A stretch of DNA of 35,338 nt from positions 1-35,338 of the IMG/VR virus record IMGVR_UViG_3300032093_000432; one strand, written 5' to 3'. The notes beneath the pieces are model-generated. The model was not told the origin of the DNA and searched no databases. It saw only the letters and a list, made by a program, of their open reading frames with translations. A program made the position numbers and the translations under genes. Position 1 is the first letter of the stretch. Each line of letters opens with the position of its first letter. This stretch comes from a virus. Below, one piece after another: positions 1-35,338 of this stretch.

Positions 1-84
1 CATTTTGTCACGCAACTCTGAGAGAGTGCGCTCTTGGGCCCAATCTTTACTGATCTGCTTTAGTTCGCTAGCTGTAAAACTCAT
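1..84 (-). CDS. Hypothetical protein, N-terminal part only
   Basis: A minus-strand reading frame starts with ATG at 84 and runs off the left edge of the window, giving 28 codons beginning MSFTASELKQISKDWAQERT. The segment is polar and probably helical; no family can be recognised from it. It is divergent from the gp26-like gene, and the two share a palindromic intergenic region that carries a late-promoter-like octamer facing each way. That suggests it is a late, possibly structural gene. The ribosome site is weak (GAGA about 10 nt upstream). Confidence 0.6.
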   Translation of the reverse strand, partial: MSFTASELKQISKDWAQERTLSELRDKM

Positions 85-110
85 ACAAAATTTCTCGCAA
101 CAGGAGATTA

Positions 111-137
111 CCAGTATTTAAGCCCCTTAAATACTGG
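111..137. promoter_or_regulatory. Perfect palindrome carrying two opposed late-promoter-like octamers
   Basis: Positions 111-122 and 126-137 form a perfect 12-bp inverted repeat around a 3-nt centre (CCC). Each arm contains CTTAAATA: on the plus strand at 126-133, 36 nt before the ATG at 170, and on the minus strand at 122-115, 30 nt before the ATG at 84. The octamer resembles the T4 late consensus TATAAATA, with a T replacing the first A. Its position suits transcription in both directions. As RNA it would also fold into a 12-bp hairpin. Promoter activity is inferred from sequence only. Confidence 0.5.
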
Positions 138-169
138 TGAATAACATACTATGATAATAGGGCACACAA

Positions 170-1003
170 ATGAGTAATCCGTTAAGTCAATACTTTCACA
201 CTCCCAAAGCTTATGTACAATTGCCAACACAAGGAAGATTTTACCCTCCTGACTTTGTTGAAACATCCGCCAATGGTGAAGTGGCTGTGTATCCATTGAC
301 AGCAATTGACCAAATAATGCTGAAAACTCCAGATGCTTTGCTGAACGGTGATGCTTTGTTGAGCGTGTTCAAAAATTGTGTTCCAGGGGTGAAAGATCCC
401 AAGCAGCTGGTGGAACCTGACATCAACACATTGTTGGTAGCCATAAGGATAGCCAGTGCTGGTTCCACAATGGAAGTGGAAACCACATGCCCCAATTGTG
501 GAAAAGAGCACAATTTTGGAATTGATCTCAGTGGATTTATTGAAACCCAAAGCACTGTGGAAGGTCCCACGTATGTGGAAATTGACGGCGCACTGCAAGT
601 TTTCCTACGCCCTTATAATTTTCAACAGAGAAACCTGCAACTATTGAATGAAGTTGAACAAGCCAGATCCATAAAAGTGTTGGAAGAAACAGAAACCACT
701 GATGCTGAAAAAATCAGCAGTGTAACCAAGCAAATCAATCAAATGGCTCAGCGAACTCTAGACATCATGAGCATGAGCATTACTGCAATCAAAATAATCA
801 GCACCGGTGAAACAGTAACAAACCCGGGATACATTCAAGAGTTTGTGAAAGGTATTCCCACAACCAGTGCCAATGCCATTATCGACAAACTCAAAGAGTT
901 GAATTCCATTGGTGTTGATACAGAAACCAGTTTTCAATGCGACGCTTGCAGCCACTCTTGGAGTCAAAGAATCGACTTCGATCCCACAAGTTTTTTCGAA
1001 TAA
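170..1003 (+). CDS. 26: T4 gp26-like baseplate hub / tail assembly chaperone protein
   Basis: This 277-residue protein resembles the T4 gp26 family of baseplate hub assembly proteins. It has two CxxC pairs, CPNC near residues 107-110 and CDAC near 259-262, which could form a zinc ribbon, with an acidic, mostly helical middle. It is longer than T4 gp26 (about 208 residues). The ATG at 170 is preceded by a weak AGGG. The last codons lie on a T TTT TTC slippery heptamer at 991-997, followed by a strong stem-loop, and the -1 frame is open to 1239. The short protein and a longer fusion are therefore both expected, as for tail assembly chaperones of other phages. The gp26 assignment is by motif and T4-type context. 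Confidence 0.7.
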   Translation: MSNPLSQYFHTPKAYVQLPTQGRFYPPDFVETSANGEVAVYPLTAIDQIMLKTPDALLNGDALLSVFKNCVPGVKDPKQLVEPDINTLLVAIRIASAGSTMEVETTCPNCGKEHNFGIDLSGFIETQSTVEGPTYVEIDGALQVFLRPYNFQQRNLQLLNEVEQARSIKVLEETETTDAEKISSVTKQINQMAQRTLDIMSMSITAIKIISTGETVTNPGYIQEFVKGIPTTSANAIIDKLKELNSIGVDTETSFQCDACSHSWSQRIDFDPTSFFE

Positions 1004-1051
1004 AGCTTCTCAGAGGTGATCCCCAGGAGATCACCAAAACACTGAGAAGCT
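991..1051 (+). promoter_or_regulatory. Candidate programmed -1 ribosomal frameshift signal
   Basis: The heptamer TTTTTTC (991-997) sits exactly in the zero frame as T TTT TTC, a canonical -1 slippery site. A 6-nt spacer follows (998-1003, containing the zero-frame stop). Then comes a nested hairpin: a 10-bp outer stem pairs 1004-1013 with 1042-1051, and a 7-bp inner stem pairs 1015-1021 with 1029-1035 around a 7-nt loop. Slippery site, spacer and structure match the layout of known bacterial and phage frameshift sites. The -1 frame stays open for 80 codons. Confidence 0.8.
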
Positions 1052-1239
1052 GTGAAAAAGAAGTGGAAATGATTGAAAGCGATATTGCAAACCTAGTGTA
1101 TTACATGAACGGTGGTTTGACCTACAGTGAAGCTTGGCATCTTTCGACAACACAGATGCAAGCCTTGTCTGGAACTATTTCAAAACACTATGAAATGCAA
1201 GCAGAAGCCTATCGTAGAGCACAAACCAAGAAGGTATAA
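997..1239 (+). CDS. -1 frame extension of the gp26-like gene (gp51-like second part)
   Basis: After a -1 shift at 991-997 the frame reads 80 further codons to the TAA at 1237-1239, giving a fusion of about 356 residues. The extension is helical and charged, with the segment ANLVYYMNGGLTYSEAWHL that recalls the second part of phage tail chaperones. T4 encodes gp51, another hub assembly factor, and this piece may be its counterpart, but that is uncertain. An independent start is possible at the ATG at 1069, preceded by GAAAAAGAAGTGG, which would give a 56-residue protein. The part upstream of 1069 is open and encodes charged residues, which suits the fusion model. Confidence 0.65.
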   Translation, partial: RIKLLRGDPQEITKTLRSCEKEVEMIESDIANLVYYMNGGLTYSEAWHLSTTQMQALSGTISKHYEMQAEAYRRAQTKKV

Positions 1240-1661
1240 TTGAATATTTGATACTTGGGTATTTCGTTAGGGAGGAAGTCACACTTCTCCCCACCGGGAG
1301 GAGAAGTTTGAAAAAGGCTTTCGTATAGGGCTTCGGCCTGCCTGTCTCGTCTTGGGATTGTATCCAGCTGGCGGAGAACCTATTTCCAGCATTCCTGACT
1401 CTCTTCTCGGACTTATGCTCATGGAGCTGCCTTCTCGGTTATGTGCTCATCACACACGCAGGGAACCCAGTCAGACAGGCTGTTGACTGAACCCCTTCCA
1501 GCTTCACGGGACAGTGAGAGGCTGGATCCTTTTTGTTCACTTTCGTGGCGAGGGCATAGAACAGTAAACCCTCATGCGTAATTTTCCCCTGCCTTCGCGC
1601 CTGGTAGATACGGATGGACACTACACCATCATACTAAGCCACTATTTTGAAAAACCGTATA
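1240..1661. ncRNA. 422-nt gene-free region with dense inverted repeats; candidate structured RNA
   Basis: No convincing gene lies between the two convergent genes here; the 60-codon minus ORF has no ribosome site or recognisable protein character. Base composition is more GC-rich than the neighbours. On the plus strand several helices can be drawn: 1283-1290 with 1300-1307; a cUUCGg tetraloop hairpin at 1328-1339; 1468-1473 with 1484-1489; 1498-1507 with 1514-1525; and 1547-1556 with 1590-1601. In addition GCCTGTC at 1340-1346 complements the loop GACAGGC at 1474-1480, a possible pseudoknot. Near-repeats starting CTTCTCGG occur near 1403 and 1432. It does not match tmRNA, RNase P or intron signatures I know. 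Strand is uncertain; the UUCG loop favours plus. Confidence 0.45.
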
Positions 1662-2471
1662 TTATGCGTAGTTGCTGATTCTAAAATTGCCTGGTGTACG
1701 TGCTGTGCTGTCTAGGTATTTCAAAAGATAATTGTTGTTTGTGTTCTTGAAATCAATTACCCAAGGAGTGTTGTATTCAACATACCGACCACTCTCTTGC
1801 TTGATAATTGCTGTTGTCCATCTATTGTATTCGTTGAGATTGAATTGAGGAATAATTATGGGTTTTGTGGTTAACGGGGTCCAAATTTCTGTGTGTTCTT
1901 CAGTATTGTTGTATTTGTATTTGATTTCATTACGAGGTATTTGTGCATGACGCTTGTTACTGAACTCCAGTTCGCTCAAACTGCTGGGTGGAGTCTTGTA
2001 TGCGACTTCAATTATATCACTTGTTTGTGGATGAGCCAAAATGTCTGCTTGTTCTTTGTAAAAATCAATCACTGCCCTAGCCATTTGTTTCTTGGCTTCT
2101 GGAATCATGATCCAGCGATTGGCACCAGCTGATTCAAACATCATGATTTGAGCTTCACTCAAAACAGTTTTGTTCGTGAGACGGTCAAACACAACATGAA
2201 AATAACTCTTCAATGAGTCTGGCCATTCAGCTGGCTTTTTCACAAGGTCACGAATGTTGAGATTGTGTTTGGCTAGTTCACAAAAGAGTGAGGCTTGTTC
2301 ATTGGAAATATTGAGGATGCTTTGAGGAAAAGCTCTTACTCGGCTACCAAACGCTCCAACCAGTGTATTGTAAAATCCCAGTTCTTGACGGAAAAAGCTG
2401 TTCAAGCGATTTTGATCAATGGGATCAACTACAATAAAAATGCTGCGTTGTTGTGGCTTATTGTATTTCAT
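1662..2471 (-). CDS. Hypothetical protein (269 aa)
   Basis: I do not recognise this protein. The start is placed at the ATG at 2471, which has AAAAGAG about 9 nt upstream; an in-frame ATG at 2516 has no ribosome site. The product begins MKYNKPQQRSIFIVV and looks globular and soluble. It has a mixed alpha/beta first half and a polar C-terminal half rich in N, Y and T (tracts such as TNNNYLLKY). No signal peptide or membrane segment is seen. It is divergent from the Hjc-like nuclease gene and faces the structured non-coding region at its 3' end. Confidence 0.75.
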   Translation of the reverse strand: MKYNKPQQRSIFIVVDPIDQNRLNSFFRQELGFYNTLVGAFGSRVRAFPQSILNISNEQASLFCELAKHNLNIRDLVKKPAEWPDSLKSYFHVVFDRLTNKTVLSEAQIMMFESAGANRWIMIPEAKKQMARAVIDFYKEQADILAHPQTSDIIEVAYKTPPSSLSELEFSNKRHAQIPRNEIKYKYNNTEEHTEIWTPLTTKPIIIPQFNLNEYNRWTTAIIKQESGRYVEYNTPWVIDFKNTNNNYLLKYLDSTARTPGNFRISNYA

Positions 2472-2497
2472 TCTCAATACTCTTTTGTTGATTTGAT

Positions 2498-2505
2498 TAT
2501 AAGTA
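2498..2505 (+). promoter_or_regulatory. Possible late promoter
   Basis: TATAAGTA differs by one base from the T4 late consensus TATAAATA. It lies 60 nt before the start of the Hjc-like nuclease gene at 2566. Confidence 0.3.
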
Positions 2506-2565
2506 GTGAGAATCATAAAATCAAAAGGTTACAGAACTTTTTCTGGACAACAAGGAACAGAATAT

Positions 2566-3081
2566 ATGGCAGCGTCAAAAGGCAAAGCAAAAGGCAACGC
2601 AGGTGAGCTGCGTATCGCTAAATTTCTTACGGACCTCTATGAGGCTAAATTTATTCGTGTGCCCAATAGTGGTGCATTTATTGGGGGAGCTAACACAAAA
2701 AGAAAAGAAACCATGGATGCTACCCAAATCAGCTATTTCAAAAGCGATCTTATTCCACCCTCACATATGAAAAAACTGGTGATTGAAAGTAAATTTTATC
2801 AAGACTTTCCTTGGCACAAGCTTATGTGCAAGGGCGATGTCAAGCAGTTGGACAGTTGGATTGAACAAACATTGGATGTGTGTGATCCCGAGGACTTGTG
2901 GTTTGTAGTAATCAGAATCAACCACAAAGGCAGTTACGCTTGTTTTGACCAAAAACATTTGCCTGTCTTTGTTGTGGAAAATCATGTTCGTTACAAAACA
3001 TTTGTGTTAACTGAGTTTGAGCCATTTTTTGAACAAAACAAGCTGAAGATTCAAGAACTGTGCTATACAGCAGGAGTGTAG
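2566..3081 (+). CDS. Hjc/RecU-like PD-(D/E)XK nuclease, probable Holliday junction resolvase
   Basis: This 171-residue protein has a PD-(D/E)XK nuclease pattern in the order seen in archaeal Hjc-type resolvases: E14 in GELRIAKFL, S35 in VPNSGAF, D61 in KSDLIPP and E74-x-K76 in IESKFY. Start at ATG 2566 is chosen because AAGGAA (2552-2557) lies 8 nt upstream; the longer frame from 2506 has no such site. It converges on gp46, overlapping its 3' end by 19 nt. With gp46/gp47 alongside, a role in processing recombination or packaging junctions is likely, filling the place of T4 endonuclease VII (gp49). Family assignment is by motif; substrate is inferred. Confidence 0.65.
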   Translation: MAASKGKAKGNAGELRIAKFLTDLYEAKFIRVPNSGAFIGGANTKRKETMDATQISYFKSDLIPPSHMKKLVIESKFYQDFPWHKLMCKGDVKQLDSWIEQTLDVCDPEDLWFVVIRINHKGSYACFDQKHLPVFVVENHVRYKTFVLTEFEPFFEQNKLKIQELCYTAGV

Positions 3082-4850
3082 TCCCATTCAAATCTGGAAA
3101 AATTGTCTTCCTTGATAACCGACAGCACTTGAGAACACCTGCTCTGCAACTCTTCTCGATGTGAGATCAGCAAAATATTTTTGTTACGATCTCTACTCAT
3201 GGCTTTCAAAGTTTCCAAAGACCTTTCCAAGCCTGTGCTGTCCAAGCCCACATCAAGAATTTCATCCACTGCCATGAAGTTGATGCTGGTGTTCATGTGC
3301 TCAAAAATGTCACGGAACGCCCAGCTCAACGCCAAACATACTCGAGTTCGCTCTCCTCTACTCAAGCTGTCAAAGTCAAAGTCCACGCCCAGATGCATGA
3401 TCTCCACTCCCAAATCATTGCTGAATTTCACTTGATGTGGCAGCATCAAACCAGTGAGATACTCACCCAGTCGATAGTTCAAGTAACTGAGATTTTGATC
3501 AATAATCCTTTTTCTGATAAAACTGTCTTTGTTTGTCAGCAGTTTCAAAAGAAACTCTTGATGATCCTTGAGTTGGCTTAGTTCATTTAAGGAGTCATAA
3601 GAAACTTCTTGTAGAGTGGAGTTCAAGGAACCCACTTGTGCTTGATAAGGATTGGTTTCCAGCTGGAGTTTGTCTAGTTCAGCACTTAGCAATGTGAGAC
3701 TGTTTCTGTGTTCATAGGCTTCATCAATGCTTTTGTAAAACGTGGGATTCAAGCTCACTGCACCACTCAGCTCCTGAAGCTCACTTAGTTCTTGAGTCAG
3801 CACCTGGCACTCTTGTTCCAATGTTTGGATACTTTTGTCCAGCCGGGTTATCTTGTGTTCAAGGTCATCCAGCAAACTGGTTTGTTTTTCGTCATGAATT
3901 TTTTGTCCACACATGGCGCAATTGTGTTCTTGAATTTGTGAATACTGTGTAAGCCAGCCAGTTTGTTGTGCCTTCAGCTGTGATAAATGCTGTGCTTTGG
4001 TTTGGTTTTGGCTTTGAGTGTTTTTCAATGCTGTTTGAAGCTCGCGATACACAAGATTGTCTTTGTGGGATTGAATTTCTTTTTCAACATCAAGATGGCT
4101 GAGTGCCACCAATGCATTTTCCAGTTCTTGTATTTTGTTTTGATGTTGAATGTTCCATTGAAGAGTTTTTTGATTCAAACTTTCAATAGTGCTTAAAATA
4201 CGTGCATTGCTGTTTTTCACAGTGTGGATTTTGAACTCTTCTTGCTCAATGCTTGCCTTTGTTGTTTGTATGAGCTTTTTGAGGTTTTCTGCCTTTTGAG
4301 AAAGCAATGTGATGCCCAAAAGTTCTTCAATAATTTCCCGTTGTTTACCTGCGCCCATACTCAAGAATGGTTCAGTATAGGTGTTCAATGCCACAATGTG
4401 TTTGAACATTGTGTGGCTGATGCCCAATACCTTTTCAATGTCTTTTTGAGTGTCTTTGTTCTCTCCTTGAGCCTCATCAGCACTTTTGTTTTCATTTACT
4501 GACTCATCGTTGATAATATAACGGAAAAAGCTGGGGGCACGCCCGCGTTCAATTTTGTAGCTGTTGCCGTTGGCCTCAAACTCAATGCTCACAGCCATGT
4601 TCTTTTTGTTGATGCTGTTGATGAGGTTGTTTTTCTTGATGTTGGTAAGAGCTTGGCCATACAGCCCATAACAGATGGCAGAGATCAATGTGCTTTTGCC
4701 AACACCGTTACGGTTGCCGTTTCCACCCAAGTCCAAATTTTCACCCAACACAAGTGTCAAACCAGGCTGTGTGAGATTTATGGATTGTGAGACTGCACCC
4801 ACACTCATGAAGTTTTTGATTGTTACGTTTTTGAGTGTAATCAAGGTCAA
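3063..4850 (-). CDS. 46: Recombination endonuclease subunit gp46 (Rad50/SbcC-like ATPase)
   Basis: The 595-residue product has all hallmarks of a Rad50/SbcC ATPase: a Walker A (GVGKST, residues 49-54) after a glycine-rich lead, long coiled coils, a zinc-hook CAMC near residue 310, an ABC signature LSRGERTR near 497 and a Walker B with FMAVDEILD near 525. T4 gp46 is about 560 residues. With gp47 it resects DNA ends in recombination-dependent replication and host DNA breakdown. Its ATG overlaps the gp47 stop (ATGA at 4847-4850), so the two are translationally coupled. The 3' end overlaps the convergent nuclease gene. Confidence 0.95.
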   Translation of the reverse strand: MTLITLKNVTIKNFMSVGAVSQSINLTQPGLTLVLGENLDLGGNGNRNGVGKSTLISAICYGLYGQALTNIKKNNLINSINKKNMAVSIEFEANGNSYKIERGRAPSFFRYIINDESVNENKSADEAQGENKDTQKDIEKVLGISHTMFKHIVALNTYTEPFLSMGAGKQREIIEELLGITLLSQKAENLKKLIQTTKASIEQEEFKIHTVKNSNARILSTIESLNQKTLQWNIQHQNKIQELENALVALSHLDVEKEIQSHKDNLVYRELQTALKNTQSQNQTKAQHLSQLKAQQTGWLTQYSQIQEHNCAMCGQKIHDEKQTSLLDDLEHKITRLDKSIQTLEQECQVLTQELSELQELSGAVSLNPTFYKSIDEAYEHRNSLTLLSAELDKLQLETNPYQAQVGSLNSTLQEVSYDSLNELSQLKDHQEFLLKLLTNKDSFIRKRIIDQNLSYLNYRLGEYLTGLMLPHQVKFSNDLGVEIMHLGVDFDFDSLSRGERTRVCLALSWAFRDIFEHMNTSINFMAVDEILDVGLDSTGLERSLETLKAMSRDRNKNILLISHREELQSRCSQVLSVIKEDNFSRFEWDYTPAV

Positions 4851-5878
4851 ATACTCTGATAAATTTCAATCAAGCGTTGGTTGTTCATTGTTGTGCTTTC
4901 AATACTATTCAAGTGTGAAATCACAATTGAGTCAACGCTTTCAAAGTTGATCTCACTGTCATCAAGAACAGTGTCGTCTCCGTCACTTCTGCCATGGATG
5001 AAACTCACATCCAACGCATTGAGTTGTGTTTCAAACAGTTCTCTGATAAATGCACTGTCTTCATAGGTTAAATCACAATCCACTGTGATGCGAACAAACG
5101 TTTTGTTATCAATCAAAGAGGTGGGATCTTGAAGAGCCTCAGTAAGGTTATAGACCCTATACTTGGGCGCCCCAGGCCATTTTTCAAAAATGGGTTCCTC
5201 TCCTGGACTCCAAATCATCAACCCTCGATCATCATCAAAAACATCAGCATAATTGTGTGGAAAGGCGTTTCCAATATAACAAATGTTGCCTTTGCGTTGC
5301 CTTTTGTGAAAGTGACCACTGAATACCAGTTTTTGATGCTGAAAGTGCTCAGCATTCAAACCACCATGATCAGGCATTTCCACATGAGCATTCATGCGGA
5401 ACTTAGCAATTTCAGCATGACAAAACAAATAAGGCTGTTTGATGGTTTGAATTTTTTTGTAGTCGTCACCAACCAACCAAGGAACAAAACAAAAGTCTTT
5501 TACAGTGGTAATTTTGTCAATGAGATGAATATTGGGAAAGTCTTGTGCATAAGGAATACTATGCAGTTCCAGCGTGTCACGAAAATAGAGATCATGATTT
5601 CCCAATAGCATAATCACATTATCAAAACTGTTGTTGAGCAGCTTCATTCCATTGTGACTATAGTTGAGAGTGCTGATGTTCACATTGTTTCTGTTGTGAC
5701 TCCAGTCACCCAAAAACAAAAGTGTTCGGATATTCAACTCTTTTGCTCTAGCCACCACAAACTCCAAAAACTCAGTGCACCAAGTGTTGTGCTGTTTGGA
5801 GTTGTTGCGCATGCCATAATGCAAATCTGTGATGACAATTGTTTTGGAAAAATCAACAGTGTCTAAATTGATAGTCAT
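4847..5878 (-). CDS. 47: Recombination endonuclease subunit gp47 (Mre11/SbcD-like)
   Basis: The 343-residue product (T4 gp47 is 339) carries the metallophosphoesterase motifs of Mre11/SbcD in order: D18-x-H20 (ITDLHYG), GDWSHN near 57, GNHD near 95, CHAE near 152 and GHFH near 192. It is the nuclease partner of gp46, encoded immediately downstream with a 4-nt ATGA overlap. AAGGAG lies 12 nt before the ATG, and a good sigma-70 promoter is just upstream, suggesting early or middle expression by host RNA polymerase. Confidence 0.95.
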   Translation of the reverse strand: MTINLDTVDFSKTIVITDLHYGMRNNSKQHNTWCTEFLEFVVARAKELNIRTLLFLGDWSHNRNNVNISTLNYSHNGMKLLNNSFDNVIMLLGNHDLYFRDTLELHSIPYAQDFPNIHLIDKITTVKDFCFVPWLVGDDYKKIQTIKQPYLFCHAEIAKFRMNAHVEMPDHGGLNAEHFQHQKLVFSGHFHKRQRKGNICYIGNAFPHNYADVFDDDRGLMIWSPGEEPIFEKWPGAPKYRVYNLTEALQDPTSLIDNKTFVRITVDCDLTYEDSAFIRELFETQLNALDVSFIHGRSDGDDTVLDDSEINFESVDSIVISHLNSIESTTMNNQRLIEIYQSI

Positions 5879-5902
5879 GACTCAAAAGTCTCCTTGACCT
5901 TG

Positions 5903-5931
5903 AGTATAGCCTACAAAACTGTTTAGTTCAA
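5903..5931 (-). promoter_or_regulatory. Sigma-70 promoter for gp47-gp46
   Basis: On the minus strand the -35 TTGAAC (5931-5926) and -10 TATACT (5908-5903) are separated by 17 bp. Transcription would begin about 20 nt before the gp47 start. Confidence 0.7.
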
Positions 5932-5971
5932 CAGGTGGGCAGGACCTAGATTTGTGCTATTCATTATGATA

Positions 5972-5979
5972 TATAAATA
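5972..5979 (+). promoter_or_regulatory. T4-type late promoter (perfect consensus)
   Basis: TATAAATA, an exact match to the T4 late promoter -10, lies 26 nt upstream of the homing endonuclease start. It is in an AT-rich stretch flanked by the short inverted repeats CTATT (5957-5961) and AATAG (5986-5990). Confidence 0.75.
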
Positions 5980-6005
5980 ATATGCAATAGGGTTGGAGAA
6001 AAATT

Positions 6006-7727
6006 GTGATTTTGGCAGAATTGAAAGAACGTTGGTTGAACAAGGAGATTACACCTAATAGGTTGACAAAGTTGTTGCCTATACACAAAGAAGAGCTAGA
6101 CAAATTATTTCCTTATGAAGGTCCAATTGCAGCTAAATTTTATGCATACGTTCATAACGGTAATGCAGAAAACAGTTGGTGTGAACAGAGTGGTAAGTTC
6201 AGGACATTCAATAATATGGTTCGAGGGTTCAGAAAATTCTGTGGTAATCAATCTCAATGCTCCTGTAATCGTGAATATCAGGAAAGCGTTCGACACAGCC
6301 GCACTAGAGATGAAATAAATCATATTCACGAAAAACGTAAAAATACCAACCTTCAAAAGTATGGTTTTGAGTATGCAAGTCAACATGACAAGGTCAAAGC
6401 CAAAGCTGAGACCACATGTTTTGAAAAGTATGGTGCAAAAGCTCCAACCTTAAATCCTGTTGTTTTAGACAAAGCACAAAAAACGATTCAGGAAAATTGG
6501 GGAGTAAGCTTCCCTCAGCAACATCCTGATATAAGAACCAAAACTATAGAGGTGTTTCAAAACACTTATGGAACACCGGTTCCTGCTCAAAACCTGGAGG
6601 TGTTAGTTAAAACCAAAAAAACCAACCTCTCAAAATATGGTGTTGTGGCCCCGTTTTTGACAACAGAGCATAGGGAGACCAATAGGAAAACTTTTCGGCA
6701 AAAATCTTGGGATTCCTATATTGCAAATAGGACTGATTACATTCCGTTATTCACTCAAAAAGAATTTTTGGACTCACATCGTTATTCTGAACATTTGTTT
6801 GTTTGCCAAAAATGCCATAACCAATTCAGTGTTGCCTTGAAAAGAGAATCTGATTTGCGTTGTTTTGATTGTTATCCAAGAAAAGAAAGTTGGGGAGAAA
6901 CAAAGATCAAACAATGGTTGTGGGATAATAACATATCTTTTGATCAATGGAATAGGGAAGTTATCAAGCCATTGGAGATTGACTTTTATCTCCCAGATTT
7001 AAATGTGGGTATTGAGTTCAATGGCATTTTTTATCATTCAGATTGCCAAATAGGAGACAAAAAATATCATCAAAATAAATGGAAACAAGCTCTTGAAAAA
7101 GGTGTCAGGCTTGTTCAAATTTGGGAACATGAGATGGTGCAAAAACCCAATATCATATTTGATAGATTGTCACACGTAGTGGGATTGAAAAAAACAATTG
7201 TTGGTGCACGTAAATGTAACATTACAGTTGTGGATTTTGGGACAGCTAAAACATTTATTCAGAACTCACATTTGCAGGGCAACATACCAACCAAACATAT
7301 TTGGGGGTTGGAACACAACGGGTTGCTTGTTGCACTTGCTAGCTTTGTCAAAACTAGGTATAGCAAAGGGAGTGATTATGAGCTGGCCCGATATTGTATT
7401 TTGCCTGGGTATCATGTCCCAGGGGGGCTTAGCAAACTTTTGAATCATGCACATCAGGAGTTGGGATTCAAAAGCTTGGTGTCCTACAGTAACTTGAACT
7501 GGGGACTGGGAAATGGTTACGAGAAAACAGGCTTTGAGTTAAGTCATATCAGTCCACCCAATTATTGGTATTGGAAAAATATAAATGACGTTCAGAGTCG
7601 ACTTAAATTTCAAAAACACAAAATACAAGGCTTAGCTGCGGGCAATACAGAGCAGGAAATTGCCAAAAATTTGGGCTACAATCGTTTTTATGATGCAGGC
7701 AACGCAGTGTGGATCAAAAAATACTAG
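6006..7727 (+). CDS. Free-standing homing endonuclease, Hef/Vsr-like (EDxHD) type
   Basis: The 573-residue protein starts with GTG at 6006, with GGAG at 5995-5998. Residues about 105-235 contain several copies of a KYG-type repeat (NLQKYGFEYAS, CFEKYGAKAPT, NLSKYGVVAPF), like the DUF723/NUMOD modules of phage homing endonucleases. Residues about 294-350 form a Vsr-like nuclease core: WGETK, then IDFYLP, then GIEFNGIFYH. The C-terminal 190 residues resemble the tail of the Hef-like family. Such enzymes cut related genomes lacking the gene and spread by recombination. It lies between gp47 and gp55 and is convergent with gp55 (4-nt overlap). No host gene appears interrupted. Confidence 0.8.
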   Translation: MILAELKERWLNKEITPNRLTKLLPIHKEELDKLFPYEGPIAAKFYAYVHNGNAENSWCEQSGKFRTFNNMVRGFRKFCGNQSQCSCNREYQESVRHSRTRDEINHIHEKRKNTNLQKYGFEYASQHDKVKAKAETTCFEKYGAKAPTLNPVVLDKAQKTIQENWGVSFPQQHPDIRTKTIEVFQNTYGTPVPAQNLEVLVKTKKTNLSKYGVVAPFLTTEHRETNRKTFRQKSWDSYIANRTDYIPLFTQKEFLDSHRYSEHLFVCQKCHNQFSVALKRESDLRCFDCYPRKESWGETKIKQWLWDNNISFDQWNREVIKPLEIDFYLPDLNVGIEFNGIFYHSDCQIGDKKYHQNKWKQALEKGVRLVQIWEHEMVQKPNIIFDRLSHVVGLKKTIVGARKCNITVVDFGTAKTFIQNSHLQGNIPTKHIWGLEHNGLLVALASFVKTRYSKGSDYELARYCILPGYHVPGGLSKLLNHAHQELGFKSLVSYSNLNWGLGNGYEKTGFELSHISPPNYWYWKNINDVQSRLKFQKHKIQGLAAGNTEQEIAKNLGYNRFYDAGNAVWIKKY

Positions 7728-8569
7728 ATGGGTCCAGTTGGGCTCATTTGAGGCACAACAAGTGGGGCCGCTGCTTCTGCATTGTCAAATCCCAGTTGTT
7801 GTGCTAACTGATCCTCTGTCTGGCGGGTGTGACTAGGTGTTGCACCATGCATGATCAAAAGATCATCTCTTATGTGTTGACTTCTCTTTTCCAGTTGCAA
7901 TATCTTGAGAAAACTTGTACTACTTACGGTAGTATAATAAGCGAATGGGTTTGCGCTTTTGGCTTCATCAAATTGGAGTCCCACCTGTGCCAGCTGCACC
8001 AATGCTTGGGCCTTCATTTCATCCAGATAAGTATAACCTCGCCAATTTCCTCGATGACCATAACGGTCCACTAGTTTGATCCACATTGCTGCCAATCGGT
8101 CCGTTATTTTGCCGCCAGTTAAGGTGAACTCACCATTCTTGTAATGACTCTTGCCCACACATTTCCACGTGTTGTTTTCAAAAATCCAGTGTTGAAAGGG
8201 AGGAAAATTACACCTAATGTGTTTCTCAGCTTGATTTTTGGCTTTGTCAGCTTTGGCAGGGTTCAACGGAATGTGCTCAAATGTCATGAGTCGCACAACA
8301 ATTTCCTCCAAAGGCACATCATCTAGCGTAAGAGAAGATTCAAAAGTCTTGCTGCCACTGGCTTTCTTTTCTTCAGCTATTTTGTTAGCCAGCTTTTTGT
8401 GCCGGGCAGCGTCCAACACTTCTGGAGTTGCTGCCACAAGATCATATACAATGACATCAAAATCAGAGTATTTTTTGTCAACAAATTCACAAAACGTAAT
8501 CTTGCTTTCATGTATTGCAGACAATAAATCTTTGTTTGTTAGATATTTGATCTTGGGAACCAATGCCAT
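7724..8569 (-). CDS. 55: Late transcription sigma factor gp55
   Basis: The C-terminal half matches T4 gp55, the small sigma factor that directs host RNA polymerase to TATAAATA late promoters. Recognisable segments are GNWRGYTYLDEM, ALVQLAQVGLQFDEAKS and NPFAYYTTVSSTSFLKIL. Start at ATG 8569 is preceded by AAGGA at a 5-nt distance; the frame extends upstream to 8656 without a comparable site. At 281 residues it is much longer than T4 gp55 (185), mainly through about 100 extra N-terminal residues of unknown role. The presence of late octamers upstream of many virion genes fits this assignment. A sigma-70 promoter upstream implies early or middle synthesis. Confidence 0.9.
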   Translation of the reverse strand: MALVPKIKYLTNKDLLSAIHESKITFCEFVDKKYSDFDVIVYDLVAATPEVLDAARHKKLANKIAEEKKASGSKTFESSLTLDDVPLEEIVVRLMTFEHIPLNPAKADKAKNQAEKHIRCNFPPFQHWIFENNTWKCVGKSHYKNGEFTLTGGKITDRLAAMWIKLVDRYGHRGNWRGYTYLDEMKAQALVQLAQVGLQFDEAKSANPFAYYTTVSSTSFLKILQLEKRSQHIRDDLLIMHGATPSHTRQTEDQLAQQLGFDNAEAAAPLVVPQMSPTGPI

Positions 8570-8596
8570 TCGAGTCCTTTGTGTTTGAAACCCTAA

Positions 8597-8625
8597 ATTT
8601 TGCAATTGGTTGCAGGAGATGTCAA
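8597..8625 (-). promoter_or_regulatory. Sigma-70 promoter for gp55
   Basis: Minus-strand TTGACA (8625-8620), a 17-bp spacer, then a weak -10 CAAAAT (8602-8597), ending 28 nt before the chosen gp55 start. Confidence 0.5.
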
Positions 8626-8642
8626 AATGGACAACAAAGTCT

Positions 8643-8650
8643 GTTAAATA
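8643..8650 (+). promoter_or_regulatory. Late-promoter-like octamer
   Basis: GTTAAATA lies 39 nt upstream of the ATG at 8690 and shares the TAAATA core with the other late sites of this window. Confidence 0.45.
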
Positions 8651-8689
8651 ATTCAATAGATTGCTAAAAGATTATGTTGGGGCCTTGCA

Positions 8690-10909
8690 ATGAAGCTGTT
8701 TAACCTACTACCACAAGTGAATCTCTCTTTAACTGAGGCCAAAGCCCGTATTGAGCATCCAGAGGACATGATATTTGATGATGGGTTGGACGGTGCCAAA
8801 AGAGCTTTTCATATACTGAGTGCAACTGCCCACAAGCCAGAATATGTTTCCATCAAGTTTGATGGAACTCCGGCCTTGATCTTTGGCTGGAAAGATCACA
8901 AATTCGTGCTCACTGACAAAGCTGGGTTCAGCAGCAAGAAGTATGATGGGCTGACCACAAGCCCTGAGGCTATTGTGAACATGCTCATGAGCAGGAAAAT
9001 GAAAGACACTAGCCCCAGTGCAAAAAGTGCTCGACTGGCATATGCCAACAAAATAGCCAGTCTCTACCCATTGTTGAAAAAAGTTACCCCAAAAGGATTT
9101 ATCGGTTACGTTCAATCGGATTTGTTGTGGACTGGTGTTCCGCCCATAGTTGATGGCGCTTATGAATTCACTCCCAACAAAATAACCTACCGCGGTCCCC
9201 TCAACAGTCAGTATGGTGAAATGATTGGCAACAGCAGTGCAGGAGTAGTTATCCACAGTGTTTATCAAAGCCCCTCTGATCAAGAACCCGAAGCATTGAG
9301 AAATGTTGCAGATTATGGTTTCAGGAGTGATCTTGGCCTGGCTATCTTGCCTCATGAAGCCACCATGCTCACCAGTTTGAAGTTGGATAAATCCTTGGTT
9401 GACAAACTGTCACACTTGTTTAGAGTGCACGCAGTGAGTGTGAAATCATTCTTGGATAGAGGTCAGCTAGAGACGCAGAAAATTGCTAGTCTTCCAGGCT
9501 ACATGAAAAGCTTTTTGGCCAAAAAGGCAGAAAAAGGCAGCTCAAATTTTTCACATGTTGCAAGAGAGTTTTTGGATTGGTTTACAGGGATCAACAGTCC
9601 TGCAAGCCCAGGCATGCAGGAAAAGTGTTTGAAATGGATACAGAGCCACATGCATGGTTACAACAGTGTGTGGCGCATTGTGAGTTTGTTGAACAGCTTG
9701 AAGCTGGACCTCAAAAGCCAGATGGACAATCAAGCTGGCTCAACGGTGGGTGCCAGTTTGGGAGGCCAGCCTGGCCATGAAGGCTTTGTGGCAGTAACCC
9801 CAACTGGTATTGTTAAGTTTGTGAATCGTGCACAATTTATGAGAAAAGCGCAACCTGAGTCACTTATGGAACAAAGCACAAAAAGCGTTGTCTGGACCTT
9901 TGGCCGAATGAACCCTCCCACTTTGGGTCATCAGCATCTGGTGAACTTGATGGCCAAACATGCTGGTGACGATGACTATTGGATCTTTTTGAGTCATAGT
10001 CAAGACGGCAAAAAGAACCCTTTGCCTTGGGAAGAAAAGGTGGAGTTTTTCCAGCGCATTATGCCTGATCATGCAGAACATTTGGTGCAAGACCCAGATG
10101 TGAAAACACCACTACAAGCTGCTGAATGGCTCTACAACAAAGGCTATCGAGATTTTGTGTTTGTGGCTGGTGAAGATCGGGTCAAGGGCATGAGAGAGCT
10201 CTTGGACAGTTGGAACAGTCCTGAAATACGTGAGAAACATCAGCGTGAACCCATTCACATCAAAGTGGTTTCAGCTGGGGAAAGAAATCCCGATCACAAC
10301 GGTGTCAAGGGCGTAAGCGGCACCAAGGCTCGTGAAGCTGTATTGAACAAAGACAAAGAAGCTTTTCAACAAGCTGTGGGTTTGGACCTTGAACTCAGCA
10401 ACCAACTGTTTCAAGCTGTACGACGTTACCTCAAGCATCCACGGAACAAAGTAATGGAATCCAGTTTGCATCCTGCAGGCACAATTGTGACCTTGACCAT
10501 GAGTCCACCACATGCTGCTCAATTGAAAGAATGGTGTGACAAAAATGGTGTTCCTTGCATGAACACTGATGAACTTCACATGACTGTTCTCTATAGTCAA
10601 AAGCCAGCCTCTCATCTCATGAGCATGCACGGTAATACAGTTGTTGTGCCAGCTAAAATTCAGGGATGGACCAAGCTGGGGGACAAAGCCCTATGCTTGG
10701 ATCTTGATTGCGAAATTGCACACAAGTTTCATCACCACTTGAAAAGCAAGGGTGGGACTCATGATTTTCCTGATTTCATACCACACAGCAGCGTGAACTA
10801 CAGTTGGATGGACCGAACTGATTTGCCGCAAGTTTTGCCTGATTTCCCTTTGTTGTTTGATCGCATTCAGGTCAAGCCACTGGACCCTAATTGGGGTCTC
10901 AAAACTTAA
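8690..10909 (+). CDS. Three-domain protein: ligase-like adenylyltransferase, HxGH nucleotidyltransferase, 2H phosphoesterase
   Basis: This 739-residue protein joins three enzyme-like parts. Residues about 17-385 look like a nucleic-acid-ligase adenylation domain: motif I K56-F-D-G, a motif III-like GYVQSDLLW (139-147), motif IV HEGFV (363-367) and motif V VKFVNR (375-380). Residues about 398-585 are a cytidylyltransferase/NMNAT-type fold: TFGRMNPPTLGH (403-414) and the late SGTKAR motif (543-548). Residues about 595-739 have two H-x-T/S motifs, HMTVLYS (630-636) and HSSVNYS (699-705), as in 2H phosphoesterases. Together this suggests RNA end healing and sealing or nucleotide-cofactor chemistry; the substrate is unknown. 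The N-terminus MKLFNLL...LTE|A resembles a capsid-targeting peptide with a gp21-type cleavage site. GGGG precedes the ATG. Confidence 0.7.
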   Translation: MKLFNLLPQVNLSLTEAKARIEHPEDMIFDDGLDGAKRAFHILSATAHKPEYVSIKFDGTPALIFGWKDHKFVLTDKAGFSSKKYDGLTTSPEAIVNMLMSRKMKDTSPSAKSARLAYANKIASLYPLLKKVTPKGFIGYVQSDLLWTGVPPIVDGAYEFTPNKITYRGPLNSQYGEMIGNSSAGVVIHSVYQSPSDQEPEALRNVADYGFRSDLGLAILPHEATMLTSLKLDKSLVDKLSHLFRVHAVSVKSFLDRGQLETQKIASLPGYMKSFLAKKAEKGSSNFSHVAREFLDWFTGINSPASPGMQEKCLKWIQSHMHGYNSVWRIVSLLNSLKLDLKSQMDNQAGSTVGASLGGQPGHEGFVAVTPTGIVKFVNRAQFMRKAQPESLMEQSTKSVVWTFGRMNPPTLGHQHLVNLMAKHAGDDDYWIFLSHSQDGKKNPLPWEEKVEFFQRIMPDHAEHLVQDPDVKTPLQAAEWLYNKGYRDFVFVAGEDRVKGMRELLDSWNSPEIREKHQREPIHIKVVSAGERNPDHNGVKGVSGTKAREAVLNKDKEAFQQAVGLDLELSNQLFQAVRRYLKHPRNKVMESSLHPAGTIVTLTMSPPHAAQLKEWCDKNGVPCMNTDELHMTVLYSQKPASHLMSMHGNTVVVPAKIQGWTKLGDKALCLDLDCEIAHKFHHHLKSKGGTHDFPDFIPHSSVNYSWMDRTDLPQVLPDFPLLFDRIQVKPLDPNWGLKT

Positions 10910-11739
10910 AGGGAAACCCCTGTGAGTTTGATTATACGCTGAGCTTCTTCCTGATCTTTGCGTTGATCACTGGGGCTTTTTTGTTTGTGCTTTCCAGTTT
11001 TCACATCCATTGTGGGTTTCCCAGTGGGACCCAATTTGTCTGTGCTTTGCAGCGTGTGAATCAACCCCTGCAATCCCTGCTCTATGCGTTTGTTGCCTTT
11101 TATAGCTCGCTGAATTGATTCCACACTGTCAAAACTGCTGGCTGTAAAGCGGGGTCCCAGCAGTGTTTGGGCTATGGTATCTGGATCTTTGGAGATAACA
11201 CTTTCATCTTCACGATTCAACAAGCCACGTTGCCAACTGTATTTCAATCCCAAGGCTTTGGCAATGCTGCTCATGAGTTGGTTTCTTTCGGCACCACTGT
11301 AGTTGCTGGCATCCCCTGGACTTTGCATGCTGAATTTCATCCAAGATGGATCTTCATGAAAAAAGAAATCAGTTTGCACGAACCCGTTCTGGGCATCTCC
11401 AGCTATGGGTGTAAGTAAGTGAACTTCACCTGCAATTTTAACATGGTCTTTGGGATTTAAACCTTGACCAATTGCCCAGTTTTCCAAACTTTGGCCAAAT
11501 GCTTTCTTGGAAATTTTGTTGCTGTCCACAACAATGTCTATATCACCACTGCTGGCCTTCTTGCCCACACTGCCCAAGGTCATGCCATGCATGGGCAAGC
11601 CAGTGACTTTTTCCAGCCAGTCCAACGTGGGGCTGATTTGTGCAAGAAGGATACGGGAGGTCTTGGGTTTGCCATCTGCGGTTTTGAACACATTGCCGCC
11701 TTCAAACAAATTTTGTTGGGAAAGTTCAAATAATTTCAT
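10906..11739 (-). CDS. Pol-beta-superfamily nucleotidyltransferase-like protein
   Basis: The 277-residue protein has a nucleotidyltransferase signature, LGSVGKKASSGDIDIVVD (GS then D-x-D), near residues 55-72. A third acidic candidate lies in VQTDFFFHED near 123-132. It converges on the three-domain enzyme, overlapping it by 4 nt. Its N-terminus MKLFELSQQNLFE|GG starts like that neighbour and also has an L-x-E-G site at residues 11-14, as expected for a T4-style capsid-targeting peptide. The C-terminal 60 residues are basic and polar. No Shine-Dalgarno sequence precedes the ATG; a CTTAAATA octamer ends 7 nt upstream, so a leaderless late mRNA is possible. Enzymatic role is inferred; it could act on RNA ends or on proteins. 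Confidence 0.65.
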   Translation of the reverse strand: MKLFELSQQNLFEGGNVFKTADGKPKTSRILLAQISPTLDWLEKVTGLPMHGMTLGSVGKKASSGDIDIVVDSNKISKKAFGQSLENWAIGQGLNPKDHVKIAGEVHLLTPIAGDAQNGFVQTDFFFHEDPSWMKFSMQSPGDASNYSGAERNQLMSSIAKALGLKYSWQRGLLNREDESVISKDPDTIAQTLLGPRFTASSFDSVESIQRAIKGNKRIEQGLQGLIHTLQSTDKLGPTGKPTMDVKTGKHKQKSPSDQRKDQEEAQRIIKLTGVSL

Positions 11740-11746
11740 GATCCAT

Positions 11747-11754
11747 TATTTAAG
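11747..11754 (-). promoter_or_regulatory. Late-promoter-like octamer abutting a start codon
   Basis: CTTAAATA on the minus strand ends 7 nt before the ATG at 11739. If used as a late promoter, transcription would begin within a few bases of the ATG. Confidence 0.4.
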
Positions 11755-11773
11755 TTTCCGCTGGTTTTTTACC

Positions 11774-11781
11774 CATAAATA
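11774..11781 (+). promoter_or_regulatory. Late promoter for the baseplate operon
   Basis: CATAAATA, one base from the T4 late consensus, lies 32 nt before the start of the gp48-like gene, with AGAGG as ribosome site between them. Confidence 0.6.
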
Positions 11782-11813
11782 TTCAACAAAGATTACAAGA
11801 GGACAACGTTCCA

Positions 11814-12751
11814 TGCCTAGGTTTGGTGGATTTGGTATCAATACAGGCTCGCTCGTGGGTGGCCTTGTCAACAATGTAGTGGGAAGTGCAGCATCAGCTA
11901 TTTTTCCTCGTGGCTTGTTTGGTGGATTTGGTGTAGGTGATGGTGTTAACTTGTTGGGCACACTCAACAATCAAGATCCCACCAACCGGCGTGTGAGCTT
12001 GCGTCCCCGGCCAGCTGCTGCCAACAGAGTATTGGGCAAGGGCTTGCTGGATCCATTGCGTGAAACCAACAATGGCATGGTTTGGCCTTATACGCCCACA
12101 ATCAATTATCAACAAGACATTGATTACCAAACCATTTCCACAGTGCACACAAACCAAGACTTTCATGTATTTGCACGAACACCTGCAACCTCTTTCAGTG
12201 TTGATGGGCAATTCACAGTGCAGAATCAAAAAGAGGGCCGGTATGCGCTGGCTTGCATTCACTTTTTGAGAACCATGAGCAAGATGCATTTTGGCGAAAA
12301 CGACAAAGATGCCGGCACGCCACCTCCTATTCTCTTGTTCAATGCATATGGACCTTTTGTGTTCAACAATTTGCCAGTGATAGTCAAGAGCTACATCATA
12401 GGATTTCCTGATGATGTTGATTATGTTCAAGTAGCAAGTGGATTACCTGCCAATAATCAACCCACTATTCCAGTGCGTCCAACACCAATAATTCGAACTC
12501 CCCAACAGCTTGAAGAAGCAGGCGAACCTGGACTAGCCTTGCAAGGCTTACCTGGTGTTACCCAGCCTGCCAACCGGAATTGGGACGATCCATTGAACAA
12601 CCCACCAGGTGCAAGTGTTCAACAACCTACGCCGTCAGCCACAAAAGGTGTTTGGCTCCCTAGTTTGTTTAAAATTTCTGTTACATTGATTGTGCAACAT
12701 ACTCCTACTACATTGCGTAAGAGATTCGAGTTGCGACAGCAGTCAAAGTGA
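11814..12751 (+). CDS. 48: Baseplate tail tube cap, gp48-like
   Basis: The start is placed at ATG 11814, preceded by AGAGG and the late octamer. The open frame continues upstream to 11507 but only as antisense to the neighbouring gene. The 312-residue product begins with a glycine-rich, low-complexity region (residues 1-50). It then has a beta-rich domain with DYQTISTVHTNQDF and FNAYGPFVFNNLPVIV that resembles the T4 gp48/gp54 tube-initiator family. T4 gp48 is 364 residues. These proteins sit on the baseplate hub and prime tail tube polymerisation. It leads an operon with gp53, the hub and the spike. gp54 is the alternative assignment. Confidence 0.65.
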
Positions 12752-12760
12752 TTTCATCTA

Positions 12761-13060
12761 ATGACAACAGTAACTTATCTTCGTAGCAGTCCGTATTATC
12801 GGACTCCACAAAATACCACATATTTGGGATTTTGGGTACCTCCATTACTTGCACGAACAAGTGATGATCTTGTTGTTACATTGGCACAACGCCATTTACA
12901 TCGCCCTGACTTATTGAGTTTTGAATTATATCAAAATCCACGAGCCTGGTGGGTGTTTGCGATGTTAAATCCAGATCAAATTGTTGACCCAATATATGAT
13001 TTTGTGCCCGGCATAACCATATATGCTCCTAGCCAACTAAGTCTTGAAAGCCGAATATAA
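12761..13060 (+). CDS. 53: Baseplate wedge subunit gp53
   Basis: The 99-residue protein contains the characteristic gp53 segment YQNPRAWWVFAMLNPDQI followed by DPIYDFVPGITIYAP, where an aromatic-rich helix precedes a LysM-like end. T4 gp53 (196 residues) joins neighbouring baseplate wedges. It follows gp48 by 9 nt and its stop overlaps the start of the hub gene (TAATG). No Shine-Dalgarno sequence is visible, so coupling to gp48 translation is likely. It uses more TTA leucine codons and AT-ending codons than gp48. Confidence 0.85.
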   Translation: MTTVTYLRSSPYYRTPQNTTYLGFWVPPLLARTSDDLVVTLAQRHLHRPDLLSFELYQNPRAWWVFAMLNPDQIVDPIYDFVPGITIYAPSQLSLESRI

Positions 13061-15387
13061 TGCCTACACCTCTTGTTACTAATCATTACCTTCGACAGAT
13101 CTTGCGTGACTTAGCCCTGAAAGGGTTAAATTTTAGCCCTGAAGACAATGTCTTGAATTATCACGACAGATACACGTATCATTTACAATTAGTCTTGGTT
13201 AACGATAGAGAAGCCGAGGAAGATGATATTGATACAAAGTTGTTGAATAACGACGTTCGGTATATTGTAATTGCAGAAAGTGGGGTTACTGCTGGTTTCA
13301 ACATCGTGGAATGTGAAATCAAGGATGCTGTAAGTCACAATTTTAAAACCAAAAATGCTGCCTCAGTAGAGGTTGATATGGTAATAGCTGAGCCTTATAA
13401 CATGAGCCTTCCTGATAAAATGTTTGAAAGTAGCCGTCAAATTGGAGTTTTGAATTGGAGGTTAGCTCCTATATTTCTGATTTTGTGGTTTGACTTCTAT
13501 GATGCTGATGGCAATCTAGTACCTTCATCACAAAATACATTTTATAAGGTTTACAAACTTAATATAGTTGACTTAACAAACACGCTTACAGCCGCAGGAA
13601 CAATTTATCGTTTGAAAGCGGCTGTTAACAATAACATGGGTTTTAAAAACACCTTTTATGTCTTACCACAAACTTACACAATAACCCTGGGTGGTGGTAG
13701 TCAAGTAAGAACTGTCCAAAACATTGGTGGAGTTCAATTACCTGGGCAAGGCATAATTAATTTTGATAAAACTGTTGGTGAATTTTTTCAAAAATTGGAG
13801 AATGAACTTAACGACTTTTATATTGGCTTACGGAGAAGCCAACAACCACAAGATCAACAAACGCAAGTTGTGGTTTATCAGTTTTTTATTGCTGATGAAT
13901 TGAAAAATCAAAAAATCAAATTCAATCCAAGAATAAACAATCGTAGGGCAAGTTTCCGGCAAGTGGGTGACAAAATTGAGATCATTGCTGGTCGAGGTAT
14001 AAGCATTGGTGCCTTGGTAGATGATGTATGCGCATCTATTGAAGATGTACGCTTTTTTATACCTGATGATCAGTCTGGTATTGTGAGAGTGCCGTGGATT
14101 GAATGCGTGGTGAAAAATATTGGATGGGATTATTTGCGAAATGATTATATTAGGAATTTACAATTTTTCATAAATGTTAAAGAAACTCGTCGCGCTGTGC
14201 CTAGTCAAGATTTTGGAAGGATTTTCCAACTTATAAATGCATTTCACGATGCTAGACTAGCAAGTATCAATACAGATACAAGTAAGCTTCTAAAGAAAGC
14301 TTATTTGTATTTTTACACTGGCAATAATACAGAAATTATAAATTTAGATGTTCAATTTAATACACTTCATTGGATCCCAACGGCACTGACACAAAACACA
14401 GTTTTACCAAGCTCATTCAGTTCAGCACGAGCCTCTTTGAGTGAATTGCAGCAGGCGTTGAATATACGGCAACAAGCTCAGCAGCAATGGGATGCTGTAC
14501 AGCAACAATTATTGGCATTACGAGGACAACGGGCAGGGGCATCTTTAGCTGACATTCCCGCCTTAGATCAACAAATTATTGCACTACAGCAACAACTTGC
14601 TCAGATAGAACAACAGGATGCTGCGGCACAACGAGTTCTTGCACAAGGATCATTAGTAGTGTTTGACCCTGTGATGGCGGAATCATTAGAAAATTTATAT
14701 CAGCCTTTTGGGCAACTTGTTGCGCCTGTTACTGATTTAAGAGCTCAGCTTGAAAGAGAACGAACCGCAGCTCAAAGACGCAGAGCTCCTATTGAATTCA
14801 CTGAAGATGAATTCAGCGTGAATAACAGGTCCATGCCAGCTCAGCTCACATATATTTCTGATCCCCGAGACCTAGTTAACACAGTGCGTCCACAAAACAC
14901 TTCAGACTCTGATGTGCGACAAATGTATTCAAGTGTAACTCAACAAATTTATGCTAGAATGCAAGATATGGTTAACATCACTATGGAAATACGAGGGGAC
15001 CCATATTGGTTAGGAGCGTCAAACTTAGAGCGAGATAGGCAGCTTTTATCCGGAATACCAGGATATAGGGGAGCAGCAGGCACACCTGGTACACCTGCTA
15101 CACCTGTTAATGATGAGTTTGCAGTTTACCAACCGTACGATGCATTTTTTCTGCTAGCTTTCCGTGCTGGTACTATTCCTGACGAAACTACAGGATTTAT
15201 GAATCTGCGTGATGACGTTGATTTTTTCAATGCACTCTATATGATGGTACAAGTAACACATATATTCAAAGAAGGCAAATTTACCCAAAGATGTGAAGCA
15301 ACGCGAGATCCATTGAGTAATTTGGGAGACTCAAGAACAGAAATTGGTACTGTGCCACCAGTTTTGAGAACAGGTATAAATCAATAA
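13060..15387 (+). CDS. Baseplate hub protein, gp27-like
   Basis: The 775-residue protein is the largest baseplate gene here except the spike. Near residue 420 it has YLYFYTGNNTEIINLDVQFN and near 640 the segment MVNITMEIRGDPYWLG. I associate these with the tail hub proteins (gp27 / gpD / Mu gp44 type) of large contractile phages. Residues about 450-530 form a glutamine-rich coiled coil, followed by a short collagen-like GTPGTPATP linker near 675. Location directly upstream of the spike gene fits a hub carrying the spike. The ATG overlaps the gp53 stop. Codon use is AT-rich with many TTA leucines. The family call is by remembered motif and context; T4 gp27 is only 391 residues. Confidence 0.6.
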   Translation: MPTPLVTNHYLRQILRDLALKGLNFSPEDNVLNYHDRYTYHLQLVLVNDREAEEDDIDTKLLNNDVRYIVIAESGVTAGFNIVECEIKDAVSHNFKTKNAASVEVDMVIAEPYNMSLPDKMFESSRQIGVLNWRLAPIFLILWFDFYDADGNLVPSSQNTFYKVYKLNIVDLTNTLTAAGTIYRLKAAVNNNMGFKNTFYVLPQTYTITLGGGSQVRTVQNIGGVQLPGQGIINFDKTVGEFFQKLENELNDFYIGLRRSQQPQDQQTQVVVYQFFIADELKNQKIKFNPRINNRRASFRQVGDKIEIIAGRGISIGALVDDVCASIEDVRFFIPDDQSGIVRVPWIECVVKNIGWDYLRNDYIRNLQFFINVKETRRAVPSQDFGRIFQLINAFHDARLASINTDTSKLLKKAYLYFYTGNNTEIINLDVQFNTLHWIPTALTQNTVLPSSFSSARASLSELQQALNIRQQAQQQWDAVQQQLLALRGQRAGASLADIPALDQQIIALQQQLAQIEQQDAAAQRVLAQGSLVVFDPVMAESLENLYQPFGQLVAPVTDLRAQLERERTAAQRRRAPIEFTEDEFSVNNRSMPAQLTYISDPRDLVNTVRPQNTSDSDVRQMYSSVTQQIYARMQDMVNITMEIRGDPYWLGASNLERDRQLLSGIPGYRGAAGTPGTPATPVNDEFAVYQPYDAFFLLAFRAGTIPDETTGFMNLRDDVDFFNALYMMVQVTHIFKEGKFTQRCEATRDPLSNLGDSRTEIGTVPPVLRTGINQ
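15374..15381 (+). promoter_or_regulatory. Possible internal late promoter
   Basis: TATAAATC lies inside the end of the hub gene, 21 nt before the spike ATG. The spike start itself is embedded in CATCTATAAATG, a second near-match. It is one base from the late consensus. Confidence 0.35.
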
Positions 15388-15402
15388 TTTGAGCATCTAT
15401 AA

Positions 15403-18168
15403 ATGGCAACATTAAGACAGACAGTAAATTTACCTGGTGCATATGAATTAGAGCCTGGGGGTTTACGTGCTACCTGGGATAAAATTTATCTTGGCTTGGT
15501 ACGCGATGTAAATGATGCTCGCAATATGGGACGCATTCGCGTTTGGATTCCAGAACTAGGTGGGGCTATTGACAACGAAGCAACTTGGATAATTTGTGAT
15601 TATGCTAGCCCATTTGCCGGCGCATCAAACATTGCTGATATTAACCTGAATCCCACAAGTTCACAAACAGACTATGGTATGACATTTATACCACCTGATC
15701 TCAATAATCAAGTGCTAGTGTGTTTTATAAATGGTGATCCCAGTCGCGGCGTTTGGTTTGGATGTTTGTTCCAAGTTGACCGCAACTTTATGACACCCAG
15801 CACGCCTGCTCAAAGTCCATCAAAACAAGACAGGAATCCTCTGACTGGAGGGCAACCTATATTTCAAGCCAGTTTTGAAGCTGCTCAAGAAGCTGGTGTT
15901 CCAGAACTTCCTGTAAGTCAAGGTGGCCCAGCACCCAGAGGGATGCAGCAAGGCATTCGCACAATGGGTATTCGCACGCCTTATGGCCATAGCTTGGTAA
16001 TGGACGACACGCCCACTGATGCATTTGTTCGCCTCCAAACTCGTGGTTTGGCACAAATTGTTATCCATGACACCCAGGACAGGATCATTATCAACACCGG
16101 GCCCAATAGAGCCCGCATTGAGATGGACAAAGAAGGCAACATTGATATTTTTGGACAAAAAAGTGTCAGTGTAAGTGCCGGCCAAGACATCAACTTGCAT
16201 GCAGACAGAGATGTGAATATTGAAGCTGGTGGCAGCATCAAAATGCGCAGCATTGACGAAACAAGGATGTATAGCAAGAAGCCTTTCAACATCAGCAGCG
16301 GTGGTGATGTTTTGGTTTTCAGCCAAGGCAATGCACACATTGTGAGCAACAGCAACATCTACAACACGGCTGTGGGCAGCTTGCAATACAGAAGCAACTA
16401 TGGTATTTTTCTCACTAGTCAAGAAAACAACATTGACATCAAAAACTTAACTGGCAATATTCGCTTGTTTGCTGGAGGCAATGTTGATGCCAGTAGTGCT
16501 AGTGACATAAGGCTGCGAAGCATAAACGGAGCCTTGAGTTTGTTTGGTGAGGCCGATGTTAAAGTCAAGAGCAACAGCACTTTGAATTTAGTTGGAGGAG
16601 CTGATGTCAAAGTTCAAGGCAACGGATCGGTAAACCTGCGCTCAGGAGCAGGCAACGTTAACACAGGACCAAAAACTGAACTCAATGTGGCCAATTTACC
16701 TGATGCAGCCAGTCCCACAAGTCCAGATAGGCCTTTGACTGCTGTTCCAGGTGTAGTTGCGTTGGCACCTGACATCAGAACCGAAGAACGGATGCAACTT
16801 CAAAACGTTGTGAGTCCTGGACGCAGTGTGCAGATTGTTCAAACCATTGTGAGTAGACTGCCTGGTGCAGATCCTTGGAGACAGCGCAGTGTTGCAGGGC
16901 CTGGATACTCCAATACTGGGTTGGTACAGAGAAAAGACGCTCCTCCTGAAAGCACTTACAGAGTTGGGCAAGTGAGTCCTGCACAAGACAAACCTTTGCA
17001 AGTGTATGGTGTATTGAATGGCCAAACTGGATTGCACATTGGAGAAAGCTGGGATGAAAGTGGACAACCACAATACACTTTCAAACAGTTGGGGCCAAGA
17101 GTGTTGCTGCCTTCCACAGAATGGACAGTTAACAACCGAGGTATTCAACAAATAATTGATCACGAAGGATTGGGCGGTAACTTGATTGGCAAACCCTTTG
17201 ACGACGCTTGTAAAAGTGGTCAGAAACTCATAGGCTATGGCCACTTGCTTACAAGTCAAGAACTACAAAACAATACTGTGACTTTGAACGCCACAGATGA
17301 TTCAGGAACACAAATCAGCACCACATTGAACGTTAGTGAAGGCATCAGTGAAAGCAATATGAAAACATTGCTGAAAACTGACATCAAAAAAGTTGAAGGC
17401 AAAATTCACAGCAGCATTGGAAGCAACTTACTAACACAAGATCAGTTCAATAGCCTTGCTGACTTCATTTACAACGTTGGCTTGGACAATTTTGACAAAA
17501 GCGGTATAGCAGGCCTTATAGGTGGCGGAAATTACAACAAAGTGCCAAACGAGATGATACGTTGGATTTTGGCGTGCAACAACGAAGAAAAGTTTGAACT
17601 CAAGACTCGCCGACTCAACAATGCATTTTTGTTCAGTGGCCAAGCTCGTCCAGACGCTGATTTCAGTGCCACAGCCAGTGGCGCAGGCAAAAGTTTTGAT
17701 CCCAATCAAGCCAAGAAAGCTTGGTGCTATTTGATCAGAAAAGGATATCAGCCCGAGCATGTGGCTGGTTTGTTGGGCAATTTCACTATTGAAAGTGCAT
17801 TGAATCCTCGAGTAGATAGTAATCCCACTTTCAAAGGTTTGGCTCAATGGAATTCAGACAGGTTTAAAAACATGCCGCAAGCAATTGGTTTGAGTTGGCC
17901 GCAACTGAAAACGCTGTCAAATGAAACAGCTTTGGAAAAAAGCTTGGATTTTGTGGATTGGGAATTCAAGAACACTCATCGTTCAGCCTATTCAAAAATG
18001 CTTGCAACAAATAGTCCAGAATCAGCCGCTAGAGCAGTGAATGAATATTATGAAATCAGTTCATCAGGACTGCTGGGGCGTCAAGGCACTATCACACCAG
18101 AAGCACAAAGCCGATTCAACACTGCCAAAACCATTTATGATCAGTTGAATGGAACCCAGTGCGGCTAA
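15403..18168 (+). CDS. 5: Baseplate central spike, gp5-like, with two lysozyme domains
   Basis: The 921-residue protein has, in order: a gp5/VgrG-type OB fold (about 25-125, GRIRVWIPELGG); a VgrG-like segment leading into a beta-helix of short repeats (about 220-425, e.g. DINLHADRDVNIEAGG); a T4-lysozyme-like GH24 domain (about 583-745, with HEGLGG around E588 and LIGYGHLL near 610); and a second domain like the phage tail lysozyme family (about 770-920, GNFTIESALNP then GLAQW). T4 gp5 has a single lysozyme placed before its beta-helix. In the GH24 domain the usual catalytic threonine (TIGYGH) is a leucine (LIGYGH). The protein should puncture the outer membrane and cut peptidoglycan during infection. 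No Shine-Dalgarno sequence is evident. Confidence 0.88.
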   Translation: MATLRQTVNLPGAYELEPGGLRATWDKIYLGLVRDVNDARNMGRIRVWIPELGGAIDNEATWIICDYASPFAGASNIADINLNPTSSQTDYGMTFIPPDLNNQVLVCFINGDPSRGVWFGCLFQVDRNFMTPSTPAQSPSKQDRNPLTGGQPIFQASFEAAQEAGVPELPVSQGGPAPRGMQQGIRTMGIRTPYGHSLVMDDTPTDAFVRLQTRGLAQIVIHDTQDRIIINTGPNRARIEMDKEGNIDIFGQKSVSVSAGQDINLHADRDVNIEAGGSIKMRSIDETRMYSKKPFNISSGGDVLVFSQGNAHIVSNSNIYNTAVGSLQYRSNYGIFLTSQENNIDIKNLTGNIRLFAGGNVDASSASDIRLRSINGALSLFGEADVKVKSNSTLNLVGGADVKVQGNGSVNLRSGAGNVNTGPKTELNVANLPDAASPTSPDRPLTAVPGVVALAPDIRTEERMQLQNVVSPGRSVQIVQTIVSRLPGADPWRQRSVAGPGYSNTGLVQRKDAPPESTYRVGQVSPAQDKPLQVYGVLNGQTGLHIGESWDESGQPQYTFKQLGPRVLLPSTEWTVNNRGIQQIIDHEGLGGNLIGKPFDDACKSGQKLIGYGHLLTSQELQNNTVTLNATDDSGTQISTTLNVSEGISESNMKTLLKTDIKKVEGKIHSSIGSNLLTQDQFNSLADFIYNVGLDNFDKSGIAGLIGGGNYNKVPNEMIRWILACNNEEKFELKTRRLNNAFLFSGQARPDADFSATASGAGKSFDPNQAKKAWCYLIRKGYQPEHVAGLLGNFTIESALNPRVDSNPTFKGLAQWNSDRFKNMPQAIGLSWPQLKTLSNETALEKSLDFVDWEFKNTHRSAYSKMLATNSPESAARAVNEYYEISSSGLLGRQGTITPEAQSRFNTAKTIYDQLNGTQCG

Positions 18169-19388
18169 GTTTGTTGCACTGAGATACCAGGCGGAATCAA
18201 GTTACTCACAGCACTTCCCAAGCCCAAAATAGGGCTGAATGCCAACCCAATAAATGTGCAAAATGTGAAGGGAATATATTTCAACAACTCTTTCAACAGA
18301 GGAACAAATTTCAAAATAGCTTGAAAAAACCCCCTTACCAGCTTCATCCACAGTTCCAATATCAGCGTGGGAATTTGTTCAAACAATTCTTTAACAGCTT
18401 GCATTATGCTGTTGAATCTGGTTTCCTTGCTCACAAGATTCTTTTCTTGAGGATTATCAGAGATTTTCAAAAGTTGTTTGACTTTTGTGGGAAAAGGCCA
18501 AGCTATGAATTTCAACAAAGGACCAAATGTTTTGTCCAGGAAGTTTTTGATATCAAACTCCAGGAAAAAGTCAATCATTTTTTGCATTTTTTCATTGGCA
18601 CTGATGGCTAGGTCTTTTATGGGTTGCCAAACGCTATTGAAAATTTCTTCGAAGTTCAAGGACACCAAATTGGGAATATCAGGCAAACGAAGTGCTTGCC
18701 AAATTTTCCTTATGGGTTCAGTCAAGGCGCGCAACAACCGGAAACCTCTTTGAATTACGCTCAATAATCCTTTGTGAAACTCACTCCAAACTCTGCTGAT
18801 GATGCTTTGTTTCTGCATCTCTTCGCTTTTCAAACCCAGTGTGCCATCAAAAGTGTCTTTCCACGGGCTGCCCAAGGCTCGGGCAATTTGATCTTTCCGT
18901 GCACCAATAGCAGCTCTGATCTTGGCTCTGCCTTCAGCACTCAACAAATCCCTTACAGTGAGATTGGGCAAAAATGGCAAAGGGATGTTCAAAAAGTTGA
19001 GATTGGGAATAATTTTTCCCAAAATGTCCAATATTTTCAGTTCCAGATACAGTTTGAAGTCATTGAACAATGCACGGAGTCGCACACCCATTTCCTGCTC
19101 TGGTACTTTGAGTTTGGGTCCATACACAGGATTGTCAACACTGCCCAAGGATGTACCAAATGTTTTGTCAAACAGTTTCAGTAAATTGTCAATGGCGTCA
19201 GAAATTTGTTTGGCAGTGGCAGTGACCTTGCATTGTGCTATTTGTGCCAGTTGACCAGGCAAGCTGCCCAATCCCCTACCAAATTCGTCCAAGTTGCTGA
19301 AGTTGGGCAACACACTGTCTGTGCATTCAAATCGGGGGAATTTAACAACAGGCGTCACGCCTTCACACGGGTCTATTGGAGGGGTCAT
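18165..19388 (-). CDS. Hypothetical hydrophobic, probably structural protein
   Basis: I cannot assign a family to this 407-residue protein. It begins MTPPIDPCEGVTPVVKFPRF and contains many amphipathic and hydrophobic helices rich in L, I, F and P (LPFLPNLTVRDLL, LILELWMKLVRGFF). The last 40 residues are strongly hydrophobic (FCTFIGLAFSPILGLG), possibly membrane-inserting. It converges on the spike gene with a 4-nt overlap. Position beside the baseplate genes and a TTTAAATA octamer 5 nt before its ATG suggest a late virion protein, perhaps ejected or associated with the spike. No ribosome site is visible, so a leaderless mRNA is possible. Confidence 0.75.
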   Translation of the reverse strand: MTPPIDPCEGVTPVVKFPRFECTDSVLPNFSNLDEFGRGLGSLPGQLAQIAQCKVTATAKQISDAIDNLLKLFDKTFGTSLGSVDNPVYGPKLKVPEQEMGVRLRALFNDFKLYLELKILDILGKIIPNLNFLNIPLPFLPNLTVRDLLSAEGRAKIRAAIGARKDQIARALGSPWKDTFDGTLGLKSEEMQKQSIISRVWSEFHKGLLSVIQRGFRLLRALTEPIRKIWQALRLPDIPNLVSLNFEEIFNSVWQPIKDLAISANEKMQKMIDFFLEFDIKNFLDKTFGPLLKFIAWPFPTKVKQLLKISDNPQEKNLVSKETRFNSIMQAVKELFEQIPTLILELWMKLVRGFFQAILKFVPLLKELLKYIPFTFCTFIGLAFSPILGLGSAVSNLIPPGISVQQT

Positions 19389-19393
19389 AAAAC

Positions 19394-19401
19394 TATTTAA
19401 A
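19394..19401 (-). promoter_or_regulatory. Late-promoter-like octamer exactly 5 nt from an ATG
   Basis: TTTAAATA on the minus strand ends 5 nt before the ATG at 19388. By T4 spacing, transcription would start at the A of that ATG. Confidence 0.4.
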
Positions 19402-19436
19402 TTGACAAGAGGAGGGAGATAAAATTAAAAAACGGT

Positions 19437-20120
19437 ATGAATTTCAACACATGGCTAGTAACCAGCACAATCAATACCAAATTCTCTGTTTGGTCACCAA
19501 AACAACGACTGGATCAAACAGTCAACACCCTTAAAAGCATCAAGGACAAGGACCCTACCTCCAAAATAATTTTTGTAGATAACAGTATTGATCCCTTGGA
19601 CACTACCCAACGCAATCAGTTACAACCTTTTGTAACCCTCTTTCATCAATGCAAACATAATGTATTTTCAATTGTGTGTAATACAACTGATTTCAACAAA
19701 GGAGCAGGCGAAATTTTGATGACTGAAGTGGGTCTTGATCTTGCACAAACAAACAATCTCATGGGTAAACGACTGTTCAAAATGTGCGGCCGGTATATCT
19801 TATCTTATAAATTTGATGTAAGTGTGTATGAGACTCCTCTTTGGCACGAAAAATATGTTTATAAAAACACTTATTGGGAGTATGAAAGCCAAAATGAAAA
19901 AACAGTGAAACAATTTCTTGAAACCAAATTATGGAGCATGTGCAACACTCTTGTTCCTGAATACAAATCATTGTTGCCTGCAATTTTGGAATATATGCTC
20001 CGCAACAAGGAAAATATTGAAGTGGCCACAAATGCCCTGTTGCCAATGGAAAAAAGGGCTATTGTGGATTCATTACATGTGTATGGCTGGTATGCCACGG
20101 GGCTATATGTTGAGGCCTAA
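19437..20120 (+). CDS. Putative glycosyltransferase-like protein
   Basis: The 227-residue protein has features of a GT-A-type sugar transferase: a start like a nucleotide-binding strand (TWLVTSTINTKFSVW), IIFVDNSIDPLD in the position of an aspartate-containing second strand, and a later KRLFKMCGRYIL motif. KxxGRY motifs occur in some capsule-type transferases. AGGAGGGAG lies about 22 nt before the ATG, which is rather far. It converges with another glycosyltransferase-like gene, leaving one base between them. The pair may decorate virion surface or phage DNA. The family call is tentative. Confidence 0.5.
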   Translation: MNFNTWLVTSTINTKFSVWSPKQRLDQTVNTLKSIKDKDPTSKIIFVDNSIDPLDTTQRNQLQPFVTLFHQCKHNVFSIVCNTTDFNKGAGEILMTEVGLDLAQTNNLMGKRLFKMCGRYILSYKFDVSVYETPLWHEKYVYKNTYWEYESQNEKTVKQFLETKLWSMCNTLVPEYKSLLPAILEYMLRNKENIEVATNALLPMEKRAIVDSLHVYGWYATGLYVEA

Positions 20121-20121
20121 G

Positions 20122-20787
20122 CTAGAAGTCACAAATTTTTTTCACCTGGTTCAGATAAAAATACTTGCATAGCCAAGTTTGAACATAACTGTGTTCCTTG
20201 CAGGTCAAAAACTCACAAGGTTGACTGGGCCCCCAATCCCTAGGAACACAAGTGTTAGGCAATCTCTGATACATCTCAGTGGGATTTTCACTGTTGGGCC
20301 AACCAACCCATTTTTCATGAAAGTAGCTGACCCCTGGATATTGCCCAGTGGGTGCCCAACTGCTGGGCGCCCAATGGTGCTCCGCCTCCTGGGTGATGTA
20401 GCATGCCAGATTTGACCCCACTAAGCGCAAGACAAAGTCATCGTCCTCAAAGCCACCTGGAAACTTTTCATCCAAGCAGCCAATCCTACGAAACAGTTCC
20501 TTTTTGAAGCCAAAGAACCGGAAATCATACAGGGCAACAAAAGCATACCCCTTATCCAGCTTTTGAAGCATTAATTCAATATTTTGATCTGTAGGCGCAA
20601 CTTTGTTACAAAGCACTATAGTGGTCTCTGTGGGGCTTTGGTGCACACAGTCATTCACAAGCCGGGAAAAGCTGGGATAATTGGCTCCGTTGAACCAGTG
20701 CACTGTATTGTGCTTCAGCTTGCTGAGGGCAAGCTCCATGTCGCTTTCTCGATGAGAAATCAACCAAATGCTATAACTGGAATTCAT
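20122..20787 (-). CDS. Glycosyltransferase family 2-like protein
   Basis: The 221-residue protein starts at ATG 20787; a TTG two codons earlier is the alternative. It resembles the core of GT2 enzymes: SIWLISHRESDMELAL as the first strand, a central VALYDFRFFGFKKELFRRIG, and FPGGFEDDDFVLRL, the acceptor-side E-D-D motif. The C-terminal part is aromatic-rich (WAPSSWAPTG, WVGWPNSENP). The usual D-x-D of a nucleotide-sugar site is not obvious. It probably acts with the convergent gene at 19437 on a shared glycan. Confidence 0.65.
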   Translation of the reverse strand: MNSSYSIWLISHRESDMELALSKLKHNTVHWFNGANYPSFSRLVNDCVHQSPTETTIVLCNKVAPTDQNIELMLQKLDKGYAFVALYDFRFFGFKKELFRRIGCLDEKFPGGFEDDDFVLRLVGSNLACYITQEAEHHWAPSSWAPTGQYPGVSYFHEKWVGWPNSENPTEMYQRLPNTCVPRDWGPSQPCEFLTCKEHSYVQTWLCKYFYLNQVKKICDF

Positions 20788-20792
20788 ACCCA

Positions 20793-20821
20793 AAATTATT
20801 ACAAAACCAGGAGGCTGTCAA
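20793..20821 (-). promoter_or_regulatory. Possible sigma-70 promoter
   Basis: Minus-strand TTGACA (20821-20816), 17 bp, then TAATTT (20798-20793), only 5 nt before the ATG at 20787. Very close spacing makes it uncertain. Confidence 0.3.
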
Positions 20822-20829
20822 TATGCCCG

Positions 20830-21081
20830 TCAATCACCCCACACTAAGGAAAACAAAGCTGCGTCCTCCTCACGCTCAAAAATCAGCTGGAATCTAGAGG
20901 GCTCTTGGCGGCTGCTCCACCGGACCCAGTATAGCCCGCCAGGAGTGGATTTCAACCAACACCAACGACGTTCTCCCAGTATGTCTAGCAAGCTGGGGCG
21001 AGCAACAGGGTTGTGGGCCAAGATTCTGATCACGTGCCATGTAGTGTAGTCCACTCCCCAGGAGGGGTTAACCCGCTGCAC
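20830..21081 (-). CDS. Hypothetical small protein (83 aa)
   Basis: The frame starts with GTG at 21081, overlapping the last 14 nt of the SNF2 helicase gene, so translation is probably coupled. The product has many tryptophans and charged residues and ends with FEREEDAALFSLVWGD. No family recognised; size, strand and overlap are typical of the small early proteins in this module. Confidence 0.55.
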   Translation of the reverse strand: MQRVNPSWGVDYTTWHVIRILAHNPVARPSLLDILGERRWCWLKSTPGGLYWVRWSSRQEPSRFQLIFEREEDAALFSLVWGD

Positions 21082-22675
21082 GCAGGTCTACCGTGTTCAC
21101 TACAGCCCCACCATCCAGCCCTGCATCCAGCACTTGCCCCTTGCTGAACAGCATGTCTGCCATCAGCTCCTCGATGGTGTTTTCCGCCACCAGGTTGTAA
21201 ATCGTGACCTGATCTGCATCCTGGCCGATCCGGTGCACTCGGTCGGCCGCCTGATGCAGCTCTCCTGGGCTCCACGGGGTCTGCACAAACGCCACAGCAC
21301 GTGCCGCCGTAAGGGTAAGCCCAAAACCACCAGCTGTGATGCCCACCAGGATCACCCGAGTGTTGGGGTCCTTCTGAAACCTCTCCACAGCCTCAACACG
21401 CTCCTCGTTGCTGACGCCACCAAAGATCACACCAACCTTTCCGCCCCACTCCTGGTCCGCTTCCAGCGCACCCCGGATGTGGTCAATAACCGCCCGGTTG
21501 TGTGCGAACACCACCAGCTTCTCACCGTTCTCCGTGTAGTCTCGAATCCACTCCACCGTGCTGGCGAGCTTGCTCAGTGCAGCCACCTCACGCAGCTTCT
21601 GGATGGCAACAATGCGCTCATCGCTCTTGGGAGCGTTGGCGCCCATCTGGATCATAGCCTCAAGCCCGCCCTTCCAGTCCAGCCCCTGGAACGCCCGCTC
21701 CACACGGTCGTACTCCGCACGCTCAAACTCTAGTGGGATCACCCGATACACCTTGGGCGGCAGCTCCTTCAGCACGTCCTGCTTGAGGCGGCGCAGCATG
21801 AGGTGCTGGGTCAGGAGCTGGTGCAGCTCGCTCATGTTCGAGCTACCAGAGAAGTTCCAACCATGTCCGTTGTTCACCGGATTGCAGAAGCGCCACGCAA
21901 ACTTGGTCCAAGTGCTGAACTGGGGCACATAGCTGGCCAAGCTCCGCACCGTAGTCCACAGCTCTGCGGGACGGTTCACCATCGGCGTGCCGCTCATCAG
22001 CACCACACGAGGCACGGGCTTGCCAACCTTCCTAGTGACTCGCTTGCCGCCCGGCAGCTTCTCCTCCACCTCACCAGTGGCCAACCTCAGGAACGCCTGA
22101 GTGCGGCGTGCATCGGGATTCTTGATCTTGTGGCTCTCGTCCAGCACCAGGAGCTTGAGCCCCAGCTCCTCCATTGCCTCAACGTTGGCAGAGAGAATGT
22201 CGTAGTTCACAAGGTAGATGTCGCAGCCCGGAGTGGGCGTCTTGCTGTAGATGACGTTGGGATGACGCTGCGCCCTAAGCGCCGTCTGCCTCTTGCCGTA
22301 GCTGTGGCCCACCACGTTCACACGATACTGGGAACCAGTCATTGCGATGATCTCGTTCCGCCAGTTCAGCTTAAGGGTGTTTGGCAGTGTGACACACATC
22401 GGGAACAGCTGGTTCTTGTGGGCATAGGCCGTAATCTGAACCGTCTTTCCTGTCCCTTGCTCGTCAGCCAGCAGGCCCGTTCCCAGCTGGCTCTCCAACC
22501 ACGCAACACCCTCCGCCTGATACGGCTTAAGCGTGAAGTTGAACCCAGGCAGCCAAGTCTCCCGAGGAATGGCGTCAAACAGCTGGCTTACCCTAGGATC
22601 AATCTTGAGGTTGTGCTTCACGCTCAAGCGGGTCAGCTTGCGAGCCATCTCAACAGTAGCGGGCACAGTCAGCAC
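21068..22675 (-). CDS. SNF2-family helicase of SMARCAL1 type
   Basis: The product (535 residues from the GTG at 22675) has a full SNF2 ATPase: Walker A ADEQGTGKT (about 70-78), DESH box (179-182), SGTP (228-231), LRRLKQDVLKELPPK (about 294-308) and motif VI QAADRVHRIGQ near 487. The LRRLK-ELPPK region and compact size point to the SMARCAL1/HARP group, which anneals strands and remodels forks. The GTG is chosen because AGGAG lies 7 nt upstream and a sigma-70 promoter would start transcription near 22693, downstream of the longer TTG option at 22696. The HARP domain that normally precedes this motor is absent here and is found in the gene at 23819. GC-rich codon use. Confidence 0.9.
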   Translation of the reverse strand: MLTVPATVEMARKLTRLSVKHNLKIDPRVSQLFDAIPRETWLPGFNFTLKPYQAEGVAWLESQLGTGLLADEQGTGKTVQITAYAHKNQLFPMCVTLPNTLKLNWRNEIIAMTGSQYRVNVVGHSYGKRQTALRAQRHPNVIYSKTPTPGCDIYLVNYDILSANVEAMEELGLKLLVLDESHKIKNPDARRTQAFLRLATGEVEEKLPGGKRVTRKVGKPVPRVVLMSGTPMVNRPAELWTTVRSLASYVPQFSTWTKFAWRFCNPVNNGHGWNFSGSSNMSELHQLLTQHLMLRRLKQDVLKELPPKVYRVIPLEFERAEYDRVERAFQGLDWKGGLEAMIQMGANAPKSDERIVAIQKLREVAALSKLASTVEWIRDYTENGEKLVVFAHNRAVIDHIRGALEADQEWGGKVGVIFGGVSNEERVEAVERFQKDPNTRVILVGITAGGFGLTLTAARAVAFVQTPWSPGELHQAADRVHRIGQDADQVTIYNLVAENTIEELMADMLFSKGQVLDAGLDGGAVVNTVDLRAAG

Positions 22676-22699
22676 ATCAGCTCTCCTACCTACCAACGC

Positions 22700-22727
22700 A
22701 ATTTAGCAGGTTTGATAGGATGGTCAA
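22700..22727 (-). promoter_or_regulatory. Sigma-70 promoter for the SNF2 helicase
   Basis: Minus-strand TTGACC (22727-22722), 16 bp, TAAATT (22705-22700), with TGC directly before the -10. Confidence 0.65.
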
Positions 22728-22736
22728 GCCCTAAAT

Positions 22737-22934
22737 CTACAGATGCACATGATGTGTGAACAAAATCTGCTCTCGCTGATGTGGGTTGAGGTAGAGTTGG
22801 GCAAAGTAAGTGGCCTTGTGCCCACGTTGCGTCATCATCTCCACCAGTCGCCTGCTCTCGTGCTCAGAAAGCTTATCAGCCAGCACAGTGCATACTCCGT
22901 TGTCATCCTGACGGATAACCATATACAGGCTCAT
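22737..22934 (-). CDS. Hypothetical small protein (65 aa)
   Basis: ATG overlaps the stop of the upstream DUF7448-like gene (ATGA, 22931-22934), indicating coupling. The product begins MSLYMVIRQDDNGVCTVL and has a C-terminal YFAQLYLNPHQREQI. Function unknown; probably a small early phage protein. Confidence 0.65.
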   Translation of the reverse strand: MSLYMVIRQDDNGVCTVLADKLSEHESRRLVEMMTQRGHKATYFAQLYLNPHQREQILFTHHVHL

Positions 22935-23302
22935 GACTTCAGCGTCTCCTCAACTGATCGCAGCTCTTCGAAGTCCACCTTTTCGCTGTAGTAGCCATTG
23001 CTCTCACCCAGCCACCGGAGAGTGACAGAGCCCTTGATGGTGGCCAACTCATAAAAGGTCACCGTCTCGTGCCCCCAATCGCTGTTGCCTTCCAGTTGGC
23101 GTTCTTCAGCCACAAGGATTGGAGAGCTAACAAGATCATCAAGGTCACCGATAATCTCCTCGATGCGCACATGCTCACAGCAGTCCTGCCAGTGATACAT
23201 ACGCCACCGCCGACCGCACTCGCTGTGGAAAATCAGTTGGTCTGGTTCGCGCTCCATCTCGATATGCAGCAGGGTGATGCCCTTAAGATCTTCAACACTC
23301 AT
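22931..23302 (-). CDS. DUF7448-like conserved phage protein
   Basis: The 123-residue protein contains the pattern FHSECGRRWRMYHWQDCCE, then DLDDLVSSPILVAEE and a late SVTLRWLGESNGYYSE. I recall this combination from a widespread small protein of phages and plasmids (DUF7448). Its function is not known. It starts with ATG at 23302 and overlaps the next gene by 4 nt in the early operon. Confidence 0.7.
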   Translation of the reverse strand: MSVEDLKGITLLHIEMEREPDQLIFHSECGRRWRMYHWQDCCEHVRIEEIIGDLDDLVSSPILVAEERQLEGNSDWGHETVTFYELATIKGSVTLRWLGESNGYYSEKVDFEELRSVEETLKS

Positions 23303-23305
23303 GCT

Positions 23306-23563
23306 CTACCTTTCCATTACCAGTAAGAAGTGAGTCATATCATCAATAGACTGAAACCAAATTCTCACGTCCACACGTTCTGAGTTGGTACACACCGAAG
23401 TGTAAGTCCAGCGAGTGCGCCACCAATCATCTGCACCGGGAGTTCCAAAAAGCCTCAGTCCTAATGCAGCATTCTTCCGCCAGGTGGCTAAGGGCAAGTC
23501 AAACAGCTCCACCATATGTGGCCACCTATCAGGATCCTCATTCCAACACTGAATATTGGTCAA
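23306..23563 (-). CDS. Hypothetical small protein (85 aa)
   Basis: A TTG start at 23563 overlaps the TGA of the upstream gene. The product is rich in W, R and D and has two segments (WTYTSVCTNSERVDVRIWF and a closing SIDDMTHFLLVMER) that look like a small folded alpha/beta protein. No family recognised. It lies 3 nt before the DUF7448-like gene. Confidence 0.6.
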   Translation of the reverse strand: MTNIQCWNEDPDRWPHMVELFDLPLATWRKNAALGLRLFGTPGADDWWRTRWTYTSVCTNSERVDVRIWFQSIDDMTHFLLVMER

Positions 23564-23841
23564 TGCACCGTCTCTGGAAACAGATCATCGTCCTCATCCT
23601 GCATCAACAGGTGTAGCTGGTAGAGGTCGCTGAACTCTGGCCAAATGCTGGTGCAACGCTGGCAGATCTTGTCAGCCCAAGGATTCCCCTCCACGGCTTC
23701 GCAAGTCAGCACCGGCGTCTCACACCGGCCACACCAGCGACGGTTATCATCAAACCATACACCGTGTGGAGTAGGCATATCGGCAAATGCCTCAGCCAAC
23801 AGGTCTCGATCCAACCAATCAGTGGTTAGAGTTGAGCTCAT
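23560..23841 (-). CDS. Small zinc-ribbon-like protein (93 aa)
   Basis: Start at ATG 23841 inside the end of the HARP gene. Two cysteine pairs, CGRC and ICQRC, around residues 37 and 60, with an extra cysteine between, suggest a zinc ribbon. The remainder is acidic (MQDEDDDLF). It links the HARP gene to the following small genes by overlaps of a few bases. A protein- or DNA-binding adaptor is possible, but this is inference. Confidence 0.65.
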   Translation of the reverse strand: MSSTLTTDWLDRDLLAEAFADMPTPHGVWFDDNRRWCGRCETPVLTCEAVEGNPWADKICQRCTSIWPEFSDLYQLHLLMQDEDDDLFPETVH

Positions 23842-24541
23842 CTTCGATCTCCTTGAGAATGGCAGCATTGTCTACAGACACGATCAGCGTGTCGCCTGCA
23901 AGTGTCACATGCTGCCCGTCATTGAGCAACAGATGCATCCGGCTCTCTTCCGTCTTGGCTCGCACACGCTCCAAATACGTGGTGAAACGTGCCTCAACCT
24001 CAAACCCAAACCTCTCAGCCACATCCATGATCTGAAAGATGCTTGCCTCGTTCACAGGCACCAGCCAAACCTTACGAGTGGGTTCCCACTGTGCCCGATA
24101 ACGATCACCCTTGTGCTCGCCCCGGATCTGCTTCAGATCAGCAACCACTTCCGGGCTGTAGGGAAACTCAAACACCGCAGTTTTGTCTTGGCTTGTGAGC
24201 CTACGGGAGGGCTTGCTGCACCCGCCCGCAACCTGGACAGGAGCGTTGGGATCCAGCGGTGCCAGCTTGAACACTGGCTGTTCCAGGAACGTCTTCACAA
24301 AGTCCGTCCCGCCAATTTGGCGCCGGTATTTGTTCACAAGCTTGAGTGCAGCCTGTGCCTGCTTCAGCGTGAAGGGCCTACCCTGCTGAGCACGATTGGC
24401 CAAGCTGTGACCAAACTCCGTATCAGCACCGCTGAAGCCCTGCTGATCATGCTGCCTAGCACCGTCGCACACACCTGCCAGCGAGCAGATCATGCCTTCC
24501 ACCGTGTGGGGCGCTGCGGGATCGACCTTCCAGTTGCTCAT
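23819..24541 (-). CDS. Stand-alone HARP-domain protein
   Basis: The 240-residue protein has two recognisable parts. Residues about 38-78 (GADTEFGHSLANRA, then FTLKQAQAALKLVNKYRRQ) resemble an N-terminal module seen beside phage SNF2 proteins. Residues about 121-182 match the HARP domain of SMARCAL1: AVFEFPYSPEVVADLKQI, then a basic stretch, WEPTRKVWLVPV and a closing helix. HARP domains give SMARCAL1 its annealing activity and normally sit on the same chain as the motor. Here the SNF2 motor is a separate gene 1.1 kb downstream on the same strand. GGAGAG lies 6 nt before the ATG and a strong sigma-70 promoter is just upstream. Confidence 0.7.
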   Translation of the reverse strand: MSNWKVDPAAPHTVEGMICSLAGVCDGARQHDQQGFSGADTEFGHSLANRAQQGRPFTLKQAQAALKLVNKYRRQIGGTDFVKTFLEQPVFKLAPLDPNAPVQVAGGCSKPSRRLTSQDKTAVFEFPYSPEVVADLKQIRGEHKGDRYRAQWEPTRKVWLVPVNEASIFQIMDVAERFGFEVEARFTTYLERVRAKTEESRMHLLLNDGQHVTLAGDTLIVSVDNAAILKEIEDELNSNH

Positions 24542-24566
24542 TTGGGCTCTCCGTCTCTACCCCGCC

Positions 24567-24594
24567 AATATAGCGGATTTAGCAGGAGTGTCAA
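24567..24594 (-). promoter_or_regulatory. Sigma-70 promoter for the HARP operon
   Basis: Minus-strand consensus TTGACA (24594-24589), 16 bp, TATATT (24572-24567), 25 nt before the ATG at 24541. Confidence 0.8.
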
Positions 24595-24615
24595 CCTATA
24601 TTTTGTGGTTTGTTT

Positions 24616-24777
24616 TCACGAGTGTTGGCAGTTTTTCACGTGGGAAATCCAACGTTGCAGCTCGGCTGAGGTCATTTTGCCCAGGTTCAATGGCAGTGAT
24701 TGCGCAGACACAAGAGAGGCATCTGCAGGCCTGGCAGTTTCTGTAATCAGCTTGCGGAGTTGTTCACGATCCATCAT
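24616..24777 (-). CDS. Hypothetical small protein (53 aa)
   Basis: A short gene flanked by two sigma-70 promoters. It starts with ATGATG at 24777 (AAGG about 10 nt upstream) and ends at TGA 24616-24618. The product begins MMDREQLRKLITETARP and ends AELQRWISHVKNCQHS, a helical, charged protein. The codon pattern and the ribosome site support it as real. Function unknown. Confidence 0.6.
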   Translation of the reverse strand: MMDREQLRKLITETARPADASLVSAQSLPLNLGKMTSAELQRWISHVKNCQHS

Positions 24778-24797
24778 GTGATATTTACCTTACCCGA

Positions 24798-24826
24798 GAT
24801 ATAGCGGATTTTTGCGGGAGTGTCAC
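24798..24826 (-). promoter_or_regulatory. Sigma-70 promoter for the 53-aa gene
   Basis: Minus-strand GTGACA (24826-24821), 17 bp, TATATC (24803-24798). The sequence between is closely similar to the promoter at 24567-24594 (both carry CTCC/CGC and AAATCCGC just before the -10), suggesting duplication. Confidence 0.75.
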
Positions 24827-24830
24827 CCAG

Positions 24831-25007
24831 TTATTGGTAGCCCATTATCCAAAGGCTGTAGACGCAGGCCGCACCGTAGATATAGAGCCCCACACGCTTC
24901 CAGCTCCACTTTCCAATGGTGGTGAACAAAGTGTAACAAGTGTAGAGGCCAGCACCCAAAAGAACCAATTCGGGCAGGAAAAAACTCAACTCGATCAACT
25001 GGTTCAT
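24831..25007 (-). CDS. Small two-helix membrane protein (58 aa)
   Basis: The ATG at 25007 overlaps the TGA of the upstream gene (ATGA) and the frame ends at TAA 24831-24833. The product has two hydrophobic stretches, ELVLLGAGLYTCYTLF (about residues 13-28) and VGLYIYGAACVYSLWIMGY (about 39-57), separated by a basic turn KWSWKR. It is likely an inner-membrane protein. Function unknown; small early membrane proteins of phages often act on host physiology or exclude other phages. Confidence 0.7.
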   Translation of the reverse strand: MNQLIELSFFLPELVLLGAGLYTCYTLFTTIGKWSWKRVGLYIYGAACVYSLWIMGYQ

Positions 25008-25342
25008 TTAAGGTTCTCCGGATAGCTTTCCCACAACCACTCCTCCAACTTTTCCTTGCTGTGTTCAGGCAGCTCGCGTAGCTGTCGCACCTCATTCATC
25101 AGCTTCAGGATCCGCTCTGAGGCCACCTTGTCCAATGCGCCAAACCGCATGAGGAAACTGGATGGCACAGTGGCTCCCCTATGCTGCTCGTGCCAGCGTT
25201 GCACCCACCGGTCCCGAAAACGGAGCCGGGCAAAGATTTCAAGGTCACTTTTTTCCCTCAGCTTCTCTACAATCTCTTCATAGCTGAGATCGCGTGCTGT
25301 GGGCTTGCTTTCCTTAAACCAACTTTTGATGCCACTAAACAT
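25004..25342 (-). CDS. Hypothetical charged protein (112 aa)
   Basis: Starts at ATG 25342 with GGAGAAG 8 nt upstream and its own sigma-70 promoter. The product begins MFSGIKSWFKESKPTA and is highly charged and helical throughout (EEIVEKLREKSDLEIF, RLRFRDRWVQRWHEQH). It lies between pyrB and the small membrane protein gene, with a 4-nt overlap to the latter. Family not recognised. Confidence 0.7.
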   Translation of the reverse strand: MFSGIKSWFKESKPTARDLSYEEIVEKLREKSDLEIFARLRFRDRWVQRWHEQHRGATVPSSFLMRFGALDKVASERILKLMNEVRQLRELPEHSKEKLEEWLWESYPENLK

Positions 25343-25367
25343 AGATGCTTCTCCAGGTTCACCTCCT

Positions 25368-25395
25368 ACTATATGGGATTCTTACCTAAGGTCAA
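25368..25395 (-). promoter_or_regulatory. Sigma-70 promoter
   Basis: Minus-strand TTGACC (25395-25390), 16 bp, TATAGT (25373-25368), immediately after the pyrB stop and 25 nt before the next gene. Confidence 0.7.
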
Positions 25396-25396
25396 C

Positions 25397-26299
25397 CTAA
25401 AACTTCCAGGGCACACTGTTGCTGAAAAGATGAAGGAAGATGGCTTGGCGCACATACAGCCCATACCGCATCTGCTTGAAATACACAGCCCTGGGATCAC
25501 TGTCCAAACTGCTTGGCAGCTCATCAACACGCGGTAATGGGTGCATGATGATGGAGGTGCCCCGAGCTTTAATCATATGCTCGGGTGTGAGCTGATACTT
25601 GCCTAGAGTGTTTTGTAGGTTGGGTGCAATCCGTTCCTTCTGCACCCTTGTGACATAGATCACATCCACTTGGCTCACGCACTCATCAAGGCTGGTGTAG
25701 ACCTTGTCAGTTTTGTGGGTGAGCTCGGCAGGCATTTCCAATCCCGGAGGGCTTACCATATGCAGTCGCACATCGTAGAGGCGAAGCAGCCGGCTGAGGC
25801 TGTGCACCGTGCGTCCATGACGCAAGTCTCCCATGAGGCATACATCAATCTTTCTGGATAGCCCCACATGACGCTGGATGGTGTAGAGGTCTAAAAGAGC
25901 TTGGGTGGGGTGTTCGCCTACACCATCACCTGCATTGATGATGGGCACTGGGCTCACAGCAGCAGCCCATTGAGCAGCACCCTTTTCTGGATGGCGAAGC
26001 ACGATGCAGTCAGAGTAGCTGGCCAAAGTTCGAATTGTGTCCTCAAGGTTCTCGCCCTTGCTTACTGAGCTGAAGCTGACATCGTTGATGGGGATAACTG
26101 AGCCGCCCAATCTCACCATAGCCGAGTAAAAGCTGCTGCTGGTGCGTGTGCTGGGCTCGTAGAAGAGATTTGTGCTGACCTTACCTTGTGCAGCCGGTTG
26201 GCACAAGCCGATCTCGATGTTTCTTACAGTTTTGAAGAGGGATTGGATGCTGGGCACATCAAATTGGCTAATGCTCAGCAGATGTGGAACGGGAGTCAT
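25397..26299 (-). CDS. pyrB: Aspartate carbamoyltransferase catalytic subunit
   Basis: The 300-residue protein has every main active-site block of ATCase: STRTSSSF (carbamoyl phosphate site), SKGENLEDTI, VLRHP, HPTQALLDL, GDLRHGRTVHSL, VQKERI and HPLPRVDE. Length matches the E. coli catalytic chain (311). It makes carbamoyl aspartate, the committed step of pyrimidine synthesis. No regulatory chain (pyrI) is seen nearby, so it may be unregulated. Start is placed at ATG 26299; a GTG at 26329 would add ten residues. It overlaps a small gene that follows purM, so pyrB and purM are probably in one transcript. The second arginine of STRTR is a serine. Confidence 0.93.
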   Translation of the reverse strand: MTPVPHLLSISQFDVPSIQSLFKTVRNIEIGLCQPAAQGKVSTNLFYEPSTRTSSSFYSAMVRLGGSVIPINDVSFSSVSKGENLEDTIRTLASYSDCIVLRHPEKGAAQWAAAVSPVPIINAGDGVGEHPTQALLDLYTIQRHVGLSRKIDVCLMGDLRHGRTVHSLSRLLRLYDVRLHMVSPPGLEMPAELTHKTDKVYTSLDECVSQVDVIYVTRVQKERIAPNLQNTLGKYQLTPEHMIKARGTSIIMHPLPRVDELPSSLDSDPRAVYFKQMRYGLYVRQAIFLHLFSNSVPWKF

Positions 26300-26492
26300 C
26301 TGGGTTCTTTCTTTCAATTGGGCCCACACAAAAGCTGAACCAGCTGGGCGCCCGGGGCAATGTGTTTTCGCTTGTGCTTTGACGTTTGTACAGGCGTGCC
26401 TCAGCTTCTGTGGAGAACAGTTGGCGGCGGATCAGGGTGCGGCCAACTCCACGGCTGCTTTCCCAAATTTCCAACTCCCATTGGTTACTCAA
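26268..26492 (-). CDS. Hypothetical small protein between purM and pyrB (74 aa)
   Basis: A TTG start at 26492 overlaps the last codons of purM, with GGAG 9 nt upstream, and the frame overlaps the start of pyrB. The first half, QWELEIWESS then FSTEAEARLYKR, has the look of small phage proteins with a beta-beta-alpha unit. No function can be given. The interlocked overlaps suggest translational coupling along purM, this gene and pyrB. Confidence 0.5.
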   Translation of the reverse strand: MSNQWELEIWESSRGVGRTLIRRQLFSTEAEARLYKRQSTSENTLPRAPSWFSFCVGPIERKNPDDSRSTSAEH

Positions 26493-27537
26493 AAATGATG
26501 GGCTCCGTGCCTGTAGTGATCTCGCCAATCACTTGTGCATCCTCTCCCATTTGGCTGAGGATTGAGATGGTGTTGTGTGGATCATTGGTGACGATGCACA
26601 TGCCCACACCCATGTTGAACACCTGGCGCATCTCGTCTGGGGCGATGGTTCCTAACTTTTGCAGGTAGGTGAAAACTGGTGGTGGTGGCATGAGGTTGGT
26701 GATGCGTGCTGTGAAACCTGCAGGCAACACCCTAGGCAAGTTTCCTAGTAAGCCACCACCTGTGATGTGAGCTGCTGCTCGGCACAAACGCAACTGGTGA
26801 AGTGCCAAAATTGGTTTGACATACAACCTGGTGGGTGTCATCAAACTCTCTCCCAGGGTTTTGTCTGAGTCCCAAGGTGAGGACTGCATAAGGTCCAGCT
26901 GATGGTCCTGGATAAGCTTCCGAACCAAACTGAAGCCATTGCTGTGGATGCCTGAACTGGCTATGCCCACGATGCTGTCGCCAGCAGCCACGTTCTGAGG
27001 CAAGAGTGTGTCACGTTCAACAGCCCCAACAGAGAACCCAGCTACGTCAAAATCCTTTGGTTGATACACCCCTGGCATTTCAGCAGTTTCGCCGCCCACT
27101 AGGGCGCAGTCCACAGCACTGCAAGCCTCTGCTACGCCCTGTAGCAGTGTGGTGTAAAGCTCCACGTCCAACTGTCCAACACTGAGATAGTCCAGGAACC
27201 AAAGTGGCGTAGCGCCCATGCACACCAAATCGTTCACACACATGGCCACAAGGTCCTGTCCCAGTGTGTATAAGGATCCTGGCACTTGTTTAGCCAATTC
27301 TAGCTTTGTACCTACCCCATCTGTGGTACTTACAAATAGCGGGTCACGCATGCCTGTTTGCTTGGGATCAAAAACAGCCCCAAATCCGCCCAAACTCCCT
27401 ATTACTCCTGGACGTGTGGTGCGTTGTGCTAGTGGCTTGATGCGTTCTACAAACTCATTCCCATTGCTGATGCTTACTCCAGCCTCTTGGTAGCTGCTCA
27501 CACCACCACCCAAAAAGCTGCGATAATGAGGCACCAA
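26485..27537 (-). CDS. purM: Phosphoribosylaminoimidazole (AIR) synthetase
   Basis: The protein (350 residues) matches PurM along its length: YQEAGVSISNGNEFVERI, GVIGSLGGFGAVF, TDGVGTKLELA, DLVAMCVNDLVCMGA, LVGGETAEMPGVY, FSVGAVE, SSGIHSNGFSLVR, HITGGGLLGNLPRVLP and FNMGVGM. It converts FGAM to AIR with ATP in purine synthesis. The start is TTG at 27537 or GTG at 27534; both are non-ATG. With purN in this window and pyrB downstream, it forms a phage nucleotide-supply set. The distance to the upstream gene is 122 nt and contains a possible promoter. Confidence 0.93.
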   Translation of the reverse strand: MVPHYRSFLGGGVSSYQEAGVSISNGNEFVERIKPLAQRTTRPGVIGSLGGFGAVFDPKQTGMRDPLFVSTTDGVGTKLELAKQVPGSLYTLGQDLVAMCVNDLVCMGATPLWFLDYLSVGQLDVELYTTLLQGVAEACSAVDCALVGGETAEMPGVYQPKDFDVAGFSVGAVERDTLLPQNVAAGDSIVGIASSGIHSNGFSLVRKLIQDHQLDLMQSSPWDSDKTLGESLMTPTRLYVKPILALHQLRLCRAAAHITGGGLLGNLPRVLPAGFTARITNLMPPPPVFTYLQKLGTIAPDEMRQVFNMGVGMCIVTNDPHNTISILSQMGEDAQVIGEITTGTEPIIFE

Positions 27538-27590
27538 AGCACTGCCCCAAATGCAATCCCATTCATGATGCCTTGAGCTGGGCCCAAGTC

Positions 27591-27596
27591 ATTATA
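27591..27596 (-). promoter_or_regulatory. Possible promoter -10 for purM
   Basis: Minus-strand TATAAT lies 54 nt before the purM start. A TTGACA is present further upstream but too far (about 54 bp) to pair with it; TTGCAT at 19 bp is the best -35. Weak evidence. Confidence 0.3.
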
Positions 27597-27659
27597 TCTA
27601 TATCGTGTTTTCATTATGCAATTGTGTGGTTGCATCCTTGTGTTGTCAAATCCCAAAGG

Positions 27660-28061
27660 TCAAGCTGCATTAGCCATGGGCACATAAGCCAAAATTTTCA
27701 CTTCTGCTTCTCTTGCAGCTTGTGCTCTGTGGTTGCCGTCTATTATGCTGCCATTGGGCCCAAGGATGATGGGCTCCACTTGCTCGCCACGTTCCAACCG
27801 GGCACTGTACCAGCGCACGCGATCCTCATCTATGTCTATGGTTCGCTCAAAAGGATCATCAGGGATCGTGTTGTCCATTTGGCTGTGCAGTTGGTTTGGA
27901 TCCACCATGTGAATGCCCCAGTTTTGGGTGGCCATCCACTTAAGCATCGTGGGGTTCCTGGGATCCTCATGATGATGGTGGCGGAACAACGTCAGCATCT
28001 CTTCCCCGGTGATGCTTTCGCGTATTATGGTGGCGCGTGCGGTAAAGTCTCGAGCTCTCAT
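27660..28061 (-). CDS. ParB/sulfiredoxin-fold domain protein
   Basis: The 133-residue protein ends with a ParB-nuclease-like segment: EPIILGPNGSIIDGNHRAQAA followed by VKILAYVP, the G-x-x-x-D-G-x-H-R pattern of that fold. It is much shorter than partition ParB and lacks a helix-turn-helix. ParB-fold proteins in phages can be nucleases, or kinase-like, or DNA-modification accessory proteins. A late octamer and GAGG ribosome site precede the ATG. The N-terminus MRARDFTARATIIRE|S might be another capsid-targeting peptide (I-x-E-S), but this is weaker than for the MKLF proteins. Confidence 0.75.
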   Translation of the reverse strand: MRARDFTARATIIRESITGEEMLTLFRHHHHEDPRNPTMLKWMATQNWGIHMVDPNQLHSQMDNTIPDDPFERTIDIDEDRVRWYSARLERGEQVEPIILGPNGSIIDGNHRAQAAREAEVKILAYVPMANAA

Positions 28062-28083
28062 GATGTTTTCCTCTATGTGCTGA

Positions 28084-28091
28084 TATTTAGA
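28084..28091 (-). promoter_or_regulatory. Late-promoter-like octamer
   Basis: TCTAAATA on the minus strand, 22 nt before the ATG of the ParB-fold gene, with GAGG between. Confidence 0.45.
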
Positions 28092-28101
28092 GGGTGTTGT
28101 T

Positions 28102-28109
28102 CTTAAATA
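28102..28109 (+). promoter_or_regulatory. Late-promoter-like octamer overlapping a start region
   Basis: CTTAAATA overlaps the ATG at 28109 and ends 5 nt before an in-frame ATG at 28115, the distance at which a T4-type late transcript would begin. Confidence 0.4.
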
Positions 28110-28750
28110 TGACTATGGAAAGCTCAAACAACAACCGTGACTTTGTGGAAAGTTGGCTCATGGAGATGCCAGAAGGCCTTGGTGAAGTTGGGGGGTTATG
28201 GGAACGACTGGACAGAACAATTGAGCACTACCGTATGGGTGGTTGGAAGCCAGAAAAGGTGAAACCAGGCTTATACAAAATAATCGATGGCCAAACAAGA
28301 CTATATTGGTATGGCACTCCCACAAGAGTTGATTTAGCTATCTGGTTGCAACGCAAACCACAGAGCTTGGTGGTGCATATGAGTGGGAAAAATCCCGAAT
28401 TGCGGGGCAAAGCACCTTATGCCAGTGACCTCTATGCAGCAGTGTTGGATGATAATGATGCGTCAGTTTTGTTGAGCGACACTCAGTTAAGTACCCAAGG
28501 CTTGCGGCTGTGGAAGCGAATGACTGAGATGGGCTATGCGGTCACTGTGTATGATGAATACAACCCAGGCAGGACCAGAAAAACCTTCACCAAGCCTCAG
28601 CAGCTGATGCGTTATTTTCAAGATGAAGACCAAGAGTTTGGGAGATACCGATATGTGCTAAGCAAGCCCGGCCAGAACCTTGAAGAGTGCATCAGCTTTT
28701 TCAATCTCCGCCGCTATAGAGAACTGGCAGGATTGGATTCAATAGGCTAG
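28109..28750 (+). CDS. Conserved phage protein of unknown function (213 aa)
   Basis: The product carries segments I recall from uncharacterised proteins of large phages: GLYKIIDGQTRLYWYG, QSLVVHMSGKNPELRGKAPYASDLY cut by a short gap, LLSDTQLSTQGLRLWKRM and YRYVLSKPG. The middle could be a GNAT-like or other alpha/beta fold, but I cannot confirm this. The start is ATG 28109 or, if the adjacent late octamer is used, ATG 28115 on a leaderless message; the TTG at 28094 is less likely. It is divergent from the ParB-fold gene and converges on the basic protein gene at 28860 across a tandem hairpin region. Confidence 0.75.
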   Translation: MTMESSNNNRDFVESWLMEMPEGLGEVGGLWERLDRTIEHYRMGGWKPEKVKPGLYKIIDGQTRLYWYGTPTRVDLAIWLQRKPQSLVVHMSGKNPELRGKAPYASDLYAAVLDDNDASVLLSDTQLSTQGLRLWKRMTEMGYAVTVYDEYNPGRTRKTFTKPQQLMRYFQDEDQEFGRYRYVLSKPGQNLEECISFFNLRRYRELAGLDSIG

Positions 28751-28761
28751 CCACAAATGGC

Positions 28762-28845
28762 GAAAGCTGGGTTTACGGGTTCATCACCCCACCAGCTTTC
28801 CGTCCTCACTCAAACCGGGTTTACAGGTTCATCACCCTACCGGTT
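28762..28845. repeat. Tandem pair of related hairpins with compensating stem changes
   Basis: Two 25-nt direct repeats (28769-28793 and 28817-28841) differ at only two positions. Each sits in a hairpin: 28762-28770 pairs with 28792-28800 (9 bp), and 28813-28818 pairs with 28840-28845 (6 bp). The outer stems differ in sequence but keep pairing. The two differing repeat positions (9 and 22) change together from G/C to A/T, as expected if they pair. They lie between convergent genes and may end transcription both ways, although no clear T-tract follows either. A recurring regulatory RNA element is the alternative. Confidence 0.6.
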
Positions 28846-28859
28846 CCCTATTTTGGAGC

Positions 28860-29324
28860 TTACTCTCCCGCAAGCTCGCGCTCCACATCTACCCCGAACT
28901 CCTGGTCCACCGCCTCCATCAGCTGGTTGACCCCGGCCTGCTTGGCAGCCTCGCGAGCAGCACGCTCCGCAGCCCGCTTCTCCCGCTTCCGGGCAGCGTC
29001 CCGGGCCCGCTTGGCAGCCAGCTTGTCCACAGGAGCAGCCTGCCTCTCAGCAGCTTCCTGGGCAGCACGCTCAGCAGCCAGGATAGTCTCAATCTTCTTC
29101 CTGAGGTTCTTGGCCGGCACCACAGCATCAACGCCCTGGTTGCGCATCCACGCAACAGCGTCAGCCTTGGTCATGGGCTGAGGCAGCGTCTTGAACTGCA
29201 CATCAGTATGCCCTTCACGTGCCAGCACAGTTTCACGGTGCTTGATGCTGCCGTTGCTAACCCGGAAAGTCAGCACACCCTGGAAGCGGCTGATACCAAT
29301 GATGTTGAAGAGCTTGGTGTTCAT
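28860..29324 (-). CDS. Basic coiled-coil protein (154 aa)
   Basis: Start at ATG 29324, with GAGG about 10 nt upstream and a sigma-70 promoter behind it. Residues 1-50 look like a small beta-rich domain (TKLFNIIGISRFQGVL, FRVSNGSIKHRET). The middle, residues about 75-140, is a long alanine, arginine, lysine and glutamate helix (AAKRARDAARKREKRAAERA). It could bind nucleic acid or multimerise. Codon use is GC-rich like the 21-25 kb module. Family not recognised. Confidence 0.7.
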   Translation of the reverse strand: MNTKLFNIIGISRFQGVLTFRVSNGSIKHRETVLAREGHTDVQFKTLPQPMTKADAVAWMRNQGVDAVVPAKNLRKKIETILAAERAAQEAAERQAAPVDKLAAKRARDAARKREKRAAERAAREAAKQAGVNQLMEAVDQEFGVDVERELAGE

Positions 29325-29359
29325 TGTGTAGCATCCTCTGTTTCGTTGCCTACAACCGC

Positions 29360-29387
29360 ATAATAGCATCACCATCTCAGCTGTCTA
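29360..29387 (-). promoter_or_regulatory. Sigma-70 promoter
   Basis: Minus-strand TAGACA (29387-29382), 16 bp, TATTAT (29365-29360), with TGC before the -10; serves the basic coiled-coil gene. Confidence 0.65.
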
Positions 29388-29419
29388 CCGGTTTTTTCCA
29401 GAAAAGATGGATTTTTTCC

Positions 29420-30133
29420 CTAAAAAATCCATCCAGGCGGAAACGTAGTTTGGTTTGGAGGAAGATTCCACTGGCGCAAAACAGCATCCAGCTTCATACC
29501 AGCATAAGGACCCAAGAGTCCCAACGCTTGTGGCGTTTTGGTGAAAATAGCATCAAATTCCACAATATGCCCATCCCAGTGATCTACATGTGCAAGGCTT
29601 TTACACATGAACCCAAACTTATGTAACAGTTCCACGATATCATGTAGTAGTTTTTGTTTTTCGTATATGGGGTGCAAGTGTGCCCCAAGCTCAATAGCCA
29701 CAACATTGTGTAATAGCTCTTCAAAACCCTGCAACACTTGGTATTCATATCCTTGAACATCAATTTTCAAAACATCTGGCAACGGCACCTTGCCTTGATT
29801 ATATAAGGTTTTGTATCGTGTTACAGACACTTGCTCTATGTCAGTTATTTCAAAAGCTGGTTTTATACTGAAACTATTCAAGAATGGAAAATTGGGCTTT
29901 AACAGACTACAGCATCCTTGGCTTTTGGTAATATACAGCACACCAGTGTGTTCTGCGACGCCCAAGGCTTCTATCATAATTTGGCAGTTGGCTTGCGTAG
30001 GAACACTTGCTGGATTTGGCTCAAACAAAATTTTATGTACTTTTGGGTATAGACTGAAATCATATTTCAATCCACCTAATCCACCGACATCAACATAGAC
30101 AAGATATTCAGGAGGCAATACTTGCATTTTCAA
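29420..30133 (-). CDS. FkbM-family methyltransferase
   Basis: The 237-residue protein has the FkbM pattern: a SAM-binding start YVDVGGLGGLKYDF, KILFEPNP, LGVAEHTGVLYI and the typical DVLKIDVQGYEYQVLQGFEE. FkbM enzymes O-methylate sugars or small molecules, often on surface glycans. It overlaps the upstream glycosyltransferase gene by 4 nt (30130-30133) and ends the uxs-like/glycosyltransferase/fkbM module. The likely role is methylation of a sugar built by its neighbours; the acceptor is unknown. Confidence 0.85.
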   Translation of the reverse strand: MKMQVLPPEYLVYVDVGGLGGLKYDFSLYPKVHKILFEPNPASVPTQANCQIMIEALGVAEHTGVLYITKSQGCCSLLKPNFPFLNSFSIKPAFEITDIEQVSVTRYKTLYNQGKVPLPDVLKIDVQGYEYQVLQGFEELLHNVVAIELGAHLHPIYEKQKLLHDIVELLHKFGFMCKSLAHVDHWDGHIVEFDAIFTKTPQALGLLGPYAGMKLDAVLRQWNLPPNQTTFPPGWIF

Positions 30134-30966
30134 ACTCCAGTTTTTTTGAAAAAATCAGGTAAGATTTTCAAAGGTTGTGCAATATCAATTCTCCCATCAT
30201 TTGTAGGCATGTTCTTGCAGTGGTGTATTTCTTGTGAAAAATCCCACTGGTGCAATATAGGTTTGTCAAAAAAGCTTTGGTAGTTTGTGTGAAACAAGTC
30301 CTTAATAGAGTATCTCCAGTGAGCGTCTAGGCCTTGCGCCACTTCTTCTGGAACAAACTGTAGTTGTTGACTCAGTAACAGTTTGTGACAAGCATACTCA
30401 AAATCAACCAGTTTTAGGTGGCAATTGTATAATTGCGGATGCGGACTAGGTGCTTGCTGAGTCAGGTGTAAATGGTGTGCCCAATTCCAAGGAACTTTTG
30501 TGATTTGACTCTTACAGTAGGTTGTGGAGAATCTGCCATATTGTCGTTGAGAAAAAATTGGCTTGCTCCAGTCTATTGAAGATTCTTGATTGATGTGGTG
30601 CACAATTTCCAATCCCACAGTGGTGTAAACCTGTTGATCGTTCTGCTCAAAAAAGTCATGTAACCCGTTATAAGTGTCGCGGCAAGGAACCATTATCTCA
30701 TCAACATCGGTAAAAATCACAATGTCATATCCCAAGCTGAACAACAATGACTGCATGCCATTGGCCAAAATAAAGGGCCGGAAGGCACTAAATGTTTCAG
30801 GTCGGGGAACCCGCAACGCATTGGCAAAAATGTTTTGAACAGGAACGTCACTGCCATCATCAATCACATATAAATTTTCCGCTCCCAGTTCTTGGCCATA
30901 ATAACGCAACCAGATGGGCAAGAATTTGTCTTCATTATAAGAGCATGTAATTGCTGCAATTTTCAT
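30130..30966 (-). CDS. Glycosyltransferase (GT2/GT92-like)
   Basis: Start at ATG 30966, which overlaps the upstream epimerase-like stop (ATGA) and has AAGGA 5 nt before it; the longer frame to 31053 is only antisense-like extension. The 278-residue product has [31 protein letters not shown] and a D-x-D in [12 protein letters not shown], all typical of the GT-A fold of glycosyltransferases related to GT92 and GT2 family 4. It is the middle gene of a sugar module whose other members are a UDP-sugar decarboxylase-like enzyme and an FkbM methyltransferase. Confidence 0.85.
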
Positions 30967-31916
30967 AAGTGTCCTTTTTGATTTATCAAGGCTTGTTGAA
31001 AGTAAGAAATGGTTTTTTGCAATCCTTGCGTTAGTGGAACCTTGGGTTCCCATCCCAAAGTTTGAACAGCCCTTGTGATGTTAGCTCTGCGCTGCTGTGG
31101 ATCATCCACAGGCAACGGCAAACTTTCCATAATACTGGATGAATTGGTTAAGTGCAAGATCTGTTCTGCAAGACTTCTCACTGTGGTTTCTGTGGGATTG
31201 CCAAGATTCACAGGCTGCGGACCCACAACTGATGAACTCATAAGGGCCAATATACCATCCACTAAGTCATCCACATAACAAAAACTACGAGTTTGATTTC
31301 CTGTGCCATAAATGCTTAAGTGTTGGCCTTGCAGGGCTTGAACAATGAAATTGCTTACCACTCTACCATCATCAACTCCCATTCTCGGCCCATAGGTGTT
31401 GAATATCCTCGCTATTCTGATATCAACGTTGTGTTGACGATAGTAATCCATGAACAATGTTTCAGCAGCTCGTTTGCCTTCATCATAGCAGGCACGTGGA
31501 CCCACCGGGTTGACATTTCCCCAGTAGGATTCGTGTTGGGGATGAACCAAAGGATCTCCATAAATTTCACTTGTGCTGGCTTGTAAAATTCTGGCTTTGG
31601 TTCTTTTGGCCAAGCCCAGTAAATTGTAGGCACCCAGCACGCTGGTTTTTATTGTTTGAATTGGATCGCTTTGATAACTTTTGGGACTGGCAGGACAGGC
31701 CAGATTGTAGATTTCATCAACTTCCACATACAAAGGAAAACACACATCTTGGCGTATGATCTCAAAGTTTGGATGGCTCAATAAATGTTGAATGTTTGAT
31801 TTTGAGCCAGTAAAATAATTATCTACGCAAAGCACATGATGCCCTTGAGCTACCAGTCGGTCGCATAAATGACTACCTAAAAACCCTGCCCCACCTGTCA
31901 CAAGTATTTTTTTCAT
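30963..31916 (-). CDS. NAD-dependent sugar epimerase, UDP-glucuronate decarboxylase-like
   Basis: The 317-residue protein is an extended SDR enzyme: [10 protein letters not shown] (Rossmann glycine motif), [48 protein letters not shown] (Y-x-x-x-K catalytic pair), [10 protein letters not shown] and [12 protein letters not shown]. The ACPASP and YDEGKR combination is characteristic of UDP-glucuronate decarboxylases, which make UDP-xylose. AGGAG lies 8 nt before the ATG. The start region is enclosed by an inverted repeat that can sequester this site. It feeds the next two genes in the module. Confidence 0.9.
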
Positions 31917-31920
31917 TATT

Positions 31921-31952
31921 AAATCTCCTGCTGGAATTATAACGGGAGATTT
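31921..31952 (-). promoter_or_regulatory. Promoter -10 inside a ribosome-site-sequestering inverted repeat
   Basis: Minus-strand TATAAT (31941-31936) lies between 8-bp perfect inverted arms at 31921-31928 and 31945-31952. The downstream arm contains the AGGAG ribosome site of the epimerase gene. A transcript coming from upstream would hide it in a hairpin. A transcript starting near 31929 from this -10 would lack the other arm. No good -35 is visible. Confidence 0.5.
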
Positions 31953-31967
31953 TCACAATACCTAAAA

Positions 31968-32420
31968 TCAATCCAGGGTGGGTTTCCAAACAGGACGCAA
32001 GTCAGCGCCATCCGGAATAGTGTAGCTTTGGCTCAAGATGTGGATCATACCCAACACCTTCCTGCTGTCTTTTTTGATACGCTGGCGATGTGCCACATTG
32101 ACTCGGCATTTTTCGGGATCGTTCTCAAAAAAGATCCACTGCACAGGGGCGTCATAATCTTCTCGCATTCTCTGTTCCACCAACAGTCTGGTGCTGGCTC
32201 GGCAGAAATGTGGGTCGGTGATGATGAGATGTTCAAGAGTTTCCGCAGTTTGACGGCTGGGCAACTGACTCTGTTCCTCGATGTCATCAATCCACCACAC
32301 ATAATTCCATCTTGGCTCTGGATAACTGAGCCAAAGCTGCTCAGCCAGGTAGCTTTTGCCGCTGCCAGGTAGTCCAGCAATGCAGGTGATCAGCACTTCC
32401 ATACCTCTCGGCACAGCCAC
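31968..32420 (-). CDS. P-loop kinase-like protein
   Basis: The product of about 150 residues has a Walker A, CIAGLPGSGKSYLAEQL, at its N-terminus and looks like a small nucleoside, nucleotide or polynucleotide kinase. WIFFENDPEKCRVNVAHRQR is a plausible lid segment. A GTG at 32420 has AAGGA 9 nt upstream; an ATG at 32402 is a good alternative because the P-loop then starts nearer the N-terminus, but its AGAGG is too close. It overlaps the upstream hypothetical gene. Given purN two genes upstream, a role in nucleotide metabolism is possible. Confidence 0.7.
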   Translation of the reverse strand: MAVPRGMEVLITCIAGLPGSGKSYLAEQLWLSYPEPRWNYVWWIDDIEEQSQLPSRQTAETLEHLIITDPHFCRASTRLLVEQRMREDYDAPVQWIFFENDPEKCRVNVAHRQRIKKDSRKVLGMIHILSQSYTIPDGADLRPVWKPTLD

Positions 32421-32788
32421 TCATAAAGATCCTTGAACATCACCACCTTCTTGCCGTGTTCGGTATAGTTACCATAATATTCGTAGTGGCTGTAGGTGTC
32501 TCGGTAGGGCACTTCAGCCAACAGCTTACGATACTGACGTGCCGCGAGATCTGGGCACGCCTCATCAAGGAACTGATCCAGGAGGTCAAGGGTTGGTTCT
32601 GGCTCTGCGCCAACTGGGTAGTCAGCACTGTCACCCCAGCAGTTGCCACCGCACATGCCGCCAGTGATCCATGTGACTTCGTAGTAACCTTCAGTGCCAT
32701 GTGGCCACCAAATGTGGTCTTCACCACGCCAATGGTTCATGCTGCTGAACACCAGCCGAATGTAGCCGTCGAACTCTTCACGGGTCAT
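32390..32788 (-). CDS. Hypothetical protein (132 aa)
   Basis: ATG at 32788 overlaps the purN stop (ATGA). The product has an aromatic and glycine-rich centre (WWPHGTEGYYEVTWITGG then CGGNCWGDS) and a C-terminal LYEWLCREVW. The CGGNCWG could bind a metal. It looks like a conserved small phage protein, but I cannot name its family. It is coupled to purN upstream and the kinase-like gene downstream. Confidence 0.7.
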   Translation of the reverse strand: MTREEFDGYIRLVFSSMNHWRGEDHIWWPHGTEGYYEVTWITGGMCGGNCWGDSADYPVGAEPEPTLDLLDQFLDEACPDLAARQYRKLLAEVPYRDTYSHYEYYGNYTEHGKKVVMFKDLYEWLCREVWKC

Positions 32789-33378
32789 AGTTTGTCTCCC
32801 TGGTTCAAGAAAGCTTGAGCAACTTGTGCCAGCGCCCTTGGATAGATACGGTGTTCCTGCTCCAGCACACGTTGTGCCAGCGTGTGCTCAGTGTCTCCGG
32901 CTAGAATGGGCACTCGAGCTTGGGTGATGGGTTCACCAGCGTCCAGCTCTGGGATAACCCAATGTACGGTGCAACCGTGCTCGCTATCACCAGCCTCCAG
33001 TGCTCGCCTATGTGTGTCAAGCCCAGGATAGAGAGGCAGCAGGCTGGGATGGATGTTGATGATCCTACCCTCCCATTGGCTGACGAATTCGGCGCTGAGC
33101 ACACGCATATAGCCCGCCAGTGCAATCAGCTCTATGCCTGCACCTACAAGAGCTGCGTGAAACCCCGCCTCAAGCTCACTGCGACGTTTGTGAGCTGAGG
33201 CTACCGTGGGAATGCCACAAGCCTCTGCCACACGCAATCCTTCTGCCTCTGGATTGTTGCTGAGCACCAGCACGATCTCGGCCGGGTAGGTGGGATCGGC
33301 TCGGGCAACATCCAGCAGTCTCGTCATGTTGCTGCCCCTCCCGCTGATGAACACAGCGGTTCGAATTCGGCGTGTCAA
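32785..33378 (-). CDS. purN: Phosphoribosylglycinamide formyltransferase
   Basis: The 197-residue protein matches GAR transformylase: VFISGRGSNM at the start, ALAGYMRVLS, INIHPSLLPLYPG with the catalytic Asn and His, and CTVHWVIPELDAGEPI with the catalytic Asp. It uses formyl-tetrahydrofolate to make FGAR in purine synthesis, two steps before the PurM reaction. The TTG start at 33378 has AGGAG 6 nt upstream, and it follows the preceding gene by 9 nt. It is full length. Confidence 0.93.
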   Translation of the reverse strand: MTRRIRTAVFISGRGSNMTRLLDVARADPTYPAEIVLVLSNNPEAEGLRVAEACGIPTVASAHKRRSELEAGFHAALVGAGIELIALAGYMRVLSAEFVSQWEGRIINIHPSLLPLYPGLDTHRRALEAGDSEHGCTVHWVIPELDAGEPITQARVPILAGDTEHTLAQRVLEQEHRIYPRALAQVAQAFLNQGDKL

Positions 33379-33387
33379 AGCGTGCTC

Positions 33388-33618
33388 CTATACCACACAG
33401 ATGAATTCGCCGCCTGCCAAGCTTACGGCGCTGTAGACTGATGCGCCTGTAGGATATCGCTCTGCGTAGGCATCTCGCATTACCAACACCTGCCTACTCA
33501 CCTCACGCTGAGCTCCCCAATGGGTTCGAGCCATAATTGAGAACTCGCTTGTTCCCAACTCTTTCTGCTCTGCATCTCGGAAGCTGAGCTTCACCAACCA
33601 CATTCGCTTTTTAAACAT
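33388..33618 (-). CDS. Hypothetical small protein (76 aa)
   Basis: ATG at 33618 overlaps the stop of the upstream gene (ATGTTTAA). The product begins MFKKRMWLVKLSFRDAEQ and is mixed alpha/beta; it ends SAVSLAGGEFICVV. No family recognised. It lies directly before purN in an early operon. Confidence 0.65.
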   Translation of the reverse strand: MFKKRMWLVKLSFRDAEQKELGTSEFSIMARTHWGAQREVSRQVLVMRDAYAERYPTGASVYSAVSLAGGEFICVV

Positions 33619-34042
33619 GCTTGCCAATCTTCTCAAAAATGTAGGGCTTGTTCCACTTGCCAATCTGTATTGAAACCCACCACCCCACATCCCAATAATC
33701 CGACTGGATGTCGCTGCGATCCCAGTTGCCCTGGTTCATCGCAGCCAGGATCTCCTTGAGGCACTGCCGAGCACGACCGGAAAAGTGAGTGTGGATGTGA
33801 TACACATTCACATCAATGTGATCAGGAACCTTGCTCACCTGGTGCGCAGTGGGATCGTTGTTGTAGTTGGTGGGAAAGGTATCAGCCCAATTTTGGCAGA
33901 AATTGATCTTCCCGGACTTGATAGTGAGGGTCAGGGTGCTGCGGTTGCGCACACTCAGTGTGCCCTTGACGCCATACTTGGCGAGCACACGCTTCACCAG
34001 CGGGGCAAACTTCTGCTTGCGTTCCGGGGTCATGTAAGCCAT
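33611..34042 (-). CDS. Conserved phage protein of unknown function (143 aa)
   Basis: The product begins MAYMTPERKQKFAPLVKRVL and continues KYGVKGTLSVRNRSTLTLTI, a pattern I recall as common among large phages of proteobacteria, but its function is not known. GAGGAG lies about 9 nt before the ATG and a good sigma-70 promoter is just upstream. The C-terminal half has WDVGWWVSIQIGKWNKPY. It is the first gene of the operon leading to purN. Confidence 0.8.
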   Translation of the reverse strand: MAYMTPERKQKFAPLVKRVLAKYGVKGTLSVRNRSTLTLTIKSGKINFCQNWADTFPTNYNNDPTAHQVSKVPDHIDVNVYHIHTHFSGRARQCLKEILAAMNQGNWDRSDIQSDYWDVGWWVSIQIGKWNKPYIFEKIGKHV

Positions 34043-34069
34043 TTGGGCTGCTCCTCGTTGCGTAGGCTC

Positions 34070-34097
34070 AGTATAGCAGGTTATTGGAGTTCGTCAA
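34070..34097 (-). promoter_or_regulatory. Sigma-70 promoter of the purN operon
   Basis: Minus-strand TTGACG (34097-34092), 16 bp, TATACT (34075-34070), with TGC directly before the -10. Confidence 0.8.
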
Positions 34098-34107
34098 CCA
34101 CAAAACT

Positions 34108-34350
34108 TCACTGAGTTTCCTTTTCATACTCCACAGGAATGCAGGTGATGAGCTTGATGTCGATGCCGGTTGGTCCAGAACCACTTCTACCACTTCTAGA
34201 GGCATTTTCCATGAGGATTCGATCTCGAGCAGCTTGACAGCTTTTTTCAGTGGCAAATCCTGGCACAGTGGCCACAGTCATGGCTCTAGATGAGGCATTT
34301 GGTTCGGCCCAGATGATCAGCGTCCAGAGGGTTATTGTGCTCAAAATCAT
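34108..34350 (-). CDS. Small protein with N-terminal hydrophobic signal (80 aa)
   Basis: ATG at 34350 overlaps the upstream stop (ATGA). The N-terminus MILSTITLWTLIIWAEPNASS looks like a signal peptide or membrane anchor. Two cysteines follow (EKSCQAAR and LITCIPV), which suit a periplasmic disulfide. Function unknown; possibly an exported early protein. Confidence 0.65.
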   Translation of the reverse strand: MILSTITLWTLIIWAEPNASSRAMTVATVPGFATEKSCQAARDRILMENASRSGRSGSGPTGIDIKLITCIPVEYEKETQ

Positions 34351-34565
34351 GTGCTTTCCTTACGGTTCAAAAGAGTGTGCACATACGCTGCCATCACACC
34401 TGACACTTGAAAACTGCTGCCCTGATGGCTGAAGGACGCCCATTCACGATCTGTCCATCCGATCAACTCACAGTTGGGTGGAGCAACACGAGTCCACCAG
34501 TCATGATCGGCACGAGCCCTGGCGAGATCATTGGGATTGTTGATGTCAATGTCAGGGCGCGGCAT
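34347..34565 (-). CDS. Hypothetical small protein (72 aa)
   Basis: ATG at 34565 has GGGAG 6 nt upstream and overlaps the preceding gene by 14 nt. The product begins MPRPDIDINNPNDLARARAD and is acidic and aromatic (DHDWWTRV, GWTDREWASF). No family recognised. Confidence 0.65.
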   Translation of the reverse strand: MPRPDIDINNPNDLARARADHDWWTRVAPPNCELIGWTDREWASFSHQGSSFQVSGVMAAYVHTLLNRKEST

Positions 34566-34770
34566 GGTTTACTCCCACTGCCCTCATGCTGCGCTCGCGT
34601 GAGTCAACCCACATCAGGGCCAGTGTTGCGGACTTGAACACATGCCTATCCTTACGTTTGTTACTACCTGTTAGCACAGCAATAGTGCCCCGGAGGTAGT
34701 TGATGTCAATGCCATAGCCCATGCGCTTGCAGGCCATGATCAGCTCATCTTCAATCAGTTCAGTGTGCAT
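34552..34770 (-). CDS. Hypothetical small protein (72 aa)
   Basis: ATG at 34770 overlaps the upstream stop (TAATG). The product begins MHTELIEDELIMACKRMG and is a mixed alpha/beta protein with basic patches (GSNKRKDRHVFK). Function unknown. Confidence 0.65.
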   Translation of the reverse strand: MHTELIEDELIMACKRMGYGIDINYLRGTIAVLTGSNKRKDRHVFKSATLALMWVDSRERSMRAVGVNHAAP

Positions 34771-35054
34771 TAGGCGCTCCAATACGATTCGCTGGCCACA
34801 GAGCAGTGCCAGGGCGTATCGGCCGGTTCAAGACACACAGCACCAGTCATGAGATTGGTCACTTCCCGCATGGGAACCTGCGCACGGTAAGCGTCCAGCG
34901 CCATGACCTTGAGGTCCGAGGCAGCATACCCTGTAGTGCGGATGTATCGCGTGCGGGCCGCTTCAGCAGCGGCTACAGTGAGGTATGATTCTCGACCGGT
35001 GCGAGGATGACGTACACGAGTCTTGTTCTGCACGTTCACAACAACAAAGCTCAT
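34770..35054 (-). CDS. Hypothetical protein (94 aa), first gene of an early operon
   Basis: Start at ATG 35054 with AAGGAG 8 nt upstream and a consensus promoter behind it; the longer frame to 35102 lies upstream of the predicted transcription start. The product begins MSFVVVNVQNKTRVRHPRTG and has AAAEAARTRYIRTTGYAASD, which may be a small nucleic-acid-related or structural fold. Family not recognised. Confidence 0.7.
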   Translation of the reverse strand: MSFVVVNVQNKTRVRHPRTGRESYLTVAAAEAARTRYIRTTGYAASDLKVMALDAYRAQVPMREVTNLMTGAVCLEPADTPWHCSVASESYWSA

Positions 35055-35082
35055 TTCACACACTCCTTTGTCTGCTGCGAGC

Positions 35083-35110
35083 ATTATAGCACTGCAATCC
35101 AAGCTGTCAA
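35083..35110 (-). promoter_or_regulatory. Perfect-consensus sigma-70 promoter
   Basis: Minus-strand TTGACA (35110-35105), 16 bp, TATAAT (35088-35083), with TGC before the -10. Both hexamers match consensus exactly. It drives the operon from 35054. Confidence 0.88.
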
Positions 35111-35123
35111 ACAGAAAAATAAG

Positions 35124-35338
35124 CTAATAGCTAGGAATATCTGCCAAAACGCTTTCTGTAAGGGCCAGCAATTCATTCACTGTGAGTTCGTTATAGTCGC
35201 CTGCGAGATCTGCCAATTCCAGGAAGATGTTCAATTCTTCTGGATCTTGGTTAGCTACAAAATTAGTTAGTATTTCTCTATCTACGGAATTGGCAGCCAT
35301 TTGATAGAGAAATTGCTTGACTTGTTGTTTGAGGCTAC
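35124..35338 (-). CDS. Hypothetical protein, C-terminal part only
   Basis: A minus-strand frame enters from the right edge and ends at TAG 35124-35126, giving about 71 residues with an acidic helical end (NQDPEELNIFLELADL, NELLALTESVLADIP). It is AT-rich like the virion and core genes rather than the neighbouring early genes. If translation starts at the internal ATG (MAANSVDREI) it would be a 58-residue protein, but a longer gene beyond the window is more likely. Confidence 0.55.
   Translation of the reverse strand, partial: SLKQQVKQFLYQMAANSVDREILTNFVANQDPEELNIFLELADLAGDYNELTVNELLALTESVLADIPSY

Follow-up and report, generated by a model that had tools for sequence, protein, structure and literature searches.

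Does the gp26-like gene near the start of this viral sequence encode a single protein, or does a programmed -1 ribosomal frameshift add a second, longer one? The sequence, a viral record 35,338 bases long, is referred to here as the window. On its plus strand, positions 170-1003 encode a 277-amino-acid protein with two CxxC pairs that matches PF12322 (T4_baseplate, gp26/gp51) with an E value of 6e-17 and 62.5 bits, against a curated cut-off of 24.5, and phrog_150 with an E value of 1.8e-20. These profile matches identify the product as a homologue of T4 gp26 and bear out the T4-type gp26-like gene proposed in an earlier, sequence-only reading of the window. AlphaFold2 modelled the 277-residue protein with a pLDDT of 86.8 and a pTM of 0.81. 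The nearest gp26-like proteins of named phages, among the best 40 of 63 records, come from jumbo phages (about 287-490 kb), PA5oct/MIJ3, Phosso and Atu_ph07 among them.

The final codons of the gene, AGT TTT TTC GAA TAA, place a T_TTT_TTC slippery heptamer at 991-997 in zero-frame register (TTT at 992-994, TTC at 995-997). It is followed by a 6-nt spacer, GAATAA (998-1003), which contains the zero-frame stop at 1001-1003, and then by two nested stems: a 10-bp outer stem in which AGCTTCTCAG (1004-1013) pairs with CTGAGAAGCT (1042-1051), and within it a 7-bp inner stem in which GGTGATC (1015-1021) pairs with GATCACC (1029-1035). Folding of the RNA from 985 to 1070 gave -28.6 kcal/mol with a z score of -4.9, and none of 200 shuffled sequences was equally stable. 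From the slip point, 82 codons of the -1 frame (991-1239) are open before its own stop at 1237-1239, and 78 of these lie beyond the zero-frame stop; the predicted fusion, 170-1239, has 356 amino acids. AlphaFold2 predicted the extension, the C-terminal part of this long form, to be all-helical (pLDDT 89.8). Heptamer, register, spacer with stop, nested hairpin and open -1 frame had all been described in the sequence-only reading, and each was found in place.

On the reading that we favour, with a probability of about 0.9, a jumbo-phage gene for a tail assembly chaperone of T4 type undergoes programmed -1 ribosomal frameshifting at this locus. We infer the slippage, its rate and the chaperone role as follows: the majority of ribosomes would terminate at 1001-1003 and release the 277-residue short form, while a minority, slowed by the stem beginning 6 nt past the heptamer, would slip from TTT-TTC to TTT-TTT and read the -1 frame to 1239, giving a 356-residue long form whose C-terminal domain is helical. 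If lambda G/GT is a guide, both products would coat the tape measure protein while the tail is being assembled.

To follow the site through relatives, we assembled a jumbo-phage set of 97 gene copies, comprising the window, 16 named jumbo phages and 80 of 259 IMG/VR relatives, which collapse to 71 distinct gene ends. T_TTT_TTC stands in register in 68 of the 71; the exceptions are XacN1, with T_TTT_TTT, and two loci (L052 and L067) with A_AAT_TTT. The distance from heptamer to stop ranges from 3 to 33 nt, with a value of either 3 or 12 nt at 60 of these 68 ends. Past the stop, the -1 frame is open for 57-78 codons in 69 of the 71 ends, the remaining two running off their contigs. Protein identity to the window is only about 29-37% outside the window's own clade, so conservation of the heptamer does not reflect recent copying. 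As a control, neighbouring ORFs of the jumbo loci write Phe-Phe as T_TTT_TTC in 5 of 84 pairs (6 of 99 in a recount).

A second set came from a search that started from three proteins, two of cyanophages and one of a Vibrio phage. Its 80 IMG/VR loci, taken from at least 575 confirmed candidates, together with three named records make 83 copies and 79 distinct ends. All 79 carry T_TTT_TTC in register, always one codon before the stop, and the -1 extension is open for 50-66 codons in 75; three others run off contigs and one is S-SCSM1. In neighbouring ORFs of these loci, Phe-Phe is written T_TTT_TTC in 2 of 146 pairs. The loci of both sets were found by peptide patterns that exclude the slip site, and since they share descent the heptamer counts are not independent events. 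A zero-frame heptamer of the X_XXY_YYZ form is conserved beyond codon chance. In S-SCSM1 (L110, 2175-2210) the heptamer is kept and the extension lies in the +1 frame; comparison by eye with L139 shows an 11-nt insertion just past the site, which is either a sequencing error or a real, broken frameshift.

Beyond these sets, the heptamer is present in DLP_6, Cronobacter S13 and S-TIM4, and RL38J1 and its one relative (L216) have T_TTT_TTG. At the gene ends of Cba120 and Vibrio D510 we looked for the heptamer and found none, and it is likewise missing from 15 further Kuttervirus-like contigs, which have ATT TTC after GAG or GAA. Kuttervirus and Vibrio D510 nevertheless keep the -1 extension without the heptamer. 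In Kuttervirus-type gp26 genes (L196, L201-L215), the -1 extension is open for 53 codons past the stop and has no obvious start.

The extension itself bears the marks of a coding sequence. Median dN/dS past the stop was 0.275 in the jumbo set (61 pairs) and 0.143 in the cyanophage-like set (247 pairs), close to the core-gene medians of 0.276 and 0.130. Values below 0.5 were found in only 56% of the 61 jumbo pairs and in 99% of the 247 cyanophage-set pairs, and the window's clade gave 0.16-0.17. By these measures purifying selection acts on the -1 extension, which is conserved. Directly after Phe-Phe, the first -1 residue is Arg at 65 of 67 jumbo and 75 of 78 cyanophage-set loci; selection therefore acts on the -1 reading from the slip point itself.

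This last result bears on the alternative that the heptamer is incidental and the -1 frame forms a small gene of its own, which cyanophage annotations call "gp51" and which would be translated either from a separate start or after reinitiation. A separate CDS is indeed annotated in several records; in S-TIM4, S-SCSM1 and DLP_6 the downstream piece is called gene 51 or baseplate hub assembly catalyst. No joined CDS is annotated at this place in 28 named records, among which T4, AM101 and phiAS4 are without such a site. Possible starts also exist: an ATG lies at 937 in the window's -1 frame, 59 of 78 cyanophage-set loci have some -1-frame ATG between the upstream stop and codon 16, and four of the 71 jumbo-set ends (L017, L018, L019 and L020) have a TAATG overlap at the stop that would also allow reinitiation. 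Against an independent gene, start candidates (ATG, GTG or TTG) between the upstream stop and codon 16 of the -1 frame are absent from 31 of 67 loci in the jumbo set and from 17 of 78 in the cyanophage set, and a start accompanied by an SD-like 4-mer was found at only one of 67 and seven of 78, respectively. An upstream -1 ATG is absent from the window's closest different relatives, at 88% (L004 group) and 84% (L008 group) identity. Together with the conserved Arg and a heptamer far above codon expectation, these observations make an independent gene very improbable. The programmed -1 frameshift is supported because it passed the sequence-based tests set for it at the outset: the heptamer is kept in relatives, and independent starts with a ribosome site are rare. 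Judged on sequence, the frameshift is very likely real and old.

A canonical -1 site also has a stimulator, either a structure a few nt downstream or an SD-like element upstream. RNA folding of the first 60 nt gave mean z scores of -0.82 in the jumbo set (controls, -0.04) and -1.13 in the cyanophage-like set (controls, -0.62), but this measure missed long stems and was therefore replaced by helix-offset tests. In the jumbo set, the helix score by start of the 5' arm peaks at 15.5 at +6 nt after the heptamer, and outside offsets 6-8 it ranges from 7.5 to 12.3. The 99th percentile of the in-gene control was reached within 100 nt by 27 of 67 jumbo sites (0.8 expected); at the same threshold, 14 reached it within 60 nt and 21 within 150 nt (0.7 expected each). 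The arms vary in sequence among jumbo lineages and yet pair, as in GGCTTTCGAC/GTCGAAAGCC and GGCTTTCGTC/GACGAAAGCC. At 40 of 67 sites there was no helix above the threshold within 100 nt, and the stem is therefore not universal. The optimum at +6 is the position at which the window's own stem starts.

The cyanophage-like set behaves differently, with only 5 of 75 sites passing the helix test (1.1 expected). Plain counts of SD 4-mers (79 of 80 in the cyanophage-like set, 1 of 67 in the jumbo set) proved uninformative because they are forced by Glu-Gly codons, and we dropped them in favour of a codon-bias test. Glu-Gly codons upstream of the site take the form GAGG or AAGGG at 70 of 75 sites, against a proportion of 0.336 expected from codon use, in a comparison made across loci related by descent; other Glu-Gly pairs of the same gene take the favoured form in 6 of 17 cases. 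These results suggest two types of stimulator, a downstream helix at +6 in jumbo phages, present in some lineages and absent from others, and a codon-biased, SD-like element upstream in the cyanophage-like phages.

How does this gene relate to genes 26 and 51 of T4? Both T4 proteins match PF12322 (gp26, 8.8e-64; gp51, 3.9e-52), and gp51 has an extra C-terminal tail, which phrog_634 matches. The cyanophage-set extension matches this tail in phiAS4 gp51 (E 1.7e-10) and T4 gp51 (E 1.6e-5), and hhalign gave a probability of 95 against 0.1 for a reversed control. Taken alone, the jumbo extension matches gp51 weakly (hmmsearch E 0.0058 at best; hhalign probability 29, reversed 0.2), as it does the cyanophage-set extension (5.9; reversed 0.15-0.28), and we set aside a link from the extension sequence standing alone as too weak. 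When complete fusions of the jumbo and cyanophage sets are compared, the alignment spans 279 columns and runs through the slip point, with a probability of 98.2 and an E value of 3.8e-14 (cores alone, 97.5), and it is only because the full fusion aligns in this way that the link of the window's extension is convincing.

By these alignments, T4 gp26 corresponds to the short form; its paralogue gp51 is full-length, a gp26-like domain with a tail homologous to the cyanophage-set extension fused in frame. Because genes 26 and 51 of T4 are divergent, we rejected the notion that each of their proteins is one half of a single frameshift product. Where T4, AM101 and phiAS4 have two divergently transcribed genes, the window has a single gene with a frameshift site. 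These three phages have two PF12322 copies each, and the end of gene 26 lacks the heptamer in all three. Of 29 other genomes searched, 28 have a single copy (22 of 23 in one search, 6 of 6 in another). In SCTP-2 the profile found no PF12322 copy, although tblastn recovered a homologue. Cronobacter S13 carries the label Straboviridae yet has one PF12322 copy and the heptamer, and the generalization that all tested Straboviridae have two copies was dropped for that reason.

In a 24-row tree of the gp26/gp51 family, the gp26s and the gp51s of T4, AM101 and phiAS4 form sister clades, weakly supported (80/63), and the single-copy, heptamer-bearing S13 lies beside them (87/91). Cba120 and D510 group together (96/91) beside the heptamer-bearing Bakedbeans (98/94). 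Tree and copy numbers fit a history in which duplication replaced frameshifting inside T4's family and the site was lost separately in the Kuttervirus/D510 branch. We lean slightly towards a broader version of this history, in which the T_TTT_TTC frameshift would be ancestral in the T4 superfamily. The heptamer would have stayed fixed while branches swapped the stimulator, the jumbo branch using a stem placed exactly 6 nt downstream and the cyanophage branch an SD-like element. Once the lineage of S13 had diverged within the family of T4 itself, duplication into 26 and 51 would have taken the place of the frameshift there, and the Kuttervirus/Vibrio D510 branch, having lost the site separately, would make the extension some other way.

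What the two products do is a separate question. In lambda, G and GT are two forms that coat the tape measure protein during tail assembly, and a short and a long product are the layout of tail assembly chaperones. Lambda G/GT, P2 E/E+E' and HK97 gp13/gp14 are frameshifted chaperones of this kind. The window's gene resembles them in having a short form and a -1 extended long form that share an N-terminal domain, as predicted from sequence only, and a slippery site close to the zero-frame stop. It differs in that no sequence similarity to them was shown and the fold match to HK97 is weak (2ob9_A, Z 5.9, 100 of 107 residues aligned, rmsd 5.0, rank 19, within noise). The model of the gp26-like protein matches other gp26 models (Aeromonas phage 25 Gp26, E 7.8e-8). 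Foldseek returned no match to solved tail chaperones under an E value of 0.001 and the extension had no clear match among them, and on these grounds we rejected a direct fold link.

A further difference from lambda, P2 and HK97 is that the tape-measure-like neighbour lies head to head with the gene and not downstream on the same strand. Its first codons occupy 1-84 on the minus strand of the window, and the complete ORF, in a related contig (L003:1624-3915), encodes 763 amino acids with no cysteine, a helix-prone start and a Gly/Ala-rich end, and adjoins the portal gene. Because it has no PHROG match, we can only guess from composition that it is a candidate tape measure gene; the record of RaK2 notes similarity of the equivalent neighbour to the phiFL4A tape measure protein.

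Many of the records listed call the gp26-like product baseplate hub, and the CBB label is structural protein. The frameshift could therefore be real and the protein a structural part of the baseplate hub, a view that also draws on genetic evidence, reported in the T4 review PMC3004832, that the hub contains gp26. A table in the same source, however, gives gp26 and gp51 as hub assembly chaperones, and the AM101 record names both proteins tape measure protein assembly chaperones. A passage of PMC10885494 (PRFect) cites Vladimirov et al. 2022 for some T4-like phages with separate short and long chaperone genes, and one in PMC12846349 (Adele) cites it for poly-T slippery sequences in T4-like chaperone genes. 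With the two-product layout, these identifications make a purely structural role unlikely and a role as tail assembly chaperone likely.

Judging by these passages, the literature already contains both the assignment of gp26/gp51 to the tail assembly chaperones and the poly-T slippery sites of some T4-like phages. The tie between gp26/gp51 and tail chaperones drawn in the sequence-only reading is thus supported without being new, with the refinement that gp51 is not the second half of gp26. In the literature passages covered, we found no report of a jumbo or cyanophage gp26 frameshift, though Vladimirov et al. 2022 may contain some. Among the Vandenendeviridae/Andersonviridae, phage Adele (PMC12846349) offers a parallel, a conserved -1 frameshift at a poly-T site in a contractile-phage chaperone gene, argued from a -1 frame open across alleles; the slip site there is GTTTTT and here T_TTT_TTC.

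Two other features of the window deserve mention. Following the extension, 1256-1654 contains no long ORF, and over 401 nt it shares 95.5-96.0% identity with sister contigs, against only 84-88% for their gp26-like proteins. It contains no tRNA and no Rfam family at threshold, its overall fold is not unusual (z -0.28), and it had no match in the named-phage collection. An exact 33-base piece of it occurs in 11 IMG/VR contigs, those that yielded the window's close gp26 relatives. It is possibly a conserved non-coding RNA or control region. Further along, 6006-7727 holds a homing-endonuclease-like gene (phrog_3339, E 1.5e-105) that adjoins SbcD- and SbcC-like genes on the other strand.

What is added here are the members from jumbo phages, the rule of a stem at +6 and the distinction between two kinds of stimulator, with which Vladimirov et al. 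2022 may overlap. The exchange of stimulators around a slippery site that stays fixed would amount to a natural experiment. If the site works, a hidden long tail chaperone would be common to jumbo and marine T4-like phages, and T4 would be the derived case, with gene duplication in place of recoding.
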